Shown: in pieces, positions 1 through 64,000 of the stretch
How the letters are laid out: every line of letters begins with the position of its first letter
How positions within the stretch are numbered: the stretch's first letter is position 1
Source of the DNA: Demequinaceae bacterium
GTDB lineage: Bacteria; Actinomycetota; Actinomycetes; Actinomycetales; Demequinaceae
Length of the DNA: 64,000 nucleotides
Direction of reading: 5' to 3'
Assembly (NCBI GenBank): GCA_016933155.1
Contig: JAFGBM010000007.1
Span: 1-64,000, forward strand
Translations under genes and position numbers: made by a program
Notes under the pieces: generated by a model
The model's database searches: none
What the model was told of the DNA's origin: nothing
What the model saw: the letters and a program-made list of their open reading frames with translations, nothing else

Positions 1-36
1 GAGCTGGAGGCGGAGCTGGAGGCGGAGCTGGAGGCG
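1..36 (+). repeat. 12-bp tandem repeat in the HsdS central spacer
   Basis: Three perfect copies of gagctggaggcg, each encoding Glu-Leu-Glu-Ala, fill the first 36 bases and may continue upstream. In EcoR124-type HsdS proteins a 4-residue repeat in the same place sets the distance between the two target-recognition domains, and copy-number change alters the spacer length in the recognised DNA. The same role here is inferred from position and repeat length. Confidence 0.85.
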
Positions 37-693
37 CGGCGGGCGCAGTATGCCTACTACAGGCAGTTTCTGATCGGCCGAGTGGACGCCGAGCCGGTCA
101 CACTGGCGAGCCTTGGAAAGTGGCACGGGGGGATGACCCCATCGACGACGAATCCCCGGTATTGGGACTCGGGCGACATCCCTTGGCTCGCCTCGATGGA
201 CGTGAGCGACGAAGACACCGAACGGATTCGAGGCCGCATCACGCGCTTCGCTCTTGAGGAGACTTCACTTCGGGTCGTTTCCGCGCCGTCTGTTGCGGTA
301 GTAATGCGTTCGAACATCTTGCGTCGGCGACTGCCAATTGGCCTGATTAAGGTCGACACCGCTGTGAATCAGGATGTGCGCGCATTGGTCCCACACGACC
401 AAGTTGACGCTGGCTACGTTTACCAAGCTCTCCTCGCGGCCAGCGAACAAATCCGGAGCAAGTGCGTGCGCACGGACGGTTCAATGGCGGCGGTAGATTC
501 CAAGGGTTTCTTCGGTTGGGGCATTCCGCTGCCGCCGTTAGAAGAGCAGCGCCACATCGCAAACGAGCTTTCGACATTCGACGCGCTGGTGAACGATCTG
601 TCGTCGGGCCTGCCTGCGGAGATTGCCGCGCGTCGTGCCCAGTACGAGCACTACCGGGATCGGCTGCTGACCTTTGAGGAAGCGGCGGCATGA
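1..693 (+). CDS. hsdS: Type I restriction-modification specificity subunit HsdS (3' part)
   Basis: HsdS is the DNA-recognition subunit of a type I restriction-modification enzyme and binds HsdM and HsdR. The frame is open from base 1, so the first target-recognition domain and the start lie outside the window; 230 codons remain. They begin with the central spacer (ELEA repeats, then RRAQYAYYR), continue with the second target-recognition domain, and end with the distal conserved helix (PLEEQRHIA, then AARRAQYEHYRDRLL). The two RRAQY helices match each other, as is usual for this two-fold symmetric family. The stop overlaps the hsdR start (ATGA), so the two genes are translationally coupled. 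hsdM is presumably just upstream. Confidence 0.93.
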   Translation, partial: ELEAELEAELEARRAQYAYYRQFLIGRVDAEPVTLASLGKWHGGMTPSTTNPRYWDSGDIPWLASMDVSDEDTERIRGRITRFALEETSLRVVSAPSVAVVMRSNILRRRLPIGLIKVDTAVNQDVRALVPHDQVDAGYVYQALLAASEQIRSKCVRTDGSMAAVDSKGFFGWGIPLPPLEEQRHIANELSTFDALVNDLSSGLPAEIAARRAQYEHYRDRLLTFEEAAA

Positions 694-3600
694 GCGACAC
701 TGGGCCTGATCGCATCGGCGACAGCGACGACCCCCGCTTGTCGACGCGCCGCTTCGAGCCCATCGCGGTGAGCACCGAGAGCACGGTTGTCGCCGAGTTC
801 GTGCCCGACGCCGCCAAGGCGACCGCCTACCAGAGTGAGGCCGAGCTCGAGAGGGCGTTCATCGACCTGCTGAAGGAGCAGGCGTACGAGTACCTGCCGC
901 TGACGAGCGACGACGACCTGGTGGCGAACCTCCGTACGCAGTTGGCCGCACTCAACGCGATCGAGTTCTCCGACGCCGAGTGGACGAAATTCCTCACCGA
1001 GTGCATCGCGGGTGAGAAGGACACGATCGTCGAGAAAACGAAGCGCATCCAAGAGGACCACATCCAGATACTCAAGCGCGACGACGGGACAACCAAGAAC
1101 ATCTTCCTGATCGACAAGCAACAGATCCACAACAACCGCCTGCAGGTGATCAACCAGTACGAGGCCGAGGGGGCGCGTGCCAACCGTTACGACGTCACCG
1201 TGCTGGTCAACGGCTTGCCCATGGTGCACATCGAACTGAAGCGCCGCGGCGTCAAGATCCGCGAGGCGTTCAACCAGATCAACCGTTACCACCGCGACAG
1301 CTTCTGGGCCGGGTCAGGGCTGTTCGAGTACGTCCAACTCTTCGTGATCAGCAACGGCACCCGCACCAAGTACTACAGCAACACGACGCGCAGGCAGCAC
1401 ATCGACGAAGCGGCGGGCGCGAGGCGTGCAAGAAACACGTCCAACAGCTTCGAGTTCACCAGTTGGTGGGCCGACGCGAGCAACAAGCCCATTCAGGACC
1501 TCACCGGATTCGCCAAGACGTTCTTCGCCAAGCACACCATCCTCAACCTACTCACCCGGTACTGCGTCTTCACCGCCGACCGGTCCCTATTGGTGATGCG
1601 GCCGTACCAGATCGTCGCGACCGAGCGGATCCTCCAGCGCATCGTCGTCTCCACCAACGCGAAGACCGTCGGGACGTCAGCGGCGGGCGGCTACGTGTGG
1701 CACACGACCGGCTCCGGCAAGACGCTGACGAGCTTCAAGACCGCACAACTCGCCACTGGGCTCCCTAGCGTCACCAAGGTCATCTTCGTGGTGGACCGCA
1801 AGGACCTCGACTACCAGACGATGGTGGAGTACGACCGCTTCGAGAAGGGCGCCGCCAACTCGAGCAAGTCCACCCGCTTGCTGAAGCGGCTACTCGAAGA
1901 CCCTCAGAAGAGCATCGTCGTCACGACCATCCAGAAGCTCAGTCTGTTCGTTGAACGGAACAAGCGACACCCCGTCTACGGCGACCATGTGGTGATCATC
2001 TTCGACGAGTGCCACCGGTCCCAGTTTGGTGACATGCACACGGCCATTACCAAGGCGTTCCAGCGGTACAACCTGTTCGGATTCACAGGCACGCCCATTT
2101 TCGCCAAGAACTCACCCTCCGGCGGGAACCCCCAGCGGCGCACCACCGAGCAGGCCTTTGGAGAGAAGCTCCACGCGTACACGATCGTGGACGCCATTGG
2201 CGACAAGAACGTGCTGCCCTTTCGGATCGACTACCTCAACACCGTCGCCGTCAAGCCCGACGTGGTCGACAAGCAGGTGTCGGCGATCGACGCCGAGAAG
2301 GCGCTGCTCGATCCCAAGAGGATCGCGACGAACGTCGAGTACATCCGAAAGCACTTCGACCAGAAAACCAAACGAAACGAGGCCTACCGGCTTATGGATC
2401 GTCGGGTTACCGGATTCAACTCGCTCTTCGCGACCGCATCGATCGAGGCGGCGAAGCGGTACTACAACCAGTTCGCGAGACAGCAGTGGGACGTGCCCGA
2501 GGCACAGCGTCTCAAGGTCGCCATCATCTACAGCTTCGCGGCCAACGAGGATGACCTGGATGGCCTGCTGGCCGAAGAGGCGTTCGAGGTCGACGGACTG
2601 GATGCGACCTCTCGTGACTTCCTTGAGGATGCTATCCGCGACTACAACGACATGTTCAAGACGAACTTCGACACGTCATCGGACGGATTCCAGAACTACT
2701 ACAAGGACCTGTCGAAGCGCATCCGGGACCGCGACCTGGATCTCGTCATCGTCGTCAACATGTTCCTCACGGGCTTCGACGCCACGACGCTGAACACGCT
2801 GTGGGTGGACAAGAACCTGCGCCAACACGGGCTGCTTCAGGCGTTCTCCCGCACCAACCGCATCCTCAACTCGGTCAAGACGTACGGCAACATCGTCAGT
2901 TTCCGCGACCTTGAGGACGCGACCAACGAGGCGATCGCCCTGTTCGGCAACAAGGACGCGCGCGGCATCGTCCTGCTCAAGCCGTACGCCGAGTACTACG
3001 GCGAGTACAGCGAGAAGGTAGCCGAACTGCTGGAGCGCTACCCGCTGGGTGAGCCGATCGTCGGCGAGGCCACGCAGAAGGCCTTCATCGCGCTGTTCGG
3101 GGCGATCCTGAGGCTGCGCAACATCCTGCAGGCGTTCGACGAGTTCGTGGGTCACGAGATCCTGAGCCCCCGCCAGTTCCAGGACTACCAAAGCATCTAC
3201 CTGGACCTGTACCAGGAGTATCGGGCCATTGCCGATGCCGAGAAGGAGTCGATCAACGACGACGTGGTGTTCGAGATCGAGCTGATCAAGCAGGTCGAGA
3301 TCAACGTCGACTACATCCTGATGCTAGTCAGGAAGTACCAGGAGGGCATGGAACGGGACCTGGGCGCGGACAAGGAGATCAAGGCCCAGATCGACCGCGC
3401 CGTCGACTCCAGCGTCACCCTCCGAAGCAAGAAAGACCTCATTCAGGCCTTCGTCGACTCGCTCACGATCGAGGCCGCGGTGGACGCGGACTGGAAGACG
3501 TTCATCGCGGCACGGCGCGCTGAGGAACTCGATCTCATCATCTCCGAGGAGTCGCTCGACCGGGACGCGACCTACGCGTTTGTCGAACGGGCGTTCCGCG

Positions 3601-3749
3601 ACGGACTCGTCTCTGCGACGGGCATGGCCATCACGGAGATCCTTCCTCCGGTGTCGCGGTTCTCGCAGGGCGGCGAGCGCGCCGCGAAGAAGCAAGCCGT
3701 ACTCGACAAACTCACGGACTACTTCGAGAGGTTCTTCGGGATGGGGTGA
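690..3749 (+). CDS. hsdR: Type I restriction enzyme R subunit HsdR
   Basis: This is the motor and nuclease subunit of the type I restriction enzyme; it translocates DNA with ATP and cleaves it at a distance. The 1019 residues have the expected order. An N-terminal PD-(D/E)xK nuclease shows D168 and E182-L-K184. A superfamily-2 helicase core has Walker A GSGKT (about 341-345), DECHR (439-443) and GFTGTP (464-469), followed by the second RecA lobe (TGFDATTLNTLW) and a long helical C-terminus that contacts the methyltransferase. All key motifs are intact, so the gene looks functional. Its ATG overlaps the hsdS stop. Its 3' end runs directly into a truncated DUF429 gene, which marks an island edge. 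Confidence 0.95.
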   Translation: MSDTGPDRIGDSDDPRLSTRRFEPIAVSTESTVVAEFVPDAAKATAYQSEAELERAFIDLLKEQAYEYLPLTSDDDLVANLRTQLAALNAIEFSDAEWTKFLTECIAGEKDTIVEKTKRIQEDHIQILKRDDGTTKNIFLIDKQQIHNNRLQVINQYEAEGARANRYDVTVLVNGLPMVHIELKRRGVKIREAFNQINRYHRDSFWAGSGLFEYVQLFVISNGTRTKYYSNTTRRQHIDEAAGARRARNTSNSFEFTSWWADASNKPIQDLTGFAKTFFAKHTILNLLTRYCVFTADRSLLVMRPYQIVATERILQRIVVSTNAKTVGTSAAGGYVWHTTGSGKTLTSFKTAQLATGLPSVTKVIFVVDRKDLDYQTMVEYDRFEKGAANSSKSTRLLKRLLEDPQKSIVVTTIQKLSLFVERNKRHPVYGDHVVIIFDECHRSQFGDMHTAITKAFQRYNLFGFTGTPIFAKNSPSGGNPQRRTTEQAFGEKLHAYTIVDAIGDKNVLPFRIDYLNTVAVKPDVVDKQVSAIDAEKALLDPKRIATNVEYIRKHFDQKTKRNEAYRLMDRRVTGFNSLFATASIEAAKRYYNQFARQQWDVPEAQRLKVAIIYSFAANEDDLDGLLAEEAFEVDGLDATSRDFLEDAIRDYNDMFKTNFDTSSDGFQNYYKDLSKRIRDRDLDLVIVVNMFLTGFDATTLNTLWVDKNLRQHGLLQAFSRTNRILNSVKTYGNIVSFRDLEDATNEAIALFGNKDARGIVLLKPYAEYYGEYSEKVAELLERYPLGEPIVGEATQKAFIALFGAILRLRNILQAFDEFVGHEILSPRQFQDYQSIYLDLYQEYRAIADAEKESINDDVVFEIELIKQVEINVDYILMLVRKYQEGMERDLGADKEIKAQIDRAVDSSVTLRSKKDLIQAFVDSLTIEAAVDADWKTFIAARRAEELDLIISEESLDRDATYAFVERAFRDGLVSATGMAITEILPPVSRFSQGGERAAKKQAVLDKLTDYFERFFGMG

Positions 3750-4255
3750 TGCGTCGGCGCCCGAGCGTCCGTACCCTTCCACGCGCCGTATTCCCCACGC
3801 CCGTCCGCGCCGCACTTGAGGCCCCGGACCATGCCTCCGCGTCGGCCACCTCCGTCCGCGCCACCGGCAAGGGTCTCTCCGCCCAGGGGTACGGCCTCCG
3901 CCCTCTCATCCTCGAGGTTGACGCGTTCCTGCCGCGCGCCCGCGTCCGCCTCCTCGAGGGCCACCCGGAGGTGTCGTTCGCCGAGATGGGCGGCGCGCCC
4001 CTCGCCCACGGCAAGCACTCCGCCACCGGGGTCATCGAACGCGGGCGCCTGCTCCGGGACGCGGGGCTGGTCATCCCGGACGACGCCATGGCCGGCTTCG
4101 GCGCGTCCGGCCTGGACGACGTGTACGACGCAGCGGCGATGGCACTGTTGGCGATGACATAGGCGGCGCGAAGGGTCGAGCGGGGCGAGGCGGTGTCGCT
4201 TCCCGATCCGCCCGAGGTGTTCTCCGATGGGGTGCCCAGCGCGATCTGGGTGTAG
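3750..4255 (+). pseudogene. DUF429 (predicted RNase H-like) gene remnant, 5'-truncated and with an in-frame stop
   Basis: The reading frame right after hsdR gives the C-terminal two thirds of a DUF429 protein (FPTPVRAALEAP, GKGLSAQGYGL, HPEVSFAEMGG). The N-terminal part, with the expected first acidic residues, is missing and replaced by the hsdR end. A TAG at 4160-4162 interrupts the frame. The same frame then continues with the usual family ending (RGEAVSLPDPPEVF and SAIWV) to a TAG at 4253-4255. So the gene is broken twice. The simplest reading is that insertion of the restriction operon removed the 5' end and the remnant then decayed. Confidence 0.8.
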
Positions 4256-4305
4256 GGCGTGCGCGCCTCAACTAACAACCCCAACCAATGCGCGTGCTCG
4301 GATTG

Positions 4306-4313
4306 TCCACAGG
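4306..4313 (+). promoter_or_regulatory. TCCACAGG box upstream of the first DUF3800 gene
   Basis: This is one of seven TCCACAGG octamers between 4.3 and 7.8 kb, all in plus-strand orientation. Here it is part of TTGTCCACA, which matches the actinobacterial DnaA-box consensus. It lies 32 nt before the ATG at 4346. The other six are at 5014, 5084, 5451, 6297, 7607 and 7750. Confidence 0.4.
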
Positions 4314-4345
4314 CTGAGGTGAACCCTGGAGGACGAGAGACCTCA

Positions 4346-4898
4346 ATGGCAAGGTCGGCACGTTAGCACTCAACTTCACGCTTTCGCCGACGAATCGCTG
4401 AAGGGCGGATTCAGCTTCGCGGTGGTGGTTCTAGCGTCGCAGGATGTCGATTCCTCTCGGCGCGCGGCCAGAACCATCACCCATCCCGGCACCGCCCGAT
4501 TCCACTCGGTTCACGAGAACCCGGCCCGGAAGCGCCACGCCCTCCGCGTGCTGCAGTCTGCGCCGATGAGTGTCCTGATTGTCGAATCGGCAGCGGACAC
4601 CCCACGTCGCCATGACCGGAGTAAGGCTCTGATCGTCGTCACTAAGTGGTGCGTCGCGAATGGTGTTTCGCGGCTGGTTCTTGAGCGTGACGATTCCCAC
4701 GTCCACGCGGACAGGCGACTGATACGCGAATCCACGATGGCGCTCCCCGACGAGCGAAGGATGGAGTACTACCACCTCCGCTCACGTGAGGAACCTCTAC
4801 TGTGGTTCGCCGACCTGATCGCGTGGTGCTGGTCGAGGGGAGGAGAGTGGCACGATCTGGCGCTCACCTTGGAGCCCACGGTCATCCGTGTGCCCTGA
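4346..4898 (+). pseudogene. DUF3800-like gene with an early frameshift
   Basis: The likely start is ATG 4346, with GGAGGA at 4328-4333. It reads only six codons (MARSAR) before TAG at 4364. Removing one T at 4363/4364 joins it to a frame that reads STQLHAFADESLKGGF and on to a TGA at 4896-4898. The D-E-S motif near the N-terminus and the C-terminal EEPLLWFADLIAW are typical of an actinobacterial DUF3800 subfamily, thought to have an RNase H-like fold. A GTG at 4422 would keep most of the protein but lose the D-E-S residues. It is therefore a frameshifted gene or a sequencing error. The stop codon lies inside a palindromic repeat. Confidence 0.7.
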
Positions 4899-4958
4899 GA
4901 AAGCGCGAAGCCTGGCTGGCCGACCATCCGGAAGGCTGCCAGGCTCACTTCTCAGGGC
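4887..4958. repeat. 72-nt palindromic repeat, copy 1
   Basis: The 72 nt at 4887-4958 are identical to 7623-7694 in the same orientation, 2,736 bp apart; weaker similarity continues about 80 nt further. The unit folds on itself. The outer arms GCCCTGAGAA (4892-4901) and TTCTCAGGGC (4949-4958) are perfectly complementary, as are the inner arms AGCCTGGC (4909-4916) and GCCAGGCT (4938-4945). It may be a REP-like element, a small MITE or a terminator-like hairpin. No transposase or clear target duplication is visible. Confidence 0.85.
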
Positions 4959-5082
4959 TAGTGCCCCTCGCACTCTCGACTCTACCAGCAGGTCGCGGGG
5001 ACGGCTAGCGTCTTCCACAGGACGGCCAGTGACCGAATCGGGACGAGGCGCCGCTTCCTCCGCGCGCGTCCGCTGCGGAGCC

Positions 5083-5208
5083 ATCCACAGGCGCCGCCAC
5101 GCCCATTGCCGGTGAACCTGAGCCCGACGTATCCTGAACGTGCAGGAGGGCGCGCAAGCGAACTCCCGACGCTCCCTCAGCCCCGGTCCTCCGGGGCTGA
5201 GGTGTTTG
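5083..5208 (+). ncRNA. Promoter-plus-hairpin cassette 1 (possible small RNA)
   Basis: In order there is an ATCCACA box (5083-5089), a -35 TTGCCG (5106-5111), an 18-nt spacer and a -10 TATCCT (5130-5135). About 40 nt later comes a perfect 12-bp hairpin, CCTCAGCCCCGG/CCGGGGCTGAGG (5175-5186 and 5191-5202, loop TCCT), followed by TGTTTG. A transcript would be roughly 60-65 nt with a terminator-like end. No credible protein is encoded. The unit is nearly repeated at 5450. Expression is inferred only. Confidence 0.4.
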
Positions 5209-5215
5209 CGGAGGT

Positions 5216-5449
5216 CGCGGACTACGGAAGGTGGGCCATTCAGCGGGAGCTTGAAGGCAGGAATTCCGAGTGGCTCGAAGCCTACGTGAGACCTTCCCTC
5301 GCTTCACTCAACACACCGTGGGGTGGGTCTTCGGCTCCTTGGGGCAGATAGGAAGCCGGCTATCTCGGTTTCCCGAGAAGGAGTCCCCTGGACCCCTTGT
5401 CACCGGCTTACCTTTCAAGGATACGGTACGCCGCGGGCATCCGCGAGGA
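5216..5449. other. Non-coding spacer between cassettes 1 and 2
   Basis: No recognisable gene or RNA is seen here. Short open frames cross the stretch but lack a ribosome-binding site and any family resemblance, and their start lies inside the repeated cassette. Confidence 0.5.
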
Positions 5450-5574
5450 ATCCACAGGCCCCGTCGCACCCATTGCCGGTGAACCTGAACCCGACGTATC
5501 CTGGAGGCGCAGGAGGGCGCGCAAGCGAACTCCCGCCATTCCCTCAGCCCCGGTTCTCCGGGGCTGAGGCGTTT
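5450..5574 (+). ncRNA. Promoter-plus-hairpin cassette 2 (possible small RNA)
   Basis: This near-copy of cassette 1 lies 367 bp downstream. It has an ATCCACA box (5450-5456), -35 TTGCCG (5473-5478), an 18-nt spacer, -10 TATCCT (5497-5502) and a 12-bp hairpin (5542-5553 and 5558-5569, loop TTCT), followed by CGTTT. The hairpin overlaps the last codons and stop of the DUF3800 gene on the opposite strand. A transcript would therefore be complementary to that mRNA's 3' end. Confidence 0.4.
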
Positions 5575-6257
5575 CCCAGGACCGTGAGCCATGTGGCGCT
5601 GTTGGCGATCACTGTCCAGAGTGCTGTTGCGGGTTGACGGAGCGGCAGAGCATCGGCTTCCTGCAACACGCGTCGTGCGACATATGCCACCATGTCGGCG
5701 GCCTGAATCATGCGACTCGAACGCGACGGAACGAAGTAGATCGTGTCGAGGAGTCTTGAGGGCCTATCCAAGGCCTCCATTCCACCGCGCAAGTGGAGGA
5801 AGTCGTCGCGATAATCGTCAGCCCCCGACACATCGTCGGCGACGAGAAGCACGTGCTCTTGACGTTCACGCATCTTGCGCCCCAAGACTCGTATCGCCGT
5901 GTCGAGACACATTCGGTACGCTAAAGCTGCGTTCAAGGGGGTTGCGGTGTGATCGGGCGCGGAATAGGCGACTACGAATACCCGCGCACCGGACGACGCG
6001 ACCGTGGTCAGCAAACGGTGGGCGAGGCGAAGGCGCAACCGCGTATCGCTTCGCAGAGGCGACCAGTCTCCCTTGTCTTGCATCACCTGCTGGGCATGGA
6101 TCTCGACATCGCGCGGGATCCCGAATGTCCCATGAGCCCACTCCGCTTCGGCGTCTAGGCTCGCGCAGATGGTCGGGACATCCTCTGGGTGCACCAGGAC
6201 GACGGCCAGCACGAACCGCTCGCGGTCGTAGCTCTCATCGATGTAGGCGAGGCGCAC
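5544..6257 (-). CDS. DUF3800 family protein (second copy)
   Basis: The protein has 237 residues from GTG 6257. I chose this start because the encoded MRLAYIDES aligns with the start of the third copy (MVLLAYVDES); upstream sequence in the same frame is antisense to the DUF3024 gene. It shows D7-E8-S9, a central LLVADDVSGADDY and a C-terminal SRMIQAADMVAYV. These acidic positions are the usual DUF3800 landmarks and suggest an RNase H-like nuclease fold, but the activity is not established. The last codons lie inside the hairpin of cassette 2. A CCTGTGGA box (6297-6304 on plus) is 39 nt before the start. It is divergent from the DUF3024 gene. Confidence 0.75.
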   Translation of the reverse strand: MRLAYIDESYDRERFVLAVVLVHPEDVPTICASLDAEAEWAHGTFGIPRDVEIHAQQVMQDKGDWSPLRSDTRLRLRLAHRLLTTVASSGARVFVVAYSAPDHTATPLNAALAYRMCLDTAIRVLGRKMRERQEHVLLVADDVSGADDYRDDFLHLRGGMEALDRPSRLLDTIYFVPSRSSRMIQAADMVAYVARRVLQEADALPLRQPATALWTVIANSATWLTVLGNASAPENRG

Positions 6258-6296
6258 CCGCCCAGGGTGGCGTAATCGTGGGGGCCGCGGGCGTTC

Positions 6297-6304
6297 TCCA
6301 CAGG
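6297..6304 (-). promoter_or_regulatory. TCCACAGG box between divergent DUF3800 and DUF3024 genes
   Basis: Read on the minus strand this is CCTGTGGAGAA, 39 nt upstream of the GTG at 6257. The same sequence occurs 37 nt upstream of the third DUF3800 gene, and the two flanks align over about 45 nt. It also lies 43 nt before the DUF3024 start on the plus strand. It could be a shared operator or part of a promoter. Confidence 0.4.
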
Positions 6305-6347
6305 TATCCCGTGGATCGCATGGATCAGGCACTGAAAGAGTGGTCGT

Positions 6348-6695
6348 GTGCCGACATCCACCCTCCCCGAGACCGATGTCGCCCGCATCCGCCGCTGGCT
6401 CTCCCCGAAGGTGCCGCCCAACCTCAGCGACGAGATCCGCATGGAACTCGACGTCGAGCCCCGCTACGTGACCATCTACGAGTGCCGCCCACCGTGGCGC
6501 GCCGACTTCGGGCCGGAGTGGACCCGTTTCCCCATCGCGAGGCTCCGCTACACCAAGGCCACGCGCACCTGGCAGCTCTATTGGCGCGACCGCCACCTCC
6601 GATTCCATATCTATGACCGCTTCCCGCCGAGCAACGACATCGAGGCCATCCTCAAACACATCGACGCCGACCCCACTCACATCTTCTGGGGGTAG
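6348..6695 (+). CDS. DUF3024 family protein
   Basis: This 115-residue protein of unknown function starts at GTG 6348. The conserved DUF3024 core is clear: an N-terminal helix (VARIRRWL), ECRPPWRADFGPEWTRFPIA, then LRYTKATRTWQLYWRDR, and the C-terminal signature DADPTHIFWG. Length and motifs match intact family members. The gene lies between two DUF3800 genes and is divergent from the second copy. Its base composition resembles its neighbours. A link to the DUF3800 genes is suggested only by position. Confidence 0.85.
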   Translation: MPTSTLPETDVARIRRWLSPKVPPNLSDEIRMELDVEPRYVTIYECRPPWRADFGPEWTRFPIARLRYTKATRTWQLYWRDRHLRFHIYDRFPPSNDIEAILKHIDADPTHIFWG

Positions 6696-6710
6696 GCGCC
6701 GGGGACCGCA

Positions 6711-6835
6711 ATCCACATCCTCATTCGAAGTCTTGAGCCACCGTCGCGGTCGGCGTATCCTGGCGTTGCGGTATTCGACTTCGGTCGTTTGCTGAACGCC
6801 TTGAGCCCCGGCCGTCGGTCGGGGCTCTCGTGCTT
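6711..6835 (+). ncRNA. Promoter-plus-hairpin cassette 3 (possible small RNA)
   Basis: This is a diverged third unit. It has ATCCACA (6711-6717), -35 TTGAGC (6733-6738), a 17-nt spacer, -10 TATCCT (6756-6761), an inner complementary pair GGCGTT/AACGCC and a terminator-like hairpin GAGCCCCG/CGGGGCTC (6803-6810 and 6820-6827), followed by TCGTGCTT. Only the order and spacing of elements match cassettes 1 and 2. It is convergent with the third DUF3800 gene, whose stop lies 37 nt past the hairpin, so the hairpin may terminate both transcripts. Confidence 0.4.
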
Positions 6836-6864
6836 CTGGCGCACCGCAGCGGCTGCGCCACCCC

Positions 6865-7569
6865 TCAGTTCGCGGGCTGGAGTCGACACCTGTCCAGCTG
6901 GCGGGCCATGTTGCATGCGGCATCCAACGCCCGGTCGCTTCGCACTAGCGGCGACCCGACGCGGCGAGTCACGTACGCGACAACATCGACAGCCTGAAGT
7001 AAACGGCTTGCGTGCGACGGGCCGAAGTGCAGAGCGTCAACGATGCGGTTGAGGCACGGTTCCGAGCTAGGTGCACCGGCCCCAACGCGGAGATCGGCAA
7101 GATGTCGTCGGTGGTGATCTTCGTCCGCAACCTCGTCGGCAATGAGAACGGCGTACTCGCCGGACCGCTCGCAGTGTGCTTGAACATGCCGTGAGACGGC
7201 AGCGAGCGCCACCTGGTACGTCGAGTCCACCGTAGCCGCCGTGGTAAACGGCGGGCACGCCGGAGCCGGTCGGACCTCACGCGTGAGAATCCGCGCGCCG
7301 CTCGCCGCGATGACGTCGACGACCTCGGCAAGAACCTTGACGCGATCATCCGCGCTCGCGCGCAACGGCATCCACGCGCCCTTTCCCGTCGCTACCGCGT
7401 GCGCGTGAATCTCCGCCGCGGGTGGCACACCATACGAGGTGCGGGCGCGGGCGACAACGGCGTCGAGGCCGTTGTTGACTCGCTCGGCCGCAGGGCCGTC
7501 AACGAGGAGAACGGCGAGGACGAAGTGCGACGCGTCGTAGCTCTCGTCGACGTAGGCCAACAACACCAT
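6865..7569 (-). CDS. DUF3800 family protein (third copy)
   Basis: The protein has 234 residues from ATG 7569; a GTG at 7611 would add 14 residues, but the alignment with the second copy favours 7569. It shows D8-E9-S10, a central LIADEVADEDHH and a C-terminal SRLLQAVDVVAYV. The second-copy protein is clearly a paralogue (YDASHFVLAV against YDRERFVLAV, EIHAHAV against EIHAQQV). It probably has an RNase H-like fold of unknown activity. A CCTGTGGA box lies 37 nt upstream (7607-7614 on plus), and the second palindromic repeat follows just beyond. Confidence 0.75.
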   Translation of the reverse strand: MVLLAYVDESYDASHFVLAVLLVDGPAAERVNNGLDAVVARARTSYGVPPAAEIHAHAVATGKGAWMPLRASADDRVKVLAEVVDVIAASGARILTREVRPAPACPPFTTAATVDSTYQVALAAVSRHVQAHCERSGEYAVLIADEVADEDHHRRHLADLRVGAGAPSSEPCLNRIVDALHFGPSHASRLLQAVDVVAYVTRRVGSPLVRSDRALDAACNMARQLDRCRLQPAN

Positions 7570-7606
7570 CCCATGGTGGCGCGCACGTGTGGGGCATTCC
7601 GAGTTC

Positions 7607-7614
7607 TCCACAGG
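7607..7614 (-). promoter_or_regulatory. TCCACAGG box upstream of the third DUF3800 gene
   Basis: On the minus strand it reads CCTGTGGAGAAC and lies 37 nt before ATG 7569, at nearly the same distance as in the second copy. See the box at 6297-6304. Confidence 0.4.
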
Positions 7615-7622
7615 GCGGATTT

Positions 7623-7694
7623 CGTGTGCCCTGAGAAAGCGCGAAGCCTGGCTGGCCGACCATCCGGAAGGCTGCCAGGCTCACTTCTCAGGGC
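7623..7694. repeat. 72-nt palindromic repeat, copy 2
   Basis: This is identical over 72 nt to 4887-4958, with weaker similarity to about 7776 that includes a further TCCACAGG (7750-7757). The two copies are direct repeats that bracket the DUF3800/DUF3024 cluster. Recombination between them would remove everything in between. Confidence 0.85.
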
Positions 7695-7790
7695 CAGTGC
7701 CCTTCGCAGCGTCAATTATGCCAGCAGGTCGCGGGAACGACGAGTGTCTTCCACAGGACGCTCTGTGACCCAATCGTGACGCCGCGACCC

Positions 7791-7852
7791 TTCCGCCTCG
7801 CGCCTCTCCGCTGCTAAGGTCACATGCTCGTGCGCGTGGAAAGCCCACGCGC
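7791..7852 (+). promoter_or_regulatory. Candidate promoter and leader hairpin upstream of rtcB
   Basis: A possible -35 TTCCGC (7791-7796), an 18-nt spacer and a -10 TAAGGT (7815-7820, fitting the actinobacterial TAnnnT pattern) are followed by a perfect 8-bp hairpin GCGCGTGG/CCACGCGC (7832-7839 and 7845-7852, loop AAAGC). It lies ahead of a small reading frame and rtcB. This is pattern evidence only. Confidence 0.35.
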
Positions 7853-7879
7853 CGAATCCAGCAGGAGAAAGGAGCCCTC

Positions 7880-7984
7880 GTGTCGGCCACGTATCAGCCC
7901 GCCACGGTGCGCTCGCTCCTGCCCGCCCTTGAGCCGCAGCGTGTATTCGCCCAGCCCGAGCGCGACAATCGCCTGCCGCGCTAG
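7880..7984 (+). CDS. Possible 34-residue leader peptide ahead of rtcB
   Basis: A GTG at 7880 is preceded by a strong AAAGGAG (7868-7874, spacing 5) and reads 34 codons to TAG 7982-7984. The product (starting MSATYQPATVRSLLPALEPQ) matches nothing I recognise. The good ribosome-binding site, the candidate promoter and the hairpin just upstream are the only support. The 195 nt from here to rtcB hold no further recognisable feature. It could be a regulatory leader peptide or chance. Confidence 0.35.
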   Translation: MSATYQPATVRSLLPALEPQRVFAQPERDNRLPR

Positions 7985-8179
7985 CGCAGCGACGACCCGG
8001 GCCCAGGCCCAACCGAGACCAGCGGACCCCCATGTCCGCCGAACGGCGCGTCGTCCCTGCGCGAGGGCCAAGCCCAAGCCACCGATACGTCGTCGACCCC
8101 CAACGCCAGGGGGACAACGGGCGCGCACGCCTGCTCGCCCCATTCACATCAACCACACGGAACACGAAAGGATCACATC

Positions 8180-9382
8180 ATGGAGAAGCTGAACGCTCGG
8201 CTTCTGAACTGGGCGTCCATCCTGGACCCCCAGACGCGGGAGCAGGCGATCATGACGTCGGCCATGCCGTTCATCTACCCGCACCTGGCCCTCATGCCCG
8301 ATGCCCACCTGGGTAAGGGCGCGACGGTCGGGTCGGTCATCCCCACCCTCGGGGCCATCATGCCCGCGGCGGTCGGGGTGGACATCGGATGCGGCATGAT
8401 CGCCGTCCGGACCCAGTTCACGGCCGACGACGTTGCGACCAAGGGCGCCGGGGCCGACGGTGCGGCCGGGAAGACGCTGGCCGAGCTCAGGGAGCAGATC
8501 GAAAGGGCCATCCCCTTGAGTGCCGGGGGCCGGAACCAGAGGATCTCCGCCACCGCCCAGCCGCGGATCGCCGCCCTCGAGGCGGCGGCCACGCCGGAGC
8601 AGCTGGCGCGGATCAACGGGCTCGCGGGCTCGTGGCCGCAGCAGCTGGGCACGCTCGGGTCGGGTAACCACTTCATCGAGGTGTCGCTCGACGAGGCCGA
8701 CCGGGTCTGGCTGTTCCTTCACTCCGGGTCCCGGGGCGTGGGAAACCAGATCGCCCAGTTCCACACCGCCGTGGCCCACACGGTGATGGCCCGGTACTGG
8801 ATCACGCTCCCGGACAAGGACCTCGCGTACCTCGTCGAGGGGACACCCGAGTTCGACGAGTACATCGCCGACCTCCGGTGGGCTCAGGCGTTCGCGCTGG
8901 CCAACCGGGAGGAGATGATGGACCGGGTGGTCAACCAGGTCGAGCGGTGGATGGACGCTCCGGTCGTCGAGGACGCCCGGATCAATTGCCACCACAACTT
9001 CACCCAGAAGGAGCACCACTGGGGGAAGGACGTCTGGCTGTCCCGGAAGGGTGCCATCTCCGCCCGGGAGGGGGAGTGGGGCCTCATCCCCGGCTCGATG
9101 GGCACGGCGTCGTACGTGGTCCAGGGTCTCGGCAACGCCGTCGCCCTGAACTCGTCGCCGCACGGCGCGGGCCGGGCATACTCCAGGTCCAAGGCCCGGG
9201 CTCAGTTCACCCAGGACGATCTCAGGGCGGCCATGGTGGGCATCGAGTACCGGGACTCGGACGCCTTCATCGACGAGATTCCGGCGGCGTACAAGGATAT
9301 CGACCAGGTCATGGCGGACTCCGCCGACCTGGTGGAGATCCGGCACACGCTCAGGCAGATCGTCAACGTGAAGGGGAACTAG
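8180..9382 (+). CDS. rtcB: RNA-splicing ligase RtcB family protein
   Basis: RtcB joins RNA ends carrying a 2',3'-cyclic phosphate (or 3'-phosphate) to 5'-hydroxyl ends, using GTP and manganese. The 400 residues are close to the usual bacterial length and contain the family motifs in order: PDAHLGKGATVG, VGVDIGCGM (metal ligands D68 and C71), GSGNHFIEV, HSGSRGVGN, HHNFT and SSPHGAGR, where H328 is the expected guanylated histidine. AAAGGA (8167-8172) supports ATG 8180. No archease or RtcR regulator gene is adjacent. Its position next to putative nucleases and toxins suggests, but does not show, a role in repairing damaged RNA. Confidence 0.93.
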   Translation: MEKLNARLLNWASILDPQTREQAIMTSAMPFIYPHLALMPDAHLGKGATVGSVIPTLGAIMPAAVGVDIGCGMIAVRTQFTADDVATKGAGADGAAGKTLAELREQIERAIPLSAGGRNQRISATAQPRIAALEAAATPEQLARINGLAGSWPQQLGTLGSGNHFIEVSLDEADRVWLFLHSGSRGVGNQIAQFHTAVAHTVMARYWITLPDKDLAYLVEGTPEFDEYIADLRWAQAFALANREEMMDRVVNQVERWMDAPVVEDARINCHHNFTQKEHHWGKDVWLSRKGAISAREGEWGLIPGSMGTASYVVQGLGNAVALNSSPHGAGRAYSRSKARAQFTQDDLRAAMVGIEYRDSDAFIDEIPAAYKDIDQVMADSADLVEIRHTLRQIVNVKGN

Positions 9383-9402
9383 CGGGGGAGGGGTGGGCGT
9401 GG

Positions 9403-9422
9403 CTCGGGGCTTCGGCCCCGGG
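9403..9422 (+). terminator. TTCG-loop hairpin after rtcB
   Basis: CGGGGC (9405-9410), loop TTCG and GCCCCG (9415-9420) form a stable stem extendable by two pairs. There is no clear T run, which is common for GC-rich genomes. It lies between the converging rtcB and lipoprotein genes. Confidence 0.55.
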
Positions 9423-9484
9423 CTGCGTCCGCCGAGGGGACGGTCTCGGACCGCTGATGGCGACGCCTTCCGGCGAGCCGCCAG

Positions 9485-9967
9485 CTAGCCCACACTCGCC
9501 ATCTCGGTCAGCTCGGTGGTGCCGTAGCACACGGTGCGGTCGCCCAGGGGGGTCTCCAGTTCGAATTCGACCTCGTTGTACACGAAATCGGATCCCTCCG
9601 GCGGCGAACCGGGGAACAGGATCTTGATGAAGATGAGGTCGCCGTCCTCGGACCAGGAGAGCGTCCGATCAGGGGTGACGGCGCTGACCTGGGCGTGCAG
9701 GAAGATCGTCATTCCATCGTCACTGACCGTGTAGAAATCGACCGTCGGCTCGAAAGAGTTGTCCTCCGCGGCGATGACGAGATCATTGTCCGCGCACGCG
9801 GCTTCCGCGGTGTCTCCAGGGCCTCCCGCAGGGTCTTCGGAACCCGAGCATCCGGAGAGCAGCACGCCGATGGAGAAGGTCGCGACGATCGACCCACATG
9901 CGAGGGCCCTGCGACGTGGCCCAGCCGGCAAGTGGTGAGCGGCGCCGAGCGTCATGGATGCGTTCAT
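9485..9967 (-). CDS. Predicted lipoprotein, unknown function
   Basis: The protein has 160 residues with an N-terminal export signal: a basic stretch (GPRRRALACG), a hydrophobic core and the lipobox LLSGC around residue 40. The mature part starts Gly/Ser/Asp-rich and then holds an acidic beta-rich domain with cysteines in EAACADN and DRTVCYG. I recognise no family. It should be anchored on the outer face of the membrane. It converges on rtcB and stands alone. Confidence 0.65.
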   Translation of the reverse strand: MNASMTLGAAHHLPAGPRRRALACGSIVATFSIGVLLSGCSGSEDPAGGPGDTAEAACADNDLVIAAEDNSFEPTVDFYTVSDDGMTIFLHAQVSAVTPDRTLSWSEDGDLIFIKILFPGSPPEGSDFVYNEVEFELETPLGDRTVCYGTTELTEMASVG

Positions 9968-10098
9968 GGAATCTTCCCCTTCGTGTTGTCTTCGTGGAAC
10001 AACAAGGTCGACTCAGTGTATCCAGACAGGGCCATGGTCCCGCGGCGCGGACGGCCCCGAACCAAGCACTCCGTCGTCCGTACCCCCACAATGGACCC

Positions 10099-10953
10099 AT
10101 GGGTGCCATCGAGATCAAGCACAAGAAGAAGTGGGGGAGCGAGATCCTGTTCGCCGTCGACCCCGACGGAACTACCCTCGGGTCGATGAATCTCACGACC
10201 GGAGAGATCGACATCAAGGTGCCCAAACGGGCGAGCGAGATCGCGACGGCCTTGAACCAGTGGCGCATACGGAATGCCGAGGTCGAGCCCCGACCGATTG
10301 GAGCCAAGCCGAGGGACCTCGCGCACAATAGGCCCGGGGCCGTCGCCCGACGCCAGGCCAAGTTGGCGATGCAGGCCGTCCGGCGCGATACCCGGGCCGG
10401 GGTGGGCATGAGCACCCAGGCGCCCATCGGGGTGCGGTCCGACGAGACCGCGGCGCTTCTCGGGGACATCAAGGGCCAGGAGCGCATCGCCAGGGTTCTC
10501 GCCCGCCTCAAGGGCACCGGATGGCGGGTGATTCACTCGATCCCCCTGCCCAACGGCGGCGACATCGACCACCTGCTCGTCGGGGAGGACGGCGTCGTCG
10601 TCATCTCCACCAAGTACCACCGTGGGGCGTTGCTCGAGGTGGCTAAACGCGTCATCTACGTCAACCACTCCCGGACCAAGTACCTCGACCAGGCACGCAA
10701 GGAGGCGAGCGAGGTCTCGCGGCTGCTGAGCCGGGAGTGCGGCTTCAAGGTCGCCGCCGTCCCCATGGTGGCGTTGGTCAACGGGGGCCTCTTCCAGCCC
10801 AGGCTCATCCGGAGCGGGACGCCGAAGGCCGTCATCGTCGCCACCAACTGGGATCTGCCGCGCGCGCTTGGAAGAGTACGGCAGGGACTCGCCGACGAGG
10901 AGGTCCAGGCGATCTTCGAGGCCGCCCGACGCTCGACGACCTGGCAGGGGTAG
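10099..10953 (+). CDS. NERD-domain protein
   Basis: The protein has 284 residues from ATG 10099 (MGAIEIKHKKKWG). The N-terminal 60 residues read like a small beta domain with a basic patch. The NERD (nuclease-related) domain begins at GQERIARVLARL and continues through HSIPLPNGGDIDHLLVG and DGVVVISTKYHRG. NERD domains resemble PD-(D/E)xK nucleases, where an acidic residue normally precedes x-K. Here that position is serine (S-T-K), so catalysis may be lost or altered. The substrate is unknown. It is followed by an inverted repeat and a toxin-like pair. Confidence 0.75.
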   Translation: MGAIEIKHKKKWGSEILFAVDPDGTTLGSMNLTTGEIDIKVPKRASEIATALNQWRIRNAEVEPRPIGAKPRDLAHNRPGAVARRQAKLAMQAVRRDTRAGVGMSTQAPIGVRSDETAALLGDIKGQERIARVLARLKGTGWRVIHSIPLPNGGDIDHLLVGEDGVVVISTKYHRGALLEVAKRVIYVNHSRTKYLDQARKEASEVSRLLSRECGFKVAAVPMVALVNGGLFQPRLIRSGTPKAVIVATNWDLPRALGRVRQGLADEEVQAIFEAARRSTTWQG

Positions 10954-10985
10954 TTCACACCAAAGCGATGTCCCCAGGGGCAGGT

Positions 10986-11010
10986 GTCCCCATGTCGTCG
11001 AACATGGGAC
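10986..11010. promoter_or_regulatory. Inverted repeat between the NERD gene and the HicA-like pair
   Basis: CCCATGT (10989-10995) and ACATGGG (11002-11008) are complementary and extend to GTCC/GGAC with one bulge. It could be a terminator for the NERD gene or an operator for the toxin-like pair 60 nt downstream. Confidence 0.35.
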
Positions 11011-11070
11011 GTCATCCTCGAGAAACCCACCACCTTTGGTCCGAGGTCGTGGCAGAGGGATCGTCGCACC

Positions 11071-11310
11071 ATGGCCACCGCGCGTTTCCCGTCGACGCCA
11101 CGCCCGCGTCATCCTGACAAGGACATCGAAAAGGCGATGCAAGAAGCCGAGCGGCAAGGATGGACCTTCACTTGGGGACGTGGCTATCCCAAGGGCCGGT
11201 GTCCTTGTGGGCTGCATCAGAAGTCCATTCACCTCACTCCGAACCGTGCTTACCTCCGGAACCTCACCGCATGGTTCCGCCGTCTAGACTGCTGGAAGGA
11301 GGAATCGTGA
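11071..11310 (+). CDS. HicA-like small protein (putative toxin)
   Basis: This 79-residue basic protein from ATG 11071 resembles a group of actinobacterial HicA-like proteins. It has RPRHPDKDIEKAMQEAE, GWTFTWGRG, then CPCG and SIHLTPNRAY. HicA toxins are small double-stranded-RNA-binding-fold ribonucleases with a Gly-x-His motif. Here the equivalent loop reads GRGYPKG, so the usual histidine is apparently absent, which leaves activity in doubt. Its stop overlaps the start of the next gene (GTGA), as in toxin-antitoxin operons. I place it by similarity of pattern only. Confidence 0.5.
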   Translation: MATARFPSTPRPRHPDKDIEKAMQEAERQGWTFTWGRGYPKGRCPCGLHQKSIHLTPNRAYLRNLTAWFRRLDCWKEES

Positions 11311-11645
11311 GCGACGCTGATATCTCTAGCACCTACGTCGAGATCGATATTCGCACGGATGAACCCGGCCAACTGGGGCTTGAGGCGTCCTTCGACGCTA
11401 TCGCCGACACCCTCAACGCCTTGCCTCTTGCCGCATCAGCGGACCTCGCCGCAAACCTGGCGACGAAGACCCTGACCCTATGCATCACGTTCGAGAGGAG
11501 CCTTGACCCCGAAGGCGCGCTGCGTGACGCCCTTGCCCTCGCCCGTGGCGCCCTCGCCCATGCCGGTCTCGATGCCACCGCATGGGACATTGCCCGAGCG
11601 ACCGTTCAGTCACGCGGCGACCAACCGCACCTCGTCACGGCCTAG
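11307..11645 (+). CDS. Partner protein of the HicA-like gene (putative antitoxin), unknown family
   Basis: The protein has 112 residues from GTG 11307, with a strong AGGAGG about 5 nt upstream, overlapping the previous stop by 4 nt. It is acidic and alanine-rich (YVEIDIRTDEPGQLG, TLTLCITFERS, ALRDALALARGALAHAG). It does not look like HicB or any DNA-binding antitoxin I recognise. Strict coupling to a small basic HicA-like protein is the reason to suspect an antitoxin role. Confidence 0.5.
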   Translation: MSDADISSTYVEIDIRTDEPGQLGLEASFDAIADTLNALPLAASADLAANLATKTLTLCITFERSLDPEGALRDALALARGALAHAGLDATAWDIARATVQSRGDQPHLVTA

Positions 11646-11680
11646 CATCAAGGTTCCCCGATCGGGCGGGGCACCCCGCC

Positions 11681-12187
11681 CTACCCCCAGTCGACGTGGT
11701 TCGATTCGTAAATCCCGTCGATCACGACCCACACCTCGGAGCCCGGGTGGCCCAGGAAGCACTTGAGTTCCCGTTCCCCCGAGGCGGCGTCGAAGTAATA
11801 CGAGTTGTCCGACCACACATTGGGGGTGAGGTCATCCGTCACGCACTGGACCTGGTGGCTGCCCTTCTCGAGGCCGTCCCAGATGATATGGGGATACCAA
11901 CATGTGGAGTTGGTGCACTCGGAGGCCACCCCGCCCTGGGATGCGATCAACACCACTCCGTCGGGATTGATCGGGCCTCCAGGGTCTCCGGGGTCCGCGG
12001 GACCCGCGCCCGGCGAGGCGGTCACCGCCGGAGGGGGGACGGTCACCGTGACCTTCGGCGGCGTCCCCGACGAGCATCCGGCGAGGGCGACGACGGCGAC
12101 GAGCGCCCCGACGGCCGCGAGCCTGACCCCGGCTCGCCTCCGGTACTTCGTCGACATGGCGTGCCTGACGTGCAGCATGGTGTTCAT
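11681..12187 (-). CDS. Lipoprotein with a four-cysteine C-terminal domain (paralogue A)
   Basis: The protein has 168 residues from ATG 12187; a second ATG at 12157 is also possible. The signal peptide ends in the lipobox VALAGC. A short Thr/Pro/Gly-rich linker follows, then a 78-residue domain with cysteines at its positions 1, 6, 25 and 53 (starting CTNSTCWY and ending in YESNH). By eye it shares 56 of 78 residues with the next gene, so it is a tandem duplicate. The domain is unknown to me. It probably binds something at the cell surface and is disulfide-stabilised. Confidence 0.7.
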   Translation of the reverse strand: MNTMLHVRHAMSTKYRRRAGVRLAAVGALVAVVALAGCSSGTPPKVTVTVPPPAVTASPGAGPADPGDPGGPINPDGVVLIASQGGVASECTNSTCWYPHIIWDGLEKGSHQVQCVTDDLTPNVWSDNSYYFDAASGERELKCFLGHPGSEVWVVIDGIYESNHVDWG

Positions 12188-12189
12188 TG

Positions 12190-12774
12190 TTACCCCCAAG
12201 TGATGTGGTTGGACTCGTACAGTTGATCGATGACGACCCACACGTGCGAGCCCGGGTATCCCAGGAAGCACTGCAGTTCGCGTTCGCCCGACGTGGAGCT
12301 GAAGTAGTAGTTGTTGTCCGACCAGACGTCCAGGCCTGCGGCGTCCGTCACGCACTGGACCCTGTGGCTCGCCTTGGTGAGGCCGTCCCATTCGAGGTGA
12401 ACATACCAGCACGTGGAATTGGTGCACGCGGGGGAGACCCCCCCTCGGGACACCCCCAGGGTGACGCCGCCGGACGTGGACGGCGTGGTGTCGGGCTCGG
12501 GCTCCGGCTCGGGCTCCGGCTCGGGTTCCGAGGTGTAGGTGGGCTCGGGTTCGGGCTCCGGTGTGAAGACGGGCTCGGGGGTGTAGACGGGTTCCGGTCC
12601 GGTTTCCGACGGCGTGGGGGTCGCGCTCGGGGTGATCGTCACCGTGATCTTGGGGACGGGGGCGGTGTCCGAGGCGCATCCCGTGAGGGAGGCAAGCGTG
12701 ACGAGCGCAACCACGGCCATGAGCCTGGCGCCGACGCGGGCCGGACGAACTGTGGACAACGGCGTTGTCTCCAT
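12190..12774 (-). CDS. Lipoprotein with a four-cysteine C-terminal domain (paralogue B)
   Basis: The protein has 194 residues from ATG 12774. The lipobox is SLTGC. The linker is long, with Pro-Glu repeats (PEPEPEPT and a longer PE run at about 12490-12560), which should form a stiff spacer from the membrane. The last 78 residues repeat the four-cysteine domain of paralogue A with identical spacing. The stop is two bases from the start of paralogue A, so both are co-transcribed. Function is unknown. The divergent gene across a 96-nt gap encodes another lipoprotein. Confidence 0.72.
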   Translation of the reverse strand: METTPLSTVRPARVGARLMAVVALVTLASLTGCASDTAPVPKITVTITPSATPTPSETGPEPVYTPEPVFTPEPEPEPTYTSEPEPEPEPEPEPDTTPSTSGGVTLGVSRGGVSPACTNSTCWYVHLEWDGLTKASHRVQCVTDAAGLDVWSDNNYYFSSTSGERELQCFLGYPGSHVWVVIDQLYESNHITWG

Positions 12775-12870
12775 GTCCCCATACTGGCCCAACGAGCCGG
12801 GGAACGCACGGGGGACATGGGAAAACCTGGGCGATACGATGCCAAGGGACCCAACGACCAAAGGGGGAAA

Positions 12871-13899
12871 ATGATCAGCCGAGTGGCATCCCTGGCCCTG
12901 GCCGCGGCCTTCGTCCTGACCCTCGCCGCCTGCGAACCCGAGGAAGACCCCACGGATTGGGCATGGGCCGACGCCCCCAACCCCCGCGTCCTCTTCGTGT
13001 CCCGGGCCTCCGATCCCCACGGCAACGGCGAGATGTACCTCCTGACCAAGGAGGGCGAGATCATCCCAGTGCTCGACGGAACGTCTGTCAACGCCAACCC
13101 CTCGATCACGCGGGATGGGACCCGAGTCGCTTTCCATCGAGTCGTGACACCCGACGACTTCTCCTCGACGGAGTTGTTCATGGTCGACCTTGCGACGGGA
13201 ACCGAGACTCGGCTGACCACGGACGAGTTCGCGACCGCGATCCCCAAGTGGAATGCGGACGGCACCGAACTCGTCTACAGCTCATGGCGCACCTACGACA
13301 CCCCGTCCGAGGCGAACGTCTTCGTCCTCGACCTTGAAGACTGGTCCGTCACCCAGGTGACGTCCGAACCCGAATACGAGGACAACGACCCCTCCTGGTG
13401 CGGTGACGATGCCATCGCCTTCAAGTCGAACCGCGGGACCGGTGTCAAGTACCAGGAGCAGATCTACCTCATGGATCTCGACGGCTCGGACGTCCGGCTG
13501 CTCTCGACGACGACCGGTTGGGAGTCCGACCATGACCCCCGATGCTCGCCCGACGGCGAGTGGGTCTACTTCTACCGCTACGAGGCCACCCGAGCGTGGA
13601 CCGAATTCACCGCCGAGACATGGGACGAGGTCTACCCCGTGAACGTCTGGCGGGTGAACAGGGACGGGGTTCAGGAGAAACTCACCGACTGCGAGTTCTT
13701 CTGCGCCGGCCCGATCCCGGGGGACGACGGGAGCGTCCTATACCTGGAGAAGGAGTTCATCGTCGACGACGACGGGGTCCTGATCGGGTCGTCGGGCAGG
13801 CTGATGATCATGGACGCCGATGGGTCCAACCCGCGCGAACTCTTGCCCCCCATCGTCTACGCCGAGCACGTCTCGACGATCGAATGGTTCGACTGGTAA
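12871..13899 (+). CDS. TolB-like beta-propeller lipoprotein
   Basis: The protein has 342 residues from ATG 12871, with AAAGGGGG just upstream. The signal peptide ends in the lipobox LTLAAC. The mature part has repeated PD40/WD40-like blades: NPSITRDGTRVAFHR, IPKWNADGTELVYSS, DPSWCGDDAIAFKS and DPRCSPDGEWVYFYR. Such propellers act as binding scaffolds; no enzyme motif is visible. It converges with a second propeller lipoprotein gene and may be functionally paired with it. Confidence 0.8.
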   Translation: MISRVASLALAAAFVLTLAACEPEEDPTDWAWADAPNPRVLFVSRASDPHGNGEMYLLTKEGEIIPVLDGTSVNANPSITRDGTRVAFHRVVTPDDFSSTELFMVDLATGTETRLTTDEFATAIPKWNADGTELVYSSWRTYDTPSEANVFVLDLEDWSVTQVTSEPEYEDNDPSWCGDDAIAFKSNRGTGVKYQEQIYLMDLDGSDVRLLSTTTGWESDHDPRCSPDGEWVYFYRYEATRAWTEFTAETWDEVYPVNVWRVNRDGVQEKLTDCEFFCAGPIPGDDGSVLYLEKEFIVDDDGVLIGSSGRLMIMDADGSNPRELLPPIVYAEHVSTIEWFDW

Positions 13900-13927
13900 G
13901 GGAGCGAGAGCGGGTCGGCGCTCAGCG

Positions 13928-14977
13928 CTAGCCGGTTCGCTCGACGTACCAGATGTTCGAGCCGTAGACGCCGTCGTCGTCGACGAGGACGTGAACGAAG
14001 TACAGGACGCTCCCGTCCGCGACGAGCGCCGGCTCCCCGACATATCCCGTGATGACCATCTCGGGGGTGCCCCACGCGGCGCCGTCCCACGTCGATCGGT
14101 AGATGCTCATCGCACCGTCTCGGTCGGAGGCGAAGTACATCGTGTCGGGGTCGTCGGCCGCGAACGCCGGCTGGAGCTCCTCACCCGGCCCATTGATGGG
14201 TGCCCCGAGGTTCACCGGATCGCTCCACGCCCCCTCGCTCCAGCCCCGTCCCGTCCGCTCGGACACCCAGATGTCGGTCCCCCCGAGCCCGCCGGGCCGG
14301 GTCGACGCGAGGTACAACCCAAGGCCGTCGGGGGAGAGGGTGTGCTCGCCGTCGAGGTAGACGGAGTTGACCGGCTCGCCGAGGTTCAGGGCGGGGCCGG
14401 GAACGCCGTCGACGACATCGGCGACATAGAGATCCAGGTAATCGTCCATCGGCGGGTTGGCGAGGTAGCCGAGGTTGTCGGCGCGAGTCGAGTGGAAGAC
14501 CACGAAGCTGCCATCGGGGGAGAAGCTCGGGGCCCCGTCGACCGACCCGTCCTCGACCCCCACCTGGAGCTCGAAGTACGTCGGCTCCCGGAAGGTCCCA
14601 GGTGAGCTACCGATCTGCTCGGCCCGATAGGTGCCGGTCTCGGCGGCGAGAAGTTCCTCGTTGGACCCGTTGACCACCGGCGACCAGAAGAAGTAGAGGG
14701 TCTTGCCGTCCCGGCTGATCTCGATGGCGTCGTTGGGGCAGGCGTCCCGTACGGGCAGGGAAACCCTTGCGGGAGGGCCCCAGTCATCCGCGACCACCAC
14801 CGGTACCTCGTAGTACGCGACCCGATCAGGGTCGACGACTTGCTGACACTCGGGCCGCGGGCTGCCGTGCCCGAATCCGGCGTCGTTCGTGGCACCGTCG
14901 GTGTCGGCCTCACACCCCGCCAAGACCAGGAGCGCCACGGCGCCGAAAGTGCCCATCGTGCGGGAATTCATCGTCAT
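13928..14977 (-). CDS. PD40 beta-propeller lipoprotein
   Basis: The protein has 349 residues from ATG 14977, chosen because it places the signal peptide (MTMNSRTMGTFGAVAL) directly before the lipobox VLAGC. The repeats carry the PD40 signature: IEISRDGKTLYFF, APSFSPDGSFVVFHS, EHTLSPDGLGLYLAS and DPDTMYFASDRDG. These resemble TolB/OmpA-associated propellers that bind peptidoglycan-linked or protein partners. The ligand is not evident. It is convergent with the propeller gene at 12871 across 28 nt. Confidence 0.8.
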   Translation of the reverse strand: MTMNSRTMGTFGAVALLVLAGCEADTDGATNDAGFGHGSPRPECQQVVDPDRVAYYEVPVVVADDWGPPARVSLPVRDACPNDAIEISRDGKTLYFFWSPVVNGSNEELLAAETGTYRAEQIGSSPGTFREPTYFELQVGVEDGSVDGAPSFSPDGSFVVFHSTRADNLGYLANPPMDDYLDLYVADVVDGVPGPALNLGEPVNSVYLDGEHTLSPDGLGLYLASTRPGGLGGTDIWVSERTGRGWSEGAWSDPVNLGAPINGPGEELQPAFAADDPDTMYFASDRDGAMSIYRSTWDGAAWGTPEMVITGYVGEPALVADGSVLYFVHVLVDDDGVYGSNIWYVERTG

Positions 14978-15038
14978 CAACCCGCCATTCCTGAGCCCTC
15001 CGATTTGGCGGCATCGCGTCAATCAGAACTCGGGCCCA

Positions 15039-15260
15039 CTACGTTGAGGATTCTTCCGGGTAGCAGAATGTCTCGGACAATTCGAAGGGTCCACTCTCAC
15101 CAGTGGCGAACTCCAAACCATCGCTGACCAGTTCTCGTACCTCGGAAACGGAGCGCCCTGCAACCACCCACGAGGGAACATCAGGTGAAGTCGCGTAGAC
15201 CCCCTCGGGGTCAATGTGGTATTCGATCGCGATGATCCGGGCTTTAGTCATACGACTCAT
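15039..15260 (-). CDS. hicB: HicB-type antitoxin
   Basis: This 73-residue protein has the partial RNase H-like HicB fold: a beta-strand start (ARIIAIEYHIDPEGVYAT), SPDVPSWVVAGRSVSEVRE and a helix LVSDGLEFA. It should bind and neutralise the HicA encoded just upstream. Its ATG overlaps the hicA stop by 4 nt. No C-terminal DNA-binding domain is present, so operon control may use another factor. Confidence 0.78.
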   Translation of the reverse strand: MSRMTKARIIAIEYHIDPEGVYATSPDVPSWVVAGRSVSEVRELVSDGLEFATGESGPFELSETFCYPEESST

Positions 15261-15496
15261 AGCAACTCCAGTGCGTCGTTATCGTCCAGACCAATAGTAT
15301 CTACCAGAATCACCCGAACCGCCTGGGGAGATAGGGTAGACCGATCATGGAATGCGAAGGTCAGGGGGCGATCGGGCCGACTGTCTGAGAGAAGCAGGCG
15401 ATGGGATCCTCGCTGGCGAACGACTCGGTAGTTGAGTGGTGCCCGGGTGAGAATTCTAAGCATGGTCTTCGCCTTGACCGATGGGAATCGTGTCAT
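15257..15496 (-). CDS. hicA: HicA-type mRNA interferase toxin
   Basis: This 79-residue protein has the family start (VKAKTMLRIL) and the catalytic Gly-Ser-His motif in RQRGSHRLL. HicA cleaves mRNA and tmRNA independently of the ribosome in characterised systems. The C-terminus LSPQAVRVILVDTIGL matches the usual last helix. It is the first gene of a two-gene operon with hicB, in the common toxin-first order. Both partners look intact. Confidence 0.82.
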   Translation of the reverse strand: MTRFPSVKAKTMLRILTRAPLNYRVVRQRGSHRLLLSDSRPDRPLTFAFHDRSTLSPQAVRVILVDTIGLDDNDALELL

Positions 15497-15599
15497 TGCA
15501 TAACCATGGCTTCGGGCTATTAGGGCGACTCACAATCGCATCGAATGGGGGATGGACTGCGCATTGGGTCAACCTGGGGACATCTTGACCCCGAAGCCG

Positions 15600-15799
15600 C
15601 TACATCAGGCCGATCGTCTGCCCGCCGCTGATGTCCAGGACGGTGCCGTTGACGTAGGCGTTGCGTCCCGCCGCGACGATGACCAGGTGATCGATGATTC
15701 CGACGCCGTCGAAGAACGCCTGGACGGCAGCCTCGTGGTGGCCTCACTGATTCCCGAACTGCCTCCGATGACAACGATCCTTTGTCCCGCGAGGGTCAT
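15600..15799 (-). pseudogene. Short-chain dehydrogenase (SDR) remnant
   Basis: ATG 15799 gives a correct SDR beginning with the cofactor motif (MTLAGQRIVVIGGSSGI). The frame is then lost. A second frame carries a piece of the middle (AFFDGVGIIDHLVIVAAG) joined straight to the usual C-terminus (YVNGTVLDISGGQTIGLM, stop at 15600-15602). About 150 central residues, including the catalytic YxxxK, are missing. It is a collapsed gene with at least two deletions. The 100 nt between it and hicA hold nothing recognised. Confidence 0.8.
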
Positions 15800-15807
15800 G
15801 ACGTTCC

Positions 15808-16233
15808 CTACTGCTTGACGTTGGTCGCAACGGCCGCGAACTCTTCGTCGGTGAGGTTGGCCTCCCAGCCGATGTACTCCCCGTCATGCGTCGAGGCGAG
15901 AGCCTCGCACAGATCGATGGTGTCGCGAAGGAAGCCCGGAATCAGAGCCCGGCCGCGGGCCTCGCCAACGACCGACCACTGGGGCGACTCCTCACCCGGG
16001 GCACCCATCCGGACCTCCAGGCCCTTCTCCCGCAAAGCGAGAGCCACCGTGTGTGCGGGGTCCTTGTCGGTGAAGGAGAGCCGGAACGTCGAACGACGGG
16101 GCGTCTCCAGGGCGGCGCCCATCTTCTCGAGCTGTCCGACCGCGCGGAGATCCCGGTACCGGATGCCGTCGACCTCCGAGCGATCAAGGAGCTTCTCGGG
16201 GTCTAGGTCTTTGAGGTCATCGAGGATCCCCAT
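15808..16233 (-). CDS. RraB-like (RNase E inhibitor B domain) protein
   Basis: The protein has 141 residues from ATG 16233 (MGILDDLKDLDPEKLL). The central region (STFRLSFTDKDPAHTVALAL, GEARGRALIPGFLRD) and the C-terminal GEYIGWEANLTDEEF resemble the RraB/ribonuclease E inhibitor domain found in many actinobacterial hypothetical proteins. RraB in enterobacteria modulates RNase E; a similar role here is only by family. An upstream in-frame ATG at 16278 would add 15 unlikely residues. It is divergent from the hydrolase gene. Confidence 0.55.
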   Translation of the reverse strand: MGILDDLKDLDPEKLLDRSEVDGIRYRDLRAVGQLEKMGAALETPRRSTFRLSFTDKDPAHTVALALREKGLEVRMGAPGEESPQWSVVGEARGRALIPGFLRDTIDLCEALASTHDGEYIGWEANLTDEEFAAVATNVKQ

Positions 16234-16287
16234 GCGGCAAGCGTAACCCTCGATACCCGCAATGACGCTCTTTGACATACTGTCCGG

Positions 16288-16968
16288 ATGGACACCCTAT
16301 TCTTCCCCGGAATCGGGGGAGGGGGCGCCGAGGAGTGGCCCAGTCAGGCGGCCGGGCTCAAAGTCGGCTGCCCCACCTTCCTATCGACGTCGCCGATCCC
16401 GGATGGCCCCTCCGCCCACGCAGACGCCGGGCTCGCCTTGGCCTCCGGCGACCTCAACATCATCGGCCACTCCTACGGCGGAATCGCCTCGATCCTCGCC
16501 GCAGGCCGAGGGAAGGATCGGGTCCGATCGCTTGCCCTTTTCGAACCCTCGTGCCTCGGGATCTCGGCCCACCTGCCGGCGACATCGGCGACGATCGAGA
16601 AGCTCCGCGCCGTCTGGGCCGAGTATTCCGAACCTCCGACCCCCGCAGGCTTGCTCGCCGCCCGCTTCTTCGAAAACGTGCACGGCGAGATCGACCCCGA
16701 GAATCCTGTGGCCATCCAGGCCGGCAAGAACCTCCGAGCCTGGGGTCCGCCGTGGGTGCACCCGCTTGATCTGAAGGTGGTGTCCGAGATACCGACGCTG
16801 GTCATCACGGGGGCGTGGAGCGACACCTATGAGGAGATCGGCCAGGTGCTGGCGGAGGCCGGCGCGCGGCATGTCCAGCTAGCGGGCTTCGACCACGGCC
16901 CGCAGAACCATCCCGACGCCAACGCCGTCCTCGAGGATTTCTGGGCGTCCACCACCGGACAGACATAG
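16288..16968 (+). CDS. Alpha/beta hydrolase
   Basis: This 226-residue protein has the alpha/beta hydrolase layout: a nucleophile elbow GHSYGG with Ser62, a following FEPS strand, an ITGAWSD strand carrying a likely acid, and a late histidine in FDHGPQNHP. The glycine-rich oxyanion region is near the start (FPGIGGGG). The substrate cannot be told. No signal peptide is present, so it should be cytoplasmic. The LRR protein gene starts 8 nt after its stop, which suggests co-transcription. Confidence 0.75.
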   Translation: MDTLFFPGIGGGGAEEWPSQAAGLKVGCPTFLSTSPIPDGPSAHADAGLALASGDLNIIGHSYGGIASILAAGRGKDRVRSLALFEPSCLGISAHLPATSATIEKLRAVWAEYSEPPTPAGLLAARFFENVHGEIDPENPVAIQAGKNLRAWGPPWVHPLDLKVVSEIPTLVITGAWSDTYEEIGQVLAEAGARHVQLAGFDHGPQNHPDANAVLEDFWASTTGQT

Positions 16969-16976
16969 AAGCCGCA

Positions 16977-19124
16977 ATGAGAGTCATCCTCCTTCGAGCG
17001 GCAGCAGCGCCAGCCATGGCTAGCCTCGTCCTTGTCCTGGTCGCAGCGCCCGCTTCGGGAAGCCTGTCGACGGTCACCGTGGGGGACTGCGATTATAGCT
17101 ACGACGACTCCGACATCGCTGCCGGCGCAACCATCACCGGATGCTCGAGCGAGATCCACGAACTCGTCATCCCCGAGACCGTCGAAATCGACTACATGGA
17201 ATACTCCATCACGGCCATCGGCGAGTCCGCGTTCAGGCATGGCCTTCAACGCGTCGTCATTCCCGATTCTGTGGTCACGATCCATGACAACGCGTTCCGT
17301 GGAAGCGATCTCATGACCGTGGAGATCCCCGACTCCGTCACGACCATTGGAGCCTACGCCTTCTCCAGGAACGAATTGACGTCGATCACAATAGGCAGCT
17401 CCATCACCGCCATCTACGACGGCGCATTCGATGGCAACAACCTGACCTCCTTCACAATCCCCGATTCCGTCACGACGATTGGAAGCAACGCCTTCAGCTT
17501 CAATGACCTCACCTCGCTTGTCATCCCCGAATCCGTGACCTCCATCGGCAACGCCGCGTTCTCCGGCAACGACCTCACCTCGCTTGTCATCGGGGACTCC
17601 GTGACCGTCATCGGCGACTCGGCTTTCTCCGGCAACGACCTCACCTCGGTCGTCATCCCTGACTCTGTGACCTCCATCGGCAGCCTCGCGTTCTCCGGCA
17701 ACGACCTCACCTCGCTTGTCATCGGGGATTCCGTGACCGTCATCGGCGACTCGGCGTTCTCCGGCAACGACCTCGCCTCGGTCGTCATCCCCAACTCCGT
17801 CGAGAGCATCGGCGACCGAGCGTTCCTAGGCAACGGGTTGGTCTCGGTCACCATGGGAGACTCTGTTGACGTCATCGGCGAATCAGCGTTCCGTGGAAAC
17901 AGCCTCGCCTCGATTGTCATCCCCGACTCCGTGACCGTCATCGACGACTCCGCGTTCATGGACAATGCGCTGACCTCGGTCGTCATCCCCGGCTCCCTGA
18001 CGAGAATCGATGACGCAGTATTCCAAGGCAACGTGCTTACTTCGATCGTCATCCCCGACTCCGTGATCACCATCGGAGACTCAGCATTCCAGGGTAATGC
18101 GCTTGCCTCTATCGCCATCCCCGACTCCGTGATGGCTATCGGAGACTCCGCGTTCGCAGGCAACGAGATCGCCTCCCTTTCCATCGGGAATTCCGTCGAG
18201 ATCATCAGCAACTCCGCATTCTCCGGCAGCCTGCTGACGACGGTTGTCATCCCCGACTCCGTGATCACCATCGGAGCCTCGGCCTTCTATGGCGGCACGC
18301 TCATCTCGGTCACCATAGGAGGCTCCGTCGAGACCATCGGCGAACGCGCCTTCTCTCATAACGCGCTGACCTCGGTCACCATAGGGGATTCTGTCGAGGA
18401 CATCGGTGAATACGCGTTTTCCGACAACGCGCTGACCTCCGTCACGATCCCCGATTCGGTGACCACCATCGCCGCCTGCGTATTCCAGGACAACGCGCTG
18501 ACCTCGGTCACCCTGGGAGATTCCGTCACCTACATCAGCGACTCGGCCTTTGCCGACAACGCGCTTGCTTCGATTGCCCTCCCGGACTCCCTGAGAATGA
18601 TTGGGAGTGCCGCATTCTCCGGCAACGATCTTGCATCGATCACCATCCCCGGGGCCGTGACCACCATCCATCGGAAGGCCTTCAGCGAGAACCCACTTGA
18701 GGTGGTTCGGATGCTGGGGCCAGCCCCGACTACCCTCGGGGACGAGGCCTTCGGACCGGGAGGCGATACGCCACTCATCCTCTTCGATGAAGGTTACGGG
18801 GACTCCGGCTACACGGAGCCGTTCTGGAACGTGGCGGGTGCGCGCTACCCGGCGAAGGCCGTGGAGTCGCCAGAATCGGCTCCGGCTGAATACGACCCCG
18901 AGGAGATCGACGGCTCCCATTCGTTGCGGTACCCCGTCTTCGCTGTAGCCATTCTGGTTCTTGCCGGGTTGGCGATGGTCGTATTCATCCGACCCCGCAA
19001 CACACGAGACCCATCGCCCATGGTCCCGGCCTCTCAGCCCCCCACCCTGGGAAGGTCGCCCAATCAACGCTCATCCTCGCTTGAAGACGGGGCACTATCC
19101 GCTCCATTTGACTGGTTGTCCTAG
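16977..19124 (+). CDS. BspA-type leucine-rich-repeat surface protein
   Basis: This 715-residue protein has an N-terminal export signal (ending about PASG), about 22-24 tandem repeats of 22 residues, and a C-terminal membrane span (FAVAILVLAGLAMVVF) with a basic stop-transfer and short cytoplasmic tail. The repeat core reads like LTSVVIPDSVTxIGxxAF, the LRR_5/BspA pattern. Repeats alternate between IP- and IG-containing forms. Proteins of this type bind host or matrix components in other bacteria; here the ligand is unknown. There is no LPxTG motif, so it is held by its membrane span. Some repeats are nearly identical in DNA, which indicates recent duplication. Confidence 0.88.
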   Translation: MRVILLRAAAAPAMASLVLVLVAAPASGSLSTVTVGDCDYSYDDSDIAAGATITGCSSEIHELVIPETVEIDYMEYSITAIGESAFRHGLQRVVIPDSVVTIHDNAFRGSDLMTVEIPDSVTTIGAYAFSRNELTSITIGSSITAIYDGAFDGNNLTSFTIPDSVTTIGSNAFSFNDLTSLVIPESVTSIGNAAFSGNDLTSLVIGDSVTVIGDSAFSGNDLTSVVIPDSVTSIGSLAFSGNDLTSLVIGDSVTVIGDSAFSGNDLASVVIPNSVESIGDRAFLGNGLVSVTMGDSVDVIGESAFRGNSLASIVIPDSVTVIDDSAFMDNALTSVVIPGSLTRIDDAVFQGNVLTSIVIPDSVITIGDSAFQGNALASIAIPDSVMAIGDSAFAGNEIASLSIGNSVEIISNSAFSGSLLTTVVIPDSVITIGASAFYGGTLISVTIGGSVETIGERAFSHNALTSVTIGDSVEDIGEYAFSDNALTSVTIPDSVTTIAACVFQDNALTSVTLGDSVTYISDSAFADNALASIALPDSLRMIGSAAFSGNDLASITIPGAVTTIHRKAFSENPLEVVRMLGPAPTTLGDEAFGPGGDTPLILFDEGYGDSGYTEPFWNVAGARYPAKAVESPESAPAEYDPEEIDGSHSLRYPVFAVAILVLAGLAMVVFIRPRNTRDPSPMVPASQPPTLGRSPNQRSSSLEDGALSAPFDWLS
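17508..17771 (+). repeat. Duplicated 132-bp block in the LRR gene
   Basis: Bases 17508-17639 and 17640-17771 each encode two 22-residue LRR units. The second units of each block (17574-17639 and 17706-17771) encode identical peptides and differ by two bases in 66, which shows a recent in-frame tandem duplication. Confidence 0.85.
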
Positions 19125-19230
19125 CGCCGCATACGTGGCATAGGTATCAGACGGGTCCGACGCGCACGGAACCTCGGTAGCATCGTTCTGGGACCCGTAA
19201 CGGGACCGAGGCACCAACCGAGGAGAAGAC

Positions 19231-21228
19231 GTGGCCAGCATCACCGTGACCGTGGACGGCAGCGAGCGCAAGGTCGAGGCCGGAACGACGGGCACGGAGC
19301 TTTACGCCGAGCGGCGCGAAGTTGTGGTCATGAGGCTCGGGGACCGGCTGGTCGACCTGGACCACCCCCTCTCCGACGGGGACTCAGTCGAGGCCGTCAC
19401 CATAGACAGCCCGGACGGGCTTATGGTCCTCCGCCACTCCTGCACCCACGTCATGGCCCAAGCCGTCCAGCGCCTCGATCCCGAGGCCAAACTCGGCATC
19501 GGCCCTCCCATCACGGACGGCTTCTACTACGACTTCGACGTCGCGGAGCCCTTCACCCCCGAGGCCCTCAAGGCCGTCGAGAAGGAGATGCAGAAGATCG
19601 TCAAAGAGGGCCAGACCTTCGTCAGGAGGGACGTGGCCGACGCTGACGCTCTCACCGAGCTCGCCTCCGAGCCCTACAAATGCGAACTCGTCTCCCTCAA
19701 GAGCGGGGCATCCAGTGTCGAGGGGGCCTCCGTCGAGGTCGGGGCCGGCGGGCTCACCATCTACGACAACGTCCAGAAGGACGGGACGGTCGCCTGGAAG
19801 GACCTCTGCCGCGGGCCCCACATCCCCAGCACCCGCCTCCTCGGCAACGGCTGGGCCCTGATGCGCTCGGCCGCCGCCTACTGGCGGGGGAGCGAGAAGA
19901 ACCCCCAACTCCAGCGCATCTACGGGACGGCCTGGCCGACCAAGGACGAACTCGTCGCCTATCGCGACCGGATCGCCGAGGCCGAACGCCGCGACCACCG
20001 CCGTTTGGGCTCCGAACTCGACCTCTTCTCCTTCCCAGACGAGATAGGCTCCGGCCTCGCCGTCTTCCACCCCAAGGGCGGCATCGTCCGGATGGAGATG
20101 GAGGACTACTCCCGGCGGCGCCACATCGAGGAGGGCTATGAGTTCGTATACTCGCCCCACCTCACCAAGGCGAAGCTCTTCGAGATCTCCGGCCATCTCG
20201 ACTGGTACTCCGAGGGCATGTATCCGTCCATGCACATGGACGAGGAGCGGGACGAGGATGGCACGCTCAGGAAGCAGGGGCAGGACTACTACCTAAAGCC
20301 CATGAACTGCCCCTTCCACAATCTCATCTACCGCTCCCGCGGACGCTCCTATCGCGAATTGCCGCTCAAGATGTTCGAATTCGGGACGGTGTACCGCAAC
20401 GAGAAATCCGGCGTCGTGCACGGGCTGACGCGGGCCCGCGGCTTCACCCAGGACGACGCCCACATCTACTGCACCCGCGAGCAGATGAAGGACGAACTGA
20501 CCAAACTCCTCGACTTCGTCCTGAGCCTCCTCAAGGACTACGGGCTAGACGACTTCTTCCTCGAACTGTCGACCAAGAACCCCGACAAGTTCGTCGGGAC
20601 GGACGACGCGTGGGAGGAGTCGACCCGGGTCCTCGCCGAGGTGGCGGAGGCCTCAGGGCTGGAGTTCCGGCCCGATCCCGGCGGCGCGGCCTTCTATGGG
20701 CCGAAGATCTCCGTGCAGGCGCGCGACGCCATCGGCCGGACGTGGCAGATCTCCACCATCCAGCTCGACTTCAACCTGCCCGAACGGTTCGAACTGGAAT
20801 ACATGGCCGCCGACGGCACCCGCCAACGCCCCGTCATGATCCACCGGGCGCTCTTCGGGTCCATCGAGCGGTTCTTCGCCATCCTGACCGAGCATTACGC
20901 GGGGGCCTTCCCCGCATGGCTCGCCCCCATCCAGGTTCTCGCCATCCCCGTCGCCGAACCCTTCAACGACTACCTCGCCGATGTGGTCGCCCGGCTCAAG
21001 GCCGAGGGCGTCAGGGTCGAGATCGACACCAGTGACGAGCGATTCCCCAAGAAGATCCGGAACGCCTCGAAGGAGAAGGTGCCGTTCGTCCTCATCGCCG
21101 GGGGTGAGGACGTTGAGGCCGGGGCCGTGTCCTTCCGCTTCCGCGACGGAACCCAGGAGAACGGGGTGCCCATCGACAAGGCGATCCGCCGCATCGTCGA
21201 TGCCATCGAAAGCCGGGAACGGGTGTGA
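19231..21228 (+). CDS. thrS: Threonine-tRNA ligase
   Basis: This class II synthetase charges tRNA-Thr. The 665 residues start at GTG 19231 with GGAG about 6 nt upstream. Domain order is normal: TGS (1-62), the editing domain with H69-x3-H73, the catalytic core with the zinc cysteine in PMNCPFH (C360) and motif-2 region [13 protein letters not shown], and the anticodon-binding domain ([15 protein letters not shown] to the end). The 106-nt leader shows no T-box structure. It heads a compact operon: its stop overlaps the start of the HIT gene. Confidence 0.97.
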
Positions 21229-21773
21229 TCGTGGACGACGGAGACCTCATGGGGGGCGTGCCGGACGGCTTCGAACGCCTCTGGACCCCCCACCGCATGG
21301 CGTACGTCCAGGACGCCTCCGACCGGGATGGCCTGACGCCCGGATCCGGCTGCCCCTTCTGCCTCCAGGACGGCACCGACGACCGGACGAGCCTCATCGT
21401 CGGACGGGGAGAAACCTGTTTCGCCGTCCTCAACCTCTTCCCCTACAACCCCGGACACCTCATGATCTGCCCCTACCGGCACATCGCGTGGTACACGGAC
21501 ATGACGGAGGACGAGCGGAACGAGATGGCCGCCATGACCCAGAAGGCCATGCGCGTCCTGAAAATGGTGAGCGGAACCAACGGCTTCAACATCGGGATCA
21601 ACCAGGGCATGGTCGGGGGTGCCGGAATAACCGAACACCTGCACCAGCATGTGGTGCCCCGCTGGATCGGGGACTCCAACTTCCTTCCGATCATCGCCAA
21701 GACCAAAGCCGTACCCCAACTGCTCGACGACACCTGGCAACGCGTCAGCGAAGCCTGGGCAAAGGAGAACTGA
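21225..21773 (+). CDS. HIT-family hydrolase/phosphorylase
   Basis: This 182-residue protein has the histidine triad H138-L-H140-Q-H142-V-V and the upstream [11 protein letters not shown]. It also has the zinc-type cysteines in CPFC found in Ap4A phosphorylase-like members of this branch. Such enzymes cleave diadenosine polyphosphates or nucleotidyl phosphoramidates. The start is GTG 21225, overlapping thrS by 4 nt. The position between thrS and PI-phosphate synthase is standard for actinobacteria. Confidence 0.9.
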
Positions 21774-22408
21774 TGATCAAGTGGCTGGCGCCGCCCTTCG
21801 TGGCGACCTACAAGGGCATCGGCAAGGTGCTGATCAGGCTCCACGTGCATCCCAACGTCGTGACCCTCGCGGGCACGGCCGGAGTGCTCTTCGGGGCCCT
21901 GTGGTTCTTCCCCCGCGCGGGCGATCACATCTACGCCCTCTTCATCGGCACCATGGTCTGCTGGTGGTGCGCTCTCCTCGACATGACGGACGGGATGATC
22001 GCGAGGGCGACGGGCAAGTCGTCCCGCTTCGGGGCCTTCCTCGACTCGACTCTCGATCGCTTCGCCGACGCCGCAGTGTTCGGGGGCATCGCGTGGGGCA
22101 TGATCGACTATCACCGGATCACCGCCCTTGCCGCCCTCCTGTGTCTCACGCTCGGCTCGTTCGTCCCCTACGCGAGGGCGCGTGCGGAGGGGCTCGGCGT
22201 CGACACGAAGTCCGGTATCGCGACCCGGGCCGACCGCCTGACCATCGGCCTCATCGCCGCTGGACTCGTGGGGCTCGGGGTGCACGTGCTCGTCCTCACG
22301 TACACGCTCTTCTTCCTGTCCGCCGCGGCCTTCATCACGGTGATCCAGCGCGGGTGGGACGTCTGGAAGGCCAACAAGCTCAGCCCCGCGCTTCCCCAGG
22401 CCCGTTAG
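21773..22408 (+). CDS. pgsA: Phosphatidylinositol phosphate synthase (CDP-alcohol phosphatidyltransferase)
   Basis: The 211 residues from ATG 21773 carry the complete CDP-alcohol phosphotransferase motif: D70-x2-D73-G-x2-A-R78-x8-G87-x3-D91-x3-D95. Several membrane helices follow. In actinobacteria the enzyme in this genomic position makes phosphatidylinositol phosphate from CDP-diacylglycerol and inositol phosphate. The start overlaps the HIT stop by 1 nt. The next two genes use its product to make phosphatidylinositol mannosides, which fixes the assignment better than sequence alone. Confidence 0.9.
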   Translation: MIKWLAPPFVATYKGIGKVLIRLHVHPNVVTLAGTAGVLFGALWFFPRAGDHIYALFIGTMVCWWCALLDMTDGMIARATGKSSRFGAFLDSTLDRFADAAVFGGIAWGMIDYHRITALAALLCLTLGSFVPYARARAEGLGVDTKSGIATRADRLTIGLIAAGLVGLGVHVLVLTYTLFFLSAAAFITVIQRGWDVWKANKLSPALPQAR

Positions 22409-22414
22409 GCACGG

Positions 22415-23302
22415 ATGAACGCCTTCCTCTTCGCCTGGCGAGTCTCGCGATTCGTTCCCGTCTGGTTCATCCGCGTGTGTGCGGGGGCCGGTGCGTGGGT
22501 CGCCTGGCTCCGCCGCGGCAGGGGGGTCAGGCGCCTGGAGGACAACCTCCACCGGGTGACGGGGGTGGAGGGGCGGGAGCTCAGGAGGCTCGCCCGGAAG
22601 GGGATGGCCTCGGCCGCCCGGTACTACGCCGAGGTGCTCGAACTCCGCCGCCTCACGGGGTCCGTCATCGACGCCCGGGTGCGGATGATCGGAGCGGAGC
22701 CCGCGATCGCCGCCATGCGGGATGCGGGCCGGATGGTCGCAGCCCTGGGCCACTCCGGCAACTGGGACCTCGTCGGGGCCTACACGTGCAGGAACCTCGG
22801 CCTGGTCACCACGGTCGCGGAGATCATCGAACCCAGGGAGGCGTTCGAGGAGTTCCTCCGGTACCGGGAGCAACTCGGCATGAACGTCCTCGGCCACGAA
22901 GGCTCCGCGACCTTCCGTCACCTGATCCAGGCGGCGAAGGAGAAGGGCGGCGTGCTCGCCCTCCTGGCCGACAGGGACCTCAGCGGAAGCGGAATCCATG
23001 TTGAGATGTGGGGCCATGCCGTGCGGGTCGCCCCGGGTCCGGCGGCCCTCGCCATCGCCACCGACACCATCCTGTTGCCCCTCGCCGTGCATTACGAGAG
23101 GCTGCGGGGACGTCGGAGGTGGGCCGCCCGCTCCAAGTGGGGCACCGTCATGGACTTCGGCCCCATCATTCCCGTACCGTCGGGGGCGAGGACAGATAGG
23201 GTTCCCGTCATGACCCAGGCGTGGGCAAGCTACCTGGCCGAGGGCGTCGCCAAGCATCCAGAGGACTGGCACATGATCCAACGTTTCGGATGGATCGAAT
23301 GA
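22415..23302 (+). CDS. Phosphatidylinositol mannoside acyltransferase (PatA-like)
   Basis: This 295-residue enzyme of the HtrB/LpxL acyltransferase superfamily has the catalytic H-x4-D in GHSGNWD and an N-terminal hydrophobic helix. In mycobacteria the orthologue (PatA) acylates the mannose of PIM. It lies between the PI synthase and the mannosyltransferase genes and overlaps the latter by 4 nt (ATGA), so the assignment rests on family plus context. It should act on the inner face of the membrane. Confidence 0.88.
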   Translation: MNAFLFAWRVSRFVPVWFIRVCAGAGAWVAWLRRGRGVRRLEDNLHRVTGVEGRELRRLARKGMASAARYYAEVLELRRLTGSVIDARVRMIGAEPAIAAMRDAGRMVAALGHSGNWDLVGAYTCRNLGLVTTVAEIIEPREAFEEFLRYREQLGMNVLGHEGSATFRHLIQAAKEKGGVLALLADRDLSGSGIHVEMWGHAVRVAPGPAALAIATDTILLPLAVHYERLRGRRRWAARSKWGTVMDFGPIIPVPSGARTDRVPVMTQAWASYLAEGVAKHPEDWHMIQRFGWIE

Positions 23303-24420
23303 AGATCGGCATCGTCTGCCCATACTCCCTGGATCGGCCGGGCGGGGTTCAGCTTCACGTGACGAACCTCGCCGACGCTCTCATCGACATCGGCCACGAT
23401 GTCCGGGTGCTCGCGCCGTCCGCGTCCGGCATGCCGGTTCCCGGATACGTCGATCCCGCAGGCCGCTCCTTTCCCGTCTCGTACAACGGGTCGGTGGCTC
23501 GGATCAAGTTCGGGATCATCGCGGCCGCCAGGGTCCGGGTGTGGCTCCGGGAAGGCAAGTTCGATGTGGTGCACCTGCACGAGCCCGGGGCCTTCTCGCT
23601 GGCCCTCATCGCCATGTGGGCCCGCAGGGGCCCCACCGTCGCGACCTTCCACACCTCCAACGATTCTTCCGCGATCATGCGTCTCGCCAAGCCCTTCATC
23701 AAGCCCGGGATGGAGGTGTTGGACGCCCGGATCGCCGTGTCCCCCTCCGCCGATCGCACCATCAAGGAGCACCTGAGGCTCGACGCGACCCACATCATCC
23801 CCAACGGGGTCTCGACGAAGGCCTTCATCGGGGCGCCGCCGAAACGGTCCTGGCAGGGGACCAGGGATCGCCCGACGATCGGCATACTAGGCCGCCTGGA
23901 CGAGCCGAGGAAGGGCCTCGGCGACTTCCTCGACATGATCCCACTCGTGAGGGACCGCCACCCGGGGGCGAGATTCCTCGTCGCCGGCCGCTATTCGAAT
24001 CGAGTAGGGTCCAAGATCCTCGCGGCTGGGGCGGAGAACGTCGGGGAGCTTGATGAATCCCTCAAGCAGCGATTCATGTCCTCGGTCGACGTCTACTGCG
24101 CCCCCAACGCCGGGGGGGAGAGTTTCGGCATCGTCCTGGTCGAGGCCATGGCGGCGGGGGCGGCGGTCGTCGCAAGCGACCTTGCGGCCTTCAGGGACGT
24201 GGCCACGGCCCAGGGAGGCGAGCCCTGCATAGCCCTCCACAAGGTCGGCGACGCGGAGGATCTCGCACGAAAGGTCACGGACCTCTTGGGCGATGCCCCC
24301 ACCCGGATCGCGCTCGCCCGCCGGGGCCAGCGGTGCGGGGCGCTCTTCGATTGGGACAAGGTCGCCCCCCGGATCGAGGCGACGTATCGCGAGGCGATTA
24401 GAATGAATGCCGAGCACTAG
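23299..24420 (+). CDS. pimA: Phosphatidylinositol alpha-mannosyltransferase (PimA-like, GT4)
   Basis: The protein has 373 residues from ATG 23299, which overlaps the acyltransferase stop; an in-frame ATG at 23290 is an alternative. The GT-B fold is shown by the N-terminal IVCPYSLDRPGGVQLHV and the GT4 E-x7-E motif (E274 to E282, in GGESFGIVLVE). PimA transfers the first mannose from GDP-mannose to phosphatidylinositol. Context with pgsA and the acyltransferase supports this role. Confidence 0.93.
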   Translation: MKIGIVCPYSLDRPGGVQLHVTNLADALIDIGHDVRVLAPSASGMPVPGYVDPAGRSFPVSYNGSVARIKFGIIAAARVRVWLREGKFDVVHLHEPGAFSLALIAMWARRGPTVATFHTSNDSSAIMRLAKPFIKPGMEVLDARIAVSPSADRTIKEHLRLDATHIIPNGVSTKAFIGAPPKRSWQGTRDRPTIGILGRLDEPRKGLGDFLDMIPLVRDRHPGARFLVAGRYSNRVGSKILAAGAENVGELDESLKQRFMSSVDVYCAPNAGGESFGIVLVEAMAAGAAVVASDLAAFRDVATAQGGEPCIALHKVGDAEDLARKVTDLLGDAPTRIALARRGQRCGALFDWDKVAPRIEATYREAIRMNAEH

Positions 24421-24432
24421 GAAACGAGGGTT

Positions 24433-25338
24433 GTGGTGGCAGCAACGACGGGAAAGCCCAAAGTCGGCACTGATCTGGTTAAGCGCGGCATGGCCGAGCA
24501 ACTCAAGGGCGGCGTCATCATGGACGTCGTCACGGCCGAGCAGGCGAAGATAGCCGAGGACGCAGGAGCCGTCGCCGTCATGGCCCTCGAGAGGGTCCCC
24601 GCTGACATTCGCGCCCAGGGCGGCGTCGCCCGGATGAGCGACCCCGACCTCATCCAGGGCATCATCGACGCCGTCTCCATCCCCGTCATGGCGAAGGCCC
24701 GCATCGGCCACTTCGTCGAGGCCCAGATCCTCGAGAGCCTCGGTGTGGACTACGTCGACGAATCCGAGGTCCTCACCCCCGCCGACTACGAGAACCACAT
24801 CGACAAGTGGGCCTTCACCGTCCCCTTCGTCTGCGGCGCCACGAACCTCGGTGAGGCGCTTCGCCGCATCTCCGAGGGTGCGGCCATGATCCGGTCCAAG
24901 GGCGAGGCCGGCACGGGCGACGTCTCCAACGCCACCACCCACATGCGTTCCATCAGGGGGGCCATCAGGCGGCTGACCAGCATGCCCGAGGATGAACTGT
25001 ACGTAGCCGCGAAGGACCTCCAGGCGCCCCTTCCCCTCGTGAAGGAGGTCGCGAAGAAGGGGAAACTCCCCGTCGTCCTGTTCACGGCGGGCGGGATCGC
25101 CACCCCCGCAGACGCCGCCATGATGATGCAACTCGGAGCCGAGGGCGTGTTCGTCGGGTCCGGCATCTTCAAGTCGGGCGATCCCGCCAAGAGGGCCGCC
25201 GCGATCGTCAAGGCCGTGACGTTCTTCGACGACCCGAAGGTCATCGCCGAGGTATCCCGTGGGCTCGGGGAGGCGATGGTCGGCATCAACGTCGACGACG
25301 TCCCAGAGCCCCACCGCCTCGCTCAACGCGGCTGGTAG
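24433..25338 (+). CDS. pdxS: Pyridoxal 5'-phosphate synthase lyase subunit PdxS
   Basis: PdxS condenses ribose 5-phosphate, glyceraldehyde 3-phosphate and ammonia into pyridoxal phosphate. The 301 residues include D31 in GVIMDVV and the imine-forming K88 in [11 protein letters not shown], the phosphate-binding stretch [15 protein letters not shown] and a GSGIF loop. The start is GTG 24433; a GTG one codon later is equally possible. It partners with the glutaminase PdxT encoded two genes downstream, from which it is separated by a Nudix gene. Confidence 0.97.
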
Positions 25339-25341
25339 CCC

Positions 25342-25842
25342 GTGGCAACCGAGGAGGCGACTCCCCGGGAGGCGGCCCGGATCCTCCTTTTCGACGATCA
25401 GGGGCGGCTGTTCCTCCTCAGGGGACACGACCCGTACCTGCCCGAGCGTTCGTGGTGGTTCACCCCGGGAGGTGGGCTTCACGACGGGGAAAGCCACCGG
25501 GAGGCGGCGGCGAGGGAGGCCCGGGAGGAGACGGGCTACGCCGTTCCGGCTGAGGCCCTGACCGGACCCGTGTGGGAGAGGACGGCGGTCTTCGACTTCA
25601 TGCGCAACCCCTACGTCCAGCACGAGCAGTTCTTCCTCGCGAAGGCCTCCGATGCCGTCGAGAGGCATCAGGCGGCGTGGACCGACACGGAGTACGACAC
25701 CATCGAGGGGGACGGCTGGCACACGGTCGAGGACATCCGGGGGTTCGAAATCGAGGTATTCCCGCTGGCCCTCGCCGATCTGCTTTCGACCGTCCTTCCC
25801 TGGGACGGAGTGCTCAGGCACCTCGGGACGGAGGCGGCATGA
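25342..25842 (+). CDS. Nudix hydrolase
   Basis: This 166-residue protein has a full Nudix box, G-x5-E-x7-REAREETGY, beginning at GGGLHDGE. It hydrolyses a nucleoside diphosphate linked to another moiety; the substrate cannot be told. The start is GTG 25342, 4 nt after pdxS, and the stop overlaps the pdxT start (ATGA). Placement of a Nudix gene between pdxS and pdxT recurs in actinobacteria, so a link to PLP or nucleotide housekeeping is possible but unproven. Confidence 0.92.
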   Translation: MATEEATPREAARILLFDDQGRLFLLRGHDPYLPERSWWFTPGGGLHDGESHREAAAREAREETGYAVPAEALTGPVWERTAVFDFMRNPYVQHEQFFLAKASDAVERHQAAWTDTEYDTIEGDGWHTVEDIRGFEIEVFPLALADLLSTVLPWDGVLRHLGTEAA

Positions 25843-26435
25843 CCACGCGCCCCGTCGTCGGCGTCCTCGCCCTCCAGGGGGACGTGAGGGAGCACCTGGA
25901 CGCCCTCAGGGGCCTCGGCGTCGACGGGGTGACCGTCAGGAGGCTCGCCGAGCTCGAGTCCGTCGACGCCCTCATCCTGCCCGGTGGCGAATCCACGACG
26001 ATCGACAAACTCCTCCGGGCCTTCGGCCTGTTCGAACCGCTTCGGGCGAGGATCCGAGAGGGGCTCCCCGTCTTGGGCACGTGCGCGGGGATGATCCTGC
26101 TCGCGGACACGATCTTGGGGGGCACATCGGACCAACAGGTCCTCGGAGGGATCCCCGTCACGGTCCGTCGAAACGCCTTCGGGCGCCAGGTCGACTCCTC
26201 GGAGGTCACGCTTCTGTGGCTTCCGGACGGCAAACCCATGAACGCGACCTTTATTCGCGCCCCTTGGGTCGAATCGATGGGGGAGGGGGTCGAGGTCCTC
26301 GCGACGTCCCCCGGCGGTAGAGTCGTGGCCGTAAAGCACGGGAACCTGGTGGCGACGGCCTTCCATCCGGAGATCTCCGCCGGGTCACGGGTTCACCGCT
26401 ACTTCGTCGACCTGGTCCGCCACGCGGGCCACTAG
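25839..26435 (+). CDS. pdxT: Pyridoxal 5'-phosphate synthase glutaminase subunit PdxT
   Basis: This 198-residue class I glutamine amidotransferase supplies ammonia to PdxS. The catalytic triad is visible: C82 in GTCAGM, H176 and E178 in AFHPEIS; the LPGGEST oxyanion loop is at 48-54. Start ATG 25839 overlaps the Nudix stop. A GAGGCT/AGCCTC hairpin 30 nt after the stop may end this operon. Confidence 0.97.
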   Translation: MTTRPVVGVLALQGDVREHLDALRGLGVDGVTVRRLAELESVDALILPGGESTTIDKLLRAFGLFEPLRARIREGLPVLGTCAGMILLADTILGGTSDQQVLGGIPVTVRRNAFGRQVDSSEVTLLWLPDGKPMNATFIRAPWVESMGEGVEVLATSPGGRVVAVKHGNLVATAFHPEISAGSRVHRYFVDLVRHAGH

Positions 26436-26466
26436 GGTTTCAGGCGAGCGTGATTGTCCGCTCGGC

Positions 26467-26481
26467 GAGGCTGGAAGCCTC
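26467..26481 (+). terminator. Hairpin downstream of pdxT
   Basis: GAGGCT (26467-26472), loop GGA and AGCCTC (26476-26481) form a 6-bp stem. A wider pairing CCCCTTG/CAAGGGG follows within the next 60 nt. No T run is present. It is a plausible end of the thrS-to-pdxT transcript. Confidence 0.4.
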
Positions 26482-26603
26482 AGGCTCTGCACCTCTGTGC
26501 AAGACGAAGTCGCCCCCTTGCTGGCCGTCTAGCTATTCGGCGAACCAACAAGGGGACGACCAAGAAATGCGGCGACTCTCACTCGCGGTCAAGGACCATA
26601 TTT

Positions 26604-27008
26604 CTAGTACATACTGCACCAGGGATACGACCAACCCGAGGTTGAGTGACTCTTAAACAAGCGAGCCGCGTTGTTGGTGAGGTATCTTGACGGCATCGCG
26701 TACGAAAGAACGTGCCACTTGTTGTCTTGTGCGACGTAGAAATTGATGTAGTCCACACCAGCGGGCAGGGTATTCGCCTCGAAATACATCCGGCCGCTCC
26801 CACTTGGATTGAGTCCCGTGTAGACCCTGTAGGTGACGAGGTAGGTCCCGTTTCCGTTGCTTGTGTACTGGATGGCCCCGATAGCACCTTGATTGGTCAC
26901 ACATGATGCGTAAGTGGCGGCCGACGCTGGGGTCGCGCTTACCAACGTCATCGACAATCCGAGAGCCGCGGCAACGGCGGCAACGGAGGCTTGACGGAGA
27001 ACTTTCAT
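26604..27008 (-). CDS. Small secreted protein, unknown function
   Basis: The protein has 134 residues from ATG 27008, with AAAGGA about 6 nt upstream. A clear Sec signal peptide (AVAAALGLSMTLVSATPAS) ends at an Ala-x-Ala site near residue 30. The mature part of about 104 residues holds two cysteines (YASCVTNQ and YPWCSMY at the very end) that could form one disulfide, and is rich in Tyr, Asn, Ser and Gly. I recognise no family. Its codon use is visibly less GC-rich than that of the neighbouring housekeeping genes, which suggests acquisition. Confidence 0.65.
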   Translation of the reverse strand: MKVLRQASVAAVAAALGLSMTLVSATPASAATYASCVTNQGAIGAIQYTSNGNGTYLVTYRVYTGLNPSGSGRMYFEANTLPAGVDYINFYVAQDNKWHVLSYAMPSRYLTNNAARLFKSHSTSGWSYPWCSMY

Positions 27009-27204
27009 CGTTGTCCTTTACATGTCGAGCGAAACCTGGGGGTCTCGCGGTGTCCAAAATGTAGCAGTCTCACAGGGTTTCCGCAGGTTGATAGAGAAGT
27101 GAACTTCGGGGGGCTTCATGCTGGGCAGACGCGTGTGCGGGGGCCAAGCCAAGTCAGCGACCGTAGAATTGGTGAAACACGTTGATGAGACAGTGAGGCG
27201 AGAC

Positions 27205-27960
27205 ATGTCTGGACACTCCAAGTGGGCGACGACCAAGCACAAGAAGGCCGTCATCGACGCCAGGCGGGGCAAACTCTTCGCCAAACTCATCAAGAACATC
27301 GAGGTGGCCGCGCGCACGGGCGGCGCGGACCTCGGCGGAAACCCCACCCTCTTCGACGCCGTTCAGAAGGCCAAGAAATCCTCCGTCCCGAATGAGAACA
27401 TCGACCGCGCCGTCAAGCGGGGGGCCGGGCTCGAGGCCGGAGCCGCCGACTACGAGACGATCATGTACGAGGGTTACGGCCCCGGCGGAGTCGCTATCCT
27501 CATCGAATGCCTGACGGACAACCGGAACCGCGCGGCGAGCGACGTCCGGGTGGCCCTCACCCGCAACGGCGGCTCCCTCGCCGACCCCGGCTCCGTCTCG
27601 TACCTTTTCTCCCGCAAGGGTCAGATCATCGTGTCCAAGGAGGACGGCGTCACCGAGGACGCCCTCCTTGAGGCCACCATCGAGGCCGGGGCGGAGGATA
27701 TCACCGACCTCGGGGAGGTCTTCGAGGTCCTGTCCGAACCCCAGGACCTCGTGGCCGTGCGCACGGCTCTCCAGGCCGCGGGGATCGACTACGACTCCGC
27801 CGAGGCTTCCCTCGTTCCGTCCGTTCAGATCGAGGTGGACGTCGAGGGAGCCCGCAAGATGCTCCGGGTCATCGATGCCCTCGAGGACAGCGACGACGTC
27901 CAGAACGTGTACGCCAACTTCGATGCCTCCGACGAGGTGCTCGCCGCAGCCGAGGAGTAG
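27205..27960 (+). CDS. yebC: YebC/PmpR family regulator or translation factor
   Basis: This 251-residue protein starts with the invariant [15 protein letters not shown]. It also has [17 protein letters not shown] and [15 protein letters not shown], all family hallmarks. Members have been described as transcriptional regulators of ruvCAB and, more recently, as factors that help ribosomes through proline stretches. The position directly upstream of ruvC is conserved. A TAGAAT hexamer at 27164-27169 is a possible -10 element. Confidence 0.95.
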
Positions 27961-27961
27961 C

Positions 27962-28540
27962 GTGCGCATCCTCGGCGTCGACCCCGGCCTCACCAGGTGC
28001 GGCATCGGGGCGATCGAGGCCGGGGCCTCGAGGAGCGTGTCCCTCCTTTCCGTATCCGTCGCCACATCCGATGCCGGACTCCCGGTTCCGCTCCGGCTCG
28101 CCTCCATCGCCGACGCCGTCGAGCTCGCCCTCGATGAGGTGGGGCCCTCGGCCGTCGCCCTTGAGCGCGTCTTCTCCCAGCACAACGTCCGCACGGTCAT
28201 GGGGACCGCCCAAGTCTCCGGGATCGTCATGCTCGCCGCAGAGAGACGGGGCATCCCGGTGGCCCTCTACACACCCTCCGAGGTCAAGGCGGCCGTCACG
28301 GGCAACGGCCGGGCGGCCAAGGCCCAGGTGGGGGAGATGGTCAAACGGCTCCTGGGGGCGGAGACGCCCATCCGCCCAGCGGACGCCGCGGACGCGCTCG
28401 CCATCGCCATCTGCCACGCCTGGAGGGGCGCCGGGGGAGGGCCCGCGGCAGGGGAGGGGGAGGCCGCCGACGGGCAGGGGGGAACCGTCGCCCAGCGCCG
28501 ATGGGCGGAGGCGGATCGCGCGGCGCGTCGCCGCGGCTAG
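27962..28540 (+). CDS. ruvC: Crossover junction endodeoxyribonuclease RuvC
   Basis: RuvC cuts Holliday junctions. The 192 residues from GTG 27962 contain the four catalytic acids: D7 (GVDPG), E69 (ALERVF), D141 and D144 (PADAADALAIAICHA). The C-terminal 40 residues are a Gly/Ala/Arg-rich tail beyond the usual core. It begins one base after the yebC stop and is followed by ruvA and ruvB, the branch-migration partners. Confidence 0.97.
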   Translation: MRILGVDPGLTRCGIGAIEAGASRSVSLLSVSVATSDAGLPVPLRLASIADAVELALDEVGPSAVALERVFSQHNVRTVMGTAQVSGIVMLAAERRGIPVALYTPSEVKAAVTGNGRAAKAQVGEMVKRLLGAETPIRPADAADALAIAICHAWRGAGGGPAAGEGEAADGQGGTVAQRRWAEADRAARRRG

Positions 28541-28597
28541 GCGGACGACGTGCCGTAGCGTGGTTCGTACATACGTTCGAGTCACGCGGGAGGCCGG

Positions 28598-29188
28598 GTG
28601 TTCGCCCATCTCACGGGGAAGGCGGTGGCCGTCACCGCTTCGTCCCTCGTCGTCGACGTCGGCGGCGTCGGATTCACCGTCCTGACGACCCCCTCGACCC
28701 TCGCGGAGGTGCGTGAGGGAGAGGGGGTTACCGTCCACACCCACCTCGTGGTCCGGGAAGACTCCCTGACCGTCTACGGCTTCTCGACGGCCTCCGAACG
28801 GGACGCTTTCGTCGCACTCCAGGCCGTCACGGGCGTCGGCCCCCGACTCGCCCTCGCCATGCTGGCCGTCCACTCGCCCTCCACCCTCGCCTCCGCGGTG
28901 GCGACGGGGGATCGGGCGGCCTTCGAGAGGGTTCCGGGGGTCGGTCCAAAGGTCGCGGCCAGGCTGCTCCTGGAACTTGCCGGGCGGATCCCGGAGGGGG
29001 GAACGGCGGAGACCCGACTAGCCTCCGACGGGCGGGAGCAGGTGGTCGAGGCGCTCGTCGGGCTCGGGTGGAACGCTCGGGATTCCCGACTCGCTGTCGA
29101 AGCCGTCGCCCCGGGTCCGATCGCCGCCGACGAGGTATCTGGCATCCTTCGGGCGGCCCTCGTGAGGCTCGGGGGCGACCGTGGATGA
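28598..29188 (+). CDS. ruvA: Holliday junction branch migration protein RuvA
   Basis: RuvA tetramers bind the four-way junction and load RuvB. The 196 residues from GTG 28598 show the N-terminal OB fold ([10 protein letters not shown]), two helix-hairpin-helix motifs ([13 protein letters not shown] and [16 protein letters not shown]) and the C-terminal domain that touches RuvB ([19 protein letters not shown]). The stop overlaps the ruvB start. Confidence 0.97.
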
Positions 29189-30236
29189 GACCGGTATTGA
29201 GGAAACCCGGCTGGTCGATCCGGACGCGGACGCCATCGAGAGGGCGAACGAGGCCGCCCTCCGGCCCGCGACCCTCGAGGAGTTCGTCGGCCAGCACATC
29301 GTCCGGGGGCAGTTGGGGCTGGTGCTGGGGGCGGCCAAGGCCCGCGGATCGGTCGCCGACCACGTCCTCCTCTCTGGGCCTCCGGGCCTCGGGAAGACCA
29401 CGTTGGCCATGATCGTCGCCCGGGAGATGGGAGCCACCCTCCGCGTCACCTCCGGGCCTGCGATCCAGCACGCCGGGGACCTGGCCGCAATTCTCTCCTC
29501 GCTCGCCGAAGGCGAAGTGCTCTTCATCGACGAGATTCACCGCCTCGCCCGCCCGGTCGAGGAGATGCTCTACCTTGCCATGGAGGATTTCCGGGTCGAC
29601 GTCGTCGTCGGGAAGGGCGCGGGGGCGACCTCCATACCCTTGAGCCTGCCCCCCTTCACGGTCGTGGGGGCGACCACCCGCTCGGGGCTCCTTCCCGCGC
29701 CCCTCCGCGACCGTTTCGGGTTCACGGCCCACCTCGATTTCTACTCCGACGACGAACTCCGGGAGATCCTCGAACGCTCAGCCGGATTGCTGGGGTTCGT
29801 CGTCGAGGGGTCGGCCGCGAGCGAGATCGCCGGCAGGTCCAGGGGGACACCCCGGGTCGCCAACCGGCTCCTCCGCCGGGTGCGGGACTGGGCGGAAGTA
29901 CACGGCACGGGGACGGGCACCATGGAAGCCGCCCACGCCGCTCTGAAGGTCTATGAGGTGGATGAACGGGGACTGGACCGTTTCGACCGGGCCGTCCTCC
30001 TCGCCCTCTGCACCCGATTCGCCGGCGGACCCGTCGGATTGTCCACGCTGGCGATCGCCGTGGGGGAGGAGATCGAGACCGTGGAGACGGTCGCGGAACC
30101 CTTCCTCGTCCGGGAGGGGCTGATGAGTCGGACGCCCCGGGGCAGGGTTGCGACGCCGGCGGCCTTCGAGCATCTCGGGGTCGACGGGTCGACCGGTTTC
30201 GGAGGCGCGGGGGCCGCCTCCCGGCTATTCGACTAG
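29181..30236 (+). CDS. ruvB: Holliday junction branch migration ATPase RuvB
   Basis: RuvB is the AAA+ hexameric motor that drives branch migration on RuvA-bound junctions. The 351 residues from GTG 29181 have Walker A GPPGLGKT (66-73), Walker B FIDEIHR (about 115-121), sensor region [19 protein letters not shown] and the C-terminal winged helix. It overlaps ruvA by 8 nt. A strong hairpin follows 17 nt after the stop. Confidence 0.97.
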
Positions 30237-30252
30237 GTTTTTGGGCACAATG

Positions 30253-30271
30253 GTGGGGCGATGCGCCCCAC
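30253..30271 (+). terminator. 8-bp hairpin after ruvB
   Basis: GTGGGGCG (30253-30260), loop ATG and CGCCCCAC (30264-30271) form a perfect stem between ruvB and secD. There is no T run. A TAGAAT hexamer at 30300-30305 could be the -10 of a secD promoter, in keeping with separate transcription units. Confidence 0.5.
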
Positions 30272-30349
30272 TGGTTCGACTCCACGCTTCGGAAGAGCCT
30301 AGAATCGGCTGGGTCCACATGAGTGCGGGCGATCAAAGAAGGGGAACAG

Positions 30350-32008
30350 GTGTCATCAGTCACGAAGAAGGCGCGGAGTTCGCTCCTGAAGCTTCTCGTC
30401 GTCCTCATGGGGCTGGCGGGCTTCCTCGCCTACGGGGTCTACGCCAAGGACGAGAGTTGGACTCCTGGCCTCGCCCTCGACCTCGCCGGGGGGACCGAGA
30501 TCATCCTCAGTCCCGTGTCGGAGAGCGGGGCCGAAGTGACGGAGGATGTCCTCCAGCAGGCCGTCGAGGTCATCCGCAAGCGCATCGACGGAACCGGGGT
30601 GGCCGAGGCGGAGATCACCACTCAGGGGGTCGAATATGTCCTGGTATCCCTTCCCGGAAGTCCCTCCCAGCAGACCCTGGAGTTGGTGACCGAAGCCGCC
30701 CAACTCCAGTTCCGGCCTGTCCTGTACTCGGGAGGCCCCTCCGAGACGATTCTTCCCCCCGGCCTCGACATCGCGAGCGATCCCCTGTACGAGATCACCA
30801 AGGACACCAAGTCGTCCTACATCTTCATCACCGACGAGGTTCGGGAGCGGTGGGCGGAGTTGGACTGCACCCTGGAGGGCTCATCGGCGACGGTCAAGTT
30901 AGGGAACTCCACAGCCGCCTTCGTAGCCTGCTCCAACGACGAAGAGCCCCTGGCCCGGTACAAGTACATCCTCGGCCCGGTCGAGATGTTCGGGGATGAC
31001 ATCTCCCAGGCGAGTTCGGGGCCGTCGGTCAACCAGGGAGGGGTTAGCGCTGCTTATGAGGTGCGTCTGGGCTTCACGACGAAGGGCCGCGGACTCTTCG
31101 AGAACGTGACGAGGCGCCTCAAGAACATCAACGATGCAGACCCCTCCAATTTTAACGTCCGGGACCAGTTCGCCATGGTCCTCGACGGCCAGGTGATCTC
31201 GGCCCCCCAGTCGCACGTCGTCATCGACACCGGAAACGCCCGCATCACCAGGGACTTTCCGCCGATGACGCAGGAGGAGACGTCTACCCTGGCCAATCAG
31301 CTCAAGTATGGAGCTCTACCCCTCGATTTCGAGACCGTGAGCAAGAACAGCGTATCCGCGACCCTCGGAACCGATCAGTTGCAGAAGGGGCTGCTCGCCG
31401 GTGGCATTGGCCTCATACTCGTTGTCCTGTATTCACTCCTCCAGTACCGGGCCCTCGCAGCCGTCACCGTCGGCTCCCTGTTCATCGCTGCCGCCCTTAC
31501 CATGGGGGTCATCGGGGCCTTTTCCCACCTCGTGGGGTATCGCCTGAGCCTCGCGGGCGTCACCGGCCTGATCGTCGCCATCGGGATCACGGCGGACTCC
31601 TTCATCGTGTACTTCGAGAGGATCAGGGACGAGCTCCGCGACGGGAGAAGCCTGTCCGCAGCCGTCGACCACGGGTGGAGCCGCGCCCGTCGGACCATCC
31701 TCGCCTCCGACGCCGTCAGCCTCCTCGCCGCCGTCGCCCTATACATGACGGCCGTGGGCAACGTCCGAGGCTTCGCTTTCACCCTCGGGCTGACGACCAT
31801 CATCGACCTTATGGTGGTGACGATGTTCACACATCCGATCCTCGTCCTCCTGGCCAAGACCCACTTCTTCGCGAGTGGGCATCGGCTGTCCGGGCTCGAT
31901 CCCCGGCTTCTGGGCAAGGGCCTCATCTACAAGGGGAGGGGTCGGGTCGAGGTCGGGGCCCCGACCATCGCCGAACGCAAGGCCGGACTGAAAGGGGGCG
32001 GTTCCTGA
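30350..32008 (+). CDS. secD: Protein translocase subunit SecD
   Basis: SecD works with SecF to pull exported proteins across the membrane using the proton gradient. The 552 residues start at GTG 30350, supported by AAGAAGGGGA just upstream. An N-terminal membrane helix, the GLALDLAGGTEIIL signature, a large external P1 domain and a C-terminal bundle of five helices (GLIVAIGITADSFIVYFERI) are present. It is coupled to secF by a 1-nt overlap. The yajC gene that often precedes secD is not here. Confidence 0.96.
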   Translation: MSSVTKKARSSLLKLLVVLMGLAGFLAYGVYAKDESWTPGLALDLAGGTEIILSPVSESGAEVTEDVLQQAVEVIRKRIDGTGVAEAEITTQGVEYVLVSLPGSPSQQTLELVTEAAQLQFRPVLYSGGPSETILPPGLDIASDPLYEITKDTKSSYIFITDEVRERWAELDCTLEGSSATVKLGNSTAAFVACSNDEEPLARYKYILGPVEMFGDDISQASSGPSVNQGGVSAAYEVRLGFTTKGRGLFENVTRRLKNINDADPSNFNVRDQFAMVLDGQVISAPQSHVVIDTGNARITRDFPPMTQEETSTLANQLKYGALPLDFETVSKNSVSATLGTDQLQKGLLAGGIGLILVVLYSLLQYRALAAVTVGSLFIAAALTMGVIGAFSHLVGYRLSLAGVTGLIVAIGITADSFIVYFERIRDELRDGRSLSAAVDHGWSRARRTILASDAVSLLAAVALYMTAVGNVRGFAFTLGLTTIIDLMVVTMFTHPILVLLAKTHFFASGHRLSGLDPRLLGKGLIYKGRGRVEVGAPTIAERKAGLKGGGS

Positions 32009-33087
32009 TGGCCATGAGCTACGCGGCCCTGGGCAACGCCCTCCACACGGGCGAGAAGAGCTACGGGATCATCCCGCATCGCCGGAGATGGTACGTCCTC
32101 TCCATGATCCTCATGGCGATCTCCGTCTCCCTCCTGGTGGGGAGAGGGGTCAACCCCGGCTACGAGTTCAAGGGCGGAAGCCACTTCACCATCAGCGGTA
32201 CCGAGAACGCCTCAACCGCCTCGGCGATCGAGGTGATCGCCGAATTGGTCCCCGACGCCATCCCCAAGGTCAAGGTCATCGGATCGGACAAGGTTCGGGT
32301 CGAGATGGGTGCCCTGGAAGCCGACACCGCCGAGGTCGTGGAGGACGCCCTCATCGAGGCATACGACATCACGACGGAGGAGATGTCCGCAGGCTTGATC
32401 GGCCCCACCTGGGGATCCGACGTCAGCGGCAAGGCCCTCAAAGGCCTCATCATCTTCATCGTCCTGGTGTCCGCCGTTATGTCGGCGTACTTCCGGGCCT
32501 GGCGCATGGCCTCGGCCGCCCTCGTCGCGCTGGTGCACGACCTCGTCTTCACGGTCGGGATCTATGCCGGCCTCGGCTTCGAGATATCCCCGGCGTCCGT
32601 CATCGGCTTCCTGACCATCCTCGGGTACTCGCTGTATGACACCGTCGTCGTGTTCGACAAGGTCAAGGAGAACACGGCCAACGTCACGGCTCAGAACAGA
32701 TACACCTACGCCGAGATGGCCAACCTCGCCGTCAACCAGACCCTCATCCGGTCCATCAACACGTCCGTCGTCGCCCTTCTCCCCGTGAGCGCGATCCTCT
32801 TCATCGGCTCGTTCCTCCTCGGGGCTGGGACCCTGACCGACATCTCCCTTGCCCTCTTCATCGGCATGGCGGTCGGCACGTATTCCTCGATCTTCGTCGC
32901 CACGCCCGTAGAGGTGTCCCTTCGCGAGAGGGAGCCTGCGATTAGGAAACACACCGAGGCCGTCCTCACCGCGCGGGAGGCAGGCACGGGCGTGGTTGAT
33001 GCCGATGGGAACGTCCGGGTCGGCGCCCTCGTCAGGGGCGCACACAAGGGCGTCGCGGCTCAGCCCAAGCGCAAGCGCCGGTCGTAA
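32008..33087 (+). CDS. secF: Protein translocase subunit SecF
   Basis: The protein has 359 residues from ATG 32008. It has an N-terminal helix, the YEFKGGSHFTISG loop, a short P1-like domain, then five helices with the family motif FLTILGYSLYDTVVVFDKV and RSINTSVVALLPV. It forms the SecDF complex with the preceding gene. The C-terminus is basic (QPKRKRRS). The rel gene follows after 29 nt. Confidence 0.96.
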   Translation: MAMSYAALGNALHTGEKSYGIIPHRRRWYVLSMILMAISVSLLVGRGVNPGYEFKGGSHFTISGTENASTASAIEVIAELVPDAIPKVKVIGSDKVRVEMGALEADTAEVVEDALIEAYDITTEEMSAGLIGPTWGSDVSGKALKGLIIFIVLVSAVMSAYFRAWRMASAALVALVHDLVFTVGIYAGLGFEISPASVIGFLTILGYSLYDTVVVFDKVKENTANVTAQNRYTYAEMANLAVNQTLIRSINTSVVALLPVSAILFIGSFLLGAGTLTDISLALFIGMAVGTYSSIFVATPVEVSLREREPAIRKHTEAVLTAREAGTGVVDADGNVRVGALVRGAHKGVAAQPKRKRRS

Positions 33088-33116
33088 ACTAGGTCGATAC
33101 CGACCGGAGGAGGGCT

Positions 33117-35363
33117 ATGACCGACATCCAGCCCGCCTCCACTTCCCAGGGCCCCCTCGGGTTCCTTCGGCGCCAGAAGCCCGCCATCGGCGTCGTCGAC
33201 CCCGTCATCGAGGCCTACCGGCGCATGTATCCCAAGGGGAAGACGGCGCTGATCGAGAGGGCGTTTGCCACCGCCGAGCGCGCCCACGAGGGGCAGACGA
33301 GGATGAGCGGGGACCCCTACATCACCCATCCCGTCGCCGTCGGCGTCATCGTCGCGGAACTGGGGCTTCCCGACACCGTCATCGCCGCCGCGCTCCTCCA
33401 CGACGTCGTCGAAGACACGGGGGTCACGATCGATGACATCCGGAGAGAGTTCGGCGATGAGATCGCGATGATGGTGGACGGCGTCACCAAGCTCGACAAG
33501 ATCAAGTACGGGGAGGCCGCCCAGGCGGAGACCGTCAGGAAGATGGTTCTCGCGATGGCGAAGGACATCCGGATCCTCATCCTCAAACTCTGCGACCGCC
33601 TCCACAACGCCCGGACGTGGGACTCCGTCCCCGTCGAGATGGCCCGGAGGAAGGCGCAGGAGACCCTCGAGATCTACGCCCCCCTCGCCCATCGGATGGG
33701 GCTCAACATGATCAAGTTCGAGCTAGAGGACCTGTCCTTCTCGACCCTGTACCCGAAGATCTACCAGGAGATGGTCGACGTCGTCGCCGAGCGGGCCCCG
33801 GAGAGGGAGAAATACCTGGAGCAGGTGAGGGTCGAGGTCGAGGCCGTCCTCAGGGAGATGAAGATCAAGGCGACCATCGCGGCCAGGCCGAAGCACTACT
33901 ACTCCGTGTACCAGAAGATGATCGTCCGGGGAAGGGATCTTTCCGACATCTACGACCTCGTGGGGGTGAGGGTCCTCGTCGACAGCGTTCGGGACTGTTA
34001 TGCGGTCCTGGGGGCCATGCACGCGAAGTACCAGCCGGTTCCGGGACGGTTCAAGGACTACATCGCCACCCCCAAATTCAACCTCTATCAGTCCCTGCAC
34101 ACGACCGTCATCGGGCCGACGGGAAGGCCGGTCGAGTTCCAGATCCGCACCCACGAGATGCATCGGATCTCTGAGTACGGCTTCGCCGCACACTGGAGAT
34201 ACAAGCTCGGCGACAAGCGGCCTGCGACCGACGCCGAGGGGATGAGTTGGCTCAGGCAGATCGCCGACTGGCAGCAGGAAACCGTCGATCCGAGCGAGTT
34301 CCTCGAGGCCCTTCGCGGAGAGATCACCCAATCGGAGGTCTACGTCTTCACCCCGGCAGGCAAGCTCTTGGCGCTGCCCCAGGGCTCGACCCCGGTGGAC
34401 TTCGCCTACGCCGTCCACACCGAGGTGGGCCACAAGACCATCGGGGCCAAGGTCAACGAACGGTTGGTGCCCCTGGATTCCAAGCTCGAAAACGGGGACA
34501 CCGTCGAGATCCTGACCTCATCGGATGCCGCGGCCGCGCCCAAGAGGGACTGGCTCGAGTTCGCGGTGAGCACCCGAGCCAGGAACAAGATCCGCCAGTG
34601 GTTCACCCGGGAGAGGCGGGAGGAGAGCATCGAGGCGGGGCGGGACCTCCTGGCGAAGGCCATCCGGCGTCAACACCTCCCCATCCAGCGGATGATGGGA
34701 AAGTCCGCTCTCCTCGCCCTCGCCAAGGAGATGCAGTACGAGGATGTCGACTCCCTCTACGCCGCGATCGGGGAGCATCGGGAGCAGGCCTCCGACGTCG
34801 TGTCCCGCATGGTCGAGGGACTCGGTGGCCAGGAAGGCGCCGACGAGGACCTCACCGAAATCGCCCGGCCCGGGGTCCGGCCGCAGCGTCGGGTCAAGGC
34901 CGCCCCGGGGATCACGGTGCATGGGCTGACCGACATCGCGGTCAAGTTGGCCAAGTGCTGCACCCCCGTTCCCGGCGACCCGATCCAGGGGTTCGTGACG
35001 CGCGGATCGGGGGTGAGCATCCACCGCTCGGACTGCGCCAACCTAGAAGCCCTCCAGGACCGGCCCGAGCGCTTCGTCGACGTCACCTGGACGGGGAGAA
35101 CCGATGCGACCTTCCTGGTCCACATCGAGGTCGAGGCCCTCGACAGGGCGAGGTTGCTCTCGGACGTCACCCGGGTCCTCTCCGACCATCACCTGGACAT
35201 CATCACGGCGCACGTCACCACCTCGAAGGATCGGGTGGCCCTGTCCAGTTTCACCTTCGAGATGGCCGACCCTTCTCACCTTGGAGCCCTCCTCAATGCC
35301 GTCAGGAAGATCGACGGCGTTTACGAGGTCAGGAGGATCACGGGGGCCCGGCGAACCTCCTAG
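33117..35363 (+). CDS. relA: Bifunctional (p)ppGpp synthetase/hydrolase (Rel)
   Basis: This long RSH protein sets the stringent-response alarmone level. The 748 residues start at ATG 33117 with GGAGGAGG nearby. Domain order is HD hydrolase with H95-D96 in LLHDVVEDTG, synthetase with the substrate loop RFKDYIATPKFNLYQSLHTT, TGS (VYVFTPAGKLLALPQGSTPV), a zinc-finger/helical region with CCTPVPGD and DCAN, and a C-terminal ACT domain. Intact HD residues mean it should both make and degrade (p)ppGpp, as usual for actinobacteria. Confidence 0.96.
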   Translation: MTDIQPASTSQGPLGFLRRQKPAIGVVDPVIEAYRRMYPKGKTALIERAFATAERAHEGQTRMSGDPYITHPVAVGVIVAELGLPDTVIAAALLHDVVEDTGVTIDDIRREFGDEIAMMVDGVTKLDKIKYGEAAQAETVRKMVLAMAKDIRILILKLCDRLHNARTWDSVPVEMARRKAQETLEIYAPLAHRMGLNMIKFELEDLSFSTLYPKIYQEMVDVVAERAPEREKYLEQVRVEVEAVLREMKIKATIAARPKHYYSVYQKMIVRGRDLSDIYDLVGVRVLVDSVRDCYAVLGAMHAKYQPVPGRFKDYIATPKFNLYQSLHTTVIGPTGRPVEFQIRTHEMHRISEYGFAAHWRYKLGDKRPATDAEGMSWLRQIADWQQETVDPSEFLEALRGEITQSEVYVFTPAGKLLALPQGSTPVDFAYAVHTEVGHKTIGAKVNERLVPLDSKLENGDTVEILTSSDAAAAPKRDWLEFAVSTRARNKIRQWFTRERREESIEAGRDLLAKAIRRQHLPIQRMMGKSALLALAKEMQYEDVDSLYAAIGEHREQASDVVSRMVEGLGGQEGADEDLTEIARPGVRPQRRVKAAPGITVHGLTDIAVKLAKCCTPVPGDPIQGFVTRGSGVSIHRSDCANLEALQDRPERFVDVTWTGRTDATFLVHIEVEALDRARLLSDVTRVLSDHHLDIITAHVTTSKDRVALSSFTFEMADPSHLGALLNAVRKIDGVYEVRRITGARRTS

Positions 35364-35938
35364 AGGACCGACTCGATCGCGGCCCAGGCGCTCCGCAGCC
35401 TCGCCACCCCGGCGCCCCTGGGGCTTTCCTCCCCGATCAGACGGGCCGCCTCGACCCGGTCGATCGCTCCCGTTCGGAGGGCGGTGACGACCCTCGGGAC
35501 GGCTGAGTCGAGGGGCCCCCACCTAAGCCCATCGACGGCGCAGCGGGCGGGCGACCCGATCCTCACGTCGGACACGACCGTGGGCGGCTCGATCGCAGCC
35601 CTCCCGGAATGGAACCGCAGCACCCAGCCTGGAGGGTGCCTCCCCGGAGGGGTCCGGTGGAGTCCCGGAAGCCCCACGAGGTCGAGGAAGACCGGGCGGG
35701 GCCCTCCCGAGTGGATCCAGAGTCCGGAGAGGCCGGAGACGACCGTGTGGCCTGGGGGAACGCCCGAGAGGGACAGCGCCCGATCCTCACGGATCACCGG
35801 CAGGTCGAGGGGTGCCGCGAAACCGGGGGTGATGGGGGAGACGAATCCGTCGCGGATCATGCGATCAAGCGAGGGACGGCCCACATCGGCGGAAGAAACC
35901 AGGTCCACGACCCCAGGGTGGCTGTTCGGGCCGCCCAC
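35360..35938 (-). CDS. AbiEi-like conserved protein between rel and the DUF349 gene
   Basis: The protein has 192 residues from GTG 35938. The pattern matches a conserved actinobacterial protein with an AbiEi-like winged-helix start (VVDLVSSADVGRPSLDRMI) and a body with HTVVSGLSGLWIHSGG, VGLPGLHRTPPG and ARCAVDGLRWG. AbiEi proteins are antitoxin-like transcription regulators, but there is no AbiEii nucleotidyltransferase beside it, so an antitoxin role is doubtful. It converges on rel with a 4-nt overlap. Confidence 0.55.
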   Translation of the reverse strand: MGGPNSHPGVVDLVSSADVGRPSLDRMIRDGFVSPITPGFAAPLDLPVIREDRALSLSGVPPGHTVVSGLSGLWIHSGGPRPVFLDLVGLPGLHRTPPGRHPPGWVLRFHSGRAAIEPPTVVSDVRIGSPARCAVDGLRWGPLDSAVPRVVTALRTGAIDRVEAARLIGEESPRGAGVARLRSAWAAIESVL

Positions 35939-35971
35939 CGCGAGGGCGTCAAGCCGATCTGGGGATAAGGC

Positions 35972-37324
35972 CTAGCCCGTCGAAGACTGGATCTGCTCCA
36001 GCCAGGCCTTCCTGGCTTCCCTGGACTCCGTCAGTTCCTTCACCGTGGCTTGGTCGCCCGCAGCCTCGGCGGCCTCGATTTGGGCGTCGAGGTCCTCGAT
36101 GGCCGAGATGAGTTGCTGCGCGGCCCCGCTCACTCGAGCCTCGAGTTCCGGGTTCCTTGCCGTCCAGGCTTCGTCCTGGGCTTCACGAACGGCGCGTTCG
36201 ACGGCCGCCAGGCGTCGGTGAAGAAGGTCGGCGTCCGCCTTGGAGACCTTCCCCACAGCCTCGAAGCGATCCTGAAGCGATCGCAGGGTCGTCTTCACGA
36301 TGGAGAGATCGGTGACGGGTAGGAGGGCTTCGGCCTCGGAGACGATGGCCTCCTTCTGCTCGAGGTTGGTGTCTTCGACCGCCTTCTCGGTTTCCAGGAT
36401 GGCTCGTCGCGCATCGAAGAAGGCGTCCTGGGCGGTCTGGAATCGCTTCCACAACTCGTCGTCGCTGGCTTTCCTGCCCCGACCGGCGGCCTTCCACTCG
36501 GACATCAATCCCCGGAACTCCCGAGCGGTTTCCTCCCACTTCGTCGAAGAGACGATCTCTTCCGCTCGCAGGGCGAGCTTCTCCTTGGTTTCAGCGACCT
36601 CGGCGTTCCTCTTCTCCAGTTCGGCGAAGTGGTGCTTCCTGGTCTTCTCGAAGGTGGAACGGGCGTGTGCGAAGCGGTGCCAGAGGGCGTGTTCCGCCTC
36701 CTTCCCGATCCGGGTGGATGACTTCTGCGCTTCCTTCCAGGAGTCCAGAAGGCTCCGAAGTTCGGCCGTGTCGTCTTTCCAGTGCACCGCGCCGATGGGT
36801 TTGGCAGCGATTTCTTCCGCCCGGACCACGAGGGCTTCGCGTTCGGCCTCGGCGGCCGCCCGTAGGGTCTCCCGCTCGGCGGCGATCGCGTCGCGGAGCC
36901 CGATGGCCTTCTTCGAAACCACGGAGAGGCGCTTGCGGAACGCCGCGAGGCTGCCCACGCAATCCGGCGCCGCGAGGACCGCCTCGGCCTCCTTGAGTCC
37001 GGACTCGATGTCCCGGATCGTCAGCTCGGAGGTCTCCAGACGAGCGAAGAACCTCTCGAGACCGGAGACGTGGTCGTAGTACCGACGGATGAAGGGGAGC
37101 AGGGGCTCGTCGCCCTCGGCGGGTCCGAGCACGTGGCGGGCGTCCCCATCGATCAGGACGACCTTCCCATCCTCGACCTCACCGAACTTGGATGCACTGG
37201 CGATGGCCTTGGTGTCGAGATCGGTCACGACGGGGATCTTCACGGGGTGCTTGGACCTCGCCGCGAGGGCCGCCGGGGTCGGGGGCTTGGGGCGGGGGGA
37301 TGTCCCGGGCTTCGCGGTACTCAT
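35972..37324 (-). CDS. DUF349 domain protein
   Basis: This 450-residue, strongly helical and charged protein has three or more DUF349 repeats, for example WKEAQKSS...ALWHRFAHARSTF and MSEWKAAGRG...ELWKRFQTAQDAFF, then a C-terminal coiled coil. The N-terminus is a small beta domain with DARHVLGP and a Pro/Ala-rich leader. The molecular role of DUF349 proteins is unclear. The stop side faces the AbiEi-like gene, and the start overlaps the cyclophilin stop by 4 nt, so both are likely co-transcribed. Confidence 0.88.
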   Translation of the reverse strand: MSTAKPGTSPRPKPPTPAALAARSKHPVKIPVVTDLDTKAIASASKFGEVEDGKVVLIDGDARHVLGPAEGDEPLLPFIRRYYDHVSGLERFFARLETSELTIRDIESGLKEAEAVLAAPDCVGSLAAFRKRLSVVSKKAIGLRDAIAAERETLRAAAEAEREALVVRAEEIAAKPIGAVHWKDDTAELRSLLDSWKEAQKSSTRIGKEAEHALWHRFAHARSTFEKTRKHHFAELEKRNAEVAETKEKLALRAEEIVSSTKWEETAREFRGLMSEWKAAGRGRKASDDELWKRFQTAQDAFFDARRAILETEKAVEDTNLEQKEAIVSEAEALLPVTDLSIVKTTLRSLQDRFEAVGKVSKADADLLHRRLAAVERAVREAQDEAWTARNPELEARVSGAAQQLISAIEDLDAQIEAAEAAGDQATVKELTESREARKAWLEQIQSSTG

Positions 37325-38070
37325 GACACGTTCACCTCGTGAAGGACGACGGGCTCTGCGGGGCGACCATCGGGCTCTCCCGTCTCGGTGCCCGCCGCCG
37401 CTATTGCCTCCACAATATCGAGTCCGCTGGTCACAGAGCCAAAAATGGTGTACCCCCCGGCTAGGTCGGATGGAATGGTCGAGTCCCGGTAGACGATGAA
37501 GAACTGGCTGCCCATCGAGTATTCACTGTCTTGTGCCCGGGCCATGGCGACGGTGCCAGCGGGGTAGAAGCCGTCCGCAGGGTCGTTCTCCACGGGGCCG
37601 AAACGATAGTCGGGTCCACCGGTGCCCGTCCCGGTCGGGTCTCCGCACTGAAGCACATAGATCGTCTCGGTGACCAGCCGGTGGCATTCCGTGTCATCGA
37701 AGAATCCCTGTTGCGCCAGATAGGCGAAGGATCCGACAGCCTGGGGCGCGGCAATCCCGTCGAGGGTGAGGCTCAACTCGCCCTGATCCAGGGCGATCTC
37801 CGCCGACCACTCCCGTCCCTCCGCATACCCTGCGGGCGGCCCCAACTCGGGGGTGGAGGCGCTCGGGGTCGGATCGGGGTCGGGAGTCGGGGAAACAGGC
37901 CCCATGGACGACAGGGCGATGGCACCGCCCCCGAGGGCGAGGGCTCCAACCGCGACGATCCCCGCCACCCGCTGCCGACGCTGGCGGCGTTTCTGACGGG
38001 CCGCAAGCCGGGCCTCGTACTGTTCATGGCGGCGCTTCTGCAGCGCGCGCGCCTGCTTCTTGGTTGGCAT
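37321..38070 (-). CDS. Membrane-anchored cyclophilin-type peptidyl-prolyl isomerase
   Basis: This 249-residue protein has a very basic N-terminus (KKQARALQKRRHEQYEARLA), one membrane helix (VAGIVAVGALALGGGAIAL), a Pro/Asp/Thr linker and an external cyclophilin domain. Cyclophilin landmarks are ECHRLV, GDPTGTGTGGPDY, MARAQDSEYSMGSQFFIVY and FGSVTSGLDIVEAIA. The usual active-site arginine pattern FHRV is changed to CHRL. It should help fold exported proteins. It is divergent from hisS across 56 nt. Confidence 0.9.
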   Translation of the reverse strand: MPTKKQARALQKRRHEQYEARLAARQKRRQRRQRVAGIVAVGALALGGGAIALSSMGPVSPTPDPDPTPSASTPELGPPAGYAEGREWSAEIALDQGELSLTLDGIAAPQAVGSFAYLAQQGFFDDTECHRLVTETIYVLQCGDPTGTGTGGPDYRFGPVENDPADGFYPAGTVAMARAQDSEYSMGSQFFIVYRDSTIPSDLAGGYTIFGSVTSGLDIVEAIAAAGTETGEPDGRPAEPVVLHEVNVS

Positions 38071-38126
38071 CGATCCTCCGGGTGTCGCCTCGCCAGTCTA
38101 GGCGGTCGGGATGGAACAATGTGCGC

Positions 38127-39458
38127 ATGAGTCGCGTCGCCCCCCTCTCCGGATTTCCCGAATGGACCCCGGAGGGGCGGCGGGTCGAACGGCACGTGAT
38201 CGACACCTTGAGGGACGAGTTCGAACTCCACGGATTCGCGGAGGTGGAGACCCGGGCGGTCGAGCCCCTCGATCGACTCTCGGACGATTCCGAGGCTTCG
38301 AAGGAGATCTACGCCCTCCGACGCCTCAAAGCCGACCCCGAGGACGGCGATTCCGGCCTGGGGCTCCACTTCGACCTCACGGTTCCCTTCGCGCGGTACG
38401 TCGAGGAGTTCTCCGGGCGCCTGGCCTTCCCCTTCCGGAGGTACCAGATCCAGAAGGTGTGGAGGGGGGAGAGGCCTCAGGACGGTCGATTCCGGGAGTT
38501 CTATCAAGCCGATATCGACATCGTCGGCCGCGACAGCCTTCCGGCACGGGCCGACGCCGAGGTTGCCGTCCTCATGGCGCGGGCGCTGGCTCGGCTTCCC
38601 ATCCCGGGGGTGACGATGCGACTCAACAACCGTCGGATCGTCGAGAGTCTCTACAGGGGCTTGGGGATTTCGGACCTCAACGGGACCCTGCGCATCGTCG
38701 ACAAGCTGCCCAAGATCGGGCCCGACGGCGTGAGCGAGGTCTTGGCCGCGGCTGGGCTCGAGGCCCGGGCAATCTCCGGGGTACTCTCCCTTGCTGGGGT
38801 TTCCGGTGGCGAGCAGGCCTTCGCGGAAGGGCTGCGGGAGGTCGAGGGGGAATATGGAGGGGACCACGAGGGGCTGCGTGAGGGAATCGACGAATTGACG
38901 GAGACCCTCGCCGTGATCAACGCCGCCGTTCCGGGCGTGGCCGTCGCGGACCTCAGCATCGCGCGAGGCCTCGACTACTACACGGGAACAGTCGTCGAAA
39001 CCTTTCTCGAGGGACACGAGGACCTCGGATCGATCTCATCGGGCGGGCGGTACGACTCGCTCGTCGCCGGGGGCGGATTCCCCGGGGTCGGCATGTCCGT
39101 CGGGGTCTCCCGCCTCGTCGGGAGGATCCTGTCCGCAGGCCTCGCGGCCGCGACCAGGTCGGTACCGAGCGCGGTATTCGTCGCCGTGACGGACGAGGAT
39201 GCCCGTCCGCGCTCGGAAGCGATCGCCGACAGGCTCCGGGCAAGGGGAATTCCCGCCGAGGTTTCGTCCACCGCAGCCAAGTTCGGCAAGCAGATCCAGG
39301 CCGCCGACCGGAGGGGCATCCCGTTCGTGTGGTTCCCGGGGGACACCGGCGGCGACGGTCAGGTCAAGGACATCAGGTCAGGCGATCAGGCTCCCGCGGA
39401 CGCGGACGCCTGGGCCCCTCCGGAGCAGGACCTCAAGCCCCGCGTCGAACGCCTATAG
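38127..39458 (+). CDS. hisS: Histidine-tRNA ligase
   Basis: The protein has 443 residues from ATG 38127 (MSRVAPLSGFPEWTPEGRR). It shows class II motif 1, motif 2 (YQIQKVWRGERPQDGRFREFYQADIDIVG), the histidine-specific GLDYYTGTVVE and motif 3 GGRYDSL with GVSVGVSR-like continuation, then the anticodon-binding domain. The motif-2 loop and the insert KADPEDGDSGLG place it in the actinobacterial HisRS branch. aspS follows after 33 nt. Confidence 0.95.
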   Translation: MSRVAPLSGFPEWTPEGRRVERHVIDTLRDEFELHGFAEVETRAVEPLDRLSDDSEASKEIYALRRLKADPEDGDSGLGLHFDLTVPFARYVEEFSGRLAFPFRRYQIQKVWRGERPQDGRFREFYQADIDIVGRDSLPARADAEVAVLMARALARLPIPGVTMRLNNRRIVESLYRGLGISDLNGTLRIVDKLPKIGPDGVSEVLAAAGLEARAISGVLSLAGVSGGEQAFAEGLREVEGEYGGDHEGLREGIDELTETLAVINAAVPGVAVADLSIARGLDYYTGTVVETFLEGHEDLGSISSGGRYDSLVAGGGFPGVGMSVGVSRLVGRILSAGLAAATRSVPSAVFVAVTDEDARPRSEAIADRLRARGIPAEVSSTAAKFGKQIQAADRRGIPFVWFPGDTGGDGQVKDIRSGDQAPADADAWAPPEQDLKPRVERL

Positions 39459-39491
39459 ACTGTCCCCGGCAATTCGACCTAAGGACGGCTC

Positions 39492-41303
39492 GTGCTTCGC
39501 AACGCTTTCGCAGGAAACCTCCGCGCCACGGACGATGGCGCGACCGTCACCCTCTCCGGATGGGTGGGGCGTCGTCGAGATCATGGCGGCGTGGCCTTCA
39601 TCGACCTCAGGGATTCCTCTGGGTTCGCCCAGGTGGTCATCCGCGAGGACGTCGCGCACGCCCTCCGGGCGGAGTTCGTCATCCAGGTGACCGGGACCGT
39701 CCGCCTCCGGCCGGACGGGAGCGCGAACCCCAACCTCCCCTCGGGCGAGGTGGAGGTCGTCGCCGATGACGTCATCGTCCTCAACGAATCGGCGCCCCTG
39801 CCGTTTCCCATAGACGAATACGTCACCGTCGGCGAAGAGGCCCGTCTCAAGCACCGCTACCTGGACCTCCGTCGTCCCCGCCAGCGCGAGGTCATCGTGC
39901 TACGCAGCGAGGTCAACAAGGCCGCGCGCCGGGTCATGGACCGCCACGACTTCCTCGAGATCGAGACCCCGACCCTCACCCGATCCACCCCCGAAGGGGC
40001 GCGGGACTTCATCGTGCCCGCCCGACTCTCCCCGGGGTCGTGGTACGCCCTGCCCCAGTCCCCTCAGCTCTTCAAGCAGCTCCTCATGGTCGCGGGGATG
40101 GAACGCTACTACCAGATCGCCCGGTGCTATCGGGACGAGGACTTCCGGGCCGACCGCCAGCCGGAGTTCACCCAACTCGACATCGAGATGAGCTTCGTCG
40201 ACCAGGACGACGTCATCTCGATAGGCGAGGAGGTCGTCAAGGAGCTCTGGGCCCTCATCGGGCACGAGGTCACGACCCCCATCCCCCGCCTGACCTATGC
40301 CGAGGCCATGCGGCGATTCGGCACCGACAAGCCCGACCTGAGGTACGGGCTGGAACTGGTCGAACTCAAGGAGTTCTTCCGCGACACCCCCTTCCGTGTT
40401 TTCCAGGCCGACTACGTGGGGGCCGTCGTCATGCCGGGCGGGGCCACCCAGCCGCGCAAGACCCTCGACGCCTGGCAGGACTGGGCGAAGCAACGGGGGG
40501 CGAAGGGCCTCGCCTACGTGCTGGTGGAAGACGGCGGCGAGCTCGGGGGGCCCGTCGCGAAGAACCTGTCCGACGAGGAACGGGCCGGGCTGGTGGCCGC
40601 GACGGGGGCGTCCCCAGGAGACTGCGTCTTCTTCGCCGCCGGGCCGGTCGAATCGTCCCGGGCGCTCCTGGGGGCCGTCCGCGAGGAGATCGCGAGCAGG
40701 CTCTCCCTGGCCAAGGATGGCGACTTCGCCTTCACGTGGGTCGTCGACGCCCCCCTCTTCAAGCCCGTCGTCGCGGACGATGAGGACGTCGCCCTGGGCT
40801 CGGGATCCTGGACCGCCGTTCATCACGCCTTCACGAGCCCCAAGCCCGAATGGATCGACCGCTTCGAGGAGGATCCCGGGGCCGCCCTCGCCTACGCCTA
40901 CGACATCGTCTGCAACGGCAACGAGATCGGCGGCGGCTCCATCCGTATCCACCGCCGCGACGTCCAGGAGCGGGTGTTCCGGCTCATGGGAATCGGCCCC
41001 GAGGAGGCGAGGGAGAAGTTCGGCTTCCTCCTGGACGCCTTCCAGTACGGGGCCCCGCCCCACGGGGGCATCGCGTTCGGGTGGGACCGTTGCGTCGTCC
41101 TCCTGGCCGGGGCGGAATCCATCCGGGACTCCATCGCCTTCCCCAAGTCGGGCGGGGGATACGATCCCCTGACCCAGGCGCCCGCACCCATCACGGCGCA
41201 GCAGCGCAAGGAGGCCGGCGTCGACTACAAGCCGAAGCCCGGGGCCAAGGACACGGCCAAGCCCGATGACGCACCCAAACCCGACGATACGGCCACGACC
41301 TGA
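39492..41303 (+). CDS. aspS: Aspartate-tRNA ligase, probably non-discriminating
   Basis: This 603-residue bacterial-type AspRS starts at GTG 39492. It has an N-terminal OB anticodon domain ([11 protein letters not shown]), class II motifs ([37 protein letters not shown] near the end) and the GAD insertion. H31 in RRRDHGG is the residue linked in Pseudomonas and mycobacterial enzymes to relaxed recognition of tRNA-Asn; discriminating enzymes usually have leucine. So it probably also charges tRNA-Asn for GatCAB amidation. The last 35 residues are a Lys/Pro/Asp tail beyond the core. Confidence 0.95.
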
Positions 41304-41312
41304 CTCGGGCCG

Positions 41313-41808
41313 CTAGAGGTTGTTGACGGCCTCCTCGGCACCCTGGCGGAGCAGGTCGGAGAAGACGTCGGGGTTGAGTCCGTAGACGAGGGCGGCGACG
41401 GACACGAAGATGATCCCGGCCAGCCACCGCGTGTAGATCCCCCGGGTGCGGACGAAGAGCACGACGGCCAGGGCGCCGAGCATGGCGGCGCCGAGCGTCT
41501 TGATGTCCCCGAGGGGCACCAAGTATCCGCCTACGTCAGCTTCCTCCTGTCCGAGCCATTCCGCCAGGTTCCAGGAGACGTCGAACAGCATGAAGGCTGA
41601 GGAGGGCGACGAGAACGGCGCCCATTCCCCAGGACGACCACTTGGTCGACTCGCCCTCGACCCGGTAGATCTCGTACACGACCGTGGGAATGAGGGCGAA
41701 CACGATGACGAGCGGAGTGCTCGTCGCCAGGCCGATGGCGATGCCGATCACGGCGAGGACGGACAGGACGAGGCAGATTGCGGTTGCGTTCTTCGTGGGA
41801 CGGGCCAT
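41313..41808 (-). pseudogene. Small membrane protein gene split by a frameshift
   Basis: Two overlapping frames make one sensible protein. ATG 41808 reads MARPTKNATAICLVLSVLAV with about three membrane helices (VVYEIYRVEGESTKWSSWGM) and then goes off into a charged, non-membrane tail. From about 41591 another frame continues with MLFDVSWNLAEWLGQEEAD, VPLGDIKTLG and two more helices to a stop at 41313. Dropping one base near 41592 joins them into about 164 residues. The second frame has no ribosome-binding site. It is a frameshifted gene, a sequencing error, or less likely two coupled genes. Function is unknown. Confidence 0.55.
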
Positions 41809-41840
41809 GGGTCAACTGTAGGGCCGACGCCCGTCCGGCT

Positions 41841-44102
41841 CTAGTCGCCTCGCAGCGCAACGGACGAGTCGTGGGAGAGGCCGCGCCTGTTGTGCAGACG
41901 TCGGAGGGGGCCGGGGGCCCACCAGTTCCAGTCGCCCAGCAGGGTCATGGTGGCGGGGACGAGGAACATACGGACCAGGGTGGCGTCCATGAAGACCGCG
42001 AATGCCAGACCGACCCCGACCTCCTTGATCACGAGCATGTGTCCTGCGGCGAACCCCAGGAACACCAGGATGACGATGGCCGCGGCCGACGTGATGATCC
42101 TGGCCGAGCGTTGGAGGCCGAGCCGGACCGCCTCGTCGTTCGGCACTCCCCGGTCCACGAGTTCCTTGATCCGGGACAGCAGGAAGACCTCGTAGTCCAT
42201 GGCGAGCCCGAAACCGAACGCCAGGACGAGGATGACGACGTAGGTTTCGACCCCGTCGGGCGACGCGAATCCGAGAGGCCCCTCGAGGTTGCCCCACTGG
42301 AAGAGCCAGACCAGGACCCCGATGGACGCGGTGAGGGAAAGGGCGTTGACGAGCAGGGCCTTGATCGGGACGAGGAGCGAACCCGTCATGAGGAAGAGGA
42401 GCACGAGAGTGGAGAGGACGACGATCGAAAGGGCGATGGGGGCGCCCTCCTGGATTGCGTCGACGAAGTCGATCTGGTTGGCGGCCTTGCCCCCGACGTG
42501 GAGCGCGTCCGGGGTGTCCAGGGCGCGGATCTGCGTGACGACGTCGACCGCGACCGCGCTTCCGGCGTCGGGATCGTCGAGGTAGACGCCCCAGAAGACG
42601 ATCCCACCCTGATCTCGATACGGGGCGACACCGATGACATGGGGGATCTCGGCGATCTGGGCTGCGACCTGGGCGAACTCGCTGGGGGGAGTGTCGGTCA
42701 TCATGACGATGGCCGGGTCCGCTAGGGAGGGATAGGCGAGGGGGAGGTCGGCAAGGTAGGCGCGGTCGGGGTTGTCCGGGGGCAGGAGTTCGACGTCCGA
42801 GTTCCGCATGTGGATGGAGAGGGCGGGGACGGCGAGGGCGAGGAGGATCGCGGCAGAAGCCCCGACGATGGTCCAGGGTCTCTTCTGAACCCACGCCGTC
42901 AATCGTGAGAAAGCCCCCTCGTCCCTCGTGACATCCGACGTGAAGCGGAACACGGACCGGATGAGGGGAAGGCGGGAGAGCAGGCCCGGGCGGATCAGCC
43001 GTTCCCCGTACAGGTAGGCCACGGCCGGGACGAGGGTCAGGGCGGCTGCGAGGGCGGTCACGACGACGCCGAGGGCGGCCACGCCGAAGGATCGGAGGAT
43101 CTCGGGGGCGAAGGCCAGCATCCCGGAAACAGCGATTCCGACGGTCACGGCCGAGAAGAAGACCGTCCTGCCCGCCGTCTCCATCGCCTTGACGAGGGAA
43201 TCCTCTGGGACGCGGGGAAGACCCAAAGACCTCGCCTTGGTCATCTCCTCCCGATACCTCGACACGATGAGGAGGCCATAGTCGATGCAGAGGCCGATGC
43301 CGAGAACGGTGACCACGTTCTGAGCAGAATTGGAGACGTCGAGGGGGAAGGTCAGGGCGTACACCACGACGAAGCCGCCCGCGATCGAGGCGAAGGCCCC
43401 TGCCATGGGCGTGCTGGAGGCGAGCACCCCCCCGAAGACGAGCATCATCACGAACAACGCCAGGGGCAGGGCGATGGCCTCCCCGACCAGGAGGTCACGC
43501 TCCAGCATGTCGGTGACGCTGTCGTGAAGGAGGTTCATGGAGAAGGGGAAGACCAGCGCCTCTGGGTCCACGGTGCGAAGTTCGTCGGCCATGTCCTCGT
43601 ACAGGTCGATGATCTGACGGTGAACGGAGGAAGGGGCGTCGGGGGCGACGACGGCGACGACCATGAACCCGCCCCCGTCGGTCCTCACGAGCGAGGACGG
43701 GTCGAGTCCTCCGGGGAACTCGGTCCGTCCGTATGCAGGCCCGGGAAGGGAGGCGAAGGGTGTGGCGACGGCGGCGACATCCGAGATCGATGCGAGGGCT
43801 GCGAGACCGGGCTGAAGGGCGGCAGCGATGGCGGGATCAGCCGGATCGGAGACGCGGAAATCGGCGCTGACCGTGTCGCCCTGTCGTTCCGGAGTGGTGT
43901 CGGTGAAGGTGTCGAGTACGAGGTAGCTCTCGGAGCCCTCCACTTCAGGGGCCTGAAGCGAGGTTCGCTCGCTGATTCCTCCCGTGTCGCCAATCCCGAA
44001 GGTGGCGACCCCGTACATGGCCAGGGCGGCGACCGCCCAGGTCACGATGACGGATACGGGATGACGTTCGACGAAGCGGGTGATTCGGGCGATGATCCCC
44101 AT
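41841..44102 (-). CDS. MMPL/RND-type membrane transporter (paralogue 1)
   Basis: This 753-residue protein has the MMPL layout: a first helix (VSVIVTWAVAALAMYGVATFG), an external domain, five helices including [20 protein letters not shown], a second external domain and a final five-helix set with [20 protein letters not shown]. Asp-Tyr pairs in the membrane segments are the proposed proton-relay residues. Such proteins export lipids or drugs; the substrate is unknown. It starts 25 nt after its upstream paralogue, so the two are co-transcribed. Confidence 0.9.
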   Translation of the reverse strand: MGIIARITRFVERHPVSVIVTWAVAALAMYGVATFGIGDTGGISERTSLQAPEVEGSESYLVLDTFTDTTPERQGDTVSADFRVSDPADPAIAAALQPGLAALASISDVAAVATPFASLPGPAYGRTEFPGGLDPSSLVRTDGGGFMVVAVVAPDAPSSVHRQIIDLYEDMADELRTVDPEALVFPFSMNLLHDSVTDMLERDLLVGEAIALPLALFVMMLVFGGVLASSTPMAGAFASIAGGFVVVYALTFPLDVSNSAQNVVTVLGIGLCIDYGLLIVSRYREEMTKARSLGLPRVPEDSLVKAMETAGRTVFFSAVTVGIAVSGMLAFAPEILRSFGVAALGVVVTALAAALTLVPAVAYLYGERLIRPGLLSRLPLIRSVFRFTSDVTRDEGAFSRLTAWVQKRPWTIVGASAAILLALAVPALSIHMRNSDVELLPPDNPDRAYLADLPLAYPSLADPAIVMMTDTPPSEFAQVAAQIAEIPHVIGVAPYRDQGGIVFWGVYLDDPDAGSAVAVDVVTQIRALDTPDALHVGGKAANQIDFVDAIQEGAPIALSIVVLSTLVLLFLMTGSLLVPIKALLVNALSLTASIGVLVWLFQWGNLEGPLGFASPDGVETYVVILVLAFGFGLAMDYEVFLLSRIKELVDRGVPNDEAVRLGLQRSARIITSAAAIVILVFLGFAAGHMLVIKEVGVGLAFAVFMDATLVRMFLVPATMTLLGDWNWWAPGPLRRLHNRRGLSHDSSVALRGD

Positions 44103-44127
44103 GCGGTCATGCTATCGGGGGAGTCCC

Positions 44128-46395
44128 CTAGTGGGTGAGGCTGAACCTCTCGTGGAGCCTGCGCAAGGGAGCAGGCGCCCACCAGTTCCACTTGCCCAGA
44201 AGACTCATGGTCGCGGGAACTAGAAGGAGTCGGACGAGGGTCGCATCGAGGAGCACCGCGACGGCGAGCCCGAACCCGACCTCCTTGATGATCAGGAGGT
44301 CGCCGAAGGCGAACCCGATGAATACCAGAACGATGACGGCCGCTGCGGACGTGATGATCCGCCCCGATCGCTGGAGGCCCACCCGGACGGCCTCATCGTC
44401 TGACATTCCCTGGTCGACGAGTTCCTTGATGCGGGAGAGAAGGAAGACCTCATAGTCCATGGCGAGACCGAAACCGAAGCACACGAGGACGATGACCACG
44501 TAGATCTCGATCCCCCCGGGTGGATCGAATCCGAGAATCCCGGAGAGGTTGCCGTACTGGAAGATCCATACCAGCACGCCGAGGGTCGCGGCGAGCGACA
44601 GGGCATTCACGATGAGGGCCTTGATGGGCATGAGGAGGGAACCCGTCATGAGGAAGAGGAGCGCGACGACCGCAAGGATCACGATTCCGAGCCCGATGAG
44701 ACCGCTCGTGGCGACCGCGTTGGAGAAGTCCAGGAGGCCCGCCGCCTGACCCCCGACGTAGACCCGGAAGGGAGCGTCCATCGCGCGCAGGTCCTCAACG
44801 ACCGCGACGGCTTCGGGCCCGCCGGGATCGGATTCCACGATCGAGATTCCGGCCACGGACATGCCGTCACGCTCGAGGGCGGGGGAGAAGCCACGCACCC
44901 CCTCGATATCCGCGGCGTCCGCAAGCCAGACGTCGAGCTCACCCGGCGTCCCCTCCGAGACGACGAGGATGTCGGGTTCCGCAAGGGCCGGGAAGGAGTC
45001 GTGCATCACGTCGAGGAATTCCCGCCGTTCGAAGTCTGCGGGGAGGAGTTCGACCTCGGAGTTGCGGGGGATGAAGGCCAGGACGGGTGCGGCGAGGATC
45101 AGGACGAGCACGAGGGTGGAGGCGAGGGTGAACCAGCGTCGCTTCTGAATCCATGCGGCGAGCGACGCGAGGGGTCCCTCGTCTCTGGACACGTTCGCGG
45201 TGTGATGGAGGATGAACTTGAGGGCTCTAATGCGCCGGAGGGGGCTCGGGCGTCCGATCTTTGCGCCGAAGGCAAAGGCCACAGCGGGAACGAGGGTGAG
45301 CGCGGTCGCAAGCGCCAGGACGACGATGGCCAGCCCCGCGGCTCCGAATCCACGCATCATCTCGGTGTTGAAGGTCAGCATCCCCCCGACGCTGAGGGCG
45401 ACGATCAGACCTGAGTAGAAGACCGTGCGTCCGGCGGACATCATGGTCCGCTCAAGGGCGGCGGCACGGCTCTCCCTCGTGCCCCCCTTTGGCTGGAGAT
45501 GGAAGAGCTCCTCTCGATATCGGGAGACGATGAGCAGCCCGTAGTCGATCGACAGTCCCACCCCCAGGATGCTGACGATGTTGATCGCCGCGCTGTTGAG
45601 GTTCATCGGATACGAGAGCGCGAAGAGGGCAGCCAAACCAGAGGCGATGGAGGCGAGGGCGCCAGCGATCGGGGTGGAGGCCGCCAGGAATCCCCCGAAG
45701 ACGAGGACCATGACGACGAGGGCGATCGGGACCGCGACGAGTTCCCCCCGGATGAGGTCGTGCTCGACCAGACCCTCGAAGTCGTGCAGGAGGAGGGGGA
45801 CGGAGAACGTGTAGGCACGCGGATCCGCGTCAGAGAAGCCGGGAAAGACTTCCGATCGAAGGTAGGCGAGGGTGGAGTCGACGATGGCCTCGACGGCGGC
45901 ATGGGCGCGGTACGTCGCGGCCTCGTCGTCGAGCTCGGCGAATCGGACGATGATAACGAACCCGGTCCCGTCGGATGCGACCAGGGATCCTGGATTGACC
46001 GTCGCCGACGACTGCGGGAGGGACAGGGCATCGACCCCGGGTGTGATGCCAGAAGGCGATATGACGACGCCGACACCGTCCGTTCCGGACATGGCCAGGA
46101 CGCCGGGGACGAAGGCCGCAGCCACCACGGGATCGAAGGGGGACAGGCCGACGACCGCCGTGGTGAGGCTCGTTCCATTTCCGGGCTGTACCGCACCGGC
46201 GGAAAACTGGGCGGCGATGTCGCTGTCGGAGCCGGGAATAGAGGGGGCTCCCATGTCGACCCGCTGAAGCAAGCCGCCGTCGCCCACCCCGGCGAAGGCC
46301 AGGACGAGCGAACCCGCCGTGACGGTGGCCCAGGTGACGATCACGACGATCGGACGTCGCACGATGAGGCGAGCGATCCGAGTGAAGATCCTCAT
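44128..46395 (-). CDS. MMPL/RND-type membrane transporter (paralogue 2)
   Basis: The protein has 755 residues from ATG 46395 ([20 protein letters not shown]). I chose this start because it aligns with the paralogue; an ATG 144 nt upstream would extend into the rarA coding region. It has the same two-half design with [20 protein letters not shown] and [20 protein letters not shown]. Both tandem copies have the basic loop RDEG before helices. It may assemble with paralogue 1 or have another substrate. Lipid export for the PI-mannoside-containing envelope is a reasonable guess only. Confidence 0.9.
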
Positions 46396-46447
46396 GTACG
46401 CCACGCTATCCGGGGGATGGTCGCCCCGCATCCCTAGAGTGGGGGAT

Positions 46448-47785
46448 ATGGACCTCTTCGATTCGGCACGCACGAACGCCAGGGGGGTGCCGGAGCCCTC
46501 CGGGTCGAGTCCCCTCGCCGTCCGGATGCGGCCCGCCACCCTCGATGAGGTCGTGGGTCAGGACCACCTGCTTCGCCGGGGCAGCCCCCTCCGAAGGCTC
46601 GTGGTCGAGGAGGATGCCGCCGCCTCGGTCCTCCTGTGGGGACCACCGGGTACGGGCAAGACCACCCTCGCCTACCTTGTTGCGGGTCAGCGACGTTTCG
46701 CCGAGCTCTCCGCCGTCACTGCGGGAGTCAAGGACGTCCGAGCCCTGATCGAGGAGTCCAAGCGACGGGTCGCCATGGGAGAACCCGAGACGGTCCTCTT
46801 CATCGACGAGGTGCATCGGTTCACCAAAACCCAGCAGGACGTCCTGCTCCCCGCCGTCGAGAATCGCTGGATCACGCTCATTGGCGCGACGACGGAGAAC
46901 CCGTCGTTCTCCGTCGTCGGACCCCTCCTCAGCCGGTCGCTCCTCCTGATCCTCAAACCCCTCGAGGACGAGGATCTTCGCATCGTCATCGAGCGCGCCC
47001 TTCGGGACGAACGGGGCTTGAAGGGCTCGGTTCGGCTGGACGACGATGCCCGCGAACACATCGTCAAGGTGGCGGGGGCGGACGCCAGGAAGGCACTCAC
47101 CCTCCTCGAGGCCCTGGCGTCGGCCGCGGGCAATGGGGGAGCGATAACGGCGGAGTTGGCCCGGGAGTCCATGGATGCGGCCCTCGTCGCCTACGACAGA
47201 ACGGGGGATCAGCATTACGACGTCATCAGCGCGTTCATCAAGTCAATCAGGGGAAGCGACGTCGACGCCGCCCTGCACTACCTGGCCCGGATGGTCGTCG
47301 CGGGGGAGGACCCCCGTTTCATCGCCCGTCGCCTCGTCATCCTGGCCGCGGAGGACATCGGAATGGCCGACCCCCAAGGCCTCGTCGTCGCCCAGGCCGC
47401 GGCCGATGCCGTCTCGTTCATCGGCATGCCGGAAGGGCGCATCGTCCTGGCCGAGGCCGTTGCCTACTTGTCCACGGCGCCCAAGTCCAACCGCTCGTAC
47501 CTGGCGATCGACAAGGCCGTCGCTGACATCACGGGGGGGAAGTCGGGGCCCGTGCCGACCCACCTCAGGAATCCCACATCCTCGATGACGGAAGGACTCG
47601 GATTCGGCAAGGGCTACCGGTACGCCCACGACGAGCCCCACGGGGTGGCCGAGCAGGGCTACCTTCCTGAGGGCCTGGAGGACGCCCGATACTACGAACC
47701 GACCGATCGGGGATTCGAGAGGGACGTCGGGGTGAGGCTCGATCGGATCCGTTCCCTGCTCGGTCGTGGAAAAAGCGCCCAGTAA
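46448..47785 (+). CDS. rarA: Replication-associated recombination protein RarA (MgsA)
   Basis: This 445-residue AAA+ ATPase is related to clamp-loader subunits and acts at stalled forks. It has Walker A GPPGTGKT (65-72), Walker [11 protein letters not shown], sensor 1 GATTENPSF and the C-terminal tetramer domain with [27 protein letters not shown], a family signature. ATG 46448 lies 53 bp from the divergent MMPL start. It is followed by rpsD as in many Micrococcales. Confidence 0.95.
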
Positions 47786-47789
47786 CCGC

Positions 47790-47881
47790 TATCCTTGTGC
47801 GAGCCCTCGCGGCGAGCTGGCTGCTCTTGCCGTGTCCATATCGAATGGCGCTCCGCGCCCCATGGTCAAAAAGGAAATCAG
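47790..47881 (+). promoter_or_regulatory. rpsD leader with candidate -10 element
   Basis: A TATCCT hexamer at 47790-47795 directly after the rarA stop could be a -10 element; the -35 match is poor. The rest of the leader has a short GC hairpin (ATGGCGC/GCGCCCCAT region) and then AAGGAA (47871-47876), 5 nt before the TTG start. Confidence 0.35.
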
Positions 47882-48508
47882 TTGAGTTCTGTCACCCGCG
47901 CGCGCCGCCAGGTGCGCTTGAGCCGTGCCCTTGGTCTGGCCTTGACCCCTAAGGCGGTCAAGCACTACGAGAAGCGCCCCTACCCGCCCGGCGAGCACGG
48001 CCGCAATGTGCGTCGCAAGGAATCCGACTTCGCCGTCCGGCTTCGGGAGAAGCAGCGTCTGCGCGCCCAGTATGGGCTCCGCGAGAAGCAGATGGCCCGC
48101 ATCTTCGATGAGGCGAGGAAGGTTCCCGGTCGGACCGGTGAGGCCTTCGTCGAACTCTTGGAGATGCGGATCGACGCCCTCGTCCTTCGTGCCGGCTTCG
48201 CCCGGACGATCCTGCAGGCCCGTCAGTCAGTCCTTCACCGCCACATCCTCGTCGACGGCCAGATCGTCGACCGGCCGTCGCAGCGCGTCCAGCCCGGCCA
48301 GACCATCCAGGTCAAGCCGAAGGCGGCCTCGCTCGATCCCTACATGGCCGCCGCCGCCGGCGCCCACCGGGATGTCCTTCCCGAGGTGCCGGACTATCTG
48401 GATGTCCAGTTGGAGAAGCTGACGGCCAAACTCGTCAGGCGACCCAAGAGGTCGGAGGTCCCCGTGACCTGCGACGTCCAGTTGGTCGTCGAGTTCTACG
48501 CTCGATAG
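47882..48508 (+). CDS. rpsD: 30S ribosomal protein S4
   Basis: The protein has 208 residues from TTG 47882, supported by AAGGAA five bases upstream and by the expected N-terminus (VTRARRQVRLSRALG). It has the conserved PPGEHGRNVRRKESDFAVRLREKQRLRAQYG and the S4 RNA-binding domain (RIDALVLRAGFARTILQARQ, then HRHILVDGQIVD). The N-terminal zinc cysteines are absent, so it is the zinc-free form. S4 is a primary 16S rRNA binder. It stands alone between rarA and alaS, as in many Micrococcales. Confidence 0.96.
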   Translation: MSSVTRARRQVRLSRALGLALTPKAVKHYEKRPYPPGEHGRNVRRKESDFAVRLREKQRLRAQYGLREKQMARIFDEARKVPGRTGEAFVELLEMRIDALVLRAGFARTILQARQSVLHRHILVDGQIVDRPSQRVQPGQTIQVKPKAASLDPYMAAAAGAHRDVLPEVPDYLDVQLEKLTAKLVRRPKRSEVPVTCDVQLVVEFYAR

Positions 48509-48532
48509 GTGCCCCGGCCCTAAGGAGGGAAG

Positions 48533-51202
48533 ATGCGCACCTCGGACATTCGTCGGCGTTGGCTCGACTACTTCGAAGGGAACGGCCACCAGGTTGTCCC
48601 GTCGGCGTCTCTCGTGTCACCCGACCCGTCCCTGCTGTTCACCGTGGCGGGGATGGTGCCGTTCATCCCCTACATGCTCGGCGCCCAGCCCGCGCCTTGG
48701 CCCACGGCCGCGTCCGTCCAGAAGTGCATCCGTACCGTCGACATCGACGAGGTGGGGAAGACGACCCGTCACGGGACGTTCTTCCAGATGTGCGGGAACT
48801 TCTCCTTCGGGGACTACTTCAAGGATGAGGCGATCCGCTATGCCTGGGATCTTGTCACAGGAGAGGAGTCCGACGGCAAGTACGGATTCGACCCCGACGC
48901 CATCTGGGTCACGGTCTTCGAGGAGGACGATGAGGCCGCCGCCCTGTGGAAGGAGGTCGCGGGCCTACCCCCTGAGCGGATCCAACGTCGGGGAATGAAA
49001 GACAACTTCTGGTCGACGGGCCAGCCCGGACCCGCGGGCCCCTGTTCGGAGATATACGTCGACCGGGGTCCCGCCCATGGGAAGGACGGCGGGCCGATCG
49101 TCGACGAGAGCCGCTTCCTCGAGATTTGGAACCTCGTCTTCATGCAGTACGAGCGGGGGGCAGGCGGGGGGAAGGATGGCTTTCCCATCCTCGGCGACCT
49201 CAAGCAGAAGAACATCGACACCGGGTTGGGGCTGGAGCGCGTGGCGTTCCTCAAGCAGGGCGTCGACAATATGTACGAAATTGACGAGGTCATCCCGGTG
49301 ATCCGCCAGGCGGAGCAACTCTCCGGGCGTGTCTACGGGAAGAACCACGAGGACGACGTCCGGATGCGGGTGGTGGCCGACCACGTCCGCAGTTCCCTCA
49401 TGCTCATCGGCGACGGGGTGATTCCAGGAAACGAGGGCCGGGGGTACGTGCTACGACGGCTTCTCAGGCGATCCGTTCGCGCGATGCGCCTCATGGGGGT
49501 CGAGGACCCGGCCCTGCCCGCCCTCCTGCCGGCCTCGAAGGATGCCATGAGCGCGTCCTACCCGGAGGTCGAGAAGGAGTTCGGGCGCATCTCCCAGGTC
49601 GCCTATGCGGAGGAGGAAGCCTTCCGGCGCACCCTCGTCTCCGGTACGACGATCCTCGACACGGCGGTGGCGAAGACGAAGGAAGACGGGGGGCACGTGC
49701 TCGACGCTTCGGACGCCTTCACCCTCCACGACACCTACGGTTTCCCCATCGACCTCACCCTGGAGATGGCTGCCGAATCCGGCCTTCAAGTGGACGAGGA
49801 GGGCTTCCGCGCCCTCATGAAGGAGCAGCGAGACCGAGCCAGGGCAGACGCGAAGGCGAAGAAGGGCGGCCACGCCGACATCAAGGTCTACCAGCACCTC
49901 AAGGACGAGGCCGCGACGGAGTTCACGGGGTACGAGGAACTCCAGACGGCGAGCGAGATCCGGGCGATCGTGTCAGCCGGGGCGCTCGTCCAACGGGCCA
50001 CGACGGGAGAGACGGTCGAGGTCATTCTGCCCAAGACGCCGTTCTATGCGGAGTCGGGAGGCCAGGAGGCCGATGCCGGGATCATCCTCGCCCCGGGGGC
50101 GACCCTGGAAGTCCTGGACGTCCAGAAGCCGGTCCGGGGCCTGACCGTCCACACCGTCAAGGTGGTCGAGGGTGATATCGAGGTGGGGGAGGGGGTCTCG
50201 GCCCAGGTCGATCACGAATGGCGCACCGGGGCCCGCCAAGCGCACTCGGGCACCCACCTGCTCCACGCCGCGCTTCGCCAGGTGCTCGGGCCGGACGCCC
50301 TCCAGTCCGGTTCCTACAACAAGCCTGGATACCTCCGGCTCGACTTCTCCTGGCCATCGGGCATCAGCCAGGAGGCGAGGAGCGAGATCGAGGAGGTCAC
50401 GAACCGCGCCATCCGGAGCGATCTCAAGGTCGGTTGGCAGTACATGAGCATCAGCGACGCCAAGGAGTGGGGGGCCCTGGCCCTCTTCGGCGAGACCTAC
50501 GACGAGGTGGTCAGGGTCGTGGAGATCGGAGGTCCCTGGTCCCGGGAACTCTGCGGCGGCACCCATGTCGAGCACGCCAGCCAGGTGGGGATGGTCGCCG
50601 TGACGACGGAGAGTTCGATCGGTTCGGGGGTGCGCAGGATCGAGGCATTCGTCGGGATCGAGGCGTTCCAGAATCTCGCGGCCGAGCGGGCCCTCGTCGC
50701 AGAGCTCACCACGCTTCTCAAGGCCCAGCCCTCGGAAGTCGTCCCACGTATCGAACGGCTCCTTGAGCGGGTGGGGGAGGCCGAGCGTCGCCTGGCCTCT
50801 TTCCAGAAGCAGGAGACCCTGAAGCAGGCCGGAAGCTTGGTCGAAACAGCCGATGAGGTGAATGGCATCCGTGTGGTCGCTCACCAGATGGCGGGGGTCG
50901 CGGGCGTTGAGGATGTCCGCGTCCTCGTCACGGATGTGAGGTCACGCCTCGGAGATGCCTCCCCGACGGTGGTGACTATTGCTTGTGTCTCGGAGGACGG
51001 GCGTCCGGCGATCGTTGTCGCGACGAATGCTCCAGCCAGGGATGCAGGCCTCCAAGCAGGCGACCTCGTGAAGACGGCATCAGGCGTCCTAGGCGGAGGC
51101 GGCGGAGGGAAGCCGGACCTCGCCCAGGGCGGGGGGCAGGATGCCCAGGCGATCCCCGCAGCCCTCAATGCCATCCGCGAGGCGATCGCGAAGCGTGGCT
51201 GA
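48533..51202 (+). CDS. alaS: Alanine-tRNA ligase
   Basis: The protein has 889 residues from ATG 48533, with AAGGAGGG upstream. Order: class II catalytic core (FTVAGMVPFIPYMLG, TRHGTFFQMCGNFSFGDYF), tRNA-binding region, editing domain with HxxxH (HSGTHLLHA) and the CGGTHVEH zinc motif, and the C-terminal oligomerisation domain with a Gly-rich GGGGGGKPDLAQGGG. All metal ligands for editing are present, so mischarged Ser and Gly should be cleared. The stop overlaps the ruvX start. Confidence 0.97.
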   Translation: MRTSDIRRRWLDYFEGNGHQVVPSASLVSPDPSLLFTVAGMVPFIPYMLGAQPAPWPTAASVQKCIRTVDIDEVGKTTRHGTFFQMCGNFSFGDYFKDEAIRYAWDLVTGEESDGKYGFDPDAIWVTVFEEDDEAAALWKEVAGLPPERIQRRGMKDNFWSTGQPGPAGPCSEIYVDRGPAHGKDGGPIVDESRFLEIWNLVFMQYERGAGGGKDGFPILGDLKQKNIDTGLGLERVAFLKQGVDNMYEIDEVIPVIRQAEQLSGRVYGKNHEDDVRMRVVADHVRSSLMLIGDGVIPGNEGRGYVLRRLLRRSVRAMRLMGVEDPALPALLPASKDAMSASYPEVEKEFGRISQVAYAEEEAFRRTLVSGTTILDTAVAKTKEDGGHVLDASDAFTLHDTYGFPIDLTLEMAAESGLQVDEEGFRALMKEQRDRARADAKAKKGGHADIKVYQHLKDEAATEFTGYEELQTASEIRAIVSAGALVQRATTGETVEVILPKTPFYAESGGQEADAGIILAPGATLEVLDVQKPVRGLTVHTVKVVEGDIEVGEGVSAQVDHEWRTGARQAHSGTHLLHAALRQVLGPDALQSGSYNKPGYLRLDFSWPSGISQEARSEIEEVTNRAIRSDLKVGWQYMSISDAKEWGALALFGETYDEVVRVVEIGGPWSRELCGGTHVEHASQVGMVAVTTESSIGSGVRRIEAFVGIEAFQNLAAERALVAELTTLLKAQPSEVVPRIERLLERVGEAERRLASFQKQETLKQAGSLVETADEVNGIRVVAHQMAGVAGVEDVRVLVTDVRSRLGDASPTVVTIACVSEDGRPAIVVATNAPARDAGLQAGDLVKTASGVLGGGGGGKPDLAQGGGQDAQAIPAALNAIREAIAKRG

Positions 51203-51683
51203 GGCAGGGGCGGAAGCCCCGCAACCTCAGGGGCCCTGGGCCTCGGTCGACGTCGGCACCGTCAGGGTCGGGATCGCGGCCACCGATCCAGAACGGAGGA
51301 TGGCTTTCCCGGTCGAGACCGTTCCCAGGAATCGGGACACCGTTGGCCGCATCGCAACCATCGTCGAGGACAGGGGAATCGTCGCCGTCTTCGTGGGGCT
51401 GCCCTTGACCCTCGCGGGGAGGGAGGGGCCGTCGGCCGAGGACGCCAGAAGTCTCGCCGGGGATCTCGCGCAACGCCTGGCCGTCCCGGTGCGTTTAGTC
51501 GACGAGAGGCTCTCGACGTCGTCCGCGAGTGCCGCCCTGCGTCAAGCGGGCAGGAACGCGCGTCGGCAGAGGGAGGTCATCGACCAGGCTGCCGCAGTCG
51601 TGATCCTGGAGACGGTGCTGGATGGCTGGAATAATGGGATACTGGGTAATCTGACCGAACAAGTAGCGCAAGGGGAATCATGA
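51195..51683 (+). CDS. ruvX: Holliday junction resolvase-like / pre-16S rRNA nuclease RuvX (YqgF)
   Basis: The protein has 162 residues from GTG 51195, overlapping alaS by 8 nt. The RNase H-like fold shows SVDVGTVRVGIA with the first Asp, VGLPLTLAGREG, DERLST and a final Asp in DQAAAVVILE. YqgF-family nucleases mature the 5' end of 16S rRNA. The gene is coupled to mltG by a 4-nt overlap. Confidence 0.93.
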   Translation: MAEAGAEAPQPQGPWASVDVGTVRVGIAATDPERRMAFPVETVPRNRDTVGRIATIVEDRGIVAVFVGLPLTLAGREGPSAEDARSLAGDLAQRLAVPVRLVDERLSTSSASAALRQAGRNARRQREVIDQAAAVVILETVLDGWNNGILGNLTEQVAQGES

Positions 51684-52804
51684 CGGACTTGTTTGAGATC
51701 GAGGCGCCGACGACCACGACGTCCCTCGAACTCCGTCGACTCCAACGTGACGCGCGTCGGCACCAGCGACGCATCCGCACCCTCATCGCCTCGGCGATCG
51801 CCCTCGTCGTCTTCGCCCTGGGCGCCTCGATCGCCTGGAACTTCCTGCAGGCGTTCAAGTCGGCCGACGGAACGGTGGCCGACTACACCGGCTACGGCCA
51901 GGGGCAGGTCCAGATCATCATCAACGTCGGCGATGACGGACTCGCCGTGGGGAAGACACTGCAAGAAAACGGCGTGGTCGCTTCCGTCGACGCCTTCTGG
52001 AACGCTTGCCTGGCGAAGCCGGGTGCCTTCGAGAAGGTCCAGCCGGGCTATTACGTCCTCCCCAAGGAGATGAAGGCGGAGTACGCGCTCAGTGCCCTCC
52101 TCGATCGCGATCGGAAGATCGAGAAGAACATCACCATCGTCGAGGGCAAGACCGTCGAGTGGATCCTCGACAAAGTCGCCTCGATCACGGGGTATTCGAT
52201 CGAGGAGGTCCAGGCGGTTGCCGCCGACGTCGAGGCACTCGGCCTTCCGGAAGAAGCGGGCGGCAACCTCGAGGGGTGGCTCTTCCCCAGTACCTACAGT
52301 TTCGATCCCGACGTTCATCCCCAGGACGTCCTGGCCAAGATGGTCCAGACGACCGTGACCGTGCTCGAGAGGAACGGCATTCCTCGGGAGGATTGGCAGG
52401 AGACCCTGATCATCGCCTCCCTCATCGAGAGGGAAGCCGGGTCGGATGCCGACAGGCCCCTGGTGTCGAGCGTGATCCAGAACCGACTCAGCCGCGGGAT
52501 GCACCTCGAGTTCTGTTCGACGATCAGGTACTTCCTTCCCGGGGGTCTCTCCGTGACGACGGCGGAGACCCAGACCAAGAATCCGTACAACACCTACCTC
52601 AACGCAGGCCTTCCCCCGGGCCCCATCGCCTCCCCGGGCGAGGCGTCGATCAAGGCCGCGTACGAGCCTGCCGAATCGAACTATCTCTTCTTCGTCACCG
52701 TGAACCCCGTGACCGGCGAGACCCGCTTCGCCGCGACACTGCCCGAGCACAACGCCAACAAGGCCCTGTACAAGCAGTGGTGCACCGACAATGGGGGATG
52801 CTGA
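51680..52804 (+). CDS. mltG: Endolytic murein transglycosylase MltG (YceG-like)
   Basis: This 374-residue protein has a short cytoplasmic arginine-rich N-terminus, one membrane helix (ASAIALVVFALGASIAWNFL) and an external LysM-like plus YceG catalytic domain. The catalytic Glu lies in ASLIEREAG (E250), followed by VSSVIQNRLSRGM and the late YNTYLNAGLPPGPIASPG. It cuts nascent glycan strands and so helps end their synthesis. The position between ruvX and aroE is conserved in actinobacteria. Confidence 0.95.
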   Translation: MTDLFEIEAPTTTTSLELRRLQRDARRHQRRIRTLIASAIALVVFALGASIAWNFLQAFKSADGTVADYTGYGQGQVQIIINVGDDGLAVGKTLQENGVVASVDAFWNACLAKPGAFEKVQPGYYVLPKEMKAEYALSALLDRDRKIEKNITIVEGKTVEWILDKVASITGYSIEEVQAVAADVEALGLPEEAGGNLEGWLFPSTYSFDPDVHPQDVLAKMVQTTVTVLERNGIPREDWQETLIIASLIEREAGSDADRPLVSSVIQNRLSRGMHLEFCSTIRYFLPGGLSVTTAETQTKNPYNTYLNAGLPPGPIASPGEASIKAAYEPAESNYLFFVTVNPVTGETRFAATLPEHNANKALYKQWCTDNGGC

Positions 52805-53649
52805 CGGGCGGCATGGGCGGTGAACGCCGGGCAGGCGTCCTCGGGCACCCGATCGCGCATTCCCTGTCCCCCGTGCTCCACCGGGCGGCCTATCGGGCCC
52901 TCGGCCTCGCCTGGACCTACGACGCTTATGACGTGACGGAAGGCGAGCTCGAGGCCTTCCTAGGAAGACTTGACCGGGGATGGGCCGGGTTGAGCCTCAC
53001 GATGCCCCTCAAAGTCGAGGCCGCCCGGCATATGGACGCCATCGAGACGCTCGCCGAGACGCTCGAAGTCATCAACACCGTCATCGTCCGGCCGGAGGGG
53101 GAGGGGGTTCGGCTCGAGGGGGCGAACACCGACGTCTACGGGGTGAGGGCGGCCCTCGCCGAGGCCGGGATCGAGGAGGCGGACAGCGTCGTCATCCTCG
53201 GGAGCGGGGCAACGGCGACCTCGGCCATGACCGCTCTGCTCGGACTGGGGTGCGAATCACCTGTCGTCGTGGCCCGGAGTCGGGAGGAAACAGAGGGCCT
53301 CATGGAGGCGGCATCCAGGCTGGGGGTGGCGCCGACCATCGTCTTTACCCCCGACGCCCCGGAGGTCATGGCCGACGCTCGGATCGTCGTCTCGACCATC
53401 CCCGTCGAGGTCGGCGCGACGATCGGCGCGTCCCTCTTCCCCGCGCGGCCGGGGGCCGTCCTCCTCGATGCCGTCTACGATCCGCCGGTGACGCCGCTCG
53501 CCGACGCATGGGTGGGGGTGGGCGGCCGATTTGTGCCGGGAACCCGGATGCTCCTCCATCAGGCTGCCGAACAGATTCGGCTCATGACGGGTCTTTCGGC
53601 GCCACTCGAGGCGATGGATGTCGCTCTTGTGTCGCATCTCTCACCCTGA
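52798..53649 (+). CDS. aroE: Shikimate dehydrogenase
   Basis: The protein has 283 residues from ATG 52798, overlapping mltG; ATG 52813 is an alternative. AroE reduces 3-dehydroshikimate with NADPH. Visible are the substrate loop HSLSPVLHRAAY, catalytic Lys in SLTMPLK, Asn-Thr-Asp in GANTDVYG and the nucleotide-binding VVILGSGATATSA. The C-terminal helix MLLHQAAEQIRLMTG is standard. In related genomes aroC often follows; here pilus genes come next. Confidence 0.93.
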   Translation: MLTGGMGGERRAGVLGHPIAHSLSPVLHRAAYRALGLAWTYDAYDVTEGELEAFLGRLDRGWAGLSLTMPLKVEAARHMDAIETLAETLEVINTVIVRPEGEGVRLEGANTDVYGVRAALAEAGIEEADSVVILGSGATATSAMTALLGLGCESPVVVARSREETEGLMEAASRLGVAPTIVFTPDAPEVMADARIVVSTIPVEVGATIGASLFPARPGAVLLDAVYDPPVTPLADAWVGVGGRFVPGTRMLLHQAAEQIRLMTGLSAPLEAMDVALVSHLSP

Positions 53650-53726
53650 CCGGTTTCCGATACCTTGTGCAGCGTGTTACCTTCCAAGAGAATCTGCTAT
53701 ACGGGCCCATCACCGAGGGAGTGTAC

Positions 53727-55388
53727 GTGAAGCAGCTAGGGACGATCCTCCTCGAGGACGGTTTGCTGACCGAGGATCAGTTGATGGACGCCATCGACGA
53801 GCAGCAACGCAGCGGCCAGTCGCTCGGCCGGACCCTCGTTGAACTCGGCCTCATTTCAGAGTCGCAACTTGTGCGTGCGCTCGCGAGTCAGGTGGGGATG
53901 GAGTTCGTCGAGTTGGCCAACTTCCCCGTCGACGTCTCAGCCGTCGCCTTGGTGCCGGCCGCGGTCTGCAGACGCCACAACGCCCTTCCCATCGCGATCG
54001 ACGAAGGCGTGGTCAAGATCGCGATGTCCAATCCCGGAAACGTCGTCGCCGTCGACGACATCCGCACCCTCACGAACCGGCACGTCATCCCGGTAGTGGC
54101 GACCCATGACGACGTGGTCGCCGCCATCGACCGCTTCTGCCGTGCCGACTCCGAGTTGGAGAACCTGCAGGGCTCGCTCGAGGAGTCGCTGGAGGAGGAT
54201 GTCTCCGCGGTCGGCGGGTCGACGGAGGACGACGCACCCATCGTCCGATTCGTCAACCTCCTCATCACCCAGGCCATCCAAGACCGGGCTTCGGACATCC
54301 ACATCGAACCGGCCGAGAAGAACTTCAGGGTCAGGTATCGAATCGACGGGGTGCTCCACGAGACCCAGCGGGCGGCCAAGGGCATCCAGAACGGTGTCAT
54401 CTCCCGGCTCAAGATCATGTCGGACATCGACATCGCGGAACGCCGCAAGCCCCAGGACGGCCGACTCTCCGTCGTCCATCAGGGCCGCAAGATCGACCTC
54501 CGCGTGGCGACACTCCCCACGGTGTGGGGCGAGAAGGTCGTCATGCGTATCCTTGACAACACGACCGCGACCCTCGATCTAGAGGATCTGGGCATTCGGC
54601 CTCGCAACCTGGCGCTCTACGAGGCCTCGTACACCAAGCCGTACGGGATGATCCTCGTCACCGGCCCGACGGGTTCGGGGAAGTCGACGACCCTCTATGC
54701 GACCCTGAACCAGGTATCGAGGCCGGAGATCAACGTCATCACGGTCGAGGACCCGGTGGAGTACCGGATCCCCAACATCAACCAGGTGCAGGTCAATCCC
54801 AAGGCCGGCCTGACCTTCGCGAATGCGCTTCGCTCGATCCTGCGTTCCGACCCGGACGTGGTCCTCATCGGAGAGATCCGTGACCACGAAACGGCCCAGA
54901 TCGCGATCGAGGCCGCCCTCACCGGGCACCTCGTGCTCTCGACGCTCCACACGAACGATGCCCCGAGCGCCATCACCCGCCTCATCGAGATGGAGATCGA
55001 GCCCTTCCTCGTGGGGTCCGCCGTCGACTCCGTCGTGGCCCAGCGTCTCGCCAGACGCCTGTGCGACAAGTGCAAGATGGACTACACCCCGGAGCCCAGG
55101 GACATTGAGACCCGCTTCAGTTGGGAATCCGGAATGGAGATTCCGACCCTCTACAAACCGGTGGGGTGTTCCTCCTGTTCGAACACCGGCTACCGTGGAC
55201 GTATGGCTCTCCACGAGATCATGCCGGTTACGGAGGAGGTCGAACGCCTCGCGGTCGATCGGGCGTCCTCCGCAGAGATCGGCAGGGTCGCCAGGGGCCA
55301 GGGAATGGAGACTCTCTTAGAGGATGGATGGGCGAAGGTTCAGGAAGGGTTGACCTCGATCGAGGAGTTGTTCCGGGTCGTCAAGTAG
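53727..55388 (+). CDS. pilB: Type IV pilus assembly ATPase PilB
   Basis: The protein has 553 residues from GTG 53727, chosen because GAGGGAG sits 6 nt upstream and the next residues (VKQLGTILLEDGLLTEDQL) match the family start. It has an N-terminal MshEN-like domain (residues about 1-150) and a C-terminal GspE/PilB ATPase with Walker A GPTGSGKST (313-321), the Asp box DIHIEPAEKNFRVRYRIDG, Walker B VVLIGEIRDHETA, and a zinc-binding pair CDKC/CSSC. It powers pilus extension. It is the first gene of the pilus operon, 77 nt after aroE. Confidence 0.96.
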   Translation: MKQLGTILLEDGLLTEDQLMDAIDEQQRSGQSLGRTLVELGLISESQLVRALASQVGMEFVELANFPVDVSAVALVPAAVCRRHNALPIAIDEGVVKIAMSNPGNVVAVDDIRTLTNRHVIPVVATHDDVVAAIDRFCRADSELENLQGSLEESLEEDVSAVGGSTEDDAPIVRFVNLLITQAIQDRASDIHIEPAEKNFRVRYRIDGVLHETQRAAKGIQNGVISRLKIMSDIDIAERRKPQDGRLSVVHQGRKIDLRVATLPTVWGEKVVMRILDNTTATLDLEDLGIRPRNLALYEASYTKPYGMILVTGPTGSGKSTTLYATLNQVSRPEINVITVEDPVEYRIPNINQVQVNPKAGLTFANALRSILRSDPDVVLIGEIRDHETAQIAIEAALTGHLVLSTLHTNDAPSAITRLIEMEIEPFLVGSAVDSVVAQRLARRLCDKCKMDYTPEPRDIETRFSWESGMEIPTLYKPVGCSSCSNTGYRGRMALHEIMPVTEEVERLAVDRASSAEIGRVARGQGMETLLEDGWAKVQEGLTSIEELFRVVK

Positions 55389-55483
55389 GCCCCCCTCAAG
55401 AATGCCGAGACCCCGTCCGATAAGAGGGACGAACGGGAGCAACCGCTTCCGGTCGCAGTGGCTCTGCCGAAAGGAGCGCCTCA

Positions 55484-56803
55484 GTGACGCAGGTGCCGAA
55501 CTATCCTCGAGGGGATGTGCCCCCCGGGGCGACGGGTGCGATCCCGCGCCCTCCGTTGCCGCCAGGGGCCGCTCTTCCTCCGCCGCCTCCGGGAGTCGGG
55601 ACGCCGCCTCCGCCAGGGATCCGGCAGGCGCCCGCAACCCACGAGGGTTCAGGGGTTTCCGTCCGGGTGGGGATGAGCCAGCAGGCGCAACCCGGGGACC
55701 TGGACCTCAACGGCGCCCTCCGGAAGATGTTGGCCCTGGGAGGATCGGACCTGCATGTGACGGTCGGGGCCCCCCCTATGGCGCGGATCGATGGGGCACT
55801 CCTTCCGCTGGAGGGGTTCGACGTCCTTAAGCCGGACGTGATTCAGCGGGTGATGTTCAGCATCCTGTCCCAGCGTCAGCGGGAGAACTTCGAGGAGCAT
55901 CTCGAACTCGACTTCGCCTATCAGCTTGTGGGCGAGGCCCGCTTCCGGGTCAACATCTACCAGCAGCGCGATTCCGTCGGAGGCGCCTTCCGGGTCATCC
56001 CCTACGAGATTCGAACCCTGGAGACCCTGGGGATCCCTCCCGTTGTGGGGAACTTCGCGGGACTCCCCAGGGGCCTCCTTCTGGTGACCGGCCCGACGGG
56101 TTCGGGAAAGTCGACGACCCTCGCGTCGATCATCGACCTGGCTAACCGCTCGCGCAGCGACCACATCATGACCGTCGAGGACCCCATCGAGTTCCTTCAC
56201 CGGCACAAGAAGTGCATCGTCAATCAGCGGGAGGTCGGCGCCGACACCCATTCATTCGCCAACGCCCTCAAGCACGTCCTCCGCCAGGACCCCGACATCA
56301 TCCTCATCGGGGAGATGCGGGACATCGAGACCATCTCCATCGCCCTGACCGCGGCCGAGACCGGCCACCTGGTTCTGGCGACTCTTCACACGCAGGATGC
56401 CGCACAGACCATCGACCGCGTCATCGACGTCTTCCCCTCCCATCAGCAGGCCCAGATCCGAACGCAACTCGCCGCAGCCATCCAGGGAGTGGTGTGCCAG
56501 ACGCTGTGCCGGCGGAGCGACGGCCCGGGCCGGGCGGTCGCCACCGAGATCCTCATTGCCACATCGGCCATCCGAAACCTGATCCGTGAGGGCAAGACCC
56601 ACCAGATCTACTCCGCCATGCAGGCCGGGGGATCCCTCGGGATGCACACGATGGACCAGCACCTCGGGGACCTCGTCCGGCTCAACAGGATCTCGTACGA
56701 GACCGGGCTCGAGAAGTGCCACCATGTGGAGGAGTTCAACCGCCTGGCCGGACGAGTGGGCGGTCAGGCGCAAGGGGCGGCCGCGGCCGCTCGGGCGTCC
56801 TAG
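55484..56803 (+). CDS. pilT: Type IV pilus retraction ATPase PilT
   Basis: The protein has 439 residues from GTG 55484, with AAAGGAG 7 nt upstream. The first 60 residues are a Pro/Gly-rich extension not seen in classical PilT. The ATPase part has Walker A GPTGSGKST (203-211), LIGEMRDIETISIALTAAE and the PilT-specific AIRNLIREGK with GMHTMDQ. It drives pilus retraction and twitching. It lies between pilB and pilC in the same operon. Confidence 0.94.
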   Translation: MTQVPNYPRGDVPPGATGAIPRPPLPPGAALPPPPPGVGTPPPPGIRQAPATHEGSGVSVRVGMSQQAQPGDLDLNGALRKMLALGGSDLHVTVGAPPMARIDGALLPLEGFDVLKPDVIQRVMFSILSQRQRENFEEHLELDFAYQLVGEARFRVNIYQQRDSVGGAFRVIPYEIRTLETLGIPPVVGNFAGLPRGLLLVTGPTGSGKSTTLASIIDLANRSRSDHIMTVEDPIEFLHRHKKCIVNQREVGADTHSFANALKHVLRQDPDIILIGEMRDIETISIALTAAETGHLVLATLHTQDAAQTIDRVIDVFPSHQQAQIRTQLAAAIQGVVCQTLCRRSDGPGRAVATEILIATSAIRNLIREGKTHQIYSAMQAGGSLGMHTMDQHLGDLVRLNRISYETGLEKCHHVEEFNRLAGRVGGQAQGAAAAARAS

Positions 56804-56810
56804 GAGGGTC

Positions 56811-58040
56811 ATGGCAACAGCGACTCAGACCTTCAAGTACTCGTACAGGGACTCGACGGGAAAGATCCAGGGGGGAGAGATCGAGGCGCCCAACGAGGCG
56901 GCTGTTTCCGCTCGGCTCAAGACCATGGGGCTTGCCCCCATCTCGATCGACCCCGTCCGGCAGAGCGCCTTCAAGAAGGAAATCCACATCCCCGGGATGA
57001 CGGATAAGATCAAGCTCAAGGACATCGCCATCCTGTCGCGTCAGTTGGCGACGATGATCCAGTCCGGTCTTTCCATCATCCGAGCCTTGAACATCCTCTC
57101 CGAGCAGACGGAGAATGCCGCGCTCGCCAGGGTGGTGGTGGACGTCCGCAGCGACGTCGAGACCGGGGTGTCCCTCTCCCAGGCCCTCGCGAGGCATCCG
57201 AGGGTGTTTCCCCCCCTCATGATCAACATGGTGAGGGCGGGCGAGGTCGGAGGCTTCCTCGACAACGTGTTGGTGTCGGTGGCGGCGAACTTCGAATCCG
57301 AGGTCAAGCTCCGGGGCAAGGTGAAGTCGGCCATGACCTATCCGACGGTGGTGTTCGTCATCGCCATCGTCGCCGTCATCGGGATGCTCATCTTCATCGT
57401 CCCGGTCTTCTCGGGTATGTTCCTTTCCCTCGGGGGGGACCTTCCGCCTTTGACCGCGGCCCTCGTGGGGGTTTCGACTTTCTTCAAGTACGGGACCGTG
57501 CCCCTCATCATCGGCGGCGGTGTCGGAGCCTTCCTGTGGAAGCGCAACAAGCACCGCAAGGGCTTCCGGGAGAAGGTCGAGCCGCTCTACCTCAAACTGC
57601 CGGTCTTCGGCCAGTTGATCCGGAAGATCGCGGTATCCCGGTTCTCGAGGAATTTCGGGGCCATGGTCAAAGCCGGGGTGCCCATTCTGCAGGCCCTGGA
57701 CATCGTCGGCGAGGCTTCTGGCAACATCGTCATCGAGAGGGCGACGAAGGACGTGAAGGAGTCCGTGCGGACGGGGAACTCCCTGGCGGGGCCCCTGACC
57801 GAGCATCCGGTTTTTCCTCCGATGGTCGTCCAGATGATCGCGGTGGGCGAGGATACGGGTGCCCTCGACCAGATGCTGGACAAGATCGCCGACTTCTACG
57901 ACCAGGAAGTGGAATCCACCACAGAAGCCTTGACCTCGCTCATCGAGCCGCTGATGATTGCGGTGTTGGGTGCAATAGTCGGGACGATGGTCGTCGCGCT
58001 ATACCTGCCCATCTTCGGAGTGTTCGACTTGATTGCCTAA
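56811..58040 (+). CDS. pilC: Type IV pilus inner-membrane platform protein PilC
   Basis: This 409-residue protein has two GspF domains. Landmarks are an N-terminal small domain (FKYSYRDSTGKIQGGEIEAP), ILSRQLATMIQSGLSIIRAL, MINMVRAGEVGGFLDNVL, a helix pair around FVIAIVAVIGMLIFIVPVF, and in the second half RNFGAMVKAGVPILQALDI and MIAVGEDTGALDQML. PilC links the ATPases to the growing fibre. ATG 56811 follows GGAGGG. Confidence 0.95.
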   Translation: MATATQTFKYSYRDSTGKIQGGEIEAPNEAAVSARLKTMGLAPISIDPVRQSAFKKEIHIPGMTDKIKLKDIAILSRQLATMIQSGLSIIRALNILSEQTENAALARVVVDVRSDVETGVSLSQALARHPRVFPPLMINMVRAGEVGGFLDNVLVSVAANFESEVKLRGKVKSAMTYPTVVFVIAIVAVIGMLIFIVPVFSGMFLSLGGDLPPLTAALVGVSTFFKYGTVPLIIGGGVGAFLWKRNKHRKGFREKVEPLYLKLPVFGQLIRKIAVSRFSRNFGAMVKAGVPILQALDIVGEASGNIVIERATKDVKESVRTGNSLAGPLTEHPVFPPMVVQMIAVGEDTGALDQMLDKIADFYDQEVESTTEALTSLIEPLMIAVLGAIVGTMVVALYLPIFGVFDLIA

Positions 58041-58177
58041 TTCAACAGAGTTTCAGCCGTATCGATGGAGCGGAACGACGGGAGTCGGCCCGGGATGCGG
58101 TTGTCAACCCGCGGGGCTACCTGCGGTTTCCCATTGAACAGAAAACTAAACGCAAAAGCGACGAAAGAGAGAGCGCA
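58041..58177 (+). promoter_or_regulatory. Leader of the major pilin gene
   Basis: The 137 nt between pilC and the pilin gene end in an A-rich, T-poor stretch (58135-58177) with GAAAGAGAGAG before the ATG, which suggests strong, accessible translation initiation. The earlier part has GC-rich pairing potential (CCGCGGGG with CCCGCGG-like segments). No known riboswitch consensus is visible. Confidence 0.35.
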
Positions 58178-58603
58178 ATGATCGCGCGAATCCGCAAGGG
58201 TCTCGAGAAGAAGGATCAGGGCTTCACCCTGATCGAGCTTCTCGTGGTCATGATAATCATCGGGATCCTGGCCGCCGTGGCCATTCCCATCTTCTTGAGC
58301 CAGCGTGCCAAGGCTCAGGACACTGCAGCGAAGGCTGACGTATCCACCATCGGCAAGGAGGTCGCGACCTGGTTCGTCGACCACATCGGAATGCCGACGG
58401 TGACTCAGCCCGGTGGTATCGGAACCGACTACTTCATCGGAGCCGACTCGATCGGCAATGCCTCGGCGAACGTTTCGCTCGTCGGGAGCATCGTCGGGAC
58501 AGACTCGACCGACTGGTGTGTTGCCGTCGTGAACACCGAGGGTTCGATTCAGAACTTCGAGTACTCGGCTCAGGACGGATTGCAGGAAGGCAACTGCACC
58601 TAA
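58178..58603 (+). CDS. pilA: Type IV major pilin (prepilin)
   Basis: This 141-residue class III signal protein has a short basic leader ending in Gly15, then mature FTLIELLVVMIIIGILAAVA with the conserved Glu at mature position 5. The globular part ends with a probable disulfide loop (WCVAVVNTEG to EGNC, the next-to-last residue), as in type IVa pilins. It should be processed by the prepilin peptidase at 62832 and be the main subunit. A strong hairpin 30 nt after the stop would give it its own abundant transcript. Confidence 0.93.
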   Translation: MIARIRKGLEKKDQGFTLIELLVVMIIIGILAAVAIPIFLSQRAKAQDTAAKADVSTIGKEVATWFVDHIGMPTVTQPGGIGTDYFIGADSIGNASANVSLVGSIVGTDSTDWCVAVVNTEGSIQNFEYSAQDGLQEGNCT

Positions 58604-58632
58604 GTCGCCGTAGGATTCAATCGGTACCCACG

Positions 58633-58663
58633 GGTTGGGGGGCCGCGCCAAGCGGTCCTCCAA
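58633..58663 (+). terminator. Strong hairpin after the major pilin gene
   Basis: A 13-bp stem with two G-T pairs is formed by 58633-58645 and 58651-58663, loop GCCAA, with further outer pairing. It probably stops most transcripts after the pilin gene or shields its mRNA 3' end, so minor pilins downstream are made in smaller amounts. Confidence 0.65.
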
Positions 58664-58707
58664 CCTGGGGGTGCCTAGGTGGTATTTGAGGAGGACGACC
58701 GGGAGCG

Positions 58708-60606
58708 ATGACAGCAACGCTGGCCAGGGCGAAGCGGCGTGTCGCGGCGAAACGCGGGGACGCGGGCTTTTCCATGGTCGAGCTCGTCGTTGCGATGATG
58801 ATCCTGGGGGTCATCCTGGTCCTCCTGGCGGCGGTTCAGATCTCATCGATCGTCACCGTGACCGAGGCGAGAAAGTTGCAGCAGGCCACCGCCTTTGCCA
58901 ACGAGGCCGTTGAGCAGATGCACTCGATCCCGTGGAACACCCTGAGCAAAGGCATGTACTCGGGGTACCTGGGGGCGTCGGGAGGGGACGAACTGGTCAG
59001 TTCCGGGGTCCTGACCGTCGACGGGAAATCGGTCAACCTCATCGTCGCACCCGCCAGCAACGATCAGAACCTCGCCAACCCCGCTCGGCCGTTGTTCGAC
59101 ACCACGGGATCGCACGTCCAGGTGCGTACGGATCCCTCGTTGACCGGTGTGGAGTTCACCATCAAGGCCTACGTGACGGAGGCCGCGGCGGGTTTCACCG
59201 ATGGCAGCGTCGGCATCGCCGTCGTCGTCGAGTGGCAGAACCGGCATGGGGGCGTCTCCCGGACGACGGTGTGGTCCGAGGCCTATCGAGGGAGTGTCAC
59301 GAGTTGCGGGAATGCCGACACCCAGCCGTTCCTCGCCGCGTGCCAGTCGTTCCTCCAGGCGACCTCCGACTCGGGCACCGTGACGGCGGAGATCTCGGCC
59401 ACCAACGTCGACCCGGATCCGGCGAGCATCTTCGCCATCCCGCTCATGTACCCCTCGGCCGCGGTCGAGTATTCCCTCGGCTGGCGCTCGGCGAACGCTG
59501 CGGCGAGCATCACGAGCCAACAGGTGAATTTCGCGGACGGCATCGTCCAATTCGGCGGAAATACGGTTGACGACAACATCGCCACCACTCCGGCACTTCA
59601 GCAAGGGCTGACGCTGTACACCTTGCGGGCGACGGACGACGTGACCAATCAGAGCGGGTGGGTGCTCAACCCGGCCGACCTTGCGGTGACCCAGAGCTCG
59701 GCCGTCGAGGCCGAGACCTACGTGTACCAGACCGGGGTCTCGCCCGTGAAGCACCTGAGGACGCGTTCCGACTACGGGCGGCCGGCGACGGTGGATGCCT
59801 CCATGACCGTGTCGTGCCTGTCGGGCATCCCGGCCGGGCAGCCCTGCGCCTACGCGTCGATTGACAACGAAGACGAACTCCTGGACGGTTCGGGATACAT
59901 CCTGATGACCATGGACGACGACACGATCATCCGCCTGACGCGTCGGCGGAATGAACTCGCATCGGGCCCGTATATCGGGAACACGGACGAGGCTTGGGCG
60001 GCGCGTTTCGTCTCGGCAACCGGTTCCGTGGACGTCGGATGCGAGACCATCTCCGGGGCTGGGTGCGTGTCCGCCGGCGCGAGCAGGACCATGGCCGACC
60101 TCAACCTCGGCACCGTGATTAGCGGTTCCTGGGACGGGGCTGCCACCGCGGGGATGGTTGTCCTCAAGGGAGATCCCGGCAACTGCGACTACTACACCGA
60201 AAGCGTCATGGTCCAACGGGGTGCGGACCAGAAGACCACGACACCGGACTACGACCGATGCGGCCGGCTCGAGTACTGGAACGGCACCGGGTACTCGGCG
60301 ATAGTCATCACCGAGAACACCTCGACGACCATCGACACCGCTCCCGTGACCTGGACAAACGGGGACACCGTCATGACCGCCACCACCCAGGTCCAGATCC
60401 TCCCCGCCTACGTGAACAATCCCGCACCGACCGACCCCGACTGCAAGACCGACGCGTGCACCGTCAGCGTGTCGGCGGGCACCATCGTGATGGTCTCCAC
60501 CTACGACCTCGTCTGGCCGAGTCACGAATTCGTCCTCATCGTGAGCACGATCGTGACCTCGCCATTCGCTCAAGCCTCGTATACGGCGGCGCCTCATGTC
60601 TCCTAG
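58708..60606 (+). CDS. Large minor-pilin-like prepilin protein
   Basis: This 632-residue protein has a class III signal: a basic leader ending in Gly20, then FSMVELVVAMMILGVILVLL with Glu at mature position 5. The pilin helix is followed by a very large, Thr/Ser/Val/Asp-rich beta-structured region with several cysteines (TSCGNADTQPFLAACQ, CETISGAGC, CKTDAC). Normal minor pilins are 150-250 residues, so this resembles a tip adhesin on a pilin stalk. It overlaps the next gene by 11 nt. Confidence 0.8.
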   Translation: MTATLARAKRRVAAKRGDAGFSMVELVVAMMILGVILVLLAAVQISSIVTVTEARKLQQATAFANEAVEQMHSIPWNTLSKGMYSGYLGASGGDELVSSGVLTVDGKSVNLIVAPASNDQNLANPARPLFDTTGSHVQVRTDPSLTGVEFTIKAYVTEAAAGFTDGSVGIAVVVEWQNRHGGVSRTTVWSEAYRGSVTSCGNADTQPFLAACQSFLQATSDSGTVTAEISATNVDPDPASIFAIPLMYPSAAVEYSLGWRSANAAASITSQQVNFADGIVQFGGNTVDDNIATTPALQQGLTLYTLRATDDVTNQSGWVLNPADLAVTQSSAVEAETYVYQTGVSPVKHLRTRSDYGRPATVDASMTVSCLSGIPAGQPCAYASIDNEDELLDGSGYILMTMDDDTIIRLTRRRNELASGPYIGNTDEAWAARFVSATGSVDVGCETISGAGCVSAGASRTMADLNLGTVISGSWDGAATAGMVVLKGDPGNCDYYTESVMVQRGADQKTTTPDYDRCGRLEYWNGTGYSAIVITENTSTTIDTAPVTWTNGDTVMTATTQVQILPAYVNNPAPTDPDCKTDACTVSVSAGTIVMVSTYDLVWPSHEFVLIVSTIVTSPFAQASYTAAPHVS

Positions 60607-61285
60607 CCGCAAGTTCACGAACCCGCAGGGGCGGGACGACGGTTACTCGCTCACCGAGTTGCTCATCGCGATGGGCATCTTCGGCGTCCTGATCGCCTTC
60701 ACCTTCGGGATCCTGATCCAGATCATGAACCAGAGCAAGGACACCATCGCCCGCACCCACGCGCTGGAGCAGGCCCAACTCGGCCTCGCGCAGATCGATC
60801 GACAGGTCCGATCCGGGAACGTGATCCTGGATCCCGCGGCCGAGGGGCTGTCGACCTCAGGCGTCGACCCCTACTACTCGATGCGCATCTACACTCAGGT
60901 GGATGAGATCCCGAAGTGCGCACAATGGCGGGTCATCGATGTCGACGAAGACGGCTTCGGCAACCTCGAGTTCCGCAGTTGGCTGCCCAGCCAGCCGAAC
61001 ACCGCGACGTCATGGGCCGTGGTCGCGCGCGACCTCATCCAGGTGGATGTCCACCCGACCAGTCCAGCGGACATCACCTCGAACCCGAGCACCTGGCCCC
61101 CGTTCTGGGTCGACAGCACGGCAACCGCCGGAACCCAGGCGCAGCTCGTCCGAGTGACCTTGCGGCTGAAGGATCCCGACCAGCGTGAGGACTCGGAGCC
61201 CGCCTCGGTCACCACCGTCATCACTGGCCGCAATACGGTTTTCGGATACCCGGCCAGCGCGTGCGCAACGGCGCCACCACCGTAA
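60596..61285 (+). CDS. Minor pilin-like prepilin protein (PilW-type position)
   Basis: The protein has 229 residues from ATG 60596. Its leader ends in Gly16, then YSLTELLIAMGIFGVLIAF with Glu at mature position 5. The rest is a mixed alpha/beta pilin head (ALEQAQLGLAQIDRQVRSGN, typical of PilW/GspJ-like proteins). It probably forms a tip complex with the large proteins encoded on either side. Confidence 0.82.
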   Translation: MSPSRKFTNPQGRDDGYSLTELLIAMGIFGVLIAFTFGILIQIMNQSKDTIARTHALEQAQLGLAQIDRQVRSGNVILDPAAEGLSTSGVDPYYSMRIYTQVDEIPKCAQWRVIDVDEDGFGNLEFRSWLPSQPNTATSWAVVARDLIQVDVHPTSPADITSNPSTWPPFWVDSTATAGTQAQLVRVTLRLKDPDQREDSEPASVTTVITGRNTVFGYPASACATAPPP

Positions 61286-61316
61286 GTCCCTTACAATGGA
61301 AAGCAGAGGCAGAGCC

Positions 61317-62822
61317 ATGAAACAGCACCTTCGCCGTATAAGCGCCATCGGTGATTCGGGCAGCGCCCTGGTGGCCACCATGGGGGTGGCGATCATCGGA
61401 TTGGCCTTCAGCCTGATCGTGGTCACCCAGGCGATCAGCATCACCAACGATGCGGCGAGAGACCGCGTCCGCACCGTCGAGATCCACGCCGCCGAAGCGG
61501 CACTCGACGCCGCCTTCAGGTCGGTCGAGACCGAGACGCCCTGCACGACCGAGGCGACCGTGGGGGAGGGGAGTTACGCGGTGGACGTCACCGTTGGAAT
61601 CAAGTACTACGACGCCAGCGGCGAACTCCTCTGCGTCGACGGAGTGGTCGCAGGCACCCCCACCAAAGCCGTCCTGACCTCGTCCGCCATCCCCACCTAC
61701 AACGCACCCGGGGCCGTCGTCCCCCAGCGCCAGATGCAGGCGACCGTCAACCTCATTCCCTTGAGCACCCCGTCCATGGGTGTCGCCCTGTTCGCGGGAA
61801 GCGGGATCAACATCTCGAACAGCGGCACCATCGCCCCGCTCGACCCCTCCGAGATCGCGACCGTGTGGGTGGAGAACCAGTCCGTCAACTGCTCGAACAG
61901 CGTGACCATCGAAGCCAATCTCATCATCACGGACGGCGGGCTCAACATCTCCAACACGTGTCGGATCGCCGGGGACACTTGGGTGAGGTCCAACATGAAC
62001 GCCTCCAACAACGTCAGCCCCAACAGGGTGGGCGGAGACCTGGTCGTGTACGACGGGGACCTCAACGCCAGCAACAACCAGATATTCGGAGGCTCGGTGT
62101 CCGTCGGCGGGAATCTCAATGGGACGTACACGGCGGCAGGAGCCGTCTGTGCGGACAATGTGGGCACCCCGTGTGGGACCCTTCCGCTGTACACCGGTGG
62201 AGGAATGCCCGAGGTGTACTACGACCCCTCGGACTGGCCGGCATCCTTCATCGAGAAGGACATCGACGATTGGGCTCAAGACGTCATCGATGGCGCGGGT
62301 CTGACAGGCTCGAAGGTTTCCAGTTATCTGGGCAGCCCCTGCACCCTGAGTGGAAGCGTCATCAAGAACCCCATCGTCTTGGATGCGGAAGACTCGCTCT
62401 ACGACCTTCGCACCTGCACGTTCAACACGAACAACAAAATCAGCCTCGTCATCAACGGGGACACGGCCTTCTTCATCAATGGCCTGAACACCTCGAACCA
62501 ATTCACGGTCACGTCGGGTGACGGCGAAGAGCACAACGTGTGGTTCATCGTGCCGACCGGCTTGACCGGCGGTATCAACATGTCCAACACCACGAGCATC
62601 GTCGACCCCATCCACGTGTTCCTCTTCACCCCCAACAACCTGAACATGTCCAACTACCAAAGCCTGTCGGGCCAGGCCTACGCCGACACGCTTAACTGGT
62701 CGAACAACCCCAACTTCAAGTACGTCGGGGTCGGGATTCCGGGTGTTGCCCTGGGTGAGGAGACCAGTTCGGAGGCGGGGTTCTCGGTGGAGATCGTCAG
62801 CAAACACGAGATCGCAAACTAG
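61317..62822 (+). CDS. PilX-like protein with a large Asn/Ser-rich repetitive domain
   Basis: The protein has 501 residues from ATG 61317; ATG 61296 is an alternative. The N-terminal helix (GSALVATMGVAIIGLAFSLI) is of the PilX type and lacks the Glu at mature position 5. Then come short repeats rich in Asn and Ser (SGINISNSGTI, GGLNISNTCRI, NMNASNN, DLNASNNQIFGGSVSVGGNL), a bactofilin- or beta-helix-like pattern. It could be an adhesive tip or surface layer piece. Co-transcribed with the other minor pilins. Confidence 0.72.
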   Translation: MKQHLRRISAIGDSGSALVATMGVAIIGLAFSLIVVTQAISITNDAARDRVRTVEIHAAEAALDAAFRSVETETPCTTEATVGEGSYAVDVTVGIKYYDASGELLCVDGVVAGTPTKAVLTSSAIPTYNAPGAVVPQRQMQATVNLIPLSTPSMGVALFAGSGINISNSGTIAPLDPSEIATVWVENQSVNCSNSVTIEANLIITDGGLNISNTCRIAGDTWVRSNMNASNNVSPNRVGGDLVVYDGDLNASNNQIFGGSVSVGGNLNGTYTAAGAVCADNVGTPCGTLPLYTGGGMPEVYYDPSDWPASFIEKDIDDWAQDVIDGAGLTGSKVSSYLGSPCTLSGSVIKNPIVLDAEDSLYDLRTCTFNTNNKISLVINGDTAFFINGLNTSNQFTVTSGDGEEHNVWFIVPTGLTGGINMSNTTSIVDPIHVFLFTPNNLNMSNYQSLSGQAYADTLNWSNNPNFKYVGVGIPGVALGEETSSEAGFSVEIVSKHEIAN

Positions 62823-62831
62823 CCTCATTCC

Positions 62832-63608
62832 GTGATACTCGTAGCGGCCATCGGGTTTGGCCTGGCTTTCGGCTCGTTCGTCAACGTCCTGATCGCACGG
62901 GTGCCGGCAGGCGAGGACTGGGTCCGGGGTACGAGCCGATGCCCCCGATGTCGGCACGACCTGGCGTGGTACGACAACATCCCGCTCGTCTCCTGGCTCT
63001 GGCTTCGGAGGCGGTGCCGGCACTGCGCCGTGCCCATCCCCGCCAGGTATCCGATGGTCGAGGCGCTTGTCGCCGCATTGGTCGTGGTCATCGCCCTCGT
63101 CCACGGGGTCTCCTTCCTTGCAGCCGCGCTCGTCTATCTCGCGATCGTCTCGGTCGCCCTCGTCTTCATCGACCTGGACGTCCTGAGGCTTCCCGATGCC
63201 TTGGTCCTGCCCGCCTATCCGGCCGTCTTCGCCCTTCTCGCCGTCGATGCCTGGGTGGAGGGCGAGTGGGGCGGCCTCCTCCGTGCGGGACTCGGGATCC
63301 TCATCATGGGGGGCTTCTATGGCCTGATGTGGGCCGCCTATCCGGCCGGGATCGGTTTCGGCGACGTCAAGACCGCGGGTCTTCTAGGAATGGTCGGGGG
63401 GTTCTTGGGGTGGAGGAGCCTTGCGGTCGGCGTCACGGCCGGGCCGATTCTCGGTGGATTGTCCGTCCTGGTAGGCCTGGCGACCGGCAGGCTTCATCGG
63501 AAGTCGAAGGTCCCCTACGGCCCCGCCCTCATCGGCGGGGCTTGGCTCGGATATCTCGCAGGCCCGGCCATCGCGGGGGCCTACCTGGATTTGGTGTTGT
63601 CCGGCTAA
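62832..63608 (+). CDS. pilD: Prepilin peptidase/N-methyltransferase PilD
   Basis: This 258-residue polytopic membrane aspartic protease cleaves and methylates prepilins. It starts at GTG 62832. The cytoplasmic zinc domain has CPRC and CRHC, and the two catalytic aspartates are in FIDLDVLRLPD and GIGFGDVK. It should process the four prepilins encoded upstream. Confidence 0.94.
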   Translation: MILVAAIGFGLAFGSFVNVLIARVPAGEDWVRGTSRCPRCRHDLAWYDNIPLVSWLWLRRRCRHCAVPIPARYPMVEALVAALVVVIALVHGVSFLAAALVYLAIVSVALVFIDLDVLRLPDALVLPAYPAVFALLAVDAWVEGEWGGLLRAGLGILIMGGFYGLMWAAYPAGIGFGDVKTAGLLGMVGGFLGWRSLAVGVTAGPILGGLSVLVGLATGRLHRKSKVPYGPALIGGAWLGYLAGPAIAGAYLDLVLSG

Positions 63609-63663
63609 CGACAACGCCAGGACGTGCCGATATTGTTGGGGTACAGACGTTGAAGGGAGAATC

Positions 63664-64000
63664 GTGGCGGTTCGGGCGGTTGGGCTGGACATCGGCACGA
63701 CCCACGTACGCGCGGCCGAGGTCGACATCGCCGGCGGCGGATCGGCCAGGGGCACCGTGGGCTCCCTGCTCAAGTACGCCGAGTTGCCGCTGCCGTCGGG
63801 CGCCGTCGGCGACGGGGAGATTCACGAGGTCGCCACAGTCGCCTCCGTCCTCAAGCGATTGTGGAGCAAGGGACGTTTCTCGACCAAGCAGGTGATCTCG
63901 GGGGTCGGAAGCCAACGGGTGGTCGTGCGCGAGATGGACCTACCCTCCCTTCCCATGGCGCAACTACGGCAGTCCCTTCCCTTCCAGGTGGGGGAGATGC
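63664..64000 (+). CDS. pilM: Type IV pilus assembly protein PilM (5' part)
   Basis: The start is GTG 63664 with AAGGGAGA upstream; 112 codons run off the window. The actin-like ATPase fold begins AVRAVGLDIGTTHVRAAEVD, with KQVISGVGSQRVVVREMDLP typical of PilM. PilM connects PilN/PilO and PilB at the inner membrane. pilN and pilO are expected just beyond the window. Confidence 0.92.
   Translation, partial: MAVRAVGLDIGTTHVRAAEVDIAGGGSARGTVGSLLKYAELPLPSGAVGDGEIHEVATVASVLKRLWSKGRFSTKQVISGVGSQRVVVREMDLPSLPMAQLRQSLPFQVGEM

Follow-up and report, generated by a model that had tools for sequence, protein, structure and literature searches.

The window, by which we mean the whole stretch of 64,000 nucleotides analysed here, opens inside an hsdS gene on a 12-bp tandem array, and the locus raises the question whether this array is a spacer whose unit number can alter the DNA site recognised by a restriction-modification system or a linker of fixed length. 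A precedent is EcoR124, whose hsdS specifies GAA N6 RTCG with two TAEL units (EcoR124I) and GAA N7 RTCG with three (EcoR124II), the unit number changing by unequal crossing-over; in its available text, the Loenen review from which this account is taken leaves as a question how the coiled coil accepts an extra turn in one helix alone (PMC3874165). The type IC repeats listed in the accessible part of another source are TAEL, LEAT, SEAL and TSEL (PMC10030836). A literature text search for ELEA strings found no paper, such strings being seldom printed, and a title-level search, with subscription journals mostly outside its scope, found no title for a survey of unit numbers together with lengths of the second helix, D2.

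The array consists of three copies of GAGCTGGAGGCG with 100% matches, and its in-frame translation is ELEAELEAELEA; RRAQYAYYR and a Methylase_S domain come next (Table 1). A sequence-only reading of this DNA had described three perfect ELEA-encoding copies, and had placed them in the helix between the two target recognition domains (TRDs), where EcoR124-type enzymes carry their repeat. Both statements held: EcoR124 HsdS (PDB 7bst chain A) aligns ungapped through the array and the RxxQY segment beyond, so that a first helix (D1) with two TAEL units equals in length one with three ELEA units. The further statement that slippage by one unit would keep the frame agrees with the 12-bp unit and with close relatives that differ by whole units. 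All three units use the same codons, for which the chance is about 8e-4, given the peptide ELEA x3 and the codon usage of hsdS itself. The F-to-QY length of D2 in the window is that which D1 would have if it held four units.

Table 1. Coordinates of the hsd features in the window and of the hsdS copies with long arrays found elsewhere
Feature	Position	Strand	Remarks
12-bp tandem array, 3 perfect ELEA units visible, helix D1 of HsdS	1..36	+	stops at contig end
Remainder of helix D1 (RRAQYAYYRQFLI), conserved [RK]xQYxYYR segment	37..75	+	end placed by hand
hsdS C-terminal part, open at contig end; TRD2	1..693	+	Pfam Methylase_S E 1.9e-12; 7bst_A E 2.2e-52
Second helix D2 (around LSTFDALVNDLSSGLPAEIAARRAQYEHYR)	559..666	+	limits placed by hand from EcoR124 HsdS alignment
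hsdR (HSDR_N, SWI2_SNF2, EcoR124_C)	690..3749	+	EcoR124 HsdR E about 3e-250
hsdS copies with long arrays	L125:4953 and L126:7404		reverse-complement coordinates

Judged by homology, the system is a type IC (EcoR124-like) restriction-modification system. HsdR carries the EcoR124_C domain (E 1.4e-70) and has EcoR124 HsdR chains as its best solved relatives; the closest solved chain to HsdM is the M subunit of EcoR124 (7bst_D, E 4.7e-188; next 5.1e-97), and the C-terminal half of HsdS has EcoR124 HsdS (7bst_A) as its best solved relative. The N-terminal half, with TRD1, matches EcoR124 HsdS weakly (3.3e-8), two other S subunits scoring slightly better, as is expected of a different TRD1. Each half of HsdS contains a Methylase_S domain, the halves lying on two contigs, and in the central helix ELEA x3 is aligned on TAEL.

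The window corresponds to C9:1-64000 in a genome assembly of 15 contigs that totals 1.885 Mb, and its first base is a contig end. The 36-bp array recurs once in the genome, on the minus strand at the end of contig C6. Read from its array end, C6 carries hsdM, a gene for an Mrr-like endonuclease (Mrr_N, Mrr_cat) and the N-terminal half of hsdS, whose frame is left open at the contig end with ...ILDRFTELEAELEAELEA; C6 and C9 overlap by exactly three units and no flanking base. We infer that both contigs belong to one operon broken inside the array, C6 carrying hsdM-mrr-hsdS(N) and C9 hsdS(C)-hsdR, because the only two Methylase_S matches found in a search of the genome lie at these ends and because the order hsdM, mrr, hsdS, hsdR recurs in six relatives (L038, L050, L054, L123, L124 and L163, with a larger gap before hsdR in L123). 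In L064, L099 and L167 mrr precedes hsdM, and the L080 piece starts within mrr. Since the array spans the contig break, three is the stretch common to two broken ends and no resolved copy number; the true unit number is at least three, if the contig ends are taken as they stand.

Other contig ends of this assembly are likewise repetitive. The ends of C12 and C15 have 54 bp in common, made up of three 18-bp units, another contig break in a repeat; those of C7 and C8 consist of internally repeated sequence; and a 61-bp stretch near rpoC and rpoB, as named from their reading frames, is common to C8 and C14. The Mrr-like gene between hsdM and hsdS (L005:585-1499, contig C6, minus strand) has homologues within or adjoining hsd operons in 10 other loci, and a search with its protein returned no solved relative at E 0.001. 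An Mrr-like, possibly modification-dependent nuclease next to a specificity-switching methylase would be an odd pairing.

How common such arrays are was addressed with a degenerate FTELEAELEA pattern run against genome contigs, which retrieved at least 119 stretches. As the pattern requires FT and two ELEA units, arrays of n=0 or n=1 and those with other unit residues are invisible to it, and short-read assemblies are expected to under-represent long arrays. The matches listed come from many phyla, including Actinomycetota, Bacteroidota, Pseudomonadota, Bacillota, several Patescibacteria, Omnitrophota and Spirochaetia, together with two archaeal records. Viral contigs gave eight matches of their own, with n of 2 to 4. 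The 119 listed loci hold 120 matches, from which one duplicate was removed; the resulting 119 arrays comprise 66 with three units, 37 with four, 12 with two and 2 with ten, besides single arrays of 7 and of 17 units. Complete arrays, that is, those uncut by a piece end, number 115 among the matches listed, and in 102 of them F-to-QY spans 17 or 21 residues, 55 having the EcoR124I length and 47 the EcoR124II length; the other 13 span 13 residues (6), 15, 33, 45 (2) or 73, or were unscored (2). Within the host's order, the motif is present in 8 of 396 genomes, the own genome included. A search with the N-terminal half of hsdS gave any match in 24 of the 99 genomes searched, again counting the own genome, and none in the one congeneric genome searched (G001).

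Within arrays, the units are far more alike than the encoded peptide demands. Of 291 pairs of adjacent units among the matches listed, 239 are identical, against 11.1 expected and a maximum of 22 in 1000 simulation runs with codons drawn from the same gene, two loci with too few codons being skipped; a smaller first run had given 190 of 227 pairs against 8.2 expected, also among the matches listed. Codon choice differs between arrays, with 31 distinct first units among 88 listed loci, and units are mostly identical within them. Among 107 listed arrays with at least three units, all units agree in 63; the last unit alone deviates in 35 and the first alone in 5, and 4 show some other pattern. 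Such synonymous identity, far beyond codon usage, is what slippage predicts.

A second short repeat follows the ELEA array at a distance of 45-71 bp in 10 of the 119 loci listed (L063, L074, L078, L141, L158, L178; L125, L126; L073, L123). Five of these repeats are (GCAA)n or (AAGC)n and one is (ACAG)12, two are octamers and two have two-base units; changes in a tetranucleotide repeat of this kind would shift the frame and could yield a half-length HsdS.

Gain and loss of whole units can be followed between close relatives. L083 (n=4) and L102 (n=3) are 97.6% identical over 541 bp upstream, L088 (n=2) and L097 (n=3) are 96.2% identical over 600 bp downstream, and L125 (n=7) and L126 (n=17), from one Rhodobacteraceae metagenome bin, agree at 100% over 405 bp upstream. 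In this last pair, the octamer downstream is present in 7 copies in L125 and 6 in L126, and both reading frames end early.

Escherichia coli provides the largest comparison. Of 5426 genomes, 1279 match a D1 query that carries three TAEL units. A sample of 60 rows spaced evenly over 1370 records includes 22 with an unchanged match span and 31 with one shorter by 12 bases; the other seven rows differ by -6 (2), -18, -24 and +24 bases or are multi-piece (two). One of the 22 unchanged rows, H247, ends before the array, and therefore 21 rows fit three units. Five sample rows were read: H203 (-12) holds two units, H227 (+24) five, H236 (-24) a single TAKL-like unit, H225 (-6) three units with another 6-bp difference, and H232 (-18) two units with the same 6-bp difference. 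For a single full-length hsdS allele, 60 records with a coverage of at least 80% were compared by span, giving three TAEL units in 44, two in 11, four in 1 and one in 1; an insertion sequence interrupts 2 more, and the remaining record, a 95.6% relative, differs in length. Apart from unit number, the versions of this allele with one to four units are identical or near-identical in sequence. These counts rest on span lengths, apart from three cases checked base by base: Esc29 (L219) has exactly one unit more than Esc1 (L221), strain 21437 has exactly two fewer than Esc1, and 5CRE51 differs from P30_L1_05.20 (two versus three units) by one unit, seen as a 12-bp gap, and one substitution. The Esc series accounts for 28 listed records, 27 of them with three units and one, Esc29, with four. 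Its genomes are mostly near 5.1565 Mb, which points to a recent gain in one clone; as the series is near-identical, 27 of the 44 three-unit records are not independent. At the level of sequence, unit change in relatives is thereby demonstrated.

A compensating lengthening of the partner helix D2 with n was considered and rejected, the GLP-to-QY distance staying at 11 residues in 66 of 96 loci among the matches listed (n=2: 4, n=3: 36, n=4: 24, n=10: 2). The 96 loci include repeats of one locus (e.g., L058 and L064), and the pattern admitted 2-8 variable residues, so that a very long D2 would go unscored. The 30 loci without a D2 match, n=7 and n=17 among them, are early stops, cut pieces or variants missed by the pattern; the frames with n=7 and n=17 end early, and no D2 turned up in them. 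In F-to-QY length, D2 equals a D1 of four units. The scorable genes thus show no matching D2 change, at least as far as this pattern reaches, which bears on the question put in the available text of the Loenen review (PMC3874165).

Three other explanations of the locus have to be weighed, two of which concern the assembly. That the two contig ends stem from different hsdS genes or strains and do not join is highly improbable: none of the sequences compared spans the junction, and 36 bp of repeat is weak evidence on its own, but the genome search gave exactly two Methylase_S matches, one per end, and the six relatives with hsdM, mrr, hsdS and hsdR in order speak against it as well. It is also conceivable, and in our view unlikely, that the assembly hides a longer array of six or more units, the contigs stopping where reads or k-mers could not resolve the repeat. 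Both contigs do end exactly at the array edge with 36 bp in common, the contigs of L109 and L145 (among the matches listed) likewise break off within their arrays, after 36 and 34 bases, and arrays of 7, 10, 10 and 17 units exist among the matches listed; however, three- or four-unit helix lengths prevail among the complete arrays listed (102 of 115), and elsewhere in this assembly contig ends overlap by 52, 54 and 61 bp, which leaves 36 unexplained by a single k-mer length. By the same lengths, the idea that a fixed assembler k-mer produced the overlap of 36 bp is unsupported.

The third explanation, a static linker, is the most serious of these and a real possibility, if short of a probable one. 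In this case, the units would be remnants of past duplication, one length would be selected, and switching would not occur at a working frequency. Here the comparison of repeat number among relatives, which the sequence-only reading had proposed, divides: whole-unit differences are found in E. coli and among survey loci, but a plasmid search that matched 27 records, of which 13 were read (10 Enterococcus, 3 actinobacterial), gave a single helix length, equivalent to four ELEA units, in 10 of 10 Enterococcus hsdS genes with several different TRDs. Three of these stretches are identical and two others 99.8% alike, so that they represent fewer than ten independent cases. One of them, L208, shows a Glu-to-Asp variant that has extended to three units, and units therefore appear to turn over while length is held. 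The actinobacterial plasmid genes have the three-unit length in L209 and L210 and the four-unit length in L211, with degenerate units in L210 and L211. Selection for length may outweigh slippage in some lineages, and a static linker would also agree with the mostly two values of length among the matches listed elsewhere. Counted against a switch are, in addition, the shortness of an array of three units and the 44 of 60 E. coli allele records at three units. Against the static linker stands that the same E. coli allele occurs with one to four units, including an extra unit within a near-identical genome series.

On this evidence, the array is probably the D1 spacer repeat of a type IC specificity subunit, in which gain or loss of units would shift the recognised half-sites. 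Each ELEA unit would add about one helical turn between the two TRDs; units would be gained or lost in frame by slipped-strand mispairing or unequal crossing-over, with both TRDs unchanged, and a change by one unit should move the two half-sites apart or together by one base pair. By helix length, three ELEA units correspond to EcoR124I, with N6 expected, and four to EcoR124II, with N7 expected. In this species, the array would slip accordingly in length, with the spacer (N6 at three units) and methylation following. The significance of such a spacer repeat would be that a slip of one unit alters the restriction target and the methylation site in one step, the TRDs remaining untouched. Should such arrays be confined for the most part to two lengths in distant lineages, specificity may commonly vary by spacer switching, a form of variation that is little counted and that broken assemblies can hide.

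A bolder extension, which we regard as doubtful, would be that the assembly caught the switch itself, in cells with three and cells with four or more units whose assembly graph split at the shared units, and that ELEA/TAEL arrays form a two-state N6/N7 switch across many bacterial phyla and some archaea, D1 changing in length and D2 never. The three-unit overlap of both ends fits a mixed population with three and more units, but this reading is a guess, and the overlap may equally be read as the mark of a long array.

The window contains further repeats. Two dispersed families, one of 184 nt at 86% (window 4887-5070 and 7623-7806) and one of 130 nt at 88% (5078-5207 and 5445-5574), surround two minus-strand DUF3800 frames (5547-6923 and 6868-7611); contig C6 repeats, with 2 mismatches, a 25-bp core from the 184-nt family. 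At window 17433-18565, 66-bp tandem repeats have the consensus NDLTSLVIPDSVTAIGNSAFSG, which presumably resembles BspA-type leucine-rich repeats.

As a principle, variation by short repeats in HsdS is already known from EcoR124, gonococcal LEAT and Mycoplasma AELS, and the ELEA array adds one more case. In Mycoplasma pneumoniae, hsdS genes carry 12-bp repeats (AELS/TELS) whose copy number varies between strains and passages (PMC4537597; see also PMC8836594), in arrays that reach at least 33 copies (PMC4537597). The likeness lies in the 12-bp, four-residue repeat in the first dimerisation helix; unlike the ten hsdS genes of M. pneumoniae, for which the available text of that source gives no intact hsdR (PMC4537597), there is here one hsdS with a full-length hsdR. 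NgoAV of Neisseria gonorrhoeae also has a four-residue repeat, LEAT, at the centre of HsdS that affects NgoAV specificity, but possesses a second, frame-shifting site according to the accessible part of its description (PMC6789123), the like of which was not noticed in the hsdS part at window 1-693. Closest is the EcoR124I/EcoR124II pair, as far as its available description extends (PMC3874165): the operon proteins, the repeat site in helix D1 and the 12-bp, four-residue unit are the same, and the helix lengths with three and four ELEA units equal those with two and three TAEL units, whereas the unit is ELEA here and TAEL there, and an Mrr-like gene lies here between hsdM and hsdS.
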